From IMG/VR virus record IMGVR_UViG_3300013102_000800, positions 1 to 46,519 of that record: DNA of 46,519 nucleotides. The stretch is one strand, 5' to 3'. Each line of letters starts with the position of its first letter. Within the stretch, counting starts at the first letter, position 1. Of this stretch, positions 1 through 46,519 are shown in pieces. Both the position numbers and the translations under genes were made by a program. The notes beneath the pieces are model-generated. The model was given only the letters and a program-made list of their open reading frames with translations, made no database searches and had not been told where the DNA came from. Origin of the DNA: a virus.

Positions 1-1137
1 TCAGAACGCCAATTCGGCGCCCACCTCCAGGTACTCGATCTTCTTTTCGTCGTGCCCCTCCTGATAGTGCTTCGTCATCTTCTCGTCCGCATGCCCCATC
101 AACGCCTGAATGTACTCCTGCGGGAAATCCTGCTGTTCGTACAGCCATGCCCCTAAAGCGCGGATCTCGTGAAAAGTGGGGCGCTCGCCGGCCGGAACAT
201 GGTCGTAGGCGTGTGCAGCATCTCGGGCCTTGCTGAACTCTTTGGTCAAATAGTCCGGGGTCACCGATGTCCAGTGGTCCTTTGCGTCGATCTGTTCTCG
301 CCGCCTGGCCTTCGGCTTGTAGTGGATAAGGTACGGCGACACCAGCGGAGACCGCAGGCACTCACCGACAACCTCACGCAGCGCCGCTCCCATGGTGATT
401 TTTAAGTGAACCGGATTGTCATAGCCCTGGGTTTTCCCGGGCGACACAGTCAGCGTGTTCTTGTCCATGTCGACGGCCGACTTCAGCCAGGTCACGATGT
501 CCTCGCGGCGCTGAAGACTGGCCAGTGCCAGGCGAATGGCACGCTTCAGCCAAGGCGGCGTAGTCGCGGCGTCGATGATCGTCTTCAGTCCGTCGAGCGT
601 GTGCCGCTGGCGCTTCTTCTCCGCTTCTTTTTTTACAAGGGTCAGCTCGGCGTTGTTGCGCTCGGCCAGGCCCTTGGCAACGGCGAAGGCGAAGATCTGA
701 ACCCACAACCCGCGATGCTTTGTGTAGGCGTTGTTGCTGAACTGGTCGAGGTATTCGGCCATTGCCAGCACGTCCATCTGCCCAATCAGCCGATCGCCAA
801 GATCCTGTCGGTACCGCTCAAGCTTGAATTTGATTTCTTCCAGGGTGCGGGCGGCGTAGGTTTTTTCTGGCAACCATTCCTCTTCAAAGCGTTTCAGTAG
901 ATTGCTCACGATCGGCAGTCGGTCCCCGGTCAGAAGGGCCAGCAACGAACCGTCATCAACCACCAGTTCCGCGAACTTCAGATTGGCAGCCCGGGCCAGT
1001 TTGATCGCCTCCTCCAATGGGCGGTTGATGCTGGTCATCACACCGGTGACGGGGTTGCGGTACCGCCAATACTTCCCGTTTGGGTAAAGGTTCGGCGGCA
1101 ACTTTCTGTTTTGAAGCGTGCGTGGCCGGGCAGCCAT
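1..1137 (-). CDS. int: Phage integrase, tyrosine recombinase
   Basis: Site-specific recombinase of 378 residues that should integrate and excise the phage at a tRNA gene. The N-terminal ~75 residues resemble an arm-type DNA-binding domain, followed by a SAM-like core-binding domain (about 78-165) and the catalytic domain. Visible catalytic residues are Arg210/211 in LQRRED, Lys235, the HxxR box at 323-326, His349 in LMGHAD and the nucleophile Tyr358. The stop codon lies at the window edge, so attL and the tRNA should be immediately to the left. Its start codon shares one base with the stop of the excisionase-like gene upstream, so the two are translationally coupled. Confidence 0.95.
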   Translation of the reverse strand: MAARPRTLQNRKLPPNLYPNGKYWRYRNPVTGVMTSINRPLEEAIKLARAANLKFAELVVDDGSLLALLTGDRLPIVSNLLKRFEEEWLPEKTYAARTLEEIKFKLERYRQDLGDRLIGQMDVLAMAEYLDQFSNNAYTKHRGLWVQIFAFAVAKGLAERNNAELTLVKKEAEKKRQRHTLDGLKTIIDAATTPPWLKRAIRLALASLQRREDIVTWLKSAVDMDKNTLTVSPGKTQGYDNPVHLKITMGAALREVVGECLRSPLVSPYLIHYKPKARRREQIDAKDHWTSVTPDYLTKEFSKARDAAHAYDHVPAGERPTFHEIRALGAWLYEQQDFPQEYIQALMGHADEKMTKHYQEGHDEKKIEYLEVGAELAF

Positions 1138-1370
1138 CAGCCTATCTCCAACATCTTGGCCAGCAGTGGGTCGCTCGAACCCATTACTGCTGCCTGAACG
1201 TCGACGAAATACATCCCGCCTTTTACCTCTCCAATCACTTCGCCTTCCTCAATCCATTTTTTCAACTGTTGCAGGCTGGGTTTCCCGCCGACGTACCGCA
1301 GCTTTCTGTATTCGCCTGCCTCCATGAGGCGCGGCAACTTGACCGTAATTTGGGCCAGGACTTTTGCCAT
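1137..1370 (-). CDS. Excisionase-like small DNA-binding protein
   Basis: A 77-residue basic protein directly upstream of int, overlapping it as TGATG. It contains a winged-helix-like stretch (SLQQLKKWIEEGEVIGEVKGG) of the MerR/AlpA/Xis kind in which a short helix precedes the recognition helix. Size, position and coupling to int suggest a recombination directionality factor, but this is inference. The start is supported by GGAG seven bases upstream. Function unproven; it could also regulate int expression. Confidence 0.65.
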   Translation of the reverse strand: MAKVLAQITVKLPRLMEAGEYRKLRYVGGKPSLQQLKKWIEEGEVIGEVKGGMYFVDVQAAVMGSSDPLLAKMLEIG

Positions 1371-1409
1371 GATGATGCTCCGCGCCGCGTGGCGGCAGAA
1401 AGTAGGGAG

Positions 1410-1775
1410 TTAGTTGGTCGGCGTCGCCGTGAAGTCTTGGCCGAGCTTCCACGCTATGTAGCAACGGGTCAGCGCTGCCGGTGCCAAGCCCGAAAAGCCC
1501 ACATGTCCAAAGCCTTTGGCTTCGAACTGCGCGCCATGCGCAAATAGGGTCAGGATGCCGGCCCCTGACATCTCGTGAATGAGGATGGCGGCGTCACCCA
1601 GGTGCGAGTCGGGGCGAAACGGAAATGGCTCGCCGCCTGGGCCGGTGTCCCTGTACAAGCAGGGCCCCGAGGCGTACAGCTTGATTTGTTTTCTTTCTTC
1701 AATGCCCTGGGCGCGGGCAGCCCAGAGAGCCAGGTCGGCGCCTTGTAAGTCTTGGATGGATGATTTCTCAGGCAT
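1410..1775 (-). CDS. NinX/DUF2591-like phage protein
   Basis: 121 residues. The N-terminal pattern 'L-x-G-A-D-L-A-L-W-A-A-R-A-x-G' and the later PFxPDSHLGDA segment resemble the phage NinX/DUF2591 family, whose biochemical role is unknown. The ATG at 1775 is preferred over the upstream one at 1799 because GAGGA lies six bases before it. It is part of the leftward early operon. Family assignment is from memory of the motif, so it is moderately certain. Confidence 0.6.
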   Translation of the reverse strand: MPEKSSIQDLQGADLALWAARAQGIEERKQIKLYASGPCLYRDTGPGGEPFPFRPDSHLGDAAILIHEMSGAGILTLFAHGAQFEAKGFGHVGFSGLAPAALTRCYIAWKLGQDFTATPTN

Positions 1776-1825
1776 AACGAATCCTCGCCCGCCGTACACC
1801 GGCAGGCTGGTAGGTGGAAGAGGGA

Positions 1826-1975
1826 TTACTTGCGGCGCTGAAATTCAGTGCAGCGGACGATCACGGTCTGAGCGTCCCGGGCGAGCGCCGGCATTGTGTT
1901 GAAGGGGAGGTGACTGCAGTTGCGGTGGGCATGGACGCAGGTCCGACACATGCCTCCTTTCGGCTGGTGGGTCAT
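1826..1975 (-). CDS. Small cysteine-containing phage protein
   Basis: 49 residues with CxxC-x(6)-C and a later cysteine (CRTCVHAHRNC, then VRCTEF), a spacing that could hold a metal ion. The ATG at 1975 overlaps the TGA of the upstream gene as ATGA, which fixes the start and argues for translational coupling. The longer reading of the same frame (to 2119) lies entirely inside the neighbouring gene and is not used. Function unknown. Confidence 0.6.
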   Translation of the reverse strand: MTHQPKGGMCRTCVHAHRNCSHLPFNTMPALARDAQTVIVRCTEFQRRK

Positions 1976-2307
1976 GGCTTCCAACCCTTGCCGACGCGAA
2001 AAACCATCATCAGGTTGTGATGGAGAGGCACTTTGAGCACGTTGTCGAAAAACTCGCCCTTTCCAGAGATGAAGCCCGTAGGCACCTTGCTTCCTGCGAT
2101 CCCGAATTCTCGCCAGCATTCCTCGCCGCCGTTCTCGTCCCAGTAAGCGCGTTCGCGTTTCGGAATCTCATCGTAGGTTTTTGTGAACATGGAGTGATCC
2201 GGAATATCGCAGATCCGGCGCCATGCGGGATGGCGCTTGCACCAGTTGGCGGCATGCTGAGAAGCTTGCTCGGCAGAGTAAAATTCTTTGGTGAGTTGTT
2301 CTGTCAT
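1972..2307 (-). CDS. Hypothetical phage early protein
   Basis: 111 residues, acidic/aromatic mix, no recognisable domain. The ATG at 2307 has AAGGGG eight bases upstream and overlaps the stop of the 17-codon ORF ahead of it (TGATG). The stop overlaps the next start (ATGA). This end-to-end coupling is the strongest evidence that it is a real member of the leftward operon. Confidence 0.7.
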   Translation of the reverse strand: MTEQLTKEFYSAEQASQHAANWCKRHPAWRRICDIPDHSMFTKTYDEIPKRERAYWDENGGEECWREFGIAGSKVPTGFISGKGEFFDNVLKVPLHHNLMMVFRVGKGWKP

Positions 2308-2360
2308 CACCGCGACCCCTTGTAGCAGTACACGTAGGCGAACCAGGCGAGGGCGATCAT
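2307..2360 (-). CDS. Tiny 17-residue hydrophobic peptide, coupled
   Basis: A 17-codon frame (MIALAWFAYVYCYKGSR) fills exactly the gap between two early genes. Its ATG overlaps the upstream stop as ATGA, its TGA overlaps the downstream ATG as TGATG, and AAGGTG sits five bases before its start. The peptide is a single short hydrophobic helix with a basic C-terminus, like a minimal membrane peptide. It could be functional or could simply be a coupling device that passes ribosomes along the operon. Confidence 0.45.
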   Translation of the reverse strand: MIALAWFAYVYCYKGSR

Positions 2361-2545
2361 GGCGTCACCTTGATGTCGACATCGTCATGAATCCACTCGA
2401 TGTCGAGCAGGTCCTCTTCATCGATCTGCGCACCGCGCAAGTCGTCGCTGGCCAGCAGTTCCTCAACGTCATCATCGGACGCATCCTCGATCACCTTGCG
2501 GAAGTTCACGACCGCTTTCCCGGTCAGCACAATTGTTTTGCTCAT
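2357..2545 (-). CDS. Small acidic phage protein
   Basis: 62 residues, strongly acidic in the second half (DDDVEELLASDD, DEEDLLDIEW). The start at 2545 overlaps the stop of the ASCH gene as ATGA and has AGGTGG four bases upstream, so the longer in-frame version to 2653 is rejected. The acidic surface could suggest a DNA-mimic or a protein-binding role, but nothing shows this directly. Member of the leftward early operon. Confidence 0.6.
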   Translation of the reverse strand: MSKTIVLTGKAVVNFRKVIEDASDDDVEELLASDDLRGAQIDEEDLLDIEWIHDDVDIKVTP

Positions 2546-3249
2546 GGCGCCACCTGCTTGAATGAGATTGACCAGACCCAGGGGTTGGCGTCCCAGTTGC
2601 CGCCGGTTGAGTTCCAGAGATTGGCGAACGCCCAGCGTGGCGCGCCCAGGCATTGTTCATGGCTGGTGGTCTTGTCCCACATCCAGCCATCGCGCTGCGG
2701 GTGGTGCGTATCGGGGTACTCGCATGCTGTTGCGTCACGCCAACCGAGGCCTCCGTGTCCGCATTTGCGGCCGTAGTCGGTGAAAAAACATCCCTCGGCG
2801 ATCGCCTGCTCATCGCTGATGTCCTGCAACCGCTCGACCCGGACGTCGGTGATTTCCAGCAAGATGCGGCTGTCACGGCGGAACATGTGGATGGCAGGAG
2901 TCCACCTTTTAACCTGGCAGTGAGCGCCATCATCGGTGTCGGCGCGGTAGGTCATGCGGCAGCCGATATCGGCATGGGTTTCGCGCACCCATAGCCGGTC
3001 GCCGGGCTTTCCGTATGGGAACTTGCATCCAGTCTCGCCATCACGCCACCAAGCGCCAAATATCTCTGGTCCGGCCTCTTGGCAGCCATGACGATTGGTG
3101 ACTGCCACGTTGTACGATTCGACTGTGATGGTTGCATCAGCGTCTGGCTGGAGCTTCATCACCCGCCGCGTGACCGTCTTCCGGCCTTCCAGGATGGCGC
3201 GCACCATCGAGGCCGAGAACAGGATCGGCCGTTCTTTTATCTGAGTCAT
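2542..3249 (-). CDS. ASCH-domain phage protein
   Basis: 235 residues. Residues 1-35 carry the phage ASCH signature (RPILFSASMVRAILEGRKTVTRRV), followed by GKPGDRLWVRET and EITDVRVERLQDISDEQAIAEG, which are the usual conserved blocks of this family. ASCH is a PUA-like beta-barrel thought to bind RNA or modified nucleotides; the phage members are often labelled morphogenetic but have no settled role. The start is placed at 3249 (GAGG seven bases upstream, ATGA overlap with the preceding gene) rather than 3351. Confidence 0.75.
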   Translation of the reverse strand: MTQIKERPILFSASMVRAILEGRKTVTRRVMKLQPDADATITVESYNVAVTNRHGCQEAGPEIFGAWWRDGETGCKFPYGKPGDRLWVRETHADIGCRMTYRADTDDGAHCQVKRWTPAIHMFRRDSRILLEITDVRVERLQDISDEQAIAEGCFFTDYGRKCGHGGLGWRDATACEYPDTHHPQRDGWMWDKTTSHEQCLGAPRWAFANLWNSTGGNWDANPWVWSISFKQVAP

Positions 3250-3560
3250 GGTTGCACCTCGCGGCACGCCCACTGCACATATGGGCCGTCTTCGGTGTCG
3301 AAAATTCCGAGTAAGAACCACTCGTTCGCCGGCGGCGTTTCGGGCTCCCATCCGAGGCAGTGGCAGGCGTCATCATCCCAATAAGGATGGGCTTCCAAGT
3401 CCGACTCCATGTGCCAGCCGACCACTTTGAGGTGCTGGCCATCGAGCCACGCTTTGTAGGCTTCGTGGTCTTCGTCGAATTCTGGGATGCCTGGGTGGTA
3501 CCAGTACCCGTCCTCGTCGCGCACAACCTCGACGGGGCCAATCAACTTTTCTTCAGGCAT
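3246..3560 (-). CDS. Hypothetical acidic phage protein
   Basis: 104 residues rich in Asp, Glu and Trp (DEDGYWYHPGIPEFDEDHEAYKAW). No domain recognised. The ATG at 3560 has AAGGA seven bases upstream; the stop overlaps the ASCH start. Just upstream, 3573-3586 is a perfect 14-base palindrome (GCCGCTATAGCGGC) in the only spacer of this part of the operon, which could be a small hairpin in the transcript. Confidence 0.65.
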   Translation of the reverse strand: MPEEKLIGPVEVVRDEDGYWYHPGIPEFDEDHEAYKAWLDGQHLKVVGWHMESDLEAHPYWDDDACHCLGWEPETPPANEWFLLGIFDTEDGPYVQWACREVQP

Positions 3561-3610
3561 GACTTCGTCCTTGCCGCTATAGCGGCTGACTTTGAAGGGG
3601 GAGGGATTTA

Positions 3611-4207
3611 CTACAGTCCGGTCAGATATTCTTTGATCAGGTCGGCGACGCACTCGACGGTGAGCAGGGTGTCGGAGTCGGGGAATTCCTCGGCCAGCCT
3701 GGTCACAAGTTTTTCTGCCACCAGGGTGGGGTTTTCGGCACGTGGGTCAGGCTTGCACCAGAATGCGATGATCTTTCGGCCGTCCCCTTTGAAATCAGAC
3801 AGGAACCGACCTTCTACCCGTTCATTTGACATGCTCAGGTGAACGGCGGCGACTTGTTTCCCGTCCTTGAAGTCCGGGATTCGGTGCATCGCCCATGGCT
3901 CAAGATCCTGATCGAGCGTCAATAGTTGATGTACGAGCTGGCGCACCGTCTTCGGTGCTCCCCATGTCACGGGGTCAGCGGTGATCGGCACGGTCAGCTC
4001 ATCAATCCGCTGATCCGCTGCGTTCAGTCGCAGCTGCAGGGCGTCACGCTCGGCTTTCATGCGATCGAAGGTCACGCCCAGCACGTACTGCACCGGCTGG
4101 TGTCCGCATTCGCAATCCGGCCAAGGGTTGTCCTCTGCCCAGGTCCTGCCGTCACCGGTATCAGCCTCGCAGGCCGGACCGAGGTAAATCACTTTTGGCT
4201 CGCTCAC
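3611..4207 (-). CDS. Hypothetical phage protein with coiled-coil segment
   Basis: 198 residues from a GTG at 4207, chosen because GAGG lies nine bases upstream and the longer frame to 4252 would overlap the neighbour. Near the N-terminus it has a CxC pair and HQPVQY, then a heptad-like stretch (MKAERDALQLRLNAADQRIDEL) of the kind seen in Ea22-like early proteins. The C-terminal 60 residues (FWCKPDPRAENPTLVAEKLVTRLAEEF) look globular. Function unknown. Confidence 0.6.
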   Translation of the reverse strand: MSEPKVIYLGPACEADTGDGRTWAEDNPWPDCECGHQPVQYVLGVTFDRMKAERDALQLRLNAADQRIDELTVPITADPVTWGAPKTVRQLVHQLLTLDQDLEPWAMHRIPDFKDGKQVAAVHLSMSNERVEGRFLSDFKGDGRKIIAFWCKPDPRAENPTLVAEKLVTRLAEEFPDSDTLLTVECVADLIKEYLTGL

Positions 4208-4221
4208 TTTGAAAGACCTCT

Positions 4222-4626
4222 TCAATTGTCCGTACCCGTGTAGGTGCGCCAAGGGACCTTGACGCCGTTAAACTCGGCCGCACTCGGCAACTCTTCCAGG
4301 CAAGCGAAGATCGGCATACCAAGCTCGCGCGCCCGGTGGACTTCACCTAGGGTGCCGGCGCTGTATCGCCAGCCATTGATCAACACCACCGCATCACAGC
4401 GCTCCATCAGCGCCAGGGTGCCGTCGAGGAAGAACTGGTCCTGATCAGGCAGGTCATCGTCGAAGTGCGCCGTGTTCGTGTGCGGGCAAATCGGGAACCA
4501 GCCGAGGCGGGCGGTGCTGACCGCGACTGACCTGGCCACCGCGATGTTTTCCGCGATCAGTTCACGGGTCGCAGCCCGGTAAGGGCCGGCCACGTAGATG
4601 ACTGGGATTTTGTTTTCTGTGGGCAT
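4222..4626 (-). CDS. DUF4406 / nucleoside deoxyribosyltransferase-like protein
   Basis: 134 residues beginning IPVIYVAGPYRA, the Rossmann-like opening of the DUF4406/DUF1937 and nucleoside 2-deoxyribosyltransferase superfamily, then HTNTAHFD and FLDGTLALMERCDAVVLINGWRYSAGTLGEVHRARELGMPIF, in which the Asp and Glu positions match the nucleotide-binding end of that fold. The role may be nucleotide salvage or base-swapping, but substrate is unknown. AGGA six bases before the ATG at 4626 supports the start over the longer frame. Confidence 0.75.
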   Translation of the reverse strand: MPTENKIPVIYVAGPYRAATRELIAENIAVARSVAVSTARLGWFPICPHTNTAHFDDDLPDQDQFFLDGTLALMERCDAVVLINGWRYSAGTLGEVHRARELGMPIFACLEELPSAAEFNGVKVPWRTYTGTDN

Positions 4627-4656
4627 GGGGCGTCCTATGCCGGGGCATACCCGGGC

Positions 4657-4665
4657 TGTGGATAA
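4657..4665 (-). other. DnaA-box match
   Basis: The nonamer reads TTATCCACA on the minus strand, a perfect match to the consensus DnaA box. It is single, with no cluster nearby, and lies in the 248-base spacer between the methyltransferase and DUF4406 genes. It may be chance, or a local regulatory site. Confidence 0.3.
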
Positions 4666-4756
4666 GTTTTGTTCGGTGAAAAAAACACTCTTTTGAGGGG
4701 GTTTCGAAAGTCGTGACGTAAATATCTGGGCTTCAACCAAACCAGAGATCTACAAA

Positions 4757-4873
4757 ATGAAGCGAGTTGTTGAAGACCTGTTGTTCCAAATACTGATCGA
4801 CCAGGTGATGACGCAGATCTACCACCTGATCGCCTGGCTCAATGCAATGCCTTGGGAGGTTTGGTTTGCATGA
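4757..4873 (+). CDS. Candidate 38-residue hydrophobic peptide
   Basis: A plus-strand frame of 38 codons in the spacer between two minus-strand genes, ending two bases before the methyltransferase stop codon. The peptide is amphipathic and ends in a Trp-rich hydrophobic run (IAWLNAMPWEVWFA). No good ribosome-binding site is present (only AGAG upstream) and no clear promoter. It is listed because the composition is unusually protein-like and the packing against the neighbour is tight; it may still be chance. Confidence 0.25.
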   Translation: MKRVVEDLLFQILIDQVMTQIYHLIAWLNAMPWEVWFA

Positions 4874-4874
4874 G

Positions 4875-6680
4875 TTAGGCCGCGAGTCGCTGGTAAAGCT
4901 CGATGATGTCGGCGGCGTTTGCGGCGACCAGTGCTTCGGCTTCATCCGGACAGACACTGTTGCCGATCAGCCGCACCTGGTCGGTCTTGTTGATGTCCCG
5001 CCACTCTTCGGCGCCGGTCACCGGATCGACGAACAGGCCGCGATCGATGATGTAGCTTTTGTCGAAGCCCTGCGCAGCCTTCAACTCAGGCGGTTGGAGC
5101 ATGCGCAGGGTGATGTCCACCAGCACATAGCCACCGACCACGACCATCCCGGCCGGGTCCTTGAAGTGCTCCGGCAGGTATTCGTGCATGAAGGCGGCGC
5201 AGCGTCGGGCTCCTTCCATCTGCTCAGGCGTCAGCGTGTCCGGAACTTGCACAACTTCGACCAGCGCAACACGATCCTTCGTTGGCAGGGTGTGCATCGG
5301 CTCAGTGAGCGAAATGCCGTCCTTCTCGTTGCCGTAGTACTTCACCAGGTAGGCGTTCACCAGACGCTGGTTGGCGCCCGACTGGCAGATGGTTGAGATG
5401 GGGTCGTAGGCCGAACGGCCATCACCTTTGTAGTAGCCTCCGTTCGCCTGTTCGAAGAACGCGGCAACGATGCCGTGACGTGCTGCACCGGCCAGCACCG
5501 TTTGCGTTGGCTCGGCGGGCGAGCTGCCCGCAGCGTTCTGGCCGAAAGCCGTCATGTGTGCGGCGACCATGGCGAAGTGGCCGCCTTTGACCTGGGCGAC
5601 CTGCGTGCGCAGCGGCTCCTGCACATCGAAGTTGCGTTGCGATGAACCGTTGGCGCACTCCGTGAGGAATGGCGCTGTCACCGGCTGCACCAGTGCGTGA
5701 TGCGTGCCGCCGGCGCTGATGGTGGAGAGTGCTTCGTCCGTGCCGTGGGTGCTAGTGTGTGATTCCGAGGTGCCGCGCATCGGGACAATAAACGGCTTCG
5801 CGCTGGTCAGCACATGTCGCCAGCAGCCCTTGGCCACGCGGCGCATGGTGTTCTCTGCCATTGGCTTGTCGCGGAAAATGGTTCGACCCAGGTTGCTCCA
5901 GTCGATGCACTCCGCAGCGGTGCGCCAGGGCAGTTGCTTGGCGGCAGGATATTTGTGGCGCTTCGGCGCTGGCCAGACGATAGGCTTGCCGTCGCTGCGG
6001 GCTACCAAATACAACCGCTTGCGGATGGTAGGGGCGTTGGCGTTGGCAGCGATACGTTCACGCCATTCGACGTTGTAGCCCAAACCCCGCACCAGAGCCT
6101 CCGCCGGAACGAACTCGCCGATCGACTCTAGAATCTCCGGCATGTCAGGGTGATCTGCAGGGAGCCCGGTGCTGAGGGCTGCAATGAACGACTTGAAGGT
6201 GCGGCCGCGCTCGGCCTTGATTGGCTGGCCTTCCTCGTCAATTGGCCCCCAGTCGCAAAACTCTTCGACGTTCTCCAGGAACATCAAGCGCGGTCGGGTG
6301 GCATGAGCCCAGCGCACAACAACCCAGGCCAAGCCACGTACTCCGCGATCGCGCGGGGCACCACCTTTGGCTTTGCTGTGGTGTCGGCAGTCGGGGGATG
6401 CCCAGAGGATGCCAACAGGCTGGCCACCGGTGGCAAGTACCGGGTCAACCTCGAACACATCGGCAACATAGTGCGCCGTTTGTGGGTGGTTGGCGCGGTG
6501 CACTGCCAGGGCGATCGGGTTGTGGTTTACCGCGACATCCGGTTCCCGGTATGCCCGGGCGATGCCGGTGCTGGCGCCACCGCCGCCGGCGAACAGATCC
6601 ACCACCAGCTCTTTTTCGAACGGCAGGCCCATGCTTGGCTGGCCATGGATGAACTGGGGTTTCTTCTGTTGTGCGGACAT
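4875..6680 (-). CDS. DNA (cytosine-5) methyltransferase
   Basis: 601 residues, transferring methyl from S-adenosylmethionine to cytosine C5. Motif I is DLFAGGGGAS (28-37), motif IV is SPDCRHHS with catalytic Cys98 in place of the usual PCQ-FS, motif VI is ENVEEF (136-141), motif VIII is NAPTIRKRLYLVA, and motif X is GNSVCPDEAEALVAAN near the C-terminus, so both ends of the fold are present. The long middle region should hold the target-recognition domain. No restriction gene is adjacent, so it is an orphan enzyme, likely for protection against host restriction or for gene control. The ATG at 6680 has GAGG eight bases upstream; the longer frame to 6905 would run into the divergent gene. Confidence 0.9.
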   Translation of the reverse strand: MSAQQKKPQFIHGQPSMGLPFEKELVVDLFAGGGGASTGIARAYREPDVAVNHNPIALAVHRANHPQTAHYVADVFEVDPVLATGGQPVGILWASPDCRHHSKAKGGAPRDRGVRGLAWVVVRWAHATRPRLMFLENVEEFCDWGPIDEEGQPIKAERGRTFKSFIAALSTGLPADHPDMPEILESIGEFVPAEALVRGLGYNVEWRERIAANANAPTIRKRLYLVARSDGKPIVWPAPKRHKYPAAKQLPWRTAAECIDWSNLGRTIFRDKPMAENTMRRVAKGCWRHVLTSAKPFIVPMRGTSESHTSTHGTDEALSTISAGGTHHALVQPVTAPFLTECANGSSQRNFDVQEPLRTQVAQVKGGHFAMVAAHMTAFGQNAAGSSPAEPTQTVLAGAARHGIVAAFFEQANGGYYKGDGRSAYDPISTICQSGANQRLVNAYLVKYYGNEKDGISLTEPMHTLPTKDRVALVEVVQVPDTLTPEQMEGARRCAAFMHEYLPEHFKDPAGMVVVGGYVLVDITLRMLQPPELKAAQGFDKSYIIDRGLFVDPVTGAEEWRDINKTDQVRLIGNSVCPDEAEALVAANAADIIELYQRLAA

Positions 6681-6703
6681 AGGGGGGCCTCGCCGGGTAT
6701 ATT
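6674..6703 (+). promoter_or_regulatory. Candidate promoter for the 6730-7377 gene pair
   Basis: CGGACA at 6674-6679, an 18-base spacer and TATATT at 6698-6703 (4/6 and 5/6 to consensus). A start near 6710 would give a 20-base leader ending in AGGAGG. It overlaps the first codons of the divergent methyltransferase gene. Confidence 0.4.
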
Positions 6704-6729
6704 TGGCGGTTTTGGAAAAGGAGGTCGTG

Positions 6730-6990
6730 ATGTCGGTTAAAACGGTTGTTGTTTCTTTATCAGGTGCTGCCGGTGTGATTTCCGCCGGACTTTGGATTTG
6801 GTCAGCGCTGGCGCACGTTCCATATGAGCCGAGAACGAATGAAGACGGTTCGCCTGTTGGAGTGCTAAGCGATGGCAAAACTGATTTCATACGCACTTGG
6901 AGCAAGCAATCTCGCCTCAGTGCGTGGGCCGCTATCGCCGCTGCATGTGCAGCAGGCCTTCAAGCATTTTCGCTACTCCTCAATGACTGA
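6730..6990 (+). CDS. Small two-helix inner-membrane protein
   Basis: 86 residues. Two hydrophobic helices (about 6-30 and 64-84) flank a polar loop, which predicts a hairpin in the inner membrane with a periplasmic or cytoplasmic loop of some 33 residues. The ATG at 6730 has a strong AGGAGG seven bases upstream. It lies on the strand opposite to the early operon, which is typical of accessory genes expressed in the lysogen. No family recognised; function unknown. Confidence 0.7.
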   Translation: MSVKTVVVSLSGAAGVISAGLWIWSALAHVPYEPRTNEDGSPVGVLSDGKTDFIRTWSKQSRLSAWAAIAAACAAGLQAFSLLLND

Positions 6991-7077
6991 GGGCGCGCGC
7001 CTGCCTCGCCGGCTGGCGTGATTCGTTGAAGTGGGGTATTTGTGTTCGCCCCGGCATGGAGCCGGAAGGAGAAAATT

Positions 7078-7377
7078 GTGGGGAAGATGAAAGTTGAACG
7101 TCTGACGATTAGCTCAGGCTCGAGTCTGGCGACGTATGATCGAGAGAAAAGCTCTGAGGAGCTTTTTCTGGAAAATACGGATGAGCTTGATGTGTACCAA
7201 GTGACGCTTCGCGAAGGGACTTATGGGCACACCGGCGAAGTGAGGGAAGAGGGTGAGTTTGACGCCACTCTGTCCATCGGAGGCAGCTTGCATGGCCACG
7301 TACTGACCCAAATCTCAGGTCGCACTCGGGAAGGTGAGCCGGAAACAATCATCCTTACGCTGAAGGTTGAGCGCTAA
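7078..7377 (+). CDS. Hypothetical soluble beta-rich protein
   Basis: 99 residues from a GTG at 7078, selected because AGGAG lies six bases upstream; the next ATG (7087) is 15 bases away. Alternating hydrophobic residues through most of the length (VERLTISSG, LDVYQVTLREG, ETIILTLKVER) suggest an all-beta fold. It follows the membrane-protein gene by 87 bases on the same strand, so the two probably form a two-gene unit. Its TAA overlaps the stop codon of the convergent gene. Unrecognised. Confidence 0.65.
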   Translation: MGKMKVERLTISSGSSLATYDREKSSEELFLENTDELDVYQVTLREGTYGHTGEVREEGEFDATLSIGGSLHGHVLTQISGRTREGEPETIILTLKVER

Positions 7378-7736
7378 GGCTCGATTATTTCGTCTTCAGG
7401 TTCGCCGGGATGCTTTGCAAAATACAGCAGCCCGGCAGCTCTCAACTGTCGCAACACCTTTTCGCTAGGCTTGTAAGGTGTCGCGACATTCCGCAGCATC
7501 CAGGCCTGCATCTCGAAGTCGGCGCCGATTAGATTTTTCAGCAACCGCTGATGAATGTCCTGCTGGTTGTTTATGCCATGGGCATCCATGACCTTTTTCA
7601 GATCGGGCTTGAACACCCCGGCCACCTCAACAGTGAACTTCTCGATGCCCAGCGCAGCTTTCTTCGCGTTTTCCTTCTCGCGCTTCCTGCGCTGCTTGAT
7701 AGCTTCCGCCGTCAGTTCCTGCTGTTCCTCGGCCAT
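7374..7736 (-). CDS. Hypothetical basic phage protein
   Basis: 120 residues, with a very charged helical N-terminus (AEAIKQRRKREKENAKKAALG) followed by a helical domain ending in an acidic tail (PEDEIIEP). The ATG at 7736 has GAGG six bases upstream; a TTG at 7751 is possible but lacks spacing for a binding site. Placement is at the head of the part of the leftward operon beyond the plus-strand pair. A DNA-binding role is plausible from charge alone. Confidence 0.6.
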   Translation of the reverse strand: MAEEQQELTAEAIKQRRKREKENAKKAALGIEKFTVEVAGVFKPDLKKVMDAHGINNQQDIHQRLLKNLIGADFEMQAWMLRNVATPYKPSEKVLRQLRAAGLLYFAKHPGEPEDEIIEP

Positions 7737-7817
7737 GGCCTGCCTCTTCAATTCCGTGGGCCGGTAGATCCAGCCATGTCTGTCGTCGGCGCTGGCGCAC
7801 CTGGTTGCTGATTCGTC

Positions 7818-8132
7818 TCACGGCGGGCCTGGGAACTTGATGTCGTTCTCACGGGCGATCAGCCGAGCGCGCTTGGTTTCCATGCCCATCTCTTTCGCTG
7901 CTTGGATGACGGTCTTGCCGGCGTCGGCCAGTTCCTTCAGTCGAGGCGCTTGCTTGTTGCGCCCGATCCGCAGCTTGTTGCTGTGGGAGGTGCCGAACAT
8001 GGCGTCCTTTTCACCGCTGACGCCAGCGGCGACTTCTTCCACCGCCCGACCTTTGCCGAAGTACTGATCCAACTGCTGGTTCAGGTTCGCGATGATCGAG
8101 TCTCGCGGGTTGGGCATAGGCACGCCGATCAT
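7818..8132 (-). CDS. Hypothetical phage protein, HTH-like C-terminus
   Basis: 104 residues. The C-terminal half (RLKELADAGKTVIQAAKEMGMETKRARLIARENDI) has the spacing of a helix-turn-helix: a helix, a turn near Gly, then a recognition-like helix. The start at 8132 overlaps the upstream stop as ATGA, with GGAG seven bases before it. Likely a small regulator or DNA-binding early protein, by inference. Confidence 0.6.
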   Translation of the reverse strand: MIGVPMPNPRDSIIANLNQQLDQYFGKGRAVEEVAAGVSGEKDAMFGTSHSNKLRIGRNKQAPRLKELADAGKTVIQAAKEMGMETKRARLIARENDIKFPGPP

Positions 8133-8491
8133 TGCTGCGCTCCGAAGTAGGCGAACACAACAAGCATCACGGCGACGCCGATGGTCCAGCGCAGAAGAAT
8201 TCGTCCGAAGCGGCTGGTGGTGACCCGGACCTCTTCGAAGAAGTCGGCATTCTTCTCGAGCTGCTTTGCGTACTCGCAGGCCATGCCGTGACCGTCACGG
8301 GCACCGCGAGAAAGGCCGGTGGAGCGTTCGATCACGTCGAACTTGTTCTTTCCGATCGGCACGACGTTGAAGCGAGGTGCACGCACTGGCTCTTCGCGAC
8401 CGATCATCTTGTACATCTCCGAGGTGGACAGTGAAACGCGCTCCCGCAACACCTGCAGGACCGCTTGGTTTTGGCGAATGGTCTGGTTCAT
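8129..8491 (-). CDS. Hypothetical C-tail-anchored phage protein
   Basis: 120 residues with a polar N-terminal domain (TSEMYKMIGREEPVRAPRFNVVPIGKNKFDVIERSTG) and one hydrophobic helix near the C-terminus (LLRWTIGVAVMLVVFAYFGAQQ), which predicts a tail-anchored membrane protein. AAGGA six bases before the ATG supports the start. Coupled to the next gene by ATGA. Function unknown. Confidence 0.6.
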   Translation of the reverse strand: MNQTIRQNQAVLQVLRERVSLSTSEMYKMIGREEPVRAPRFNVVPIGKNKFDVIERSTGLSRGARDGHGMACEYAKQLEKNADFFEEVRVTTSRFGRILLRWTIGVAVMLVVFAYFGAQQ

Positions 8492-8592
8492 GACGATTCC
8501 TTATGGTGGGTTGCGGATATTCGTCAGCACTCGGCCGGTCTGCTGGTTGCCGTTGGGCGCAGGGGAGAGTGCTGACGGATAAAGGCAGGCGT

Positions 8593-8619
8593 AAAAAAGC
8601 CCGATCGGAACCGGGCTTT
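8593..8619 (-). terminator. Rho-independent terminator (leftward)
   Basis: Eight-base stem AAAGCCCG/CGGGCTTT (8596-8603 with 8612-8619), eight-base loop, and an A-run at 8593-8598 that gives a U-run on the minus-strand transcript. It closes the structured region to the right. Operon expression beyond it would need antitermination or another promoter. Confidence 0.75.
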
Positions 8620-8673
8620 ACCACTTATGTAACGGGCCTACTGAGCCATGAGGGCCGGGTAGGTAGCTGAAGT

Positions 8674-8784
8674 TCACATGGCTGCCAATCCTCCGTGCGG
8701 GGTTGCAACTGCGGCGACATGCTCTGGCAGTTGGTGGTGCAGATGGCAGGACAGGCGAACCGTTCCTGCTCCCGGCGTTATCAC
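8674..8784 (-). CDS. Candidate 36-residue phage peptide
   Basis: GTG-started frame of 36 codons (begins VITPGAGTVRLSC, contains HLHHQLPEHVAAVA) whose start overlaps the stop of another short frame as GTGA. GGAGCAGG lies inside the frame rather than before it, so initiation would rely on coupling. The opposite strand is also open here (8678-8914), so strand and reality are uncertain. Confidence 0.3.
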   Translation of the reverse strand: MITPGAGTVRLSCHLHHQLPEHVAAVATPHGGLAAM

Positions 8785-8861
8785 CTCGTCGCGCTTTCAG
8801 CTCTACAGCCGCGATCAGGTATCCGGGGACGAATTTGCAATTCCCGCGCTCGGCGGTTCAT
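8781..8861 (-). CDS. Candidate 26-residue arginine-rich peptide
   Basis: ATG-started frame of 26 codons with nine arginines (MNRRARELQIRPRIPDRG...), ending in a GTGA overlap with the next short frame. No clear ribosome-binding site. It lies just downstream, on the minus strand, of the 17-bp inverted repeat at 8899-9062. Small and uncertain; it may be part of a structured transcript instead. Confidence 0.25.
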   Translation of the reverse strand: MNRRARELQIRPRIPDRGCRAESATR

Positions 8862-8898
8862 CTGCGATGCAGGTGGCCGGTATAAGCCGGGGTTTCGT

Positions 8899-9062
8899 CC
8901 GCATCGGGGTGTGATCGGAACACCAGGGCGCTACCCCTACTTGGTTCCCGCCGCGTTTTTAGTATTGGCCGTCTCGCTCATACCGGCTCAGGACATACAC
9001 GGGTCTTTGCGATCCTAGCGCTGCAGCCCGCTTGGGCACGCTCCAATCACACCCCGATGCGG
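8899..9062 (-). ncRNA. Candidate structured RNA closed by 17-bp perfect stem
   Basis: 8899-8915 and 9046-9062 are perfect inverted repeats (CCGCATCGGGGTGTGAT and its complement) enclosing 130 nt. On the minus strand, the direction of the surrounding operon, the interior folds into further hairpins: AGCG-T-GCCC(AAGC)GGGC-TGCAG-CGCT near 9019-9043, GCCG/CGGC around 8967-8986, and GGAAC/GTTCC with an inner GGG/CCC stem at 8917-8949. A long closing stem with three internal arms is the architecture of a functional RNA. No coding frame explains the conservation of the arms. No known RNA family was recognised. Confidence 0.5.
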
Positions 9063-9125
9063 CCTGGCGCTGGGGAGTACCAGGTGCTCGGGCAGTTTTC
9101 GTCAGGCTGACGTGGCGCTGGTTGT

Positions 9126-9431
9126 TCAGATAACCGCAGTGAGGGTCTTCGAGCCGTCAGAGTGTTCGGTGGTGATGCTCATCCCGACGGCATGATGGCC
9201 CCCACGCTGGATGATCACGGCGCACTTGTTGTAGCGATGGTCAAACACTTCGTCGCCATCCGGCAGATGAGAGGTGCAGGTCAGAGTGGTGCAGTCCTCG
9301 CCGTCAGGGCCTTCGCCATCGTGGGCGATGTTGAAGCTGGCGAGCATCGCAATGCCGTGCTCTCTGGCGATGGCGATAATCTGCTGGATGAGTGGGCTGA
9401 TCTGGCTGTCGTAAATCTCTTCTTTGTTCAT
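9126..9431 (-). CDS. Hypothetical phage early protein, first gene after PL
   Basis: 101 residues, with acidic central part (HDGEGPDGEDCTTLTC) and a beta-rich second half. The ATG at 9431 has AGGAG five bases upstream, so the GTG six bases earlier is not used. It is the first clear gene of the leftward transcript, about 300 bases from the promoter, and therefore among the earliest expressed. No family recognised. Confidence 0.65.
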   Translation of the reverse strand: MNKEEIYDSQISPLIQQIIAIAREHGIAMLASFNIAHDGEGPDGEDCTTLTCTSHLPDGDEVFDHRYNKCAVIIQRGGHHAVGMSITTEHSDGSKTLTAVI

Positions 9432-9694
9432 GGTCACTCCTGGCGCTCCTGCTGGTTGTCATCCCGCTGCACCCTGTCGCCAAGGTGCAGAAGTGATGCT
9501 GTCCGTTTCTCTCGCTGCACGTCCGCCGGAGTCCTCTCTCTGCCCGCTGCCGCAACTGGCGTCACATCGGGTGGCTGTGCAACTTTGCGTGCTCTCATTG
9601 GGGAGCCCGGCCAGTTCCAGAGCTGGCATGGAGATCGAAATTTGTGTTTCGCGCTGTGCCCGTTGCCGGGGATCGATCCGCGAAGATTCCTGAC

Positions 9695-9706
9695 TGTTAA
9701 AGAGCG
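9695..9706 (-). promoter_or_regulatory. boxA-like antitermination element (nut site)
   Basis: On the minus strand this reads CGCTCTTTAACA, differing from the rRNA boxA core by one base and matching the phage boxA consensus CGCTCTTTA. It lies about 32-43 nt downstream of the predicted PL start, the correct place for a nutL site loading NusB/NusE. A boxB hairpin is not obvious downstream. Confidence 0.6.
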
Positions 9707-9744
9707 GTGGTGCCGCAGTGGCGGTGTGTCGCTGCGATGGGTGC

Positions 9745-9773
9745 AATTTAGAAAACTAAACAAAATCCGTCAA
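9745..9773 (-). promoter_or_regulatory. Leftward early promoter PL
   Basis: Minus-strand TTGACG (9768-9773), a 17-base spacer and TAAATT (9745-9750). The start should be near 9738. The -10 box lies within the operator half-site at 9746-9761, so repressor bound there would block RNA polymerase. The long leader to 9431 carries the boxA. Confidence 0.7.
9746..9761. promoter_or_regulatory. Repressor operator OL1
   Basis: ATTTAG-AAAA-CTAAAC, a 6-4-6 inverted repeat matching the consensus GTTTAG-N4-CTAAAC shared with the sites beside the repressor gene (12206-12268). It overlaps the -10 box of PL. Confidence 0.7.
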
Positions 9774-9780
9774 CACTTAT

Positions 9781-9796
9781 TTTAAGAAAACTTAAC
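9781..9796. promoter_or_regulatory. Repressor operator OL2
   Basis: TTTAAG-AAAA-CTTAAC, a second 6-4-6 inverted repeat of the same family, 35 bases from OL1 centre to centre and just upstream of the PL -35 box. A further half-site (ATTTAG) occurs at 9846-9851. Confidence 0.6.
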
Positions 9797-9878
9797 AACT
9801 TGGCGAGATGCCGTCTCTGAGAATTGAAAAAGATCAAGCCTTACGATTTAGAAAATGCTGGCGTATGCTCCGCAATAA

Positions 9879-9894
9879 CTGGATATGCATACAG
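9879..9894. promoter_or_regulatory. LexA-like box
   Basis: CTGG-ATATGCAT-ACAG keeps the CTG-N10-CAG core of a gammaproteobacterial LexA site, with one departure from CTGT-N8-ACAG. It lies 16 bases before the ATG of the gene at 9911, where bound LexA would obstruct transcription of that gene. Confidence 0.4.
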
Positions 9895-9910
9895 CATTTA
9901 GGAGGCGAAA

Positions 9911-10222
9911 ATGGCGAAGGCAAAGAAGACAGAAAAGCCGGCAGTGCGGCATGAGGTAAGCGGAATTGAGCGTCTTGGCCTGCGCGTCTCATCGATGATC
10001 AATCACCCCGTAGCGCAGATTCAGCGCTGGGTGACGATCCATCGTCTGGACACGGATGGTGACCGTGAGTGGGAGGAGGTGATGGGGCTACTAAACGAGA
10101 CGGATGGCATAGACATGACGTTCAACGACGATGAGTCGGTGACGCTGAAGTGGGAGGCGAGCGCCGAAGAGGATCGGCCAGTAGAGGTTTACGAGCCGGC
10201 CGAGGAACCGGCGCCTTTCTGA
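9911..10222 (+). CDS. Hypothetical small protein in immunity region
   Basis: 103 residues with a basic N-terminus (MAKAKKTEKPAVRHE), a compact middle and an acidic Pro-rich C-terminus (PVEVYEPAEEPAPF). GGAGG six bases before the ATG gives a strong start. It is the only plus-strand gene between PL and the repressor. A weak promoter may lie at TTGAAA (9824-9829), and a LexA-like box sits between it and the gene, so it may be induced by DNA damage. An antirepressor-type role is conceivable but unsupported by sequence motifs. Confidence 0.65.
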   Translation: MAKAKKTEKPAVRHEVSGIERLGLRVSSMINHPVAQIQRWVTIHRLDTDGDREWEEVMGLLNETDGIDMTFNDDESVTLKWEASAEEDRPVEVYEPAEEPAPF

Positions 10223-10229
10223 AAGGCAG

Positions 10230-10256
10230 AAAAAAAGCCCGCTGAATGGCGGGCTT
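10230..10256 (-). terminator. Terminator of the repressor/membrane-protein transcript
   Basis: Stem AAGCCCGC/GCGGGCTT (10235-10242 with 10249-10256) and a six-base loop. The A-run at 10230-10236 gives a U-run on the minus strand, so it mainly ends the leftward transcript of the 10274-11263 gene. It could also weakly terminate the convergent plus-strand gene. Confidence 0.75.
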
Positions 10257-10273
10257 ATCTGATCGAAATATTA

Positions 10274-11263
10274 TTACTGAGTAGGCATGGCGTTCCGTGC
10301 GACCGTGATGTCATCCACAGCTAGGACGTCAGTGCGGAGAATTTTCTCCTTTTGCTCAGCCGAGTAATGAAAAATACGTATGGGACTAGAGTCGCGCAGC
10401 GAATCGAAAAGTTGATTTATTTTCTGCTGATCGAACTTCGAAAGGTCCACTCTGCCCGGAAATGTATAGTCCTGACCCGGAAGCCGAAGCGTCAACGACA
10501 GATAATCGGGATGACGCTTGATCATCTCGATGTATACATCCTCCCTTCGTTCCTGACGCGTCTTGACTGGAGGCTCCTGAGCTCGGATTTTATCGAGCTC
10601 GTCAGCATTAAAGTGCTCGCCTTGAATATCTATGGATGAGGCATCCGGTGCCCCTATAACGATAGCTCGATAACCCTCAGCGGCTCGGTCCTTTATAGCT
10701 ACCGCTTCTGGCGGGAGCCTGCTTGAGGCTAGGGCGTCAGCTAGTTTGGAAACGAGCGCGGCCTGAGTTTGAGAGGTTTTGTCTGCGCTTGCCAGCTTTG
10801 CCTTTTCCAGATCGGAATGGTTCCAGCCGGAAAAAACCATATAACCAGCAAAACACAGAACTGCAACAATCAGAAGCGCAGTGACTTGTCCGCCGCTCAT
10901 CTTGTTCATGGGAAGGGCCGATATAATTTTGTTGAGAGCATTATCAAGCGGGCCCTGGCCATCAGTGCTTCCTTCGGTGATGTGAAAAATAAGCTCAAGC
11001 TCAGCCTTTTCGGCTGCCGTCAGCTTAGCAAGGGATGATGAGCCGTACCTAATTTCCGTATAGGCTCGCATCAACTGCTCCTGGAACTCGATAAGGCCCA
11101 GCATCAGCTTCGGCGTCAACGTACCCTTATATCGATCGCCTTCCACCTTAACGTCGAAAATGGGCCAGCCCCTAAAGACGGGAAGCCCTGCGCCAAAATC
11201 ACCAATCTGATCTAGCGCGCTTAGGAAAGATTCCGGCCCATCAACAAATACAACGTCCCTCAT
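10274..11263 (-). CDS. Membrane-anchored protein in rex-like position
   Basis: 329 residues. A soluble N-terminal domain (1-120, with FVDGPESFLSALDQIGDFGAGLPVFRGWP) is followed by one transmembrane helix (about 124-147) and a larger C-terminal domain (150-329, including EVVKT-like charged helices and YLSLTLRLPGQDYTFPGRVDL). No family recognised. It lies directly downstream of the repressor on the same strand, ends at a strong terminator, and has AT-richer composition than its neighbours. That is the position of lambda rexAB, so expression from the lysogen and a role in excluding other phages are reasonable guesses. The ATG at 11263 (GGAAG nine bases upstream) is preferred to 11329. Confidence 0.7.
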   Translation of the reverse strand: MRDVVFVDGPESFLSALDQIGDFGAGLPVFRGWPIFDVKVEGDRYKGTLTPKLMLGLIEFQEQLMRAYTEIRYGSSSLAKLTAAEKAELELIFHITEGSTDGQGPLDNALNKIISALPMNKMSGGQVTALLIVAVLCFAGYMVFSGWNHSDLEKAKLASADKTSQTQAALVSKLADALASSRLPPEAVAIKDRAAEGYRAIVIGAPDASSIDIQGEHFNADELDKIRAQEPPVKTRQERREDVYIEMIKRHPDYLSLTLRLPGQDYTFPGRVDLSKFDQQKINQLFDSLRDSSPIRIFHYSAEQKEKILRTDVLAVDDITVARNAMPTQ

Positions 11264-11392
11264 AGCGATCTGCTTCCTGCGAATTTTAAAGGTGCGGGGT
11301 GCTGCTCCCCAGCAGAATAATTTCAGCAATTAACCGGCCGGATTGGACGGCTCTCGATTTGCTAACAACGGGCTACGACCATAAGGCAAGGA

Positions 11393-12205
11393 CTAAACCA
11401 GCTGCGAATTCCAGACCAGCAGTACTCGAGCTTGGATGAAGGTCTCATCAGCCCGGATAGTCTCGGGTGGGTGCCTGGTATTGTCGGAAATCATTTTGAG
11501 CCGGTCATCACCCATCCATTGAAGGCGCTTGATATACAGATGCCCCTCCCAAGAGAACATGTAGATCCCATCCCCTGAGAACTCGCGAACGCTCACGTCG
11601 ACCAAGAGTGGGTCGCGGTGCTTGATCGTGGGCGCCATCGACTGGCCCCAGCCCGTCACCATCTTCAGGTGGAAATGCTCTTTGAACTCAACACCCATTT
11701 CGCGCAGGTGCCGGGGGCTGACGCGCACGTCCTGAAACATTTCGGGGTAATCGTGAGGGATCTGCCCGCCGCCCATCGCGGCCCGGACGTCGTAATGGGC
11801 AATCCACACTTCATCGCCTACAGCACCTGGGCGGTAATAGTCGAGATCGATCACACCACCGCCATCGTCGGCCTCAGCCGCCGCAAGCAAACGTTGACGC
11901 GCAGCTTCCGGTAGAGACTTCCCTTGTTTTGCGAGCATCTGCTTGACCATATCAGCGGCAGATGCGCCGGAATCCAATCGGCTTTCGGACGTGGAAACGC
12001 CTGGCGAGCCGGTGCCTTCCGATAGCCAGTCAGGCGAGCAATCAAGTGCGCGTGCCAGGGAAAGCAAGTTTTTACCCTTTGCACCGTTTGTTCCGCTCAC
12101 CCAAAAGCTGACCGTGGCCTTTGACACGCCGGTCAGCTTGCTGATGTCTGTAGCGCTGAGGTTCAGCTCCCTCATGCGCGCGGTCACGCGATCTTTGAAT
12201 TCCAT
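11393..12205 (-). CDS. CI-type repressor with S24 autoprotease domain
   Basis: 270 residues. Residues 1-65 form an XRE-type helix-turn-helix (LSATDISKLTGVSKATVSFWVSG) that should bind the GTTTAG-N4-CTAAAC operators. The C-terminal LexA/S24 domain has Ser189 in GWGQSM and Lys226 in YIKRLQ as the catalytic dyad, with a likely cleavage region at AAMGGG (142-147). It keeps the prophage silent and should self-cleave when RecA is activated. The ATG at 12205 lacks a ribosome-binding site and lies seven bases after a TAGAAT -10 box, so its mRNA is probably leaderless, as for lambda cI. An operator abuts the start codon, implying autoregulation. Confidence 0.9.
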   Translation of the reverse strand: MEFKDRVTARMRELNLSATDISKLTGVSKATVSFWVSGTNGAKGKNLLSLARALDCSPDWLSEGTGSPGVSTSESRLDSGASAADMVKQMLAKQGKSLPEAARQRLLAAAEADDGGGVIDLDYYRPGAVGDEVWIAHYDVRAAMGGGQIPHDYPEMFQDVRVSPRHLREMGVEFKEHFHLKMVTGWGQSMAPTIKHRDPLLVDVSVREFSGDGIYMFSWEGHLYIKRLQWMGDDRLKMISDNTRHPPETIRADETFIQARVLLVWNSQLV

Positions 12206-12268
12206 ATTTAGGATTCTAAACAATTCATTGTTTAGATAACTTGCCTTGTATTGTTAAGAACTCTAAAC
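12206..12268. promoter_or_regulatory. Rightward operator region, three repressor sites
   Basis: Three 16-base sites of the form GTTTAG-N4-CTAAAC: 12206-12221 (ATTTAG-GATT-CTAAAC), 12230-12245 (GTTTAG-ATAA-CTTGCC, one good half) and 12253-12268 (GTTAAG-AACT-CTAAAC). Centres are 24 and 23 bases apart, about two helical turns each, as in lambda OR. A separate perfect palindrome AAACAAT-TC-ATTGTTT lies between the first two at 12218-12233 and could be the Cro site. Confidence 0.7.
12213..12218 (-). promoter_or_regulatory. PRM -10 element (repressor maintenance promoter)
   Basis: On the minus strand TAGAAT, 5/6 to consensus, seven bases before the repressor ATG, so the transcript would start at or next to the start codon. 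The -35 region is poor, which fits a promoter needing activation by repressor bound next to it. Confidence 0.55.
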
Positions 12269-12269
12269 T
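12241..12269 (+). promoter_or_regulatory. Rightward early promoter PR
   Basis: TTGCCT (12241-12246), a 17-base spacer and TAAACT (12264-12269). The -10 overlaps the operator at 12253-12268 in the same register as at PL. The transcript starts near 12276 and has GGAG eight bases before the cro ATG. Confidence 0.65.
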
Positions 12270-12294
12270 CGGCGAAGACAATGGAGACAAGCCC

Positions 12295-12504
12295 ATGACC
12301 TACGACGAAGCCCTGAAACACTTCCGCACCGGCCGCGCTATCGGGGACGCCCTTCGCGTGACTGGTAGCCGGGTATCGCAATGCCGTACAGCGGGCGGGT
12401 TTTCTTACCCAATGCAGTGCGTTCTGGAGAAGGAGTCAGGCGGCGCGCTGGTTGCTCGGCGTGAAGACGACCCGGCCCAAGCGCTCAACGACACGGCCGC
12501 CTAA
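12295..12504 (+). CDS. Cro-like repressor
   Basis: 69 residues beginning MTYDEALKHFRTGRAIGDALRVTGSRVSQ, which matches the P22-Cro/YdaS-type helix-turn-helix (conserved TYDEALxHFGT..IAxALGVTxxxVSxW pattern). It should bind the rightward operators and turn down PRM and PR to favour lysis. GGAG lies eight bases before the ATG. It is the first gene of the rightward transcript, divergent from the repressor. The longer frame to 12241 runs over the promoter and is rejected. Confidence 0.85.
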   Translation: MTYDEALKHFRTGRAIGDALRVTGSRVSQCRTAGGFSYPMQCVLEKESGGALVARREDDPAQALNDTAA

Positions 12505-12570
12505 CTCGCTGAACAAATGATCGCTCAAGCCCTGCAAGGGCTCCACGGAAACAAATTTGAGGTTTTACGA

Positions 12571-12993
12571 ATGGAAGATTTCTTGAGGGCTTGCCACACC
12601 ACCGTCAAGGAAAGCGGGGCAGAGGAGCTGGCTGGGAAAATGTGCATGGCGCATGTGAGCCTGCTTCAGCGCTCGAACCCGGATAACGCCGCGCATCACC
12701 TGACCATTGAGCATCTGTTCGGGATTTTGCTGCACACCGGCGACATGCGCCCATTGATGACGCTGGCAGATCAGTTCGGTTTTGAGCTAACCGCGAAAGT
12801 CGCGCCGGCACCGAAAGCGTTGACGACATCGCTCATCCATGTGGGCAAAGAGGTTGCCGATCTGACCATCGCCATCCACGAAGCGCTAGACGACAGCCAT
12901 GTATCCAGCACTGAGAAATTCGAAATCCTCACGGAGATCACGCACGTGAGGGAAAGCCTCGCGGAGCTGGAAAGCTCAGTCAAAGCCGCCTGA
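12571..12993 (+). CDS. Phage regulatory protein, CII/CP76 family
   Basis: 140 residues with the opening MEDFLRACHTTVKESGAEELAGKMCMAHVSLLQRSNPDNAAHHLTIEHL..., the signature of the phage regulatory CII family found between cro and replication genes in Pseudomonas phages. Residues 1-70 should bind DNA and set the lysis-lysogeny choice; the C-terminal half is helical (VADLTIAIHEALDD, ITHVRESLAELES). GAGG eight bases before the ATG at 12571 fixes the start over the longer frame. Confidence 0.75.
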   Translation: MEDFLRACHTTVKESGAEELAGKMCMAHVSLLQRSNPDNAAHHLTIEHLFGILLHTGDMRPLMTLADQFGFELTAKVAPAPKALTTSLIHVGKEVADLTIAIHEALDDSHVSSTEKFEILTEITHVRESLAELESSVKAA

Positions 12994-13009
12994 ATTCCAG
13001 GCACAAAAA

Positions 13010-13034
13010 AGCCGGGCTGCAACCCGGCTCTTTC
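13010..13034 (+). terminator. Terminator after the CII-family gene
   Basis: Stem AGCCGGG/CCCGGCT (13010-13016 with 13023-13029), six-base loop and a short pyrimidine tail CTCTTTC. It sits where lambda has tR1 and should attenuate transcription into the replication genes unless antitermination acts. Confidence 0.65.
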
Positions 13035-13063
13035 AACAACTTGTAAAACACAGTGGGGCCATT

Positions 13064-13765
13064 ATGAACACGATCGTCGCTCCAAGCAATACGGTCACCA
13101 TGTCGAGCCGGGAGATCGCCGATCTCACCGGCAAGCAGCATCAGCACGTCATGCGCGACACGAAGCGCATGCTCGGCGACCTCGGTTTTGATGCGTCCAC
13201 TTTTGGACGCATCTATCTCGATGGCCTGAATCGGCAGCAAACCGAGTACGTGCTCGGGCAGGACCTGGTCGTTACGTTGCTTTCCGGGTACAGCGCGCCG
13301 CTTCGATACCGTGTCGTGACACGTTTGCACGAACTCGAAAACGTGTCGCGACAGGTTGTCACAATCCCACAAACTCTTCCTGAAGCTCTGCGGTTCGCCG
13401 CCTTGCAAGCCGAAGAGAATCTCCAGCTTCAGCAGGTCATCGCCAAGCAGGCGCCGAAAGTCGAAGCGCTCCAGCGTTTGGCGAAATCTCACGGCGACGT
13501 CTGCATCACCACTGCCGCCCAGCTTCTCGGCATTCGCCCAACAAATCTATTCGCCTGGCTGAACCAGAATCGCTGGATTCATCGCCGTACCGCTCATTCG
13601 AGCTGGGTTGCGTATCAGCCTCGGCTGAACACCGGTTGGCTCAAGCACAAGCTGGTCAAGGTCGGCGGCGGGGAAGGGCAGGACATCAAGGTCGTCGAGC
13701 AAGTGATGGTGACCCGTTCGGGCATCGTCACGCTGGCTGAACAACTTCAAGGAATCACGCTGTGA
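13064..13765 (+). CDS. Rha/KilAC-domain phage regulator
   Basis: 233 residues. Residues 10-95 match the Rha regulatory family (MSSREIADLTGKQHQHVMRDTKRML, then YVLGQDLVVTLLSGYSAPLRYRVVTRLHELE). The C-terminal half (110-230) matches KilAC (ITTAAQLLGIRPTNLFAWLNQNRWIHRR, then VMVTRSGIVTLAEQL), a DNA-binding domain of antirepressors. Such proteins act as antirepressors or early regulators. No recognisable Shine-Dalgarno close to 13064 except GGGGCC. It overlaps the next gene by four bases. Confidence 0.85.
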   Translation: MNTIVAPSNTVTMSSREIADLTGKQHQHVMRDTKRMLGDLGFDASTFGRIYLDGLNRQQTEYVLGQDLVVTLLSGYSAPLRYRVVTRLHELENVSRQVVTIPQTLPEALRFAALQAEENLQLQQVIAKQAPKVEALQRLAKSHGDVCITTAAQLLGIRPTNLFAWLNQNRWIHRRTAHSSWVAYQPRLNTGWLKHKLVKVGGGEGQDIKVVEQVMVTRSGIVTLAEQLQGITL

Positions 13766-14556
13766 GCGTTCAAGCAATGTCCTGGGCGCTCTCGCTGCCC
13801 GTCCAATCCCTCAAAGACTCGAGCGCGCGTCACGTGCTGCTGTGCTTGGCCAACTACGCCGGTTCGAACGGTGCAGGGGCGTTTCCGTCTGCTTCGACCC
13901 TGGCTCAAGACACCGGCCTTTCCGAGCGTACCGTTCGTTACAAGCTGGATGACCTGGAGAAGTCCGGTCTGATCCAGAAGGGCAACCAAGCCATTGCCGC
14001 CGTGCACATCGATCGCCATGACCGCCGTCCAGTAGTTTATGACCTTCAACTATTGCGGGGTGCAAATCCTGCACCCCGTACAAAACGGGGTGCAGATGAC
14101 GCAACGGGGTGCAACTCACAACAGAACGGGGTGCAGCCTGGAACAGAACGGGGTGCAGAGGCTGCACCCAATACATCAATTAACCATCAAGGAACCGAAC
14201 AGCAGCAGCGGCAGCCGATTGCCGATGTGATTGCTGAGCAGGATCAGGCAGCCATCGAAGCACTGGACGACCGCCAACGCTTCGCCATGTTCGCCTCCTG
14301 GACTCCGAACGAGAAGGCGCTGGCCGACCAACTTGCGATCGCCAGGCTGCCTGCCGAAGTCATCACCAGCCAGCTGCTCGAAACGTTCATGGGTTTCTAC
14401 GTTGCCCGCCCAGCGTCAGTACAGAGCGCCGCTGGTTGGTGCTTCGAACTGGTTAAGTGGGCAAAACGAGACAAAACCAGAACCGCCGGCACTGCTTCGC
14501 AGGCGGACGAGTTCGACGACACCGACATCGAGTGGATGACTGGGGGTGCCAAATGA
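13762..14556 (+). CDS. Replication initiator, O-like, with internal iterons
   Basis: 264 residues. The N-terminal winged helix (VQSLKDSSARHVLLCLANYAG..FPSASTLAQDTGLSERTVRYKLDDLEKSGLIQK) is the helix-turn-helix of phage replication proteins and DnaT/GntR-like initiators. A low-complexity Gln/Gly-rich middle is encoded by iterons at 14056-14169, and a C-terminal segment (170-264) probably contacts the helicase loader. The arrangement matches lambda O with ori inside the gene. It overlaps the P-like gene as ATGA. Confidence 0.85.
   Translation: MSVQAMSWALSLPVQSLKDSSARHVLLCLANYAGSNGAGAFPSASTLAQDTGLSERTVRYKLDDLEKSGLIQKGNQAIAAVHIDRHDRRPVVYDLQLLRGANPAPRTKRGADDATGCNSQQNGVQPGTERGAEAAPNTSINHQGTEQQQRQPIADVIAEQDQAAIEALDDRQRFAMFASWTPNEKALADQLAIARLPAEVITSQLLETFMGFYVARPASVQSAAGWCFELVKWAKRDKTRTAGTASQADEFDDTDIEWMTGGAK
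14056..14169. repeat. Iterons: putative phage replication origin
   Basis: Five direct copies of CGGGGTGCA at 14056, 14086, 14105, 14127 and 14149, with inverted copies at 14070-14078 and (truncated) 14163-14169. The last three are 22 bases apart, two helical turns. The extended core AACAGAACGGGGTGCA is identical in the last two. AT-rich sequence (AATACATCAATTAACCATCAA) follows directly, as expected of a melting region. All lie inside the O-like gene. Confidence 0.75.
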
Positions 14557-15254
14557 AAACGGTTTCCACGGTAGCGGCTCAGGCCTTGACCAAAGTCCGT
14601 CACGGCGAATTCATCGACGCCACCACCGATGTTTCGGTGCAAGAACGGCAGGATCAGGCACGGGAAACAGGCAAGGTGATCAACCGGCTATTCCGCCAGA
14701 TGCGTTCGATCCGCACGGCATGGCGTCAAGCCTGGCCGGACAAGAAGGCGTACATGGAATCGAAGGCCACCTGGCTGCAGGCCTTCATCGAGAACGGCAT
14801 CTGCACCCAAGAGCAGATCGATATCGGCCTGATCCGTTGCCGCGCCGAGCCGTCCGACTTCATCCCGAGCGTTGGCAAATTCATTCAAGGCTGCGTGCCG
14901 ACGCCGGAGATGCTCAACCCGCCATTGCCGAGCGTGGAGGTGGCTTACAAGCAGGCCCTTCGCAACTGTCACCCAACGATGCACGGCATTGCGAAGTGGT
15001 TTCACCCTGCCGTCTACCACGCGACCGCCGCCGCTGGGTTTAGCAGCCTGCCACTGCTCAGCCAGGAGCTTGGCCTGGTCAGTTTCGAGAAGCGGTATCT
15101 CGAACAGGTTCGCAAGGTCTGGATGGGTGAGCAGCTCGGGCCGGTTCCAGTAGCTGAGTTGGCCGGCCCCGCGCCAGAGCGCACACCAGAGGTGGGCAAT
15201 CAGGCGTTGGCCGAACTCCGTGCGATGCGTGCGCGAGGTGCTGCCCGTGCCTAA
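14553..15254 (+). CDS. Replication protein P-like helicase loader
   Basis: 233 residues, starting at the ATG that overlaps the O-like stop. Residues 35-75 (NRLFRQMRSIRTAWRQAWPDKKAYMESKATWLQAFIENGICTQEQIDIGL) match the phage replication protein P family, which brings host DnaB helicase to the origin. Later PSDFIPSVGKFIQGC, a typical P-family block, follows. Gene order O-P and the iterons next door agree with this role. Confidence 0.85.
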   Translation: MKTVSTVAAQALTKVRHGEFIDATTDVSVQERQDQARETGKVINRLFRQMRSIRTAWRQAWPDKKAYMESKATWLQAFIENGICTQEQIDIGLIRCRAEPSDFIPSVGKFIQGCVPTPEMLNPPLPSVEVAYKQALRNCHPTMHGIAKWFHPAVYHATAAAGFSSLPLLSQELGLVSFEKRYLEQVRKVWMGEQLGPVPVAELAGPAPERTPEVGNQALAELRAMRARGAARA

Positions 15255-15456
15255 CTCCCGCCTTGCAACGACCAACCCTGCCGATTACCGCTTCGCCGTG
15301 CACTGCTGCGCGCACAAGTTGGACCTGACCGACAAGCCGGATCGCGCGGTGGCCTTGTTCGAACATCAGGTTCTCGCTTTCAAATTCGGCCAGACGATGT
15401 GGCCAGAACATTTCGAGGTGATCGACGTCATCACCGGGGAGCGGGTATGCGCGTGA
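15247..15456 (+). CDS. Hypothetical nin-region protein
   Basis: 69 residues from a GTG at 15247, eight bases after GAGG and overlapping the P-like stop codon. Contains TNPADYRFAVHCCAHKLDLTDKPDRAVALFEHQVLAFKFGQTMWPEHFEV. No family recognised. Its stop overlaps the start of the YbcO-like gene, so it is translated in the same operon. Confidence 0.6.
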   Translation: MPNSRLATTNPADYRFAVHCCAHKLDLTDKPDRAVALFEHQVLAFKFGQTMWPEHFEVIDVITGERVCA

Positions 15457-15749
15457 CCTCGAAGAAACTACGCGCCTCGGCCAATGGCCAGGACTGCACT
15501 GTCCGCGCGCCTGGCGCTTGCAACTTCGACCCAGCTACAACGGTGCTCGCTCACCTGCCATGCGGCCAAAAAGGCATGGGCATGAAGGGCTTCGACACTG
15601 TCGCCGTGTACGCGTGCAGCGCTTGCCATGACGTAATCGACGGCCGCGCCGTCGGCGACATCGATTGGCAGGACATGCCGCGGGCCATCGCCGAAACACA
15701 CGAGGCCCTGATCCGGGCCGGAATACTTACCGTGAAGGGGGCTGCATGA
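15447..15749 (+). CDS. YbcO/DUF1364-type nuclease-domain protein
   Basis: 100 residues. GQDCTVRAPGACNFDPATTVLAHLPCGQKGMGMKGFDTVAVYACSACHDVIDGR matches DUF1364 (YbcO), with Cys and His ligands (Cys at GQDC, GACN; HLPCGQ; CSACHD) placed like an HNH/His-Me zinc nuclease. The family sits in nin regions and is thought to process branched DNA. The ATG at 15447 has GGGGAG five bases upstream; the longer frame is rejected. Confidence 0.8.
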   Translation: MRVTSKKLRASANGQDCTVRAPGACNFDPATTVLAHLPCGQKGMGMKGFDTVAVYACSACHDVIDGRAVGDIDWQDMPRAIAETHEALIRAGILTVKGAA

Positions 15750-15859
15750 TCGACCCAATGACTTTGCTTGTCGTGATGATCCTCGCCTGCTGGGTGCTGC
15801 GCGAGTTGTGCGGTGTTATTGATCGCCGGCAGCGGAAAGCGCGGGGTGAGCGCCCATGA
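15746..15859 (+). CDS. Small single-span membrane peptide
   Basis: 37 residues: one hydrophobic helix (MTLLVVMILACWVLREL) followed by a very basic tail (DRRQRKARGERP), so N-out/C-in topology is likely. It overlaps both neighbours by four bases (ATGA on each side), with AGGGGG upstream. Function unknown; it might be a membrane regulator or simply a lysis-timing peptide. Confidence 0.55.
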   Translation: MIDPMTLLVVMILACWVLRELCGVIDRRQRKARGERP

Positions 15860-16287
15860 AGACGTTCACCCCGAAGCTATTCAAGCAGGCCGCCCCGCGC
15901 GCCAAGTCCGTCGACCGCGAAGGCCTTGAACAGGCTGCACTGATGGCCGAACTCCGTGCCTGCATGCCGGCCGTCGCTGATCTGATCTATCACGTTCCGA
16001 ATGGCGGGCACCGGCACAAGGCCGTGGCAGCGAAACTGAAGCAGCAGGGTGTGGTGGCCGGTATTCCTGATCTGGTGCTGACCATGGCGCGCGGTGGCTA
16101 CTTCGGTCTGTATATCGAGTTCAAGGCCACGCCGCCGAACGATGCCGCGATCTCGGCCAGCCAGCACGAACGCATTCGCAAACTGAACGACCAGGGCTAT
16201 CTCGCCGTGGTCTGCCGTGGCCACTTCGACGCGATGGAGCAGATCCGCGCCTACCTGCGCATGGCTCCTACCGTGGCGGCCGCATGA
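15856..16287 (+). CDS. VRR-NUC domain nuclease
   Basis: 143 residues. EQAALMAELRACMPAVADLIYHVPNGGHRHKAVAAKLKQQGVVAGIPDLVLTMARGGYFGLYIEFKATPPND carries the VRR-NUC PD-(D/E)XK signature: early Glu, HxPNGG, GIPD and IEFK. VRR-NUC phage proteins are Holliday-junction-resolvase-like nucleases. It fits the recombination cluster of the nin region beside YbcO-like and tyrosine recombinase genes. Confidence 0.85.
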   Translation: MKTFTPKLFKQAAPRAKSVDREGLEQAALMAELRACMPAVADLIYHVPNGGHRHKAVAAKLKQQGVVAGIPDLVLTMARGGYFGLYIEFKATPPNDAAISASQHERIRKLNDQGYLAVVCRGHFDAMEQIRAYLRMAPTVAAA

Positions 16288-17564
16288 GCGAGACGATGCT
16301 GACCACCTTCTCGGATGCCGAGATCCGGCGCCAGGCCGGCAACTTGGACGTTCGGGACATGCGTGATGCGCGGTACCCGGGCGTCTACTTCCGCTTTCAC
16401 CAGAACCGGGACCGCGGCTCTTGGCACCTGGTGGTCGGCAAGAAGTGGGAGAAGATCGCCGGTTTCCCAGAGCTTCCGGCGAAGGGACTGATCAGCGCGC
16501 TGCCGAAGATTCGCGAGCGTCTGGCGATCGATCCGAAGGCCTCGGCCGCCGCCGGCACCTTGCAGACGGTCGGCCAGCTGCTGGACTGGTTCATGACCCG
16601 TCAATCGACGGAGCGGAGTCTGTCGGCGAAACGCCGGGCCACCAACACCTCAATCATCACGTGCCACCTCAAGCCTCGCCTCAGTGACCTGCTGGTGGAC
16701 GAGGTTGATCGTTCTGCCCTGGACAAGCTGGTGATGTGGCCGATGCAGGCCGAGATGTCGCTGTCGTATGTTCGGTTGATGTGGGGTGTGCTGGTTGTCG
16801 CGTTCCGGCAGGCCGAGAAGCTGCGCCTGATCGCCAAGAACCCCATCGCCGGCTTCAAGTTTACCGACTTCACCAAGGCTCGAATTCTGCCCAAGCCATC
16901 ACGTTTGCGTGCCGTGCAGCTGGAAGAGGTGATCGGTCAACTGGCCGAGGATTTCGACCAGCACCCGCAGGACTGCATGTTGGCTCTGATGATGCTCTGC
17001 CACGGCACTCGCGCTGGCGAGACACGGCAAGCCCGCTGGGCTCACCTGACCCTGGGTGAACAGGGCGAGTGGTTCATTCCCGCCGAGAACACCAAGACCC
17101 GTTGCGAGCATCACCTGCCTCTCACCCATCAAGTCTGCGCGCTGCTGGAGCGGTACCGGGTCTGGCAATCGGCCAAGGGCTACAAGGGCGCCTACATGTT
17201 CCCGGCGCGTAATCGTGGACCGATCAGCGACAGCCAAGCCTGTGCCGTGTTCACCCGGCTGGGCAAAGGCGAGTGGACCAGCCATGACCTTCGCAAGGTG
17301 GCCCGCACCGGCTGGACGGACCTCGGTGTCGACTTCCTCATCGGCGAGATGCTGGTGAATCACACGCTGACCCGCAACGTGCAGACCTACATCCACACCT
17401 CGGCGGAGTTGCTCAAGCGCGAGGCGCTGAACAAGTGGCACGAATGGTTAGACGGGAAGGGCTTCAACCTGATTCACCGCTCGACCATGACTAGAAACGA
17501 AAATTCGCAGAATGCCGCCGAAGCCTTGAATGGCGCGGCCTCTAGCCAAATCACGAATCCATAA
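16284..17564 (+). CDS. Second tyrosine recombinase
   Basis: 426 residues, a full tyrosine recombinase unrelated in position to int. It has an N-terminal arm-binding-like domain (1-85), a core-binding domain (92-190) and a catalytic domain with Arg243 (CHGTRAGETRQARW), Lys271, HxxR at 334-337 (SHDLRKVART), His360 and Tyr369 (TYIHT). All catalytic residues are present, so it should be active. It is expressed in the replication cluster rather than with excisionase, suggesting genome-dimer resolution or another replicative job rather than integration. Confidence 0.9.
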   Translation: MSETMLTTFSDAEIRRQAGNLDVRDMRDARYPGVYFRFHQNRDRGSWHLVVGKKWEKIAGFPELPAKGLISALPKIRERLAIDPKASAAAGTLQTVGQLLDWFMTRQSTERSLSAKRRATNTSIITCHLKPRLSDLLVDEVDRSALDKLVMWPMQAEMSLSYVRLMWGVLVVAFRQAEKLRLIAKNPIAGFKFTDFTKARILPKPSRLRAVQLEEVIGQLAEDFDQHPQDCMLALMMLCHGTRAGETRQARWAHLTLGEQGEWFIPAENTKTRCEHHLPLTHQVCALLERYRVWQSAKGYKGAYMFPARNRGPISDSQACAVFTRLGKGEWTSHDLRKVARTGWTDLGVDFLIGEMLVNHTLTRNVQTYIHTSAELLKREALNKWHEWLDGKGFNLIHRSTMTRNENSQNAAEALNGAASSQITNP

Positions 17565-17580
17565 AAGGCGAGGTTTAAAA

Positions 17581-17811
17581 ATGCATATTTCCGAGCATGG
17601 CGCCTTCGCCCTATCCATGGCGACTGCCTTGAGCAAGGCCGAAAAGCCAGCTTTCGACCGGTCAAAAGTGTTCATGGTCATGATGCTTAAGTTCGACGAA
17701 TTCCGCCGCTTGCACGTCGTCATGCAAGGCGGTCACAGCTTCGATATCGACAGCAATCAGGTTCCGTTCAGTCTAGATGCCGCCGCCGACTGGCTTGTAG
17801 GTGCCGCATGA
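17581..17811 (+). CDS. Hypothetical nin-region protein
   Basis: 76 residues; GAGG seven bases before the ATG decides the start. Ends DSNQVPFSLDAAADWLVGAA. No family recognised. Overlaps the following gene by four bases and is part of the rightward early operon. Confidence 0.6.
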   Translation: MHISEHGAFALSMATALSKAEKPAFDRSKVFMVMMLKFDEFRRLHVVMQGGHSFDIDSNQVPFSLDAAADWLVGAA

Positions 17812-18122
17812 AGAAGTCGCACGGCCCAGCATTCCGTCGCGACGCGAAGCCGCTCATGGTGTGCGGGATCTGCCGCGGCGCCACGGTCATCAGCGGGGTG
17901 TTCCATCAGCTGGATTGCGTCCAGTGCAACGCTTCGGGCTGGGTCTGCGCGACTACCGGTGAGGCGATGCCATTGCCTGACCTGGTGCAGCAGCTCAGTT
18001 TGAAGCTGCGCAACATGACCGCCGAGTTGGCCAGGGCAAAGCAGGGGCAGGGCGGTGCCCACGAACAATACGAACAGAACAACCGCCGCGGTGCCGGCGC
18101 TTCGAACTACACAGGGGATTGA
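17808..18122 (+). CDS. Zinc-ribbon-like phage protein
   Basis: 104 residues with CGICRGATVISGVFHQLDCVQCNASGWVC, giving CxxC and CxxC pairs 15 residues apart and a further Cys, as in zinc ribbons of DnaJ-type. Helical C-terminus (VQQLSLKLRNMTAELARAKQG) followed by a disordered tail. A DNA- or protein-binding role in the run-up to Q is likely but unproven. Confidence 0.6.
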   Translation: MKKSHGPAFRRDAKPLMVCGICRGATVISGVFHQLDCVQCNASGWVCATTGEAMPLPDLVQQLSLKLRNMTAELARAKQGQGGAHEQYEQNNRRGAGASNYTGD

Positions 18123-18125
18123 TCA

Positions 18126-18479
18126 ATGGCCAGAACCAAGAGTTTCACAGAGCGCACTTCTGAAGACCTACTGGAGCATTGGGGCCGCTGGGTTGTGCTG
18201 GGATCGGGAGTGTCCTGCTGCGCCTCCCGCGAGAACACCCTACACACACCGATGATCACTGATGACGATGCGCTGATGATTGACGGGTTGATGGGCCGAT
18301 TGCTCAAGCGTTACCCGGAATGCGGGAACGTGCTGATGAAGTACTACACCGCTCGTGATAAAGCGTTGGTGGACGTAGGCAAGAAGTTGGGCTTCGGTGA
18401 AGAGAAGACCAGGCAGCTTTGGAAAGCGGGCATTGCCTGGATTGATGGCGCTTTGGATATTCGTCGAGAGGCCGCTTGA
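18126..18479 (+). CDS. Antitermination protein Q-like
   Basis: 117 residues. FTERTSEDLLEHWGRWVVLGSGVSCCASRENTLH..DDALMIDGLMGRLLKRYPECGNVLMKYYTARDKALVDVGKKLGFGEEKTRQLWKAGIAWIDGAL matches phage antitermination Q/DUF1133-type proteins. It should bind near the late promoter and let RNA polymerase pass terminators. The position, last gene of the early rightward operon with the promoter overlapping its stop codon, is diagnostic. It lacks the zinc-binding insert of lambda Q. Confidence 0.8.
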   Translation: MARTKSFTERTSEDLLEHWGRWVVLGSGVSCCASRENTLHTPMITDDDALMIDGLMGRLLKRYPECGNVLMKYYTARDKALVDVGKKLGFGEEKTRQLWKAGIAWIDGALDIRREAA

Positions 18480-18504
18480 CAGGACCGGGGCGGGTATATA
18501 GATT
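18476..18504 (+). promoter_or_regulatory. Late promoter PR'
   Basis: Perfect TTGACA (18476-18481), 17-base spacer and TAGATT (18499-18504). The -35 overlaps the Q stop codon, so Q binding sequences probably extend into the gene's end. The transcript should start near 18511 and meet two terminators within 100 bases unless antiterminated. Confidence 0.75.
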
Positions 18505-18532
18505 TCAGTTACTTTGCGGTTTTTACGCGAGC

Positions 18533-18562
18533 AAAGCCCGACTCTGAAGTTGGGCTTTTTGC
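18533..18562 (+). terminator. Late-leader terminator 1
   Basis: Ten-pair stem AAAGCCCGAC/GTTGGGCTTT (one G-U), six-base loop, then TT. Immediately downstream of PR'; equivalent to lambda tR'. Confidence 0.8.
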
Positions 18563-18578
18563 TTTCTACAGTTCACAG

Positions 18579-18605
18579 AGCCTCGGCATTTGCCGGGGCT
18601 TTTTC
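18579..18605 (+). terminator. Late-leader terminator 2
   Basis: Stem AGCCTCGGC/GCCGGGGCT (one G-U pair) with a four-base loop and a T-run. The tandem arrangement with the preceding terminator makes late expression strictly Q-dependent. Confidence 0.8.
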
Positions 18606-18694
18606 GTTTTCGGCTCCACCACACCCATTGCTCCGAGCTGGGAGTGCTGCTGGAGCTGATTCAAATTAAGTCATGCAGAGTCGGAGTCGAGCGC

Positions 18695-19024
18695 ATGGAT
18701 CTTCTGCATCGCCTGATCGACAAAGCTGAATGGCTTATCGCGGGATTGATTGGAGCAATTGTTGCCAGTTGGTGGCACAAGGACGACCTAACTGATTGGC
18801 GAGCCTGGGCAATTTTCTTGGTCACTGGAGTGGCCTGCTCTCTGTACCTGACAGGCATGGTCAGCGCATACCTCGGTGTGACTGAGCCGAGCATCGTCGC
18901 CGGCATCGGCTTTCTTCTTGGCACCTTCGGCGGCTCACTTCTGGCGGCGATCAATCGCGCCATCAAAGCCGCTGACCTCTGGGCGCTCATTCGCCAGCGG
19001 TTCGGCGGGGGTAATCCACCATGA
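18695..19024 (+). CDS. Putative class I holin
   Basis: 109 residues with three predicted transmembrane helices (about 11-28, 36-58, 66-88) and a polar C-terminus, size and shape of an LydA/Phage_holin_3 type holin. GGAG eight bases before the ATG fixes the start. First gene of the late transcript. The endolysin is 20 kb downstream, so the lysis genes are split. Confidence 0.7.
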   Translation: MDLLHRLIDKAEWLIAGLIGAIVASWWHKDDLTDWRAWAIFLVTGVACSLYLTGMVSAYLGVTEPSIVAGIGFLLGTFGGSLLAAINRAIKAADLWALIRQRFGGGNPP

Positions 19025-19371
19025 ATTACGAACTGCTCAACTCCATTGCGTGTGGATTAATCGCTCTATGGGCGACCTGGTGCGTGCTGAGCGGGAATGT
19101 GAGGGACGGCATCCTCGGGAAGCTGATCTATTCCGCGATCGCCATCAGTGGCTTCGTGGTGATGACGCGCAGTCAGAACATCTTCATCGGTCCAACCACT
19201 GCCGGTCTGACGCTGCATGTGTCGCTGGCCTTGGCGGGTTTGCGGCATATCTTCATGGTCACCTGGTGGCTGACGGTGAAAGCCTGGCTTTGCCGCACGC
19301 TCAACTGCGAACACTGCATGGGTTGTGACAAAACCACCCCACAACAGGTTGATCGTCACAAACAAGGGTGA
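19021..19371 (+). CDS. Second holin-like membrane protein
   Basis: 116 residues with three hydrophobic segments (about 5-24, 33-52, 62-92) and a cysteine-rich cytosolic tail (CRTLNCEHCMGCDK, CxxxxCxxCxxC) that might bind metal. It overlaps the first holin gene by four bases. It may be an antiholin or pinholin partner, or an unrelated membrane protein carried with the holin. Confidence 0.55.
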   Translation: MNYELLNSIACGLIALWATWCVLSGNVRDGILGKLIYSAIAISGFVVMTRSQNIFIGPTTAGLTLHVSLALAGLRHIFMVTWWLTVKAWLCRTLNCEHCMGCDKTTPQQVDRHKQG

Positions 19372-19377
19372 TGGCAG

Positions 19378-20118
19378 ATGGTCAAAATCGAGGCTCACAC
19401 CAATATTGAAGAGCTTTCGAAAGCTCTGCGCACTGTTGGTAGCAAGCAACTCCCTTTTGCCTTCGCCCTTATGGCCACGCGCTTAGCGATGTTGGTAAAG
19501 AAAGGTGAGCTCTCAGTGCTGAGGGCTCGCCTCGATAGGCCAACCGCGACCACGATGAACAGCCTTTACGTGAAGGCCGCCAAGAAAGGCAACCCCGAGG
19601 CGCGCACCTTCTTCAAGGATGCATGGACGTCAGGTGTGCCAGCGGACACCTACCTGCAACAGGCAGTGAAGGGTGGTCGCCGGCCCCACAAACGATTCGA
19701 AAAGGCATTGATCGGCAAGGGCATCATGAAGCCAGGTCAGTACGCAATCCCAGCAGCATCAGCGCTCAATCAATTCGGCAACGTCCCGCGCGGCACGATC
19801 ATGAAGATACTGTCCGGCTTGGGTGCGGCCGAGTCTGTCAGTGGTGTGCAGGCCAACGCCACGGGCAGCAAGCGCAGTAAGCGCAAGGGCAATGCGCAGA
19901 AGTATTTCGCCGGTGATGTCGATGGTGCTCAAGGTATATGGGAGAGGAAGAAGACCGCGTTCGGAGATGCCGTTCGACCTGTCTTCATCTTCAGTGACAG
20001 CGAGCCAGGCTATCGAGTGATCGTTCCGTTCTACAAAATCGCAGACAACATCGTGAAGGCGAACAGGGCTCGAGAGTTCCAAAGCGCAATGGATGCAGCA
20101 CTCGCAACGAAACGATAA
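19378..20118 (+). CDS. Hypothetical late protein before terminase
   Basis: 246 residues, basic, with a long helical N-terminal half and a conserved-looking block GQYAIPAASALNQFGNVPRGTIMKILSGLG; the C-terminal part (FIFSDSEPGYRVIVPFYKIADNIVKANRAREFQSAMDAALATKR) has a beta-hairpin feel. Resembles virion-morphogenesis or minor tail proteins found at this place in Pseudomonas prophages, but no specific family is recognised. Confidence 0.6.
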   Translation: MVKIEAHTNIEELSKALRTVGSKQLPFAFALMATRLAMLVKKGELSVLRARLDRPTATTMNSLYVKAAKKGNPEARTFFKDAWTSGVPADTYLQQAVKGGRRPHKRFEKALIGKGIMKPGQYAIPAASALNQFGNVPRGTIMKILSGLGAAESVSGVQANATGSKRSKRKGNAQKYFAGDVDGAQGIWERKKTAFGDAVRPVFIFSDSEPGYRVIVPFYKIADNIVKANRAREFQSAMDAALATKR

Positions 20119-20270
20119 GGATTCTCGACTGCGTGGTCGTCGGTGCGCCATATTGGTGCACCCACCCCCCCCTTTGGGTCCTTCCCGGCCCCCAGGCCGG
20201 TTGCGGGTAATTCGGGCCCCGCGCGCCAAATATGTATGACCTTTTTCCCACGGTTGGTTGTTGTTTAGTT
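20119..20270. other. Candidate cos packaging site
   Basis: No gene in this 150-base stretch between the late hypothetical gene and the terminase small subunit, the usual place of cos. It holds a C-rich run (CCCACCCCCCCC at about 20161-20172), GGCCCCCAGGCCGG, and GCGGGTAATTCGGGCCC, which resembles the right half of lambda cosN (CGCGGGTTTTCGC). Strand breaks cannot be seen from sequence. Confidence 0.4.
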
Positions 20271-20816
20271 ATGGCCAAAAACGAAACAACCAAACAGCGC
20301 GGCTGGTTGAACAAATCCGAGATGGCGTCGAGCCTGGGGATTTCGCCGCAAGCCTTTGACAAATGGGGAGTTGCGCCTGTCGCACGCATCGGTCGAGAGG
20401 CGTTCTACACCGTGCAGAATGTGGTCGAAAACCGCGTTGAACACTCGCAGCGGAAACAACAACCAGTGGGTGAGGGAACCGAAGGTCTCGATCCACTGAT
20501 TGAGTACAAGCTGCTCGAAGAGCGCCGCGGACTTACCGCCGCTCAGCGGGTCGCCCAAGAGAAGAAGAACCTAGTGCTCGACAAGCAGCTGGTGCCTGTT
20601 CCATTCGCCACATTTGCCCTGGCCAAAATTGCCGCTCAGATCGGCTCCAAGCTGGATACCGTCGGCAAGACTGTCAGCCGGCGTCACCCTGAAGTTGATG
20701 CACGAGTGATTGAGTCGATGGAGCGTGAAATAGCGATCGCTCGAAATATTGCCGCCAGCTTTGGTGAGCAACTTCCGGAATTATTAGATGAGTACGTCGA
20801 GTCCATGGCTGAATGA
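20271..20816 (+). CDS. Terminase small subunit (DUF1441/Nu1 type)
   Basis: 181 residues. The start WLNKSEMASSLGISPQAFDKWGVAPVARIGREAFY is the winged-helix of DUF1441 terminase small subunits, which recognise cos and position the large subunit. The helical C-terminus mediates assembly. The ATG at 20271 is chosen by family match; the upstream ATG at 20232 has no ribosome-binding site. It overlaps the large subunit gene by 29 bases. Confidence 0.85.
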   Translation: MAKNETTKQRGWLNKSEMASSLGISPQAFDKWGVAPVARIGREAFYTVQNVVENRVEHSQRKQQPVGEGTEGLDPLIEYKLLEERRGLTAAQRVAQEKKNLVLDKQLVPVPFATFALAKIAAQIGSKLDTVGKTVSRRHPEVDARVIESMEREIAIARNIAASFGEQLPELLDEYVESMAE

Positions 20817-22725
20817 TCTTCGCAAGTCGATCAAGCTAGGACTTCAGGCGCTCTACAAAGAGCCGCCTCTGACAGCGACCGAATGGGCAGACAAGCATTT
20901 CTACATGTCTGCCGAGTCCTCCTACAACGAGGGCAAATGGACCACAGACCCGTTTCAGGTGGCGATCCTCAATAGCATGGGGAATGACCTGATCAAGTTC
21001 GTTAACTTCATCAAGTCGGCCCGGATCGGGTACACCAAGTTGCTGATGGCAAACATTGGCTACAAGATCCAGCACAAACGTCGAAACGTAATGATGTGGA
21101 GCCCGACCGACCCGGACGCCGAGGACATCAGTAAAAGTCACGTCAGCGGCATGATCCGTGACGTTCCTGTGATCGGCGAGCTGGCCCCGTGGTTCGGAAA
21201 GAAACATTCCAACAACACGCTCGATCAGAAAATATTCTCCAACCGTAGAACCCTGTGGATAAAGGGTGGTACGGCATCGCGCAACTTCCGCGAGAAGTCT
21301 GCCGATGAGGTGATCTATGACGAACTTTCAAACTTTGATGCGAGCATCGAAGGTGAAGGTTCGCCAACCACTCTTGGTGATAAGCGTCTCAAGGGTGCCA
21401 CTTACCCAAAATCTATTCGCGGTTCCACACCTAAGAGGGCTGGCTCATGTCAGATCACCAAGGCTGTTGAAGAGTCGCCCTACCTGCTCAAGTTCCACAT
21501 TAACTGTCCGCACTGCCGGCAGGAACAGACGCTGAAGTGGGGCGGCAAAGACTGTGAGTTTGGCCTCAAGTGGGAAAAGAACGATCTCAACGAAGCGACA
21601 AAAGCTTGGTATTTGTGCGAGCACGCTGCCTGCGTGATTTGGCATAACGAGATGGTAGAGGCATCAAAGGATGGTCGGTGGATTTGTGACAATACCGGCA
21701 TCTGGACAAAGGACGGAATGGACTGGGTTAGCCAGGCAGGCGAACCGATTCGAACGCCAAGGTCTGTCAGCTTCAGCGTTTGGGCCATCTACAGCACTTG
21801 GACCACCTGGCTCGAACTGGTTGATGAATGGCTGAACGTCAAAGGCGACGTCGAGAAACTCATCACCTTTATAAACACCACGCGCGGCGAAACATGGGAC
21901 GACGATCAGGGCGAGAAGCTCGACTCCGAAGTTCTGTACGGTCGCCGCGAAGTTTATCCGCAGGTACCGGGTCTGGGTCTGGTCCTTGTTGGTGGCATCG
22001 ATACTCAAGACGACCGTTTCGAGGGGCGGGTCTGGGCATTCGGTCCGGGCGAGGAAGCGTGGTTAGTTCATCGCTTCATTCTGATGGGAGACCCTGCCAG
22101 TGAGGAGCTCCGCCGTAAGGTAGGGCTTGAGTTGCACCGGCAATTCACTCGCGTGGACGGCACCGTCATGAAGGTGGAGCGCTGGACGTGGGATGCCGGC
22201 GGTCACTATGCGGACGAGGTTTACGCCGAGAGCCGCAAGCACGGCGTGCAATGGGTTGTGCCAATCCGTGGCGCGACCATCTACGGCAAGCCAATCGCGA
22301 ACTTCCCCCGCACAAAGAACAAGGTTCACAAAGTCTTCCTCACCGAGGTCGGTACCGACAACGCCAAGGAACTGCTCTACAGCCGTATGGGGCTCCCCGT
22401 CGATACGGCTGCCTCCCAGGCGGGCGTTTCTCAGCCCGGGGTAGTTCACCTTCCGGCCAACGACGCGATCTGCGACGAGTCGGAGGTGAAGCAGCTCACA
22501 TCCGAAAAGAAAAAAGCAGCCATATCCAAAGGCAAGCGCGTGATGCGGTGGGACAGCGGCGGCCGCCGAAACGAGGCGCTCGATTGTTTCGTGTACGCGC
22601 TTGCCGCGCTGCGCATCTGCCAACAGCGGTTCGGGCTTGACCTGGATCTGCTGGTTGCTGCGGTAACTGGCGGCAACGAACCGGACGCGGAAGAACGACC
22701 GCGGAAGAAATCCACATTCTGGTAG
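20788..22725 (+). CDS. Terminase large subunit, GpA family
   Basis: 645 residues. KSARIGYTKLLM (about 77-88) is the deviant Walker A of lambda GpA, with MMWSPTDPDAED and DEVIYDELSNFD as following ATPase blocks. The C-terminal nuclease region contains GGIDTQDDRFEGRVWAFGPGEEAW and WDAGGHYADEV. A CPHC/CEHAAC zinc-like element sits near 240-285. It cuts concatemers at cos and pumps DNA into the prohead. Confidence 0.95.
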   Translation: MSTSSPWLNDLRKSIKLGLQALYKEPPLTATEWADKHFYMSAESSYNEGKWTTDPFQVAILNSMGNDLIKFVNFIKSARIGYTKLLMANIGYKIQHKRRNVMMWSPTDPDAEDISKSHVSGMIRDVPVIGELAPWFGKKHSNNTLDQKIFSNRRTLWIKGGTASRNFREKSADEVIYDELSNFDASIEGEGSPTTLGDKRLKGATYPKSIRGSTPKRAGSCQITKAVEESPYLLKFHINCPHCRQEQTLKWGGKDCEFGLKWEKNDLNEATKAWYLCEHAACVIWHNEMVEASKDGRWICDNTGIWTKDGMDWVSQAGEPIRTPRSVSFSVWAIYSTWTTWLELVDEWLNVKGDVEKLITFINTTRGETWDDDQGEKLDSEVLYGRREVYPQVPGLGLVLVGGIDTQDDRFEGRVWAFGPGEEAWLVHRFILMGDPASEELRRKVGLELHRQFTRVDGTVMKVERWTWDAGGHYADEVYAESRKHGVQWVVPIRGATIYGKPIANFPRTKNKVHKVFLTEVGTDNAKELLYSRMGLPVDTAASQAGVSQPGVVHLPANDAICDESEVKQLTSEKKKAAISKGKRVMRWDSGGRRNEALDCFVYALAALRICQQRFGLDLDLLVAAVTGGNEPDAEERPRKKSTFW

Positions 22726-22733
22726 TGAGACTT

Positions 22734-22943
22734 ATGGCTTTCACAATCGAGCAGTACCAGGCCTTGCAGGCGGCCATCGCCGAAGGCGCGCTGTCCGTCC
22801 GCTATGCCGACAAAAGTGTCACCTACCGGTCGCTCGACGAGATGATCCGGATTCTAAAACTGATGGCCGGAGAACTCGGCCTGAATGCAAACAACGACGG
22901 CGGTCGCCGCTACACCTCATTCTCGAAAGGATATTACCCATGA
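22734..22943 (+). CDS. Head-tail connector protein W
   Basis: 69 residues, almost exactly the length of lambda gpW. FTIEQYQALQAAIAEGALSVRYADKSVTYRSLDEMIRILKLMAGELG shows the conserved helix-hairpin-helix pattern of the gpW family, which joins the portal to gpFII. Start set at ATG 22734. Overlaps the portal gene by four bases. Confidence 0.9.
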   Translation: MAFTIEQYQALQAAIAEGALSVRYADKSVTYRSLDEMIRILKLMAGELGLNANNDGGRRYTSFSKGYYP

Positions 22944-24463
22944 GCATGCTCGACAGCCTGTTCCCTGGGTATGCCGCGAAACGATCGGATGCACGCCTGA
23001 AAAAGCTGCGCACCGAAATGACAATGGACATGCTGAAGCGCCGGTTCGAGGGCGCGGCAGGCGGCCGAAGAAATGATAGATGGCGCGCCACGGGTGCAGA
23101 TGCAAACGCCGAGAACGCCCCAGCTCTAGCGAAGCTTCGGAATCGCGCCCGCGAACAACGTAGGAACAACCCATTCGCCGAGCGAGCAATCACTGGCATA
23201 GCAGACAACACGGTTGGTGCCGGCATCGTTCCATTGCCATTGGCGAAGCGCGATCGTGATGCCCTGAAGCTGGTCGATCTTTGGAAGGCTTGGGCCGAGA
23301 CGACCGCTTGCGATGCGGACGGGTTGGAAAACTTTTACGGCCTGCAACACATGATCATGGAGGCCATCACCGAAAGCGGTGAGTGTCTCATTCGGCGTCG
23401 GCGTCGTTTCAGCTCAGACGGTCTCCCTGTACCAGTCCAGCTGCAAGTTTTGGAAGCTGACTTTCTCGATGAAAGCAAGGCGATGGTCCTTGGTCTGAAT
23501 GAAGTCATTCAGGGTGTCGAGTTCGATGCTCTTGGTCGACGGGTCGCCTACTGGTTGTTCGATAGACATCCTGGCTCAAACGCGGCATGGGGCTCGCTGC
23601 AATCGTCGCGCGTGCCAGCCGAGGACGTGATCCATGTGTTCTTCCGGAAGCGTCCAGGGCAGGCGCGTGGTTACACCTGGCTGGCTCCTGTGATTCAGCG
23701 CATGAGCAAGTTCGACGAGATGGAAGATGCCGTCATGGAGCAGGCGAAGATCGCCGCCTGCTTCGCTGGTTTCATTACCAAGGACCCTGAAAATAGCCCC
23801 GCAGGCTCCAATAAACGACCGCCTCTAATCGATCGCATGGAGCCAGGGATGCTTCAGGAGCTGTCGCTAGGCGAGTCGGTCAGTTTCGGCACTCCACCAA
23901 CCTTCAACGGCTACACGCCTTATTCCTGGCAAGCGCTGCATGCCATCGCCGTCGGCTTGGGCATCCCTTACGAACTGCTAACCGGCGACCTCAAGGGCGT
24001 GAACTTCTCTAGCGGCCGTATGGGTTGGCTGAACTTCGCCCGCCGTGTCGATGTTTGGCAATGGCGAATGCTGATCCCTCAGCTCTGTGATCAGGTCTGG
24101 CGTTGGTTCATGGAGGCACAGGTGCTGTTGCCTGGCGGGGTAATGGATGACGTCAAGGCTTACTGGGTTCCGCCTCGTCGCGACATGGTCGATCCGAAGT
24201 CGGAAACCGAAAACGTCATCACCCGCGTGCGCAACGGCCTGACGACTTGGCCGGATGCCTTGCGCGAACTGGGCATCACGGACCCGAAGCGGCATGCAGA
24301 GCAAATCAAAAAAGCCAACGACATGATCGACGAATACGGCCTGGTCCTGGATTGCGACCCACGCCGAGTCGCGGCAGCTGGCTCACCCAGTCAGCCGCCA
24401 ATCACCGAAGAGAAACCAGACGATGCCAACTCCGAATCAGGCGACGACCAACAAGACACATGA
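22940..24463 (+). CDS. Portal protein, lambda gpB family
   Basis: 507 residues. RSDARLKKLRTEMTMDMLKRRFEGAAGGRR and RNRAREQRRNNPFAERAITGIADNTVGAGI are conserved in the lambda-type portal family; HVFFRKRPGQARGYTWLAPVIQRMSKFDEMEDA and GIPYELLTGDLKGVNFSSGRMGWLNFARRVD follow. It forms the dodecameric vertex for DNA entry. Its 3' end overlaps the next gene by 41 bases. Confidence 0.95.
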   Translation: MSMLDSLFPGYAAKRSDARLKKLRTEMTMDMLKRRFEGAAGGRRNDRWRATGADANAENAPALAKLRNRAREQRRNNPFAERAITGIADNTVGAGIVPLPLAKRDRDALKLVDLWKAWAETTACDADGLENFYGLQHMIMEAITESGECLIRRRRRFSSDGLPVPVQLQVLEADFLDESKAMVLGLNEVIQGVEFDALGRRVAYWLFDRHPGSNAAWGSLQSSRVPAEDVIHVFFRKRPGQARGYTWLAPVIQRMSKFDEMEDAVMEQAKIAACFAGFITKDPENSPAGSNKRPPLIDRMEPGMLQELSLGESVSFGTPPTFNGYTPYSWQALHAIAVGLGIPYELLTGDLKGVNFSSGRMGWLNFARRVDVWQWRMLIPQLCDQVWRWFMEAQVLLPGGVMDDVKAYWVPPRRDMVDPKSETENVITRVRNGLTTWPDALRELGITDPKRHAEQIKKANDMIDEYGLVLDCDPRRVAAAGSPSQPPITEEKPDDANSESGDDQQDT

Positions 24464-26426
24464 AACGCCAATGCTCAGCCTGCGAGCCGCTGTGCGCGAA
24501 GGCTCGGTTGACGTCGAGCAGCGCACCGTAGAACTGACCTGGACCACTGGCTCGAAAGGCCGGCGTTGGTCCTGGGACATCGGCAGCTACATGGAAGAGC
24601 TCGAGGTCAGCGCCAAGGCGCTGCGCCTTGATCGGTTGAACAACGGTGCCCCTTTCCTGAATGCCCATAGCTCGTATGAGCTTTCCGATGTCATAGGCGT
24701 TGTGGAGAAAGCCTGGCTCGAAGGCGAAGAGGGCCGGGCTCTGGTCCGCTTCAGCCAGCGCGAGGACGTTGAGGGCATCTTCCGTGATGTGCAAGACGGG
24801 ATCCTGCGAAACATCAGTGTTGGCTATGCCGTCCACCGCTACGAAGTGGTGGAGGAGGAAGACGACAAGCTTCCGACCTACCGCGCGGTGGATTGGGAGC
24901 CACTGGAACTCTCCCTGGTGCCGATAGGCTTTGACGACGGCGCCAAGATTCGCAGCGCCCAAACCGCAGCTGACTACCAGGGCCAACGCTTCAACACCAT
25001 TTTTGAAGTTCGCGAGGCGCAACAGCCTCTCGACCAACCGGCCGCCGTGGCCAACACCACCGAGGAAAACCCGATGACTGAAGAAGAAAAGCGCGCGGCC
25101 GAGGAGTTGATCCGTCGCGAAGCCGCTGATGCCGAGCGTAAGCGCAGCCTGACCATTCGCCAAATGGCGAAGAAGGTTGGTCTGGGCGAGGATGTCGCCG
25201 AAGATCTGGTAGCCCGTGGCGTCTCAATCGCTGATGCCAGCATTGCTTTGATCGACAAGGCAGCCGAGAAACAAGGTAAGGATCAACCCGATACGCGAAA
25301 CAGCCAAGCAACGGTGGTTGGCGGTCTGGATCAGTCCGTGATTACTGCGAAGCGCGAGGCGATGCAGAATGCTTTGCTCAACCGCTGCAACCCGACCATC
25401 GCGCTGATCGAAGGCGCCCGAGAGTTCCGCGGCATGCGCTTGCTCGATCTTGCGCGTGAGTGCGTGGAAACTGTCGGCGGCAATGCACGCGGCATGCTAC
25501 CTCAAGAAGTGGCTCGCGCAGCACTGGGTTGCGACCGAACTGCCATGCGCGCAGCCGGCATGCAAACCACCAGCGACTTCCCAATCCTGCTCGGTGGTGG
25601 CGTCACCCGCACCCTACGTGATGCTTACGCCCAAGCGCCGCAGACCTGGCGCCCTCTGGGTCAGATGACCACCGTTCCAGACTTTCGCGCCACCACCCGT
25701 GCCGCGCTGGGCGATATCTCCGCCCTTGAGGAAGTCAAAGAGCATGGCGAATACAAGTACGGAAAACTCGAAGAAGAGGGTGCGCCGATCCGCGTCACCA
25801 AGTTCGGTAAGATCATCGCCATCACTTGGGAAGCCGTCATCAACGACGACTTGGGCGCACTGACTCGCATCCCTCGGGCCTACGGATTGGCTGCTGCCGA
25901 GACGGAATCCAATCTGGTTTGGAACCTGATTATCAGTAACCCGAATTTCACCGACGGCAGTGCAATCTTTGTCGCGGGTCACGGCAACCTGGCAGCCAGC
26001 GGTGGAGCAATCAACACAACTACCCTGGGGGCTGCACGCGCCGCAATGCGCAAGCAAAAATCCAAGGCCGGCGCGTTCCTCAATGTTGAGCCGCGCTACC
26101 TGGTGGTCGGTCCTGACAAGGAACTGGAAGCCTTCCAGTTCACCAGTTCCCAATACGTTCCAGCCAAGAACTCCGACATCAACGATGGCCGCAACACATC
26201 GCTGGTCGTAATCGTCGATGGCCGAATCACTGGCAACCAATGGTACCTGTTCACCGAGGCAGGGCTGATTGATACCTTCGAATACGCCTACCTCGAAGGT
26301 GAGCCGGGCGTCTTCACCGAGACCCGCGAAGGTTTTGAAGTTGACGGTATGGAAATCAAGGCGCGGCTGGTCTTCGGCGCCGCCTGGATCGACTACCGCG
26401 GTGCATACAAAAACCCGGGCGCTTGA
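24423..26426 (+). CDS. Prohead protease / major capsid protein fusion
   Basis: 667 residues. Residues 20-150 form an HK97-type (S78/U35) prohead protease with His82 (FLNAHSS) and Ser132 (RNISVGY). A charged coiled scaffold-like linker (218-290, TEEEKRAAEELIRREAADAERKR) leads to a Mu gpT-like major capsid domain (about 300-667). An in-frame ATG at 25074 (residue 218) has GAGGA seven bases upstream, so a shorter linker-capsid product may also be made. The main start at 24423 overlaps the portal gene. A terminator follows at 26451. Confidence 0.9.
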   Translation: MPTPNQATTNKTHETPMLSLRAAVREGSVDVEQRTVELTWTTGSKGRRWSWDIGSYMEELEVSAKALRLDRLNNGAPFLNAHSSYELSDVIGVVEKAWLEGEEGRALVRFSQREDVEGIFRDVQDGILRNISVGYAVHRYEVVEEEDDKLPTYRAVDWEPLELSLVPIGFDDGAKIRSAQTAADYQGQRFNTIFEVREAQQPLDQPAAVANTTEENPMTEEEKRAAEELIRREAADAERKRSLTIRQMAKKVGLGEDVAEDLVARGVSIADASIALIDKAAEKQGKDQPDTRNSQATVVGGLDQSVITAKREAMQNALLNRCNPTIALIEGAREFRGMRLLDLARECVETVGGNARGMLPQEVARAALGCDRTAMRAAGMQTTSDFPILLGGGVTRTLRDAYAQAPQTWRPLGQMTTVPDFRATTRAALGDISALEEVKEHGEYKYGKLEEEGAPIRVTKFGKIIAITWEAVINDDLGALTRIPRAYGLAAAETESNLVWNLIISNPNFTDGSAIFVAGHGNLAASGGAINTTTLGAARAAMRKQKSKAGAFLNVEPRYLVVGPDKELEAFQFTSSQYVPAKNSDINDGRNTSLVVIVDGRITGNQWYLFTEAGLIDTFEYAYLEGEPGVFTETREGFEVDGMEIKARLVFGAAWIDYRGAYKNPGA

Positions 26427-26450
26427 GTCCCAGCAAGCACACAGACCTAA

Positions 26451-26476
26451 AAGGACGCCATCGAGCGTCCTTTTTG
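26451..26476 (+). terminator. Terminator after the capsid gene
   Basis: Stem AAGGACGC/GCGTCCTT (26451-26458 with 26465-26472), six-base loop, TTTTT tail. It lies only 24 bases after the capsid stop and may let capsid mRNA exceed that of downstream genes when not antiterminated. Confidence 0.8.
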
Positions 26477-26510
26477 TTTTCGCCCTTTTCGAACTTCAAG
26501 GTGATTTCGC

Positions 26511-26861
26511 ATGAAAACTTATATTCAGGCTGGCGACTGCTTGACCGTCCCCGCTCCAGTTGGCGGCACCGTCTCTGGCGAGTTGTACAAGGTCGGTGCG
26601 ATTGTGGGTGTGGCCGCCACTACCGAACTCGCCGGCGCACCGGTGGTGCTCAAAACCACAGGTGTGTTTGATCTGACGAAAATCAGTGCACAGGCCTGGG
26701 CGATTGGTGACGTTGTGTACATGAACACCACCAGCCGGGCACTGACGAACGTCTCGGCGACGGGCTTGGTGCTGGTCGGCTTGGCCACCGAAGTGGAGGC
26801 CAATCCGAGCGCGACCGGCGCCTGCCGCCTCAACGGCGTATCTGCTCCGGCGCCGGTGTAA
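26511..26861 (+). CDS. DUF2190 capsid decoration/cement-like protein
   Basis: 116 residues beginning MKTYIQAGDCLTVPAPVGGTVSGELYKVGAIVGVAATTE, the DUF2190 pattern, which is an all-beta family found after major capsid genes and believed to stabilise the shell. The C-terminus NGVSAPAPV closes the beta-roll. Stop and next start overlap (TAATG). Confidence 0.85.
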   Translation: MKTYIQAGDCLTVPAPVGGTVSGELYKVGAIVGVAATTELAGAPVVLKTTGVFDLTKISAQAWAIGDVVYMNTTSRALTNVSATGLVLVGLATEVEANPSATGACRLNGVSAPAPV

Positions 26862-27208
26862 TGGGCTGGGCCTCAATGGCCCAGCGCATGCTCGGCGTGT
26901 CTATCCGCACCTTCAGTGAGCCTTCGGCGTCCATCGATCCTGATGGCGCCGTGTACTGGTTGACGGACGGAGTCGCGCCCGGCGTGGCTATGGCCCAAGC
27001 CGTGTTTGATACGGCTCACGTCTCCGCTGATCCCGAGACGGGAGCGCCCGTATCGAGCAACAACCCGATCCTCGGTGTTCGGTTGATCGACTTGCCGAAC
27101 GAACCCACAAACCGCGATCGCGTCCAGGCTCGTGGCGTCTTATACAAAATCCATGACGTGCAGGCCGATGGCGTGGCCGGTGTGACGCTATTTCTTCGCA
27201 AGGTCTGA
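26861..27208 (+). CDS. Head-tail joining protein, FII-like
   Basis: 115 residues, close to lambda gpFII in length, with IDPDGAVYWLTDGVAPGVAMAQAVFD and NNPILGVRLIDLPNEPTNRDRVQARGVLYKIHDVQADGVAGVTLFLRKV, typical of the beta-barrel connectors. It should cap the connector and receive the tail. Order W-B-capsid-DUF2190-FII supports it. Confidence 0.75.
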   Translation: MGWASMAQRMLGVSIRTFSEPSASIDPDGAVYWLTDGVAPGVAMAQAVFDTAHVSADPETGAPVSSNNPILGVRLIDLPNEPTNRDRVQARGVLYKIHDVQADGVAGVTLFLRKV

Positions 27209-27210
27209 CC

Positions 27211-27765
27211 ATGGCTCACCCACGAGAACTGATCCGCAAGCAGGCCGTTGCGGTGCTGCTGGGTGCCACAAATGCAGGGGCGAGCGTTTACGCCAGCCGC
27301 GTGGCACCACTAATTTCCAACGGATGGCAGAGCGAACTCCCCGCGATCATCGTTTACACCATGGACGATGCTGGCGAGATTTTTAACCAGGCGCCTCGCG
27401 AGTATCGGCGCCGGGTTGAGTTGGTGGTGGAGATCCACGCGGAAGGCAATGACGCCTTGGACGATGCGCTGGATACGCTGGCGCGGCAGGTCGAGCGCTT
27501 GTTGCTCAGGGACGACACTCTTGGCGGCACCGCGAACGATCTGCAATACGTGCGTTCGCGCATGGTGCTTCTTGATCAATCGGAGCACCTAACCGGTGCC
27601 TGCCGCCTGATCTTCGAGGCGGAGTACTTCGATCGTCACCCTGACGATGACTTCAACGATTCACTCCCCAACTTCAACACGCTGACCACCGAGTACAGCC
27701 TGGGCAACGCCCAGCCGGACCCGGTCGACCGCGCGAAAACTATCATCGAGGACCTGAACCCATGA
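27211..27765 (+). CDS. Tail terminator-like protein
   Basis: 184 residues. AIIVYTMDDAGEIFNQAPREYRRRVELVVEIHAEGNDALDDALDTLARQVERLLLRDD is the alpha/beta core typical of tail-completion proteins (gpU-like). It sits just before the Mu-type tail genes, the place for a protein that stops tube growth and binds the head. Overlaps the next gene by four bases. Confidence 0.65.
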   Translation: MAHPRELIRKQAVAVLLGATNAGASVYASRVAPLISNGWQSELPAIIVYTMDDAGEIFNQAPREYRRRVELVVEIHAEGNDALDDALDTLARQVERLLLRDDTLGGTANDLQYVRSRMVLLDQSEHLTGACRLIFEAEYFDRHPDDDFNDSLPNFNTLTTEYSLGNAQPDPVDRAKTIIEDLNP

Positions 27766-27950
27766 CCACGCGTGTACTCGTGAAGCCGGCCGAGGGCCGC
27801 CTGGTGCGACATCCAGACACCTACGAGCAGATCAAGCCGGAAGGCATGACTGTGGAACTCAACAGTTACTGGATCCGCAAGGAAAAGGCCGGTGACGTCG
27901 TAATCAAAGAGGCCGCGGTACCGGCCGAAACCAAGGGTGAAAAACAATGA
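27762..27950 (+). CDS. DUF2635 tail protein (Mu-like)
   Basis: 62 residues with VLVKPAEGRLVRHPDTYEQIKPEGMTVELNSYWIRKEKAGDVVI, the DUF2635 signature that precedes sheath genes in Mu-like tails. Role in assembly unknown. Overlaps the sheath gene. Confidence 0.85.
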   Translation: MTTRVLVKPAEGRLVRHPDTYEQIKPEGMTVELNSYWIRKEKAGDVVIKEAAVPAETKGEKQ

Positions 27951-29419
27951 CCATCGGAATGGATACGATCCCCGGTGCCGGCGCGCTTCGCAAGCCCGGT
28001 GTCTACAGCGAAATTGACAACAGCAAGGCAGTTCGCGGGCCTCAACCTGTCAGCTATCGCCGTCTACTCATTGGGCAAAAGCTCGCCGGCGGCTTGGCGC
28101 TTGCCAACACCCTGATCCGGATCACCAGTCCAGCGCAGGCGGACGTCCAGTTCGGCAAGGGCTCAATGCTGGCCGGTATGGTTCGTGCCGTGATGGCGAT
28201 CGACACCTATACCGAACTGCAAGTGCTGCCGGTGATCGACAACCCAGCCGGTGTGGCTGCATCTGCGACTTTGGCATTCACTGGCCCGGCGACGGCGTCT
28301 GGCACCATTGAAATGATGATTGCGGGCCGCAGAATCTCTGTGGGTGTGATCAGTGGTGATGCCGCTACAGCCATCGCCACTGCCGTGGTCGCAGCAGTTA
28401 CCGCTGCAGCTGACATGCCGGTCACCGCCATTGCAGCGGCTGGCACCGTTACCTTGACCAGCCGGCATAAAGGCGAGGCCGGCAACACCTTGAATGCCCG
28501 GGTGAACTACTACACCGGCCAGGCCTTGCCTGCTGGTGTCTCGATCACTATCAGCGCCTTCACCGGTGGCTCTGGCAATCCGGATCTGGGTGCTGCACTG
28601 GCTGCCCTGGGCGATGAGTGGTTCCAGGTCTGGGGTCTGCCTTATGCGGACGCGGCCACACTGGCCACTGTGAAAACTGAGCTAAACAGCCGATTCGCTT
28701 GGGATCGGGAAATTGAAGCGCACGCTTTCACCGCCGCCCGCGGTACTCAGGGATCGCTCGGCACCCTGGGCGACAGCCATAACAACCAGCACCTGGTCAT
28801 CATGATGGCCAACGATGAGCCGATGCCGGCATATGAGAAGGCGGCCGAGACCATGGCCATTGCCGCGCTCTACGCCGCAATCGACCCGGCCCGGCCGATT
28901 CAGAACCTGCAATACGCGTGGTGTCTGGCGCCCGCTGCGGCTGACAAGTTCACCAATCAGGAGCGCAACCTGCTGCTCTTTGATGGCATCGCCACCAGCA
29001 AGGTCAACGACGACGGCACGATGGTCGTTGAGCGTCTGATCACCACGTACAAAACCAATACCGCCGGCGGTAACGATATCAGCTACCTGGACAGCGAAAC
29101 GCTGTTCACCCTGATGTACATCCGTCACGACTGGCGCGAATACATCCTGCGCAAGTACCCGCGGCACAAGCTGGCGAACGATGGCACCCGCTACGGCGTC
29201 GGCCAGCCGGTCGTCACGCCTGTGGTGATGAAAGCCGAGGCCATCTCAAAATTTCGCGAGTGGGAACGTCTGGGGCTGGTGGAAAACATGGCCGACTTCA
29301 AAGCCAACCTGATCGGCGAGCGTAACGAAAGCGACCCGAACCGCATGGACGTGTTGCTGCCGCCTGACTTGGTCAACCAGCTGCGCATCGTCGCCAACAA
29401 AATTCAGTTCCGCCTGTAA
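27947..29419 (+). CDS. Contractile tail sheath protein (Mu gpL-like)
   Basis: 490 residues, near Mu gpL length. PGVYSEIDNSKAVRG near the N-terminus, an Ala/Thr-rich insertion domain (about 90-210) and a C-terminal domain with YLDSETLFTLMYIRHDWREYILRKYPRHKLANDG are characteristic. It forms the sheath that contracts to inject, so the tail is of myovirus type. Its presence next to a lambda-type head shows module exchange. Confidence 0.95.
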   Translation: MTIGMDTIPGAGALRKPGVYSEIDNSKAVRGPQPVSYRRLLIGQKLAGGLALANTLIRITSPAQADVQFGKGSMLAGMVRAVMAIDTYTELQVLPVIDNPAGVAASATLAFTGPATASGTIEMMIAGRRISVGVISGDAATAIATAVVAAVTAAADMPVTAIAAAGTVTLTSRHKGEAGNTLNARVNYYTGQALPAGVSITISAFTGGSGNPDLGAALAALGDEWFQVWGLPYADAATLATVKTELNSRFAWDREIEAHAFTAARGTQGSLGTLGDSHNNQHLVIMMANDEPMPAYEKAAETMAIAALYAAIDPARPIQNLQYAWCLAPAAADKFTNQERNLLLFDGIATSKVNDDGTMVVERLITTYKTNTAGGNDISYLDSETLFTLMYIRHDWREYILRKYPRHKLANDGTRYGVGQPVVTPVVMKAEAISKFREWERLGLVENMADFKANLIGERNESDPNRMDVLLPPDLVNQLRIVANKIQFRL

Positions 29420-29443
29420 CGGCGAATCGCCAGGAGATAAACC

Positions 29444-29812
29444 ATGGCAGGCAAAAACCGTATTGGCGGAATCATCGCCTTGAAGATCAACGGCGACATT
29501 TACTTCGCCAAGGGCAGCTTCACCTACAACCTCGGCAAGCCAAAGCGAGAAGGCGTTGTCGGCTCCGACGTTGTCCACGGCTACAAGGAAACCCCACAGG
29601 TTCCGTTCATTGAGGGTGAAATAACCGATCGTAACGAGCTCAGCCTCGAAGATCTGGTCACGCTCGACGACGCTACCATCACGCTGGAACTCGCCAACGG
29701 CAAGGTAATCACCCTGAGTGAAGGCTGGTACGCGGGCGAGGGTACCGGCAACACCGAAGAAGGCAGCATCGCTTGCCGTTTTGAAGGCATGTCTGCCGAG
29801 GAAGTCGCGTAA
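29444..29812 (+). CDS. Tail tube protein (Mu gpM-like)
   Basis: 122 residues. NRIGGIIALKINGDIYFAKGSFTYNLGKPKREGVVGSDVVHGYKETPQVPFIEGEITDR is the beta-sandwich core of Mu-type tube proteins, which stack as hexamers inside the sheath. AGGAG ten bases upstream of the ATG. Overlaps the following gene by one base. Confidence 0.9.
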   Translation: MAGKNRIGGIIALKINGDIYFAKGSFTYNLGKPKREGVVGSDVVHGYKETPQVPFIEGEITDRNELSLEDLVTLDDATITLELANGKVITLSEGWYAGEGTGNTEEGSIACRFEGMSAEEVA

Positions 29813-30114
29813 TGGCAAAGGAAAAAACGATTCAACTGGTCGAGCAGGTCACGTTCGGCAAAGGCACGTTCAGCGAGCTGACCGTCACGCGAAAGCTGAA
29901 GTACCTGCGCGGCCACGCACTTCGCGTCACCTCCGACGGCAAAGGAAGCGGCGGCGTCGACATCGACTTCGCTACGCTGATCGATCTCGGCGCCAAGATG
30001 ATCGGCCATCCGCCGGCACTGATCGAAGAACTGAGCGAGGACGACCAGGCCGCCGTGATCCAGGAAGCACGCGATTTTTTGCTGAAGCACCTCGGGGGTG
30101 GCAGTCAGGAGTGA
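29812..30114 (+). CDS. Tail assembly chaperone, Mu gp41-like
   Basis: 100 residues. LVEQVTFGKGTFSELTVTRKLKYLRGHALRVTSDGKGSG matches gp41 of Mu-like phages, the equivalent of lambda gpG, which binds the tape measure during assembly. Near its end is a slippery heptamer (30075-30081) that can shift ribosomes into the -1 frame to make a longer chaperone. Confidence 0.85.
   Translation: MAKEKTIQLVEQVTFGKGTFSELTVTRKLKYLRGHALRVTSDGKGSGGVDIDFATLIDLGAKMIGHPPALIEELSEDDQAAVIQEARDFLLKHLGGGSQE
30075..30081 (+). promoter_or_regulatory. -1 ribosomal frameshift site
   Basis: T-TTT-TTG in the correct register of the gp41 reading frame (codons GAT TTT TTG). Slipping back one base leads into the open -1 frame that runs to 30239. 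This matches the conserved translational frameshift of tail assembly genes. Confidence 0.75.
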
Positions 30115-30239
30115 CTGTCGTCGTCAAGGTCATGAGTGTTCAGCCTTCGGAAGTCATGGAAATGGATTTCGAGGAGCTGAACTGGTGGCTTGAGCGCACC
30201 GAGGAATGGGTTGAATGGCAGACAAAGGATACTCCCTAA
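30081..30239 (+). CDS. Frameshift extension of tail chaperone (gp42/GpE-like)
   Basis: The -1 frame after the slip adds about 52 residues. [31 protein letters not shown] resembles P2 GpE (pattern FxxxPSxMxxMxLxELxxWxxxA), the extension domain of tail chaperones that contacts the tape measure. A GTG at 30111 could start a free form, but with no spaced ribosome-binding site, so a frameshifted fusion to gp41 is more likely. It overlaps the tape measure start by 25 bases. Confidence 0.75.
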
Positions 30240-31933
30240 ACGTCATCATCAATGCGGTCGACCGGGTAACGGCACCGTTGCGCGGGATCTTCAACAAGGT
30301 TAAGGCTGCCAGTGCTGGCGTCACTGGCGCACTTGACCGTTCCGGGCTTCCGATCTTCGCCAACAGCTTAAAAAATGTCGGTGGCGCAGTCGGCGGGGTG
30401 GGTAACGCAGTCGCCTCTAGCACCAAGAAGCTACTGGGGCTGGGGGCGACGCTTGGCATTACCGGCGCCGCCTTGAACTTGTTTTTTCAAGGCTTCGCTG
30501 ATGCCACTGGCGCGATTGGCGATACTGCTGAACGGACCGGTATCAGTCGTGAGCGGTTCCAGGAACTGAGCTTTGCCGCGAAGTTGACTGGTTCCTCGGC
30601 CGAAACCCTCGGCGGTGCGTTGCAGAAAATGCAGATCAACGTCGGTGCTGCAACGGCGGGTTCGAAGGACCTGAAGGACATGTTTAAAGGCTTGGGCATC
30701 AACATCAAAGATGCCTCTGGCAAGCTGAAAAGCTCTGATGCTTTGTTCGATACCTTCGTGGACCGCATCTCGAAAATCAAAGACCCTTCCCTGCAAGCGC
30801 AGGCGGCAGTGAAGATCTTCGGCAAAAGCGCTACCGAACTTCTGCCGCTGATTCGTGGTGGCGGAGCAGGCCTTAAGGAAATGTCAGATGAGGCCCGTCG
30901 CCTGGGTATCGTTATTTCTGACAGCGCTGTGCGTGAGGGCGAAAACTTCGGCGACACCCTCGACACGATCCACGCCGCTCTCAGTGGTGTCGGCAATACG
31001 ATTGGCAGTGCGCTGGTACCACAGCTGAACAAGCTCGGCAGTCAGCTCATCGAGAACATCGTGAAGTACCGGCCACAGATCGAGGCCTTTGCCACAGCCT
31101 TTGCGAAAAACCTGCCGGGCAATATCGAAAAGATCACCGGGTTTCTTGGCGGCTTGTACGACGGAGTGCAGCCAGTCATCAGGGTTTTCGGGATGCTGGC
31201 GGATACCTTCGGCGGTGCCAATGTGGTGCTTGCCGCCGTTGGCGCTTACATCGGGGGAGGACTTATTGTGAGCCTGTATAGCCTTGGCGTGGCGCTGCAG
31301 GGAGTCGGTGTCGCAATTCTTACAACGCCGGTCGGATGGTTCCTGGCTGCGATTGCTGCCATTGGCGCAGCGGCCTACATCATCTACAAAAACTGGGATG
31401 GCATTGTTCAGTTCTTCGAAGACAAGTGGGCGGGTGTCAAAGCGGCGTTCTCCGACGGAATCATCAATGGGATCTGGAAACTGTGGAAGGAATACAACCC
31501 GGTCACGTTGATGATGGAAGCCTTCAACGGTCTCATCAAATACCTGACCGGATGGGACCTCGGTGCGATCCTTGGTGAAAAAATCGCTGGCGCGGTTGCC
31601 GCTATAAAAAACGGATTACCCGATTGGGCCAAGGAATTGTTGGGGATCGATGGGGCTAGCGTGACCGTTGGGCAGGGCGGCGCGCCGGAGTCCGGCACCG
31701 GGAGCCCTGAAAGCGCTTTGTCCTCACCCGGCACCGCCGCAGCAAATACAGACCTCGGTCGTCGTGCGGCACAGATCGGCAGGGATGCCGCTCAGCAAGT
31801 GTCCCCGCCACCGCAGGCGGTGAGGGTACAGGTCGACCTGAACAATGTACCAGCTGGTTCCAAGGTGAAAACCGAAGGCAGCCAGGGCGCGACCTTCGAC
31901 ACCGATATCGGTTATTCAATGATGGCCCCATAA
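30215..31933 (+). CDS. Tail tape measure protein
   Basis: 572 residues. N-terminal [24 protein letters not shown] is the usual tape measure opening. Helical, with hydrophobic segments (about 60-90 and 345-395) that could form the membrane-crossing channel, and a low-complexity Gly/Ser/Pro C-terminal linker (480-540). At about 0.15 nm per residue the tail would be roughly 85 nm, by the known length rule. Confidence 0.9.
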
Positions 31934-31945
31934 CCGGAGCTCCCC

Positions 31946-33238
31946 ATGGCTTGGCGAGACAACTACCGCGCCGCGACCTTTCGCGGCGTGGGCTTTTTTG
32001 TGGCTACGGCAGACAGCAGTCACGGCCGGCGCCAGGCAGTGCATGAAACCGCTCAGCGTGATGTGCCCTACACCGAGGACCTTGGGCGCAAGTCGCGGGA
32101 GTTCGGCATAACCGGCTATTTGCTGGGGAAGGAATACGACGTCGCTCGTGAAGAGTTGATCAAGGCCTGCGAACAGGCGGGCCCTGGCGTTCTCGTTCAC
32201 CCATACCGTGGCGAGCTGACGGTAGTTTGCCGCGGCCTTACTGTCAGCGAGTCTTCGGACGAGGGCGGTAAATGCACCCTCTCGCTGACATTTCTCGAAG
32301 CGGGGGAGGCGTCTTACCCGTCGGCCAAGGTCGACAGCGTCAACGCGATCAGCGAGCAGGCGGGGGAAGTCACCGAAGCCGGCAAGGAAAATTTCCTTTC
32401 TGACTTTCTCACAAAGGGATATCCGTCGTTCGTGGCTGAGGCTGCGACGGAGCAAATCCAAGGGTTGAGCGACTTCCTGAGCTCGCCAGAATTCATCGTC
32501 TCCAGTGACATACAGTCGGTATCCGACTATTACGACAAGGTGAAAAGTATCGGGTCTGAGGCTTTCGCCCTGATCCAGCAGCCCTTTGATTTTGCCAACC
32601 AGGTAGTCGATGCGATCGGCAGTATTCGCTCTGCCTTTGGGAGCAGCGCTTTCGGAATGCTGATCAGCCTGTACGACCAGTACTTTCCAACCGATGACGC
32701 CAGTTCTGGCACCGGCTCCGGCTCCGGCTCCGGCTCCGGCACTGGCTCCAGCACCAAGACGCCGAGTCGTCAGCAGGTAGTGAAAAACACCAGCGCCGTA
32801 GCTGGGCTTGTACGACAGGCTGCAATCGCTCAGGCGGCAGTGGCAGCTGTTGTCACCCAAACGACCGAGGACGTGTCGAACGGCGGCACGAAAACCACGT
32901 CGACGCCGACGAAATACGACAGCTACGAATCGGCCATCGCTGTCCGGACGGAGATCGCTGATCGTCTCGATGAAGAGAGCGAGACGACCAATAGCGATTT
33001 GGTCTATGTCGCGGTGACTGATCTCAGGACCGCCGTCGTTCAGGCCGTGCCTGATCCGGAGCAAGACTTGCCCCGCCTTGCGACGTTCTCGCCAAAACAG
33101 ACGCTCCCGTCCCTGGTCGTTGCTTATCAGCTTTACGGTGATGCCAGCCGCGCCGAAGACATCGTGGCGCGCAATGATCCTCGCCGACCCGGGTTCTTGA
33201 TGGGTGGCCAACAGCTTGAGGTTCTTACAAATGGATGA
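31946..33238 (+). CDS. Mu gpN-like DNA circularisation/baseplate protein
   Basis: 430 residues. MAWRDNYRAATFRGVGFFVATADSSHGRRQAVHETAQRDVPYTEDLGRKSREFGITGYLLG is the N-terminal domain of Mu gpN. In Mu the protein is named for DNA circularisation but belongs to the baseplate hub. A Gly-Ser linker (about 255-268) encoded by a hexanucleotide repeat joins the halves. The start of the gpP gene overlaps its end. Confidence 0.9.
   Translation: MAWRDNYRAATFRGVGFFVATADSSHGRRQAVHETAQRDVPYTEDLGRKSREFGITGYLLGKEYDVAREELIKACEQAGPGVLVHPYRGELTVVCRGLTVSESSDEGGKCTLSLTFLEAGEASYPSAKVDSVNAISEQAGEVTEAGKENFLSDFLTKGYPSFVAEAATEQIQGLSDFLSSPEFIVSSDIQSVSDYYDKVKSIGSEAFALIQQPFDFANQVVDAIGSIRSAFGSSAFGMLISLYDQYFPTDDASSGTGSGSGSGSGTGSSTKTPSRQQVVKNTSAVAGLVRQAAIAQAAVAAVVTQTTEDVSNGGTKTTSTPTKYDSYESAIAVRTEIADRLDEESETTNSDLVYVAVTDLRTAVVQAVPDPEQDLPRLATFSPKQTLPSLVVAYQLYGDASRAEDIVARNDPRRPGFLMGGQQLEVLTNG
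32708..32749 (+). repeat. Hexanucleotide tandem repeat inside gpN gene
   Basis: Seven in-frame six-base units: GGCACC, four perfect GGCTCC, GGCACT, GGCTCC. They encode a Gly-Ser/Gly-Thr linker. Copy number could change by slippage without changing the frame. Confidence 0.9.
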
Positions 33239-34358
33239 CCTTGAACTGCTGGTCAATGGCATGAATTACGCCGGCTGGACCCAGATCGGCGTAACTCGGG
33301 CTGTCGATGCTTCCTCTGGAGCATTCACCGTTTCGCTGACAGAGCGCTGGGAGGGACAGGACGGCTTGGCTGCTCAAGAGGAGCCGTGGCCGATCCTCCC
33401 CGGTGACCGCTGCGAGGTGCGGCTTGGCGGAATCACGATGGTGATTGGCTACGTCGATATCTTTAAGCCCTCGTTCAGCGCGAACGACCACACCATCAAT
33501 ATTCAAGGGCGCGACCGAACGTCGGACCTGATCGATTGCAGCGCGGTCCACACCCCGGACGAGTGGAAGAACATCGACCTTCTGCGCTTTGCCCAGATTC
33601 TGGCGAAGCCGTTCGATGTCGGGGTTTCAGCAGATGTCTCGGTCGGCGAAGCCTTCTCGGTGTGCAAGCTGCAGCAGGGCGAAACGGCTTTCGAAGCGAT
33701 TGAGCGTTACGCGAGGCAGAGGCGGCTGTTACTGATGCCGGACGGTGCGGGGGGGCTGTTGATCACGCGGGCTGGTAATAAGCGGGCATCAGTGGGTCTG
33801 GTTCAGGGTGAAAACATCCTGAGCGCCTCAGGCAGCATTGACCACAGCCAGCGGTTTCGTAACTACCTGGTTAAAGGTCAGGCCGCGTACGACCCGACCA
33901 GCGAAGGCGAAACTGAGGCGCACATCGAAGGCGGAACCAGTGACAGCGGAATCAAACGCTACCGGCCCATGATGATCGTTGCAGAGGCCGGTGGTTCGAA
34001 CGGCAGCGCCCAAGAGCGCGCCATCTGGGAGGCCAACAGCCGGCTGGGCAAGTCGGCCTCCGCGTCCATCACTGTGCAAGGCTGGCGTCAGAGCCCGGAC
34101 GGCCCGCTGTGGGAGCCGGGCATGCTGGTACAAGTTAAGTCGCCCTGGTTGCGCATGGATGGGCAAATGATCATCCGTCAGGCTACCTACGAACGCGGTG
34201 ACGGTGGCACCACCACGAAACTAGACATCGTAAGCCCGCAAGCCTTTTCGCCTGAGCCACCCGATTCGAACAAAGGGACGAAGGGGAAAGCAGGGAAAAA
34301 GGGCGGCCGAAACATTTGGGCGGAAGCCATCGGGAAAGAGGATAAAAAGGATGGGTAA
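33231..34358 (+). CDS. Mu gpP-like baseplate hub protein
   Basis: 375 residues from the ATG at 33231 (GAGG nine bases upstream; overlaps the gpN stop). LELLVNGMNYAGWTQIGVTRAVDASSGAFTVSLTERW and DRTSDLIDCSAVHTPDEWKNIDLLRFAQILAKPF are conserved in gpP/gpD-type hub proteins that form the trimeric centre of the baseplate. A Lys-rich tail ends the protein. Confidence 0.9.
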   Translation: MDDLELLVNGMNYAGWTQIGVTRAVDASSGAFTVSLTERWEGQDGLAAQEEPWPILPGDRCEVRLGGITMVIGYVDIFKPSFSANDHTINIQGRDRTSDLIDCSAVHTPDEWKNIDLLRFAQILAKPFDVGVSADVSVGEAFSVCKLQQGETAFEAIERYARQRRLLLMPDGAGGLLITRAGNKRASVGLVQGENILSASGSIDHSQRFRNYLVKGQAAYDPTSEGETEAHIEGGTSDSGIKRYRPMMIVAEAGGSNGSAQERAIWEANSRLGKSASASITVQGWRQSPDGPLWEPGMLVQVKSPWLRMDGQMIIRQATYERGDGGTTTKLDIVSPQAFSPEPPDSNKGTKGKAGKKGGRNIWAEAIGKEDKKDG

Positions 34359-34869
34359 CCCAATTCGCGATCTCGGCAACCGCGTGATGATGATGTTCGG
34401 CCGGGGAGTTCTACGCGGCGTCAATGATGCGAACGGTCGCCAGCAGTTGCAGGTTGAGCTGTTGAAGGGCGAGCTTCGCGATGGTGTTGAGCGCATGCAG
34501 AACTACGGCTTCACCAGTCATCCACTGGGCGGCGACGTGGCGGTGGCCTTCATTGGCGGGAACCGTGAGCAGGGCATCGTGCTTGTTGTCGACGACCGGC
34601 GGTACCGGATCAGTCTTGAAGCTGGCGAGGTCGCCATGTACGACGACCTGGGCAACAAGGTTGAATTGCTGCGCGACATGGTGAAGGTCACGGCGGTTCA
34701 GCATGTCGAAGTGGTGGCGCCGACAATCAAGTTGATCGGCGACCTTGAACTGGTCGGCAACATGAAAATCCTGGGGGATATCGATTCCACAGGAACGATC
34801 ACGAACAACGGCAAACACGTCGACAGCACCCATACACATGCCAGTGGCGGCGCAGGAGTACCTAACTGA
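34351..34869 (+). CDS. Baseplate spike protein (Mu gp45/V-like)
   Basis: 172 residues. An OB-fold (about 20-90, QLQVELLKGELRDGVERMQNYGFTSHPLGGDVAVAFIGGNREQGIVLVV) is followed by a beta-helix spike (110-155) and HTHASGG, the His-x-His iron-binding tip motif typical of gpV/gp45 spikes that pierce the outer membrane. Confidence 0.9.
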   Translation: MGNPIRDLGNRVMMMFGRGVLRGVNDANGRQQLQVELLKGELRDGVERMQNYGFTSHPLGGDVAVAFIGGNREQGIVLVVDDRRYRISLEAGEVAMYDDLGNKVELLRDMVKVTAVQHVEVVAPTIKLIGDLELVGNMKILGDIDSTGTITNNGKHVDSTHTHASGGAGVPN

Positions 34870-35336
34870 TGGCCGATGCTGCGATGGTAATGACCGAATT
34901 CGGCGGCGACCTGGTGCTGTTTGGATTCGACCTAGATCGTGATGACGGACTGGAAACGTCCGTGATCATCAGTTTGTTCACCGACCGGCGCGCCAGTGCC
35001 GAACAGATTCCGCCTGAATACCCTCAGGATGATCTTCGCGGGTATTGGGGCGACATCACCAATGCTTCAGCAACTGATCAGACCGGTTCGCTGCTCTGGC
35101 TGCTGAGCCGTGAAAAGGAACTGCCGCAAACACTCAGCCGCGCAGAGCAGTATTGCCGCGATGCGCTGGCCTGGATGATTGACGACGTGGTGGCCACGAA
35201 GATCGAGGTGAGCGCGTCGTATTACTCCCGAGGCTGGATGCTGCTGGTGATCGACATCCACCGACCCACCGGCCCGGCTGTCCGCTACCAATATAACTAT
35301 GAATGGTCGGCTCAGGCCGGCAAGAGGGTTGCCTGA
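34869..35336 (+). CDS. Baseplate protein Mu gp46-like
   Basis: 155 residues. DGLETSVIISLFTDRRASAEQIPPEYPQDDLRGYWGD is the gp46 family signature, a W/gp25-like wedge component. One-base overlaps with both neighbours (spike and J-like gene). Confidence 0.9.
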   Translation: MADAAMVMTEFGGDLVLFGFDLDRDDGLETSVIISLFTDRRASAEQIPPEYPQDDLRGYWGDITNASATDQTGSLLWLLSREKELPQTLSRAEQYCRDALAWMIDDVVATKIEVSASYYSRGWMLLVIDIHRPTGPAVRYQYNYEWSAQAGKRVA

Positions 35337-36394
35337 TGCCATTTGCTCGACCCACGTTACCGGAACTAATTGACCGGGTTACCACCGATATCAGCGGCCG
35401 CGTGACAGGCGTCCAAAGCGCGGTGCTTCGCCGATCGCTGCTCGGGATTTTGGCTAGATCTGAAGCTGGTGCCGTGCACATGCTGTACGGATTTCTCGAA
35501 TGGGCCGCGAAGCAGGCGATCATCGATACCGCCGAGAAGGAATATCTTGAGCGGTGGGCGGCGATCTGGAAGGTTTTCCGCAAGGCCGCAGATTTTTCCA
35601 CGGGGAACGTCACGCTTTCCGGTGCGGTGGACCGGCCGGTACCGGCCGGAACAATTCTCCAGCGGCAAGATGGGGTGCAATACCGCGTGCTGACCGATGC
35701 CATTTTCACTGGAAGCACGCTTCAGGTCACTGTCGTTGCGGTAGAGGCTGGAGTCTCTGGCGACACGCCGATCAACACGCCGCTCTTCTTGCTCTCGCCG
35801 ATTGCGGGTGTCCAATCGACGGCGGCGGCAGCGACAGACATTGACGGTGGGTTAGACGTCGAGACAGATGAACGGTTGCTTAGCCGGCTACTAAAGCGGA
35901 TCAGGCAGCCTCCGCACGGTGGCGCAGAGTTTGATTATGAGGGTTGGGCTCTTGAGGTTCCGGGCGTTACTCGGGTCTGGGTCTATCCACTTCAAATGGG
36001 GGCCGGCACAGTAACCGTTCTGTTCGTCTGCGATGGTGAAGCCAACATTATTCCAACGCCCGCGAAGGTTGCCGAGGTGCAGGCCTACATTGATGCGCGT
36101 CGGCCAGTGACTGCCGAGGTGTTTGCTGCTGCCCCGATCGCCGATCAACTGAATATGACCGTGCAGCTTTCTCCAAATACGGCTGCAGTTCAAGCGGCTG
36201 TTCGAGCAGAGATTGACGATCTAATCGTGCGCGATGCCAAACCGGGTGGTACGACGCTGATCAGCCGATTGCGTGAGGCAGTATCGCTGGCGGCGGGCGA
36301 ATCAAACAACGCCATCACTTCTCCTAATGCCGATGTGGTTCATGCCACAGGGCATATAGCGGTTCCTGGAACAATCATCTTCTCCAGCTTTTAG
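35336..36394 (+). CDS. Baseplate J-like protein (Mu gp47)
   Basis: 352 residues from the ATG sharing a base with the previous stop. TLPELIDRVTTDISGRV, GFLEWAAKQAIIDTAEKEYLERWAAIWKVFRKAADFSTGNVTLSG and GDTPINTPL belong to the BaseplateJ family. It forms the wedge arms that link sheath contraction to fibres. Confidence 0.9.
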   Translation: MPFARPTLPELIDRVTTDISGRVTGVQSAVLRRSLLGILARSEAGAVHMLYGFLEWAAKQAIIDTAEKEYLERWAAIWKVFRKAADFSTGNVTLSGAVDRPVPAGTILQRQDGVQYRVLTDAIFTGSTLQVTVVAVEAGVSGDTPINTPLFLLSPIAGVQSTAAAATDIDGGLDVETDERLLSRLLKRIRQPPHGGAEFDYEGWALEVPGVTRVWVYPLQMGAGTVTVLFVCDGEANIIPTPAKVAEVQAYIDARRPVTAEVFAAAPIADQLNMTVQLSPNTAAVQAAVRAEIDDLIVRDAKPGGTTLISRLREAVSLAAGESNNAITSPNADVVHATGHIAVPGTIIFSSF

Positions 36395-36402
36395 GAGGCG
36401 TA

Positions 36403-36993
36403 ATGCCGACAGCTGCCGACTACCTGGAGCAGCTGAAAACGCTGCTGCCTCCCGGTCAAGCATTCCCAAGGGAGGCCGGTACCACACTGCACAGCCTGCT
36501 CAACGGCATGGCTATAGAACTGGCCCGCGTAGATGGGCGAGGCGAGGCGCTGCCTGTCGAGGCCAACCCCGCCAGCACAAACGAATTGCTCACTGATTGG
36601 GAGCGCGTGGCGGGACTACCAGATAAATGCTCGGGTGTACTGGAGCAAACGCTCCAAGGCCGTAAAAACGCACTACTTACGAAGCTCGCCAGTACCGGCG
36701 GCCAGTCTCCCGGCTATTTCATCGATCTGGCCGCATCGCTCGGCTATGACGTAACCATCGAGGAGTTTCGTCCGTTTCGCGCTGGTATGTCCCGTGCTGG
36801 AGATTCGCTTACCAATGGTCCGTGGGCTTTCACCTGGTTGATCCGGGCGCCAGAGGCAAGCGTCACAGAGTTTCGAGCTGGGCGATCAGCTGCGGGTGAG
36901 CGGCTGCGAACGTGGGGTAACGACACCCTTGAATGCAAAATAAATCAATTGAAGCCAGCGCACACGATCGCGCTCTTCGCCTACGGAGATTGA
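36403..36993 (+). CDS. Mu gp48/DUF2313 tail protein
   Basis: 196 residues. ADYLEQLKTLLPPGQAFPREAGTTLHSLLNGMAIELARVDGRGEALPVEANPASTNELLTDWERVAGLPDKC is characteristic of DUF2313 (YmfQ), which completes the wedge and holds the fibre. AGGAGG six bases upstream of the ATG. Confidence 0.9.
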   Translation: MPTAADYLEQLKTLLPPGQAFPREAGTTLHSLLNGMAIELARVDGRGEALPVEANPASTNELLTDWERVAGLPDKCSGVLEQTLQGRKNALLTKLASTGGQSPGYFIDLAASLGYDVTIEEFRPFRAGMSRAGDSLTNGPWAFTWLIRAPEASVTEFRAGRSAAGERLRTWGNDTLECKINQLKPAHTIALFAYGD

Positions 36994-36996
36994 CCC

Positions 36997-37947
36997 ATGC
37001 ACAGAATTGACGGGGCCGGAGCCACGGTAGACAACAAGTTCACTGACGGGGATCCAGTCGGCGGAGTCCAAGCGACTGTTGTAACCGCGGCCTGGCTCAA
37101 TGATTTTCAGGAAAACATCATGGCAGTTCTCGCGGCCGCTGGTGTATCGCCTACGAAGGGGCGCGCCGCAGATCTTCTGGATGCGATCAGGACCTACTCC
37201 GGGGGCGGCATTGTTGGTGGCGCACGTAACGCCAAGATGTCGATTGCCGCTGCGAGCGCTACAGCCACATTCACTGCTGACGAGTTGATCGTAGAGACGG
37301 CCTTGGCCGGTAAAACTTATCGCCTTAGCAACGTCAACAAAACCATCAATCTGGCTACAACCGGCGTTGGCGGCATGGATGTCGGTACTGCGCCGGTAAG
37401 TGGTGCGGTCGGGGTGTACGTGATTTACAACCCTGACCTCCCACTATCATCGACAAACCCGGCACTTATTGCGCAGAACGCATCGTCAGCGCGTGTGCCC
37501 GAGGTGCACGGGGCCGTTAACATGCCTGCGGGGTATACCGCGTCGGCGCTAGTAGCTGTTTTACAAACAAACGCGTCTTCTCAGTTCCCGATATTGTTCA
37601 TGGAAGACCGGCACGTAACTATTGTTCCGACCCAAATCCTGAACACGACCACCGCGGCGGCGTCGTTCACTTCGCTGACTATGGCGTCGGTTCCCTATAA
37701 CGCCATTTCCGTAGACATAACTTGGCAGATGACCTCGGGCGGTTCTTCAACGCTGAACTTTGCAACAGCGGCGTCGGCAGCATCTCTAAACGCGATTGGC
37801 CCGAATATGAGCTTGACGTCCGCCGCGCTTACCGGTTCCGGCGGGTACGCAACACAACCGCTTGTCACCCCTAAAACCACGTACTACACATTCGCAGCTG
37901 CGGGCGGCGCTACGCTGGCGGTATATAACATTGGCTATCGGTTCTGA
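36997..37947 (+). CDS. Tail fibre protein
   Basis: 316 residues. The N-terminus (HRIDGAGATVDNKFTDGDPVGGVQATVVTAAWLNDFQENIMAVLAAAG) is the conserved fibre anchor domain found after gp48. The distal part is Thr/Ala-rich and beta-structured (about 75-316), the receptor-binding portion, and should vary most between relatives. Confidence 0.85.
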   Translation: MHRIDGAGATVDNKFTDGDPVGGVQATVVTAAWLNDFQENIMAVLAAAGVSPTKGRAADLLDAIRTYSGGGIVGGARNAKMSIAAASATATFTADELIVETALAGKTYRLSNVNKTINLATTGVGGMDVGTAPVSGAVGVYVIYNPDLPLSSTNPALIAQNASSARVPEVHGAVNMPAGYTASALVAVLQTNASSQFPILFMEDRHVTIVPTQILNTTTAAASFTSLTMASVPYNAISVDITWQMTSGGSSTLNFATAASAASLNAIGPNMSLTSAALTGSGGYATQPLVTPKTTYYTFAAAGGATLAVYNIGYRF

Positions 37948-37959
37948 GGAGGGTTTGCT

Positions 37960-38202
37960 ATGTCACAACACTACGTGCGGTTTCTTGAAGTTGAAGAACT
38001 GACCATTGGGGCAATATACGACGGTCCTCAAGATCCTGACTTTGTCCCGTTTCAGGGTGTTGTTGAAGACGACGATCCGCGCTATCTCTCGTTTCTTCTA
38101 CTCACCAATCCACCACCTGCCGAAGTAGAGGTCATAAGCCCAGTGGACAAGCTTAAAGCATTCTTAGAGGCAAATCCTGATGTTGCCGCTATCCTGAAGT
38201 GA
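37960..38202 (+). CDS. Putative fibre assembly partner
   Basis: 80 residues, acidic, RFLEVEELTIGAIYDGPQDPDFVPFQGVVEDDDPRYLSFLL, ending in a short helix (DKLKAFLEANPDVAAILK). Its place after the fibre gene suggests a chaperone or attached subunit. GAGG nine bases upstream of the ATG. No family recognised. Confidence 0.6.
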   Translation: MSQHYVRFLEVEELTIGAIYDGPQDPDFVPFQGVVEDDDPRYLSFLLLTNPPPAEVEVISPVDKLKAFLEANPDVAAILK

Positions 38203-38218
38203 CCGATCCGCAGAACAG

Positions 38219-38239
38219 GCCGCATTGAGCGGCTTTTTT
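38219..38239 (+). terminator. Terminator after tail module
   Basis: Stem GCCGC/GCGGC (38219-38223 with 38229-38233), five-base loop, then six T. First of two terminators ending the tail transcript. Confidence 0.7.
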
Positions 38240-38250
38240 CCGGCAAGAGA

Positions 38251-38281
38251 AAAAGACCCGCTATTTGGCGGGTCATTTTTT
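38251..38281. terminator. Bidirectional terminator between tail and acyltransferase
   Basis: Stem GACCCGC/GCGGGTC (38255-38261 with 38268-38274), A-run before and T-run after, so it can end both the tail transcript and the convergent acyltransferase transcript. Confidence 0.75.
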
Positions 38282-38306
38282 TTATAGAAGTGTATGTAAT
38301 AAAGTG

Positions 38307-39377
38307 TTAAGCGATGGCGGCGCTATTTGTTTTTGGGTGGTATTTATTCATGAGGATCTTTCCGACTGCTAATCCAAGTTTTTCCACCGTATTGTGTAGC
38401 GCATAGCAAATAAGGAACAATACAAGCGCAATAAGTAATTTCGAGTATATGTTGCTCAATCCCAGACTGTTCACGGGTTTTTCGATGTACTGCCATATCC
38501 AATTATGGAATAGATAAACAGAATAGGTCAGGTCCGATACCACCCTGATGACAAACCCATCTTTAAGCCTTGGCGCATAGTGTAATGCGCCTAGGAACAA
38601 GGCGAGTGCGAAGACTGCATAATTGCTCTCTTTCCAGCTTGGCTGGAATTCTGAGATTTTAATCAGGAACATCAAAAGCAGTATCGAGCCTACTGAAATG
38701 CACATGGCTCTGCTGGCTAAGGCTTGCTGGCTTAAATAGATCAAGGCACCGATGAATAGGAAAAGAGAGTAGGCATTCACATAGGCCGCGTTCCAGTGGC
38801 CAACCCCAGGGAATGTAGGCGCTATGTACAGCGCGATGCTCACGACCAGATAAGCTAATGGCAATAGCTTCTGGTTTGCGAACAATCCAGCACTCTTAAA
38901 AATAGCCATAAGAACATAAAATAATATTTCGATACGAAGTGTCCAGTCCACCCCACTCAGTGCGTTTGGAATCTCAAAAAAGTCGCCAATCAGCAATAGT
39001 TTGGGTGCCATTATTGAAATCGGAGGTACTGGGATGCCATTGAAATACCAAGCCATAAATGTTTCGCAAAGAATTGCGAATATATAGAGCGGATAAATTC
39101 TAAATATCCGCTTTATGATAAAGGCAGTGGTAGTCTCTTTTTGCAAGACGTGTGAAATTATGTAGCCTGATGTAATGAAGAAAACGACTACACCAGCAGC
39201 TCCAGTGCATAGAGGTACTAGCGCCTCAAATAAATATCTAATAGTTATGTGAAAGCTTTGGTTGTTTGCGGCGGCGGTTAATTCGCCTAAAAACTTGTGG
39301 CCAATTAGTACGCTGACAAATGCGAAAACTCGCATGTAATCAAGAAAAATCAAGCGCCCACCATTATTAGGTGACAT
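38307..39377 (-). CDS. Membrane acyltransferase, lysogenic conversion candidate
   Basis: 356 residues with about ten transmembrane helices and the acyltransferase-3 opening FLDYMRVFAFVSVLIGHKF, in which Arg and His are the conserved catalytic-site residues. Members acetylate surface polysaccharides; phage copies change the O-antigen so other phages cannot adsorb. It is antisense to the late genes, clearly AT-richer than the phage backbone and bounded by terminators, all signs of a recently acquired accessory gene. AGGA six bases before the ATG. Confidence 0.85.
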   Translation of the reverse strand: MSPNNGGRLIFLDYMRVFAFVSVLIGHKFLGELTAAANNQSFHITIRYLFEALVPLCTGAAGVVVFFITSGYIISHVLQKETTTAFIIKRIFRIYPLYIFAILCETFMAWYFNGIPVPPISIMAPKLLLIGDFFEIPNALSGVDWTLRIEILFYVLMAIFKSAGLFANQKLLPLAYLVVSIALYIAPTFPGVGHWNAAYVNAYSLFLFIGALIYLSQQALASRAMCISVGSILLLMFLIKISEFQPSWKESNYAVFALALFLGALHYAPRLKDGFVIRVVSDLTYSVYLFHNWIWQYIEKPVNSLGLSNIYSKLLIALVLFLICYALHNTVEKLGLAVGKILMNKYHPKTNSAAIA

Positions 39378-39520
39378 GGAGTTTCCTTTTTAATTTTCTG
39401 AGGATTGTAAATCAGAGCCGTATTTTTCGCTGCATTCTACGCAATACGATACACGAACTCACGGAAAATCCTGCTATCTGCCATTTGTTCCTACAAGGCT
39501 CTGCATTACCGGAGAAAAAT

Positions 39521-40054
39521 ATGCCTATCACCGCGCAGCAACTGCTGCAGATACTCCCGAAAGCCGGCGCAAAAGCCGGCGTTTTTGCACCTGTCCTCAA
39601 TACAGCCATGCAGCGCTACCAGATCGTCGGTATCAAGCGCGAGGCCGCGTTCATTGCCCAGATTGGACATGAGTCGGGGCAGTTGGTCTACGTCCGAGAA
39701 ATTTGGGGGCCGACCGCTGCTCAGGCCAGGTACGAGGGCAGGGTTGATCTCGGCAATACCGCTCCGGGCGACGGCTTAAAGTTCCGGGGCAGGGGGCTGA
39801 TCCAGATCACTGGCCGGGCGAACTATGCAGCGTGCGGCGAAGCGCTGGGGTTGGACCTGGTCAAGCAACCTGAATTACTGGAGTTGCCGCAGTACGCCTG
39901 TATGTCTGCAGCCTGGTTCTGGGCGACCAAGGGGCTGAATACGCTCGCTGATGCCGGAGATTTCGACAGGATCACCCGCCGCATCAATGGCGGCCTCAAT
40001 GGTCTCGCGGATCGGCTGAGTCTTTGGGCGAAGGCACGGGAGGTGCTGGCATGA
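39521..40054 (+). CDS. Endolysin, glycoside hydrolase family 19
   Basis: 177 residues. AAFIAQIGHESGQLVYVREIW carries the first catalytic Glu (51), and GLKFRGRGLIQITGRANYAACGEALGLDLV is the family 19 chitinase/muramidase substrate cleft. It cuts peptidoglycan at lysis. No signal peptide is seen, so it needs a holin (18695). GGAG six bases before the ATG at 39521 makes the longer frame unnecessary. Overlaps the next gene by four bases. Confidence 0.9.
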   Translation: MPITAQQLLQILPKAGAKAGVFAPVLNTAMQRYQIVGIKREAAFIAQIGHESGQLVYVREIWGPTAAQARYEGRVDLGNTAPGDGLKFRGRGLIQITGRANYAACGEALGLDLVKQPELLELPQYACMSAAWFWATKGLNTLADAGDFDRITRRINGGLNGLADRLSLWAKAREVLA

Positions 40055-40368
40055 CCGCCTTCACCAGGGTTTCCCGCGTGCTAGCCACCACTGAGGAATG
40101 GAGCTTGTGGTTCGAGTGTCCAGGCTGCGAGATGGTGCATAGGATTATGCATGGTCCGGGTCCAGAGCCGCGCTGGGGATGGAACGGAAATCTGGAAAGC
40201 CCGACGTTCACCCCTTCAGTTCTAGTGCGCTATTCATGGTCCGACAGGGATCGGGTGTGCCACTCGTTCGTAATCGACGGCCGCATTCAGTTTCTTAGCG
40301 ACTGCACGCACGCACTGGCCGGGCAGACAGTGGATCTGCCTGCTTGGGAGGACGAGCAATGCCAGTAA
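40051..40368 (+). CDS. DUF6527 family protein
   Basis: 105 residues starting in the ATGA overlap with the endolysin. SLWFECPGCEMVHRIMHGPGPEPRWGWNGNLESPTFTPSVLVRYSW..CHSFVIDGRIQFLSDCTHALAGQTVDLPAW has the CxxC and Cys/His placement of DUF6527, which is commonly found in phage lysis regions. Possible metal-binding protein. Function unknown. Confidence 0.75.
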   Translation: MTAFTRVSRVLATTEEWSLWFECPGCEMVHRIMHGPGPEPRWGWNGNLESPTFTPSVLVRYSWSDRDRVCHSFVIDGRIQFLSDCTHALAGQTVDLPAWEDEQCQ

Positions 40369-40883
40369 AGATTCCGTGGAAATTGATCGGCGTGTTGGCG
40401 CTGGCTCTGGTCTCCGCCGGCAGCGCCTGGCGAGTTCAGGACTGGCGCTATGGCAAGCGGCTCGCCGAACAGGCTGGGCTGCATCAGGATGACCTGACCG
40501 CCATCAGCAACGCGGCCGCCGTCCAGGTGCGCGCCGATCAAGACAAGCGCCTGGCGCTCGAGCAGCGGCTGGTTGACAGCGATCAAACCCACCACAAGGA
40601 ACTGACAGATGCTCAAACGAAACAAGATCGCGTGCGTGACAGCCTTGCTACTGCTGAGCTCCGGCTGTCAGTCCTTCTCGACGCCACGGATCCAGCCAGT
40701 GGCTGTTCAATGTCAGCCGGTACCGAAACCGTCGGCGTGGTTCATGGAGGAACGCGCGCCCGACTTGACCCAGCGCATGCTCAACGAATTGTCGCCATCA
40801 CCGACGCCGGCGATCAGGGACTGATTGCGCTGAAGGCGTGCCAGGCATACGTCAGAGAGATTTCCGCTCCCGCTTCTCCATGA
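40359..40883 (+). CDS. Rz: Rz-type inner-membrane spanin
   Basis: 174 residues: an N-terminal signal-anchor helix (LIGVLALALVSAGSAW) and a long periplasmic helical part (LAEQAGLHQDDLTAISNAAAVQVRADQDKRLALEQRLVDSDQTHHKELTDAQTKQD). It spans the periplasm with Rz1 to fuse the membranes at lysis. Start at 40359, GGGAGG six bases upstream. Rz1 is nested in another frame, as in many phages. Confidence 0.85.
   Translation: MPVKIPWKLIGVLALALVSAGSAWRVQDWRYGKRLAEQAGLHQDDLTAISNAAAVQVRADQDKRLALEQRLVDSDQTHHKELTDAQTKQDRVRDSLATAELRLSVLLDATDPASGCSMSAGTETVGVVHGGTRARLDPAHAQRIVAITDAGDQGLIALKACQAYVREISAPASP
40609..40824 (+). CDS. Rz1: Rz1 outer-membrane spanin lipoprotein, nested in Rz
   Basis: 71 residues entirely inside Rz in the +1 frame. 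A signal peptide (MLKRNKIACVTALLLLSSGC) ends in a lipobox LSSGC, so Cys20 should be lipidated. The mature part is Pro-rich (QPVAVQCQPVPKPSAW), as in Rz1 proteins. Together with Rz it completes outer-membrane disruption. Confidence 0.9.
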   Translation: MLKRNKIACVTALLLLSSGCQSFSTPRIQPVAVQCQPVPKPSAWFMEERAPDLTQRMLNELSPSPTPAIRD

Positions 40884-41196
40884 GCAACCTCTGGTTTTCT
40901 CTAAACAGGTGATCTCGCTGGTCGGCTATCAGCTGGAGGCTGTAAGCCTTACTGGATAGTTCAGAATGCTCTTCTTTAAGGCGGTTCAACTCAGCTCGTA
41001 GCTGATCCCGCTCCTGGGACACGTCGGCATGCATCTGCACCAAGCCGAAGATGTCTTCGCGGGCTTTGCGCAATTGCAAGGTCAGTTCCTGCACCTCGTT
41101 TTCGGTCACGCGCAGGAAGTAGCGACAGGTCTCCAGTTCAGTCGGGCAGCCAAGCCAGTCGCTGGTGTCTTCGATTTCGAGGGGATCCACGGTCAT
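40852..41196 (-). CDS. Coiled-coil protein under a LexA box
   Basis: 114 residues. After a short acidic N-terminus (DPLEIEDTSDWLGCPTELETCRYF), nearly all of it is a heptad coiled coil (about 30-110; VQELTLQLRKAREDIFGLVQMHADVSQERDQLRAELNRLKEEHSELSS). A near-perfect LexA site lies 13 bases before its ATG, so it should be silent until DNA damage, independent of the phage repressor. AAGG is nearly against the ATG, so the mRNA may be short-leadered. The 3' end overlaps that of Rz by 32 bases. Could be an antirepressor or an SOS-responsive host-modulating protein. Confidence 0.65.
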   Translation of the reverse strand: MTVDPLEIEDTSDWLGCPTELETCRYFLRVTENEVQELTLQLRKAREDIFGLVQMHADVSQERDQLRAELNRLKEEHSELSSKAYSLQLIADQRDHLFRENQRLLMEKRERKSL

Positions 41197-41208
41197 GCCT
41201 TATCGATA

Positions 41209-41224
41209 CTGTTTAGATATACAG
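41209..41224. promoter_or_regulatory. LexA (SOS) box
   Basis: CTGT-TTAGATAT-ACAG, matching the LexA consensus CTGT-N8-ACAG exactly and flanked by TA on both sides. It overlaps the promoter region of the minus-strand gene starting at 41196. Confidence 0.8.
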
Positions 41225-41276
41225 TAATCGAGGCGATGCGGTTGGGCGAGGGGGAAGCGACGAACTGTTACCCCTG

Positions 41277-41486
41277 TCACTCCGGCGTCATGAGCACCGC
41301 GAGTGTCATCTTGATGAACTCCTCGTTACGGTCGATTGCCTCCAGGGCGCTGCGCACGTTATCGGCAACCTCGGCGGATCCTCGCTGCTCGACCCATATA
41401 GTCAGCTCCATGATGGCAGCCTCGAGGGCGAGTTGGTTCTCGTTGATTTTGAAGAGCAGGGAAGGGAGCAGGTCTGAATTGGGCAT
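41277..41486 (-). CDS. Hypothetical small helical protein
   Basis: 69 residues, all helical: FKINENQLALEAAIMELTIWVEQRGSAEVADNVRSALEAIDRNEEFIKMTLAVLM. GGAGG eight bases before the ATG. No family recognised. It is the last prophage gene before attR; the 200 bases to the attachment site contain no gene. Confidence 0.65.
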   Translation of the reverse strand: MPNSDLLPSLLFKINENQLALEAAIMELTIWVEQRGSAEVADNVRSALEAIDRNEEFIKMTLAVLMTPE

Positions 41487-41691
41487 TGTGATTTCCTCCG
41501 TGAAAGAGGAGAGGGTAGCAGGAAATTTTTAAAGGGGATTTACAAGCTGGCAGAACGCCAAGGAAGGGGTACTACTGTAGGAATATACAACGCTAAGTTA
41601 TTGATTCTTATAGGGCTATGTGGCTGTTTTTCACCTCCATAAAAAACGCTGTTTATCATTATGGATCAATAGCTTGCATGGGTTTCGTGGT

Positions 41692-41740
41692 CACCTTGAC
41701 ATGGTGGGGGTCGTTGGTTCGAGTCCAATCGCGCCTACCA
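41692..41740 (+). other. attR: 3' part of tRNA-Val(GAC)
   Basis: The sequence from the anticodon stem-loop (CACC-TTGACAT-GGTGG, anticodon GAC) through the T arm (GTTGG-TTCGAGT-CCAAT) and acceptor 3' strand CGCGCCT to A-CCA matches bacterial tRNA-Val(GAC), but the 5' half is missing and the first stem base has changed. It is therefore the duplicated 49-base end left by integration; the complete gene should be left of the window. Confidence 0.85.
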
Positions 41741-41770
41741 AACAAAATCCGCTCTGCTGGGCGGTCTAGA

Positions 41771-41800
41771 AGGGCTCACCGAAAGGTGGGCCCTTTTTTG
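41771..41800 (+). terminator. Terminator downstream of the tRNA fragment
   Basis: Ten-pair stem AGGGCTCACC/GGTGGGCCCT with a GAAA tetraloop and a T-run. Probably the native terminator of the tRNA gene or part of an older element's left end. Confidence 0.85.
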
Positions 41801-41827
41801 TTGTCTGTGATTAGCAAAACTCTCACC

Positions 41828-41857
41828 TCGGAGCGCCAATTTGGCGCCCATCTCCTG
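41828..41857 (-). pseudogene. Relic resembling an integrase 3' end
   Basis: These 30 bases match 25 of 30 with the last codons of the integrase gene (1-30 of the window) in the same orientation relative to the tRNA, but the stop codon has become CGA and similarity ends beyond. Likely the remaining tail of an integrase from an earlier element at the same tRNA. The match is short, so chance is not excluded. Confidence 0.45.
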
Positions 41858-41972
41858 ACAGCGCATGCGCGTGACGCTGCGTTGGATCTGCTTTTTGTTT
41901 CGCGTCCCTCACCACTGAATCATTAGGCAGACTCATGGTCCTATCGCCGACCTTTGCATTTAGGACGTTCAA

Positions 41973-42221
41973 ATGAAGCGTGCAGTAATAATGTTCCTGG
42001 CCATCTCTGGCTCTCTTCTATTAAGCGGCTGCGGTCCTCACTGGGATGACGGGGAAAGGTACGGTCGGGATCGGGGCTATGATCATGGTCGTGGATACGA
42101 CCGTGGGTATGACGGAGACGAGGACGATGATCGAGGGCGTGGGCGCAGATATGAGCGTCGCGATAATGATCAGGGATATGACCGCGACCACCGTCGCGAT
42201 CGTGATGACAGAGACGACTAG
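41973..42221 (+). CDS. Small Arg/Asp/Gly-rich lipoprotein
   Basis: 82 residues. A signal peptide (MKRAVIMFLAISGSLLLSGC) with lipobox LSGC is followed by a disordered tail of repeated RGYD and RDRD-type units (GRDRGYDHGRGYDRGYDGDEDDDRGRGRRYERRDNDQGYDRDHRRDRDDRDD). AGGA seven bases before the ATG. Host envelope protein, unknown role; the charged repeats could bind surface polymers or metal. Confidence 0.75.
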   Translation: MKRAVIMFLAISGSLLLSGCGPHWDDGERYGRDRGYDHGRGYDRGYDGDEDDDRGRGRRYERRDNDQGYDRDHRRDRDDRDD

Positions 42222-42300
42222 TCAGCGCTGATTTCTCTTTCGGGGTTCCCTTCGGCCAGCTTCCCGCTATGCCTCGCTACAAAAGTTAATCTGTGAAATT

Positions 42301-42335
42301 CCCAGGTCCGCCAGTGGCGGCGGCCTGGGTTTGTT
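42301..42335 (+). terminator. Host terminator
   Basis: Outer stem CCCAGG/CCTGGG with inner CCGCC/GGCGG and a three-base loop, followed by TTTGTT. It lies between the lipoprotein gene and the convergent PL7 gene. Confidence 0.7.
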
Positions 42336-42398
42336 GCTGCTCTGATTCCAAGTCAGGCGCGTGGTGTTGGTTAATCGCAATCGCCCGCGATGGCGATG

Positions 42399-43073
42399 TC
42401 AGGCATGAGTGATGGACAGGTCACTGATGACGCAGATCGAGCCGTCTTCCGGGTCGGTGCTTTCGGAGTAATCAATCTGGTTGTACACACCGCCGTGGAA
42501 GGCGAGTGTTTTCGTGTCCCAGGTGTTATCGAGATGCAAGATTGCGGAAGTGGATTTGGCGCCGTTACAGCTCGCCGAGACTGAAACGGCGCCGCTCGAA
42601 TTGGCGTGAATGCTGATATTGAAAAGTGCGCCGAGTGGCACGTTCTCCAACACTGTCGAATTGACCGGATCGTCTTGCAGGTAACTCGAACGGAACCCCA
42701 TTACGATTTTGCCTTTGTTCCAGAACACCTTTACAGGAGGTCGTTCTGAGTCCTTCACGTGAATCTGGGCGATCACAACCTTCTGCAGCGAGTTGACCTT
42801 GGTCACTCGCATCTCCTGACGGTTCCAGTGATCCGTAGCGCTGGAGAACAGCCAGTAACCGGGTTCCTTCCATTCGCACCGGGTGCGTTTCGTGCTTTTG
42901 CTGGATGCGCCGAGCGTCGGCGCGGTCATCTGCAGCGAGCCATCGGGCTGCATCGAGACGACGTCCGGGCATTCGATCAGTGCACGCCAGCCAATGATCT
43001 CAAGCGCTATCGGGTTGGTCTCGGAGATAGGGAGCGGGGTGGCGATGGTGAAGTTGGTGATGTCTACAGTCAT
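42399..43073 (-). CDS. Polysaccharide lyase family 7 (alginate lyase-like)
   Basis: 224 residues, single PL7 jelly-roll domain. The three catalytic strands are recognisable: RTRCEW (64-69, variant of R-T/S-E), QIH (103-105, catalytic His/Gln pair) and HGGVYNQ (193-199, variant of YFKxGxYxQ with the catalytic Tyr). It should cleave alginate or related uronate chains by beta-elimination. No signal peptide is visible, so location is unclear. GAGG eight bases before the ATG. Host gene; Pseudomonas make alginate. Confidence 0.8.
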   Translation of the reverse strand: MTVDITNFTIATPLPISETNPIALEIIGWRALIECPDVVSMQPDGSLQMTAPTLGASSKSTKRTRCEWKEPGYWLFSSATDHWNRQEMRVTKVNSLQKVVIAQIHVKDSERPPVKVFWNKGKIVMGFRSSYLQDDPVNSTVLENVPLGALFNISIHANSSGAVSVSASCNGAKSTSAILHLDNTWDTKTLAFHGGVYNQIDYSESTDPEDGSICVISDLSITHA

Positions 43074-43330
43074 GGTTTGTGCCTCATTCCGTTGATATTG
43101 CCTTGCTCAGTTGAGCCTCTCGTTTGATGCAGGCCTACATCCCACTGCTCGCTCATTGAATGGGCAGAAGTGATGCTTTCCAGTCAGCTGCTTCTGGCGT
43201 GGGCCAGAGTTGCGCTGGCTTGAGGTAAACTTATCATCTACAGATATTGCGTCAATGCATATTGGTAAACAAAAAGGTAAATAAAATGCGGTTGTTGGTA
43301 AATAACTGATCCCGTTGGTTTTTCTCAAGA
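43074..43330. other. Intergenic region upstream of the PL7 gene
   Basis: No gene. Four GGTAAA direct repeats (43224, 43264, 43276, 43297) stand in the AT-rich part 150-225 bases before the lyase start. They may be binding sites of a regulator of the lyase, or relics. Confidence 0.35.
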
Positions 43331-43332
43331 CG

Positions 43333-43358
43333 AAAAAAAGCCCGCGGTTGGCGGGCTT
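43333..43358 (-). terminator. Terminator of the S24-repressor gene group
   Basis: Stem AAGCCCGC/GCGGGCTT (43338-43345 with 43351-43358) with an A-run giving U-run on the minus strand; ends the leftward transcript of the genes at 43434-44761. Confidence 0.75.
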
Positions 43359-43433
43359 CGTTGGCCAGGTATTAATGGCTACGTGGGGTCGACGGGGGAG
43401 CGGGTTTTTCATCTGTAAACGTGGCAGGGCACT

Positions 43434-43694
43434 TCACTTGTGCGCTCGTTCTGCCCGCACAGTCCTCCCAGCCTTAACTTCATCCGCGTGTAGACGAATC
43501 TTTTCTTTCTGAGCCTCCAAAAGCGCGCAGATCCTCATTAGCGCCATGGATTCATCGCGCGATTTGTTGTCGCTGGCCATGTTGGTCAGCTCAACCACTG
43601 TCCAGCCGATGACGGCGCTAGCATCTTCAAGATCGTAAAACAGCTCTTGCTGAGCTGTCCTGGGGCCGTCGAGCCCTTGCATCAGATCTGCCAT
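43434..43694 (-). CDS. Hypothetical helical protein
   Basis: 86 residues, helical, with acidic N-terminus (QQELFYDLEDASAVIGWTVVELTNMASDNKSRDESMALMRICALLEAQKEKIRLHAD) and a basic tail. The style resembles small phage or island proteins located behind repressors. Last gene before the terminator. Function unknown. Confidence 0.6.
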   Translation of the reverse strand: MADLMQGLDGPRTAQQELFYDLEDASAVIGWTVVELTNMASDNKSRDESMALMRICALLEAQKEKIRLHADEVKAGRTVRAERAHK

Positions 43695-43743
43695 TTATTG
43701 TTCGTCCGCGAGCATTAGGTCTTCACTGGGTCCGTGGCAGTCT

Positions 43744-43950
43744 TCAATGAAGAGTCGCAACCCTGCGACTCTCCCCGATCCTGATTCGATCCAGCGCTCG
43801 GTTAAGCGCGTCCAGGGCATCGAGCAGGGCTTTCGCCTCAGCTTCCCGGCCATCTCCCCAAAGGCGTTCCGCCATTTTGTTCAGGGCTTGAATGGCGCGC
43901 TCAATTTCAGCAGCAGTCACTGCTTTGCTTTCATGCTTTATCTTCGGCAT
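43744..43950 (-). CDS. Hypothetical small helical protein
   Basis: 68 residues: KAVTAAEIERAIQALNKMAERLWGDGREAEAKALLDALDALNRALDRIRIG, two or three helices. GAGG eight bases before the ATG. It lies between the repressor gene and the last gene of this group and is probably cotranscribed. No family recognised. Confidence 0.6.
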   Translation of the reverse strand: MPKIKHESKAVTAAEIERAIQALNKMAERLWGDGREAEAKALLDALDALNRALDRIRIGESRRVATLH

Positions 43951-43990
43951 TCAGTAACCCTCTGCAGGGCATTATTCTGGCTTTCAATGG

Positions 43991-44761
43991 TTAGCGCGAG
44001 TACATCGCCCACCAGAACACGTGCCCAAGAATCGCAATGTGCTGCTCCTGGATCTGGGCAAAGGAATAATCCTCGTCCGGGTGTTCATCACGGTTGAAGC
44101 TGCGCAGGCGGATGCCAATGGGCAGGCGGTAAACCTGCTTGACGCGAAGCTGGCCGTTATGACTGATCGCATACATGTCGCCGTCGATGATGGCGCCGAG
44201 TGAGGTCTTGCCGACGTCGATACCCACGGTCGCGCCTTCACGCAACACGGGGAGCATACTGTTTCCCCTGACAACCACGCATTTCGCATTGCTGAACTGC
44301 ACGTTGTTGTGGCGAAGGTCTTTCTTGAAGAAACGAAGGCGAGAAGTGTTGCTTTCTTCGATGGCGAATCGGCCGGAGCCTGCTGCCAATTCCACTTCCT
44401 GAAGGAAGGGGACGTAAACTTCGTCATTATCGAGCGGGGTTTCGTCGTCCCATATCTCGATGTCTGACATGGCGACTTTGGGCACAATGCGCGGCGTCGC
44501 TGTGCTTGAGATTACCGCAGACTCGAGGTCGTCTTCACTCAATGGACGATCCAGCGATCCAGGCTCAAGCCCGCACTTCATTTCGAAGTCGCGCGCCATT
44601 TTCTCCCCGATGTTTCTGAGGTGCTCTGCCTTATCAGTGAATAGCCTTGAGATGTAGGACGGCTGCTTGTCCACCTTGGCGGCAAAATCAACATCTTTCC
44701 CACCGAAGTCGCGTTCGATGATTTGGCGGACCCGGGCTCTGCGTATGTCTTTGATTTCCAT
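43991..44761 (-). CDS. Second S24-family repressor (PrtR-like)
   Basis: 256 residues. An atypical helix-turn-helix in residues 8-60 (VDFAAKVDKQPSYISRLFTDKAEHLRNIG) and a C-terminal LexA-type domain with Ser168 (GNSM), Lys208 (RVKQV) and a probable cleavage site at LAAGSG (125-130, Ala-Gly). All catalytic parts are present. Such proteins control prophages and pyocins; here no such cluster follows, only two small genes, so it looks like the surviving control gene of a decayed element. A perfect palindrome at 44781-44796 sits 20 bases before its ATG. Confidence 0.8.
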   Translation of the reverse strand: MEIKDIRRARVRQIIERDFGGKDVDFAAKVDKQPSYISRLFTDKAEHLRNIGEKMARDFEMKCGLEPGSLDRPLSEDDLESAVISSTATPRIVPKVAMSDIEIWDDETPLDNDEVYVPFLQEVELAAGSGRFAIEESNTSRLRFFKKDLRHNNVQFSNAKCVVVRGNSMLPVLREGATVGIDVGKTSLGAIIDGDMYAISHNGQLRVKQVYRLPIGIRLRSFNRDEHPDEDYSFAQIQEQHIAILGHVFWWAMYSR

Positions 44762-44780
44762 CTTCCAATTAAAGCCTTTA

Positions 44781-44796
44781 TTTCCCTTCAGGGAAA
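44781..44796. promoter_or_regulatory. Candidate operator of the second repressor
   Basis: TTTCCC-TTCA-GGGAAA, perfect 6-4-6 inverted repeat between the repressor and the divergent small frame at 44828. The element GCCTTTA flanks it on both sides (44774 and 44799), giving a second level of repetition. Confidence 0.6.
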
Positions 44797-44827
44797 TTGC
44801 CTTTACTTGGTAAACATTCGAAATTCA

Positions 44828-45007
44828 ATGATTCTTGCCGAAAAAGCGCGCAAAGCCGTGGCTGGCCCGAAGAATCGAGCAGATTACTGGTTTGAAAAAG
44901 CAGGATTGATCATCAGTAATCTGCATGGGTACGGGCCAGTCGCGGCGGATGGGTTATCGATTAAAGCGTTCTACCAACGAGTACTGGGTTGTCGCTGTCA
45001 GCGTTAA
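44828..45007 (+). CDS. Divergent truncated early gene candidate
   Basis: 59-codon frame divergent from the repressor, [42 protein letters not shown]. It reads like a protein over the first ~40 residues, but its last third runs antisense through the end of aer. It sits where cro- or cII-type genes lie opposite a repressor, so it may be a gene cut short when the older element was deleted. No good ribosome-binding site is seen. Confidence 0.4.
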
Positions 45008-46519
45008 CTCCTTGCTGAGTTGGGCAGAATGCCTGGCTTGCTCTGACGTCTGATCTGCAAGGCTGGCGATGGTGGTGATGTTGCGGCTGATTTCCTCTGC
45101 GACGGCGGTTTGCTCTTCGGTTGCCGCAGCTATCTGGGTTGTCATGTCAGTGATGTTGGCAACGGCTTCACTGATGCCAATCAGTGCTTTGTCTGCTTCC
45201 AGCACCCAGGTTACCCCCTCTTCAGCCTGGCGATGGCCGCTTTCCATCGTCTTCACAGCATTGTTGGAAGATGTTTGTAGCTTGGAGATCAGGCTGTGGA
45301 TCTGAGCCGTAGATTCAGTTGTGCGTTGTGCCAGTTGGCGCACTTCGTCTGCGACCACTGCGAAGCCCCGGCCCATATCTCCAGCACGTGCCGCTTCGAT
45401 TGCGGCATTGAGGGCTAACAAGTTGGTTTGATCGGCAATGCCTTTGATGACATCGACAACCGTCCCGATTTCGTTGCTGTCCTTGGCTAGCTGGGCAACG
45501 GTTTGCCCTGTCTCGCCGACCACGGCGGAGAGGCGTTGTATGGCTTCGCGGGTGTCCCGGGCAACGTCGCGACCACGGCTGGTCAGCACATTGGCCTCTT
45601 GAGTCGCATCGGCCGTGCGCTGGACGTGGCTTGCAACCTCTTGAGTGGTCGCCGCCATCTGATTGACGGCGGCCGATACCTGCTCGGTTTCGATTCGCTG
45701 GCGATCAAGTCCGCGGGAACTGTCGCTGGCGAGAGCGTCGGATCTGCCGGCCAGCCCGGTCAGTTGCTCTGCGGTGTCTTGCAGGCGCGTCAGGCAAGTC
45801 TTGAGGCGTGATGCCTGACTGACGAAAGCCGTTTCAAGTCGCCCGTGGTGACCTCGCTTGTCGCTATACATTTGTGCAATCAGTTGGTCGGAAGTGGAGG
45901 CCTCTGCCATGTCCAGCAAGTCCTGGGCGCCACGCTTTTGTCGGTGCGAAACCATCAGTCCTAGCGGCACCGATACCCCTACCGCAACTATTGTCGCCAT
46001 GGGAGTGCTGAGGAATAGACCTCCCAACGTACCCACTAAGCCCATCGTCAAAAACGGCAGCCAGTCCAGCAGGGCGGGTTGCCACTTATGACTGCCGGGG
46101 ATGGCGGACTTGCCCAGGCTAATTCGTTTGTAGAGCGCTTCGGCGCGGCGGATCTGCTCGATGCCTGGCTTTACTCTGACCGATTCATAACCAACAATCT
46201 GGCTGCCTTCAAAAATGGGCGTGACGTAGGCGTTGACCCAGTAGTGATCACCATTCCTGGAGCGATTCTTGACGATACCCATCCAGGGCTTGCCTTGCTT
46301 GAGGGCGGCCCACATGTGCGCAAAAATTGCGGAGGGCACATCCGGGTGACGAACGATGTTTTGAGGGGCGCCTATCAGATCAGCTTTGTTGAAGCCGCTG
46401 ATTTCCACGAAGGCATCATTGCAATAAGTAATGACGCCTCGCGAATCCGTGGTCGAGATGAGTTTCTGTTGAGGTCCAAGGCTGACCTCACGCTGTGTAA
46501 CGGGTTGATTATTTCTCAT
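44954..46519 (-). CDS. aer: Aerotaxis receptor Aer
   Basis: 521 residues, complete; the ATG is the last base triplet of the window. A PAS domain (about 15-115: [33 protein letters not shown]) should bind FAD and sense redox. A hydrophobic segment (about 148-200) anchors it, and the C-terminal signalling domain carries the hairpin tip ([41 protein letters not shown]) that contacts CheW and CheA. It steers swimming towards favourable oxygen. No methylation-dependent C-terminal pentapeptide. Host gene flanking the prophage. Confidence 0.95.

Follow-up and report, generated by a model that had tools for sequence, protein, structure and literature searches.

The put sites of phage HK022 are transcribed as a pair of RNAs, putL and putR, each about 70 nt long and folded into two stem-loops (PMC9378689). 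Other phages evade tRNA-degrading defences by supplying tRNAs themselves: the tRNA-Tyr of T5 counters retron-Eco7, and tRNA-Lys counters PrrC (PMC11555353). Mimicry of defence RNAs is also known, with phiTE pseudo-ToxI imitating a toxin-antitoxin RNA (PMC3475682) and the RNA anti-CRISPRs, or Racrs, imitating CRISPR repeats (PMC10651486). The ornate phage RNAs GOLLD and ROOL are giant molecules that each form a single conserved family (PMC12286853).

The DNA analysed here (the window) is the whole 46 519-nt stretch of the virus record IMGVR_UViG_3300013102_000800, and the element of interest lies on its minus strand at positions 8899–9062. It is like put in being a structured RNA situated just downstream of an early phage promoter and ahead of terminators, but where put has about 70 nt, two stem-loops and two copies, one behind PL and one behind PR, this element has a stem of 17–20 bp, a hypervariable four-helix core and one copy. 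No second put-like copy is present in the window, and 13 phage records hold 13 such places; compared as a whole, the element departs from a put-type RNA in copy number and in size with two stem-loops. Real tRNAs, including tRNA-Tyr, are found beside or in the slot of some relatives, as would suit the counter-defence tRNAs of phages (PMC11555353), although most cassettes are not tRNAs and the mimics among them lack an anticodon arm and would not decode. Pseudo-ToxI and the Racrs set a precedent for small RNAs with which phages imitate those of the host to disarm a defence, but no ToxI-type or CRISPR-type repeat was seen here by eye, and a constant-stem frame is not described in those papers (PMC3475682; PMC10651486). 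Direct repeats, as in the short tandem pseudoknot repeats of ToxI, were sought in 8400–9400 and none was found. Like GOLLD and ROOL (PMC12286853) the cassettes are non-coding and structured and include kissing loops; they differ in being modular and only 45–180 nt long, and the window element has no Rfam match. The novelty lies in the cassette system and not in the single hairpin of the window, and no prior description of such cassettes was found in the open-access literature, a body of work outside which subscription journals and most preprints lie. We know of no described RNA locus that combines a constant frame with exchangeable structured content.

Setting and fold of the element

The original prediction was of a large structured RNA in the early leftward transcript, bounded by a perfect 17-bp inverted repeat around 130 nt. 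The repeat is present exactly so (arms 8899–8915 and 9046–9062) and extends to 8899–8919/9042–9062, with 20 of 21 bp paired. No other perfect inverted repeat in the whole window reaches 14 nt with its arms up to 200 nt apart, whereas dinucleotide shuffles give 0.12 per window. The minus strand has a minimum free energy of −92.2 and its shuffles a mean of −73.6 (z −4.3; plus strand, z −2.7). The features of the region are listed in Table 1.

Table 1. Features of the early leftward region and of the RNA element, in leftward order
Feature	Position	Strand	Remarks
Repressor, S24/HTH	11393–12223		Leftward order starts here
Gene	10274–11329		Next leftward of repressor
Terminator	10256–10235		Leftward of gene 10274–11329
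Promoter-like sites	9806–9745		Consensus matches only
Best promoter-like site, candidate PL	9745–9773	−	TTGACG-17-TAAATT; consensus match only
Upstream gene, same transcript	9126–9437	−	103 aa, PHROG 20111
Conserved leader, 63 nt	9063–9125	−	Short hairpin CGTCAGCCTGACG, AACTGCCCGA, hairpin CACCTGG..CCAGG
5′ arm of constant closing stem	9042–9062	−	CCGCATCGGGGTGTGATTGGA; 9046–9062 is the perfect 17 bp
Variable core, family K2 of 64	8916–9045	−	Shares homology with the domain in slot 2 of Citrobacter phage phiNP and of further Enterobacterales phages
Helix a, GCCC-AAGC-GGGC hairpin	9026–9037	−	Covaries: GCUC/GAGC, GUAC/GUAC, AUAC/GUAU, UCUC/GAGA
Helix b, AGGA/UCCU	8990–9016	−	GGUCGA/UCGACU and GGCCGA/UCGGCU in Enterobacterales phages
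Candidate pseudoknot	CCCG 9000–9003 (loop of helix b) with CGGG 8947–8950	−	CUGG/CCAG in the L010/L017/L018 group
Helix c, GCCG/CGGC	8968–8987	−	Covaries: CAAC/GUUG, CCAC/GUGG, UCAC/GUGA, CGU/ACG
Helix d, AGGG-GUAGCG-CCCU hairpin	8925–8938	−	Covaries: CGGG/CCCG and others
3′ arm of constant closing stem	8899–8919	−	TCCGATCACACCCCGATGCGG
3′ flanking module	8867–8898	−	GACGAAACCCCGGCUUAUACCGGCCACCUGCAU; short hairpin kept in many relatives
Intrinsic terminator, end of non-coding block	8593–8619	−	10-bp hairpin then T run

The gene order leftward from the repressor suggests that the element belongs to the early leftward operon. Its leader begins directly 3′ of the stop codon of the upstream gene and, since the RNA lies directly behind that gene, a transcript from the candidate promoter at 9773–9745 would be about 1.15 kb long. 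A further 280 nt of non-coding sequence separate the element from the terminator at 8593–8619, beyond which lie the next early genes. The minus strand does fold there as claimed, so that the terminator end of the RNA of about 470 nt originally proposed is borne out, but with a transcript of about 1.15 kb a discrete 470-nt species is not to be expected unless the RNA is processed. The element is also found downstream of cI, and on the same strand as cI, in the Pseudomonas phages MD8, PseuP_224 and psageB2, and at the same place in a Stenotrophomonas phage, E. coli phage 716R3, E. coli prophages and Citrobacter phage phiNP, this position in the early leftward operon having been read in the annotated phages examined. 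Terminators within 600 nt of the element are found on the sense strand in 34 of 175 relatives, versus one of 175 on the antisense strand. The claim that nothing is coded here agrees with the frame counts: an open sense frame runs through both arms in 114 of 195 related elements, and shuffled sequences give 115. Members of one core family, moreover, differ in length by numbers of nucleotides not divisible by three. There is no coding signal, and a coding function was ruled out on these two grounds.

Between the RNA and its terminator, at 8674–8694 on the minus strand, a good Shine–Dalgarno sequence (GGAGG) is followed by the start-stop pair ATG-TGA; its GGAGGATTGGCAGCCATG stretch is common to about 10 relatives, and ATGTGA recurs in contig L005. 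Minigenes of this start-stop type are able to sequester tRNAs or to function in attenuation. A second inverted repeat (8518–8581, minus strand; 15 nt, 93 %) lies between the terminator and the next gene, with a similar repeat, GTCAGCACCCT..AGGGTGCTGAC, at that place in L005 and L006, and could be an operator or a 5′-UTR structure. We also note that ATCGG of the 5′ arm has a possible alternative partner in the GCCCGA of the leader (9052–9096, minus strand), in competition with the 3′ arm, a pairing that is conserved in the relatives read and might constitute a co-transcriptional switch.

Among 117 non-redundant elements the outer stem CATCGG/CCGATG is nearly invariant, a conservation of sequence that is partly built into the search seeds. 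Pairing is kept at stem positions 7–15, most of them with several Watson–Crick types, although this covariation too is partly built in, the elements having been selected as inverted repeats, which favours pairing. Stem position 6 (5′ CATCGGA/3′ CCCGATG) is G-C in 52 elements, A-C in 41, A-U in 11 and U-A in 10 (n=117). Outside this position G-U exceeds A-C by 23 to 7, as expected if the RNA of the minus strand matters, but over all positions the balance is reversed, and because of the A-C excess at position 6 this wobble test of strand gives a mixed result. The A-C mismatch seen in these 41 of 117 elements would be accounted for by a protonated A-C pair or by a recognition site.

The core of the window element belongs to a family that we call K2, and this core, without the stem, is common to Citrobacter phage phiNP at 76 % (blastn). 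Versions of K2 were gathered from viral contigs and records, 12 from Pseudomonas and 10 from Enterobacterales, and 15 of them were aligned. In this alignment 97.5 % of the helix cells of a six-helix structure pair, and 49 cells are doubly compensated, compared with 13.8 in column shuffles, which leave the relatedness of the sequences in place, and with at most six when the partners are slid. The inner hairpins foreseen from the sequence of the window are thus represented by helices a, c and d, which show compensatory changes; the pseudoknot variant was read directly from the sequences and, being misaligned by MAFFT, was left out of the counts. Covariation in homologues was one ground on which the original prediction was to stand or fall, and on this ground it stands because the K2 homologues do covary; strand, lack of coding, position downstream of cI and terminator end likewise agree with the proposal of an early leftward structured RNA. 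We hold with great confidence that the minus strand of 8899–9062 is a non-coding, covarying structured RNA and that it represents one allele of a cassette whose RNA content is exchangeable.

A constant frame with exchanged cores

When the 5′ arm alone was used as a pattern, at least 120 viral contigs were matched, and in most of them the same two arms enclose other content. The arm pattern is present in 42 of 298 Pseudomonas species genomes, for the most part with both arms paired, versus none for a reversed control pattern, and the hosts in the scan of genome contigs were mostly Pseudomonas. A search that was not anchored on the stem sequence gave a consistent picture, an inverted repeat standing behind the leader motif in 217 of its 260 occurrences.

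From the 195 elements extracted we obtained 173 distinct cores, 45–178 nt long (45–180 nt as given above), which fall into 64 unrelated sequence families; 35 of these were seen once, and the Chao1 estimate is of about 124 core families. The leader is far better conserved than the cores. Where the upstream flanks are at least 90 % identical, the cores behind them are unrelated in 108 of 123 sampled pairs, and the identity of unrelated cores behind like flanks is 0.50, against 0.46 when shuffled. At least two kinds of leader hairpin are found with 21 of the core families. These comparisons of flanks and cores indicate that whole cassettes are exchanged between phages, as opposed to slow divergence in place. 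Structure and exchange are thus both established for the element. By inspection the cores stand in one orientation relative to their flanks; an invertible DNA cassette had been considered and was set aside on this constancy of orientation.

tRNA-like cores and the locus of Enterobacterales phages

Escherichia, Salmonella, Klebsiella and Citrobacter have phages and prophages with an analogous non-coding block, which separates the promoter on the cI side from the early genes; these include yfdP/yfdQ in several cases. This block has its own constant stem, CACAACGGTAAGAGCA / TGCTCTTACCGTTGTG, again with exchanged cores, and a second slot that holds a K2 domain, a kissing domain, a tRNA mimic or a true tRNA-Arg, the last of these in Salmonella phage SPN9TCW. 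True tRNA genes (Asn-GTT, Tyr-GTA, Thr-TGT and Ser-TGA) adjoin stem-framed cassettes in enterobacterial phages, and a 91-kb E. coli plasmid that has a terminase gene carries a K2 element at a distance of about 0.6 kb behind its tRNA-Arg and tRNA-Ile. The contigs with cassettes adjoining tRNA genes are L341, L371, L374, L387, L403, L416, L418, L432 and L441, several of the cassettes abutting tRNA-Asn directly.

Two further observations concern this block. In Enterobacterales and Stenotrophomonas it opens with a conserved leader, CGGCRTATGGCACATGYGYCG .. GCCGGAATGTGCAAG (L336:3835–3980, L339, L337, L335, L462 and L464), whose GCACAT and ATGTGC can pair at a distance and which makes a better candidate for a put-like antiterminator than do the cassettes. 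The same E. coli prophages also have C4 antisense and isrK RNAs, on the other early side (L336:1540–1728; L339:607–795, minus strand).

A tRNA T-loop motif was recognized in six of the 64 family representatives, versus 0.5 expected. With the Rfam tRNA model (RF00005, cut-off 29 bits), cassettes of L264, L346, L146 and L350 score 42.0, 40, 31.2 and 28.7 bits, and the true tRNA in L335 scores 71 bits. In the alignments of the L264 and L350 cassettes to the model the D-arm and T-arm are intact, the anticodon arm is replaced or reduced and there are long foreign inserts: L264 has 37 nt instead of the anticodon arm, and L350 has a shortened arm followed by an insert of more than 50 nt. No decoding-competent anticodon loop is seen in either alignment, and to judge from these sequences the mimics keep the tRNA elbow formed by the D-arm and T-arm and should be unable to decode. 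The T-arm of two core families matches tRNA-Glu in a comparison with the E. coli rrn operon. The same comparison disposed of mimicry of rRNA, a candidate prompted by the resemblance of GCAAAGACCCGU to 23S, in that only chance matches of 10–12 nt were found.

A second large group of cores has a 5′ hairpin and a 3′ hairpin with complementary loops and a free middle. The loops GCUGAU/AUCAGC recur in the compensated forms ACUGAU/AUCAGU, GCGAU/AUCGC and GUCGA/UCGAC, and also as the unrelated GCCAA/UUGGC; 18 of 38 loop pairs are complementary over at least 5 nt, compared with a mean of 6.05 (maximum 13) with shuffled partners. By analogy, a closing stem with two kissing end arms and a free middle may be regarded as a surrogate tRNA elbow.

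The K2 core and many other families have no tRNA likeness. The window core gave no match to RF00005 at the gathering score and none at E-values up to 5, and its hairpin loops are not complementary to each other in the kissing-loop test. For the window element as a whole no Rfam 15 family was found at the gathering score, and none that was convincing at E-values up to 5. Apart from the tRNA-like ones, no core tested matched an Rfam family; in the window and sixteen relatives Rfam returned only true tRNAs, one tRNA mimic and, elsewhere, C4 and isrK. ARAGORN at standard settings reported no tRNA among the Pseudomonas elements, and at relaxed settings it returned noise.

Possible roles of the cassettes

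The supply of tRNAs against tRNA-degrading defences, the precedents for RNA mimicry and the pattern of constant frame and variable content together lead us to favour counter-defence, and trans-acting RNAs that serve as decoys of the tRNA system, or of defences acting on the tRNA pool, are a tentative possibility. Soon after infection or induction the RNA would be synthesized; its long stem, naturally a substrate for enzymes of the RNase III type, would release or protect it; and the RNA would then act in trans on a host factor that binds or cleaves RNA, most likely to counter systems directed at the tRNA pool or to serve as a decoy for them. Under diversifying selection by the various defences of hosts, a constant frame with hypervariable content could then arise. 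Against this reading, a role in cis is equally compatible with an early location between promoter and terminator, and the K2 core of the window, like many other families, is without tRNA likeness.

The main rival is a cis-acting element for antitermination or for modification of RNA polymerase, in the manner of HK022 put, which we consider rather unlikely. The leader and stem would bind the elongation complex and carry it past the terminator into the early genes, with the core a tolerated passenger. Such a role would suit the location behind an early promoter and before an intrinsic terminator in phages of Pseudomonas, Enterobacterales and Stenotrophomonas, and equally the conservation of the leader far above that of the cores, but the element occurs as one copy in the window and at 13 places in 13 phage records where put is a pair, and a passenger core gives no reason for 64 unrelated cores, for tRNA mimics or for a real tRNA in the slot. 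The three functions originally suggested were unspecific: control of antitermination is possible, although no positive evidence for it was found and a single copy per genome is unlike the pairs of put or nut, and a sponge for sRNAs and an influence on lysis timing found no support here.

Processing devices, base-pairing regulators and pure DNA elements are all less likely than the counter-defence and cis roles. Cuts by RNase P, RNase Z or RNase III could punctuate the early polycistronic transcript or affect its stability, any well-folded insert being then sufficient, and the long perfect stem, the true tRNAs and tRNA mimics in the slot and the location directly behind a stop codon are what one would look for; this is nevertheless improbable, as simple punctuation does not require the strong internal covariation of the K2-type cores and the diversity is far above the needs of processing. 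Similarly improbable are regulatory or sponge RNAs that base-pair with host or phage RNAs, each core family having its own targeting specificity: prophage-encoded sRNAs are common and loops that vary within a constant frame would lend themselves to different targets, yet the helices conserve structure more than sequence. Exchangeable contents between inverted repeats do recall a recombination site, a MITE-like inverted repeat or a hairpin that functions only as DNA, but we regard this as very improbable given the fixed orientation to the flanks (by inspection), the covariation of the inner core helices, the recurrence of the same core in a different stem in Enterobacterales phages and a wobble test that is mixed (G-U to A-C 23:7 outside position 6, A-C dominant at position 6).

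An exchangeable early cassette whose RNA acts in trans as a decoy or in counter-defence may therefore be put forward as the best explanation of the whole, albeit one we hold with some reserve. The locus might then be described, again provisionally, as a hypervariable RNA locus of Pseudomonas temperate phages, and analogously of those of Enterobacterales, in which a constant leader and stem display exchangeable folds, several of them mimics of the tRNA elbow that lack an anticodon, as an RNA counterpart of the protein anti-defence islands.

A constant frame with exchanged RNA content is an arms-race signature of a kind usually seen for proteins. Should the cassettes act in trans, they would amount to a large store of phage RNA effectors absent from annotation; the estimate from this sample alone is of about 120 core families, every one of which should lead to a host target. 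The tRNA mimics that lack an anticodon would be a direct handle on host or defence factors that recognize the tRNA elbow. Should the role instead be in cis, the cassettes would constitute a new class of early-operon control RNA.

Follow-up and report, generated by a model that had tools for sequence, protein, structure and literature searches.

A LexA-controlled gene in a prophage is an arrangement already known in kind. LexA control has been described for Tum, AntC and the antirepressors of Gifsy, some of which also work against heteroimmune phages (PMC3121763). In Gifsy it is the uncleaved repressors that antirepressors inactivate. SRAP, too, has a reported connection with SOS operons, and a damage-sensing role in temperate phages has been proposed for it (PMC3765255). 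Here we describe a stretch of viral DNA of 46,519 nucleotides (IMG/VR record IMGVR_UViG_3300013102_000800, positions 1 to 46,519; hereafter the window) in which a LexA-type box precedes a small gene for a putative coiled-coil protein. A preliminary description of this DNA had suggested that LexA controls the gene, that the product could be an antirepressor and that the prophage would thereby receive a double SOS input. The features that bear on these suggestions are collected in Table 1.

Table 1. Position, strand and basis of the features discussed in the text, numbered from the first base of the window
Feature	Position	Strand	Basis
LexA-type box AACTGGATATGCATACAGCA, ahead of the DUF1654 gene	9877..9896	.	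80/80 relatives; top matrix score (matrix trained on the DUF1654 family)
DUF1654 gene (PF07867), probably the prophage's second SOS gene	9911..10222	+	PF07867; conserved box
Main repressor, HTH_3 and S24 peptidase domains, cleavage loop AAMGGG	11393..12223	-	domain matches; reading of the loop
Rz-like spanin gene, convergent with the coiled-coil gene and overlapping it by 32 bases at its 3' end	40344..40883	+	phrog_2466; PF03245
Gene for the coiled-coil protein, very likely SOS-controlled, 112 aa from GTG	40852..41190	-	open frame; starts of relatives; codon-position bias; long-helix model
Shine-Dalgarno-like AAGG, 7 nt upstream of the GTG start	41198..41201	-	sequence; recurs in most relatives
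LexA (SOS) box TACTGTTTAGATATACAGTA	41207..41226	.	exact CTGT-N8-ACAG; matrix score; same place in relatives
69-aa gene (phrog_12397), upstream of the coiled-coil gene on the same strand	41277..41486	-	phrog match

Results

The pattern CTGT-N8-ACAG is present without mismatch at 41209-41224, exactly as first reported, inside a 20-mer that lies 10 bases upstream of the first ATG (41196) of the minus-strand gene. The symmetry of the box had been overstated: eight of its ten position pairs are symmetric (the outer six on each side and two inner pairs) and not all ten. An operator of the type by which the Pseudomonas LexA regulon is recognised, CTGT-N8-ACAG at the promoter, is thus found at this locus. 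The window contains two copies of the bare pattern against 0.48 expected from its base composition, so that the pattern is by itself weak evidence for a LexA box at 41207; the other copy, at 27850, falls within a densely coding region and does not rank among the top matrix matches. We therefore brought in relatives of the gene and an independent 20-bp matrix, trained solely on boxes preceding DUF1654 genes, a family unrelated to the coiled-coil gene. The box at 41207 scored 25.7 bits and ranked second in the window behind 28.2 bits at 9877, the latter being the window's own DUF1654 box and hence of the family used for training. The next match reached 9.4 bits, and the highest score over 60 random windows was 16.4. 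A weak third matrix match at 41573 was rejected as a LexA box: about 9 of 51 relatives share it, and it falls short of a full box. The sequence there (41573-41592, reverse CGTTGTATATTCCTACAGTA) is a half-conserved palindrome, about 90-100 bases ahead of the 69-aa gene.

Conservation of the box was assessed in viral and in cellular genomes. Searching IMG/VR yielded 122 relatives of the coiled-coil gene; 80 were kept, of which 75 had upstream DNA. CTG-N10-CAG was found in 73 of these 75 viral loci and the exact CTGT-N8-ACAG in 62, with nearly all boxes 28-29 bases ahead of codon 1. The scan of cellular genomes, with one genome per species and 84,980 species, returned 72 loci of the family, every one in Pseudomonas, and the box accompanied 69 of them (63 exact). 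Position-wise conservation was calculated on 130 distinct upstream sequences chosen for having CTG-N10-CAG. The bases that are free of this selection (T at -2, A at -1 and T at +3) were conserved at 99-100%, as was most of a TCGATTA stretch just upstream, and most positions lying at least 10 bases beyond the box showed 30-70% conservation. In a distant subfamily (MNIDEDTSxWLGCPTPLEMY) the half-sites are unchanged and the core differs (CTGTACGCACATACAG). That the box is a chance palindrome or a part of something else is most improbable; the expected number of bare matches leaves room for such an accident, but about 140 relatives and the score of the independent matrix contradict it. On these comparisons we take the LexA box at 41207-41226 to be real, and the proposed control of the coiled-coil gene by LexA is strongly supported by box conservation and matrix together.

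Boxes of the same kind are present in a host genome and in other phages. In P. fluorescens FW300-N2E3 they precede lexA (26 bases before the gene start), yebG and a topoisomerase gene. A LexA-like box of the same genome (L217, 1501) lies about 9 bases from a gene resembling DNA adenine methylase. In the P. aeruginosa phages F116 (L298, 1605) and Presto (L299, 1638) a near-perfect LexA-type box stands 52 bases ahead of another ORF, with SRAP about 860 bases past the box on the same strand; this first ORF was not recognised as a relative of the coiled-coil family.

The DUF1654 gene is probably a second SOS gene of the prophage, as judged from its upstream sequence and that of its relatives. The sequence CTGGATATGCATACAG ends 16 bases upstream of its ATG. 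All 80 viral relatives have CTG-N10-CAG at about -31, mostly as the CTGG half-site variant, with the exact CTGT-N8-ACAG in 15. Two further records carry both genes (the contigs of L035/L257 and L039/L250). The one paper found on DUF1654, a temperate-phage description, mentions it twice. Since this second gene (box 9877-9896, gene 9911-10222) is on the plus strand, the earlier claim that no other minus-strand gene close to attR has such a site holds, though narrowly. A tRNA-3'-end-like sequence at 41716-41740 is the attR candidate; no second copy of it is present in the window, so attL would be outside the window and attR stays a candidate.

The open frame of the coiled-coil gene, given previously as 40852-41196, is upheld, and its ATG start at 41196 (114 aa) is probably incorrect. 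In many relatives codon 1 is GCG, TTT, CCG, ACG or another triplet that is no start codon, yet GTG or ATG is found at codon 3 behind AAGG, which favours the GTG at 41190 as the probable start of a protein of 112 aa. The differences between the window gene and a relative (L003) number 9, 1 and 20 at codon positions 1, 2 and 3, a split that indicates purifying constraint on the protein. An AlphaFold2 model with a mean pLDDT of 91.6 predicts a short helix at residues 10-13 and then one helix of 94 residues (18-111), which fits the coiled-coil protein proposed at the outset. In the alignment of relatives the first half is conserved (EDTSDWLGxPTxLE ... ENEVQEL) and the second half is variable. Pfam, PHROGs, NCBIfam and PADLOC returned no described family, with generic coiled-coil similarity at most, and a profile search of solved structures gave weak coiled-coil matches and nothing else. 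Matches to SMC, PbeC and LmuB-like entries (NCBIfam, PADLOC, Pfam) were discarded as low-scoring coiled-coil similarity, under the curated cut-offs where these are given. The gene family thus appears to be undescribed in the libraries searched (Pfam, NCBIfam, PHROGs and PADLOC). Public annotations give two of its members (L083 8001-8360, MF975720.1; L084 8004-8342, OP626800.1) the names 'defense against restriction protein A' and 'minor tail protein', which find no support among our results.

The family gene has an Rz-type spanin gene near to it and convergent with it in 106 of 151 neighbourhoods. The product, or an antisense RNA reaching into Rz and endolysin, might then delay or time lysis after DNA damage, and both the overlap of the two genes in the window and a search that found no terminator between them would agree with this. 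We nevertheless hold such an effect on lysis to be very unlikely, because in many relatives SRAP or other DNA puts 1-4 kb between the family gene and Rz, and because the codon constraint and the conserved protein motif point to a function of the protein. Between the tail and lysis genes of the window an acyltransferase gene (38307-39377, minus strand; phrog_3333, O-acetyltransferase, with a weaker O-antigen acetylase match) is a possible surface-modifying cargo gene.

On the other side of the gene, a homologue of the 69-aa gene is located upstream in 62 of the 151 neighbourhoods, from about 70 to 5000 bases off, and the box keeps with the coiled-coil gene although this distance varies. SRAP (PF02586; YedK/HMCES-like) follows the family gene, on the same strand, in 44 of the 151, so that the box resembles an SOS operon promoter; in most of the viral loci listed with SRAP, its start overlaps the stop of the family gene or falls about 18-30 bases beyond, a spacing typical of operons. 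The window has no SRAP at this place, and the coiled-coil gene stands alone there. The association with SRAP could reflect a shared cargo position instead of a joint function.

The suggestion of a double SOS input presupposed a self-cleaving main repressor. The HTH and S24 domains of this repressor are borne out by our searches, but its loop reads DVRAAMGGGQ, with Ser and Lys kept and neither Ala-Gly nor Cys-Gly, which makes the premise doubtful. A double input therefore cannot be assumed. S24 repressors were gathered from records with the family gene, 37 of 50 having one; a search for HTH_3 in the records lacking S24 was mostly negative, possibly since these are fragments. The set for comparison (n=38) consisted of 36 of those records, the window and phage VW-6S, with L081 excluded for an ambiguous repressor pick. 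AAMGGG, AAMGHG and close variants were read in 11 of the 38 co-resident repressors and Ala-Gly or Cys-Gly in the cleavage loop of about 24.

These repressors bear directly on the antirepressor proposal. A LexA-controlled antirepressor like Tum of phage 186 or GfoA and GftA of Gifsy would bind the phage repressor after damage and free it from DNA, which would explain induction despite an uncleavable repressor. The LexA box, the small size and the site outside the immunity region, 29 kb from the repressor gene, are all as in the described cases (PMC3121763). The window's repressor, with no Ala-Gly or Cys-Gly, would suit such a role in that the uncleaved Gifsy repressors are antirepressor targets, and the promiscuous action of some antirepressors on heteroimmune phages would also fit (PMC3121763). 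However, the repressors with Ala-Gly or Cys-Gly should need no antirepressor, and the joint variation that an antirepressor and its target should show was hardly seen over the 38 records. For the whole protein the Mantel r between family and repressor distances was 0.06 (p 0.06); for its C-terminal part it was 0.08 (p 0.03). In 30 pairs the family proteins share at least 75% identity; the repressors of these pairs are <35% identical in 23 cases and >50% in only 4; conversely, among 55 repressor pairs at least 60% identical the family proteins reach 75% or more in only 2. The repressor closest to that of the window (91% in the C-terminal domain, record L077) accompanies a family protein that is only 42% identical. 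Near-identical family members are thus found with unrelated repressors and vice versa, from which an antirepressor gains little support. No relevant antirepressor family was matched in Pfam, PHROGs or NCBIfam, the described antirepressors being themselves diverse. We consider this role unlikely, although an antirepressor of broad specificity might still fit these data. A Rha/KilAC (ANT) domain protein encoded at 13064-13765 is a candidate antirepressor by name and has no LexA box.

A protein that is conserved at its N-terminus among unrelated prophages of one genus, with almost no tie to the repressor, might instead use this N-terminus to bind a conserved host protein and tune the SOS response. 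DinI acts in this manner on RecA and GIL01 gp7 on LexA, and control by LexA would form a natural feedback loop. Against this, neither the DinI nor the gp7 family was matched in the Pfam, PHROGs and NCBIfam searches, and we judge a tuner of this kind to be quite improbable.

Discussion

Taken together our results suggest that a host LexA operator overlaps the promoter of a prophage accessory gene. In the lysogen, LexA would be bound and the coiled-coil gene silent; upon DNA damage RecA would trigger LexA cleavage and the host SOS response would switch the gene on directly, without involvement of the phage repressor. We strongly infer this repression and induction from the box and its conservation, and SOS-induced expression of the gene is very likely. 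Many relatives would co-express the SRAP gene that follows.

The function of the product is a more conjectural matter. An accessory or adaptor role that is independent of the phage repressor is the likeliest of the readings considered and seems reasonably probable. The protein is probably an adaptor made of a conserved N-terminal motif (EDTSDWLGxPTxLE) and one long helix, probably dimerising as a coiled coil, and may bind a shared factor of host or phage origin that takes part in the handling of DNA damage or in early induction. A wider and more tentative possibility is that these SOS-induced prophage proteins, found throughout the genus, have a conserved host target in place of the cognate repressor and form with SRAP and DUF1654 a common damage-response module across unrelated immunities; they might, for example, modulate RecA or LexA, or induce prophages promiscuously under SOS control.

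If our reading is correct, Pseudomonas prophages contain an SOS regulon that answers directly to host LexA and recurs in phages with unrelated repressors, which separates what SOS turns on in a prophage from what inactivates its repressor. The work also provides a readily testable gene family with two conserved promoters, and it flags the S24 repressors with an AAMG loop as a class for which one may ask how they are induced.

Among known systems, Tum of 186, GfoA, GftA and GfhA of Gifsy and AntC of N15 resemble the coiled-coil gene in being small, under direct LexA control and outside the immunity region. The coiled-coil family differs from them in that it has no family match, is unlinked to the type of repressor and co-occurs with many repressors that look self-cleaving. 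DinI- and gp7-type SOS modulators are also small, SOS-linked phage proteins, whereas a match to their families was not detected for the coiled-coil protein. The SRAP SOS operons (PMC3765255) are similar through the SRAP genes that lie behind the family gene in the neighbourhoods described above, and the window departs from them in having no SRAP and, as first gene, a different and undescribed protein. A further parallel, within the same prophage, is the DUF1654 gene of Pseudomonas prophages, which shares with the coiled-coil gene a conserved LexA-type box and differs from it in encoding an unrelated protein, in using mostly the CTGG variant and in being sited near the repressor region.
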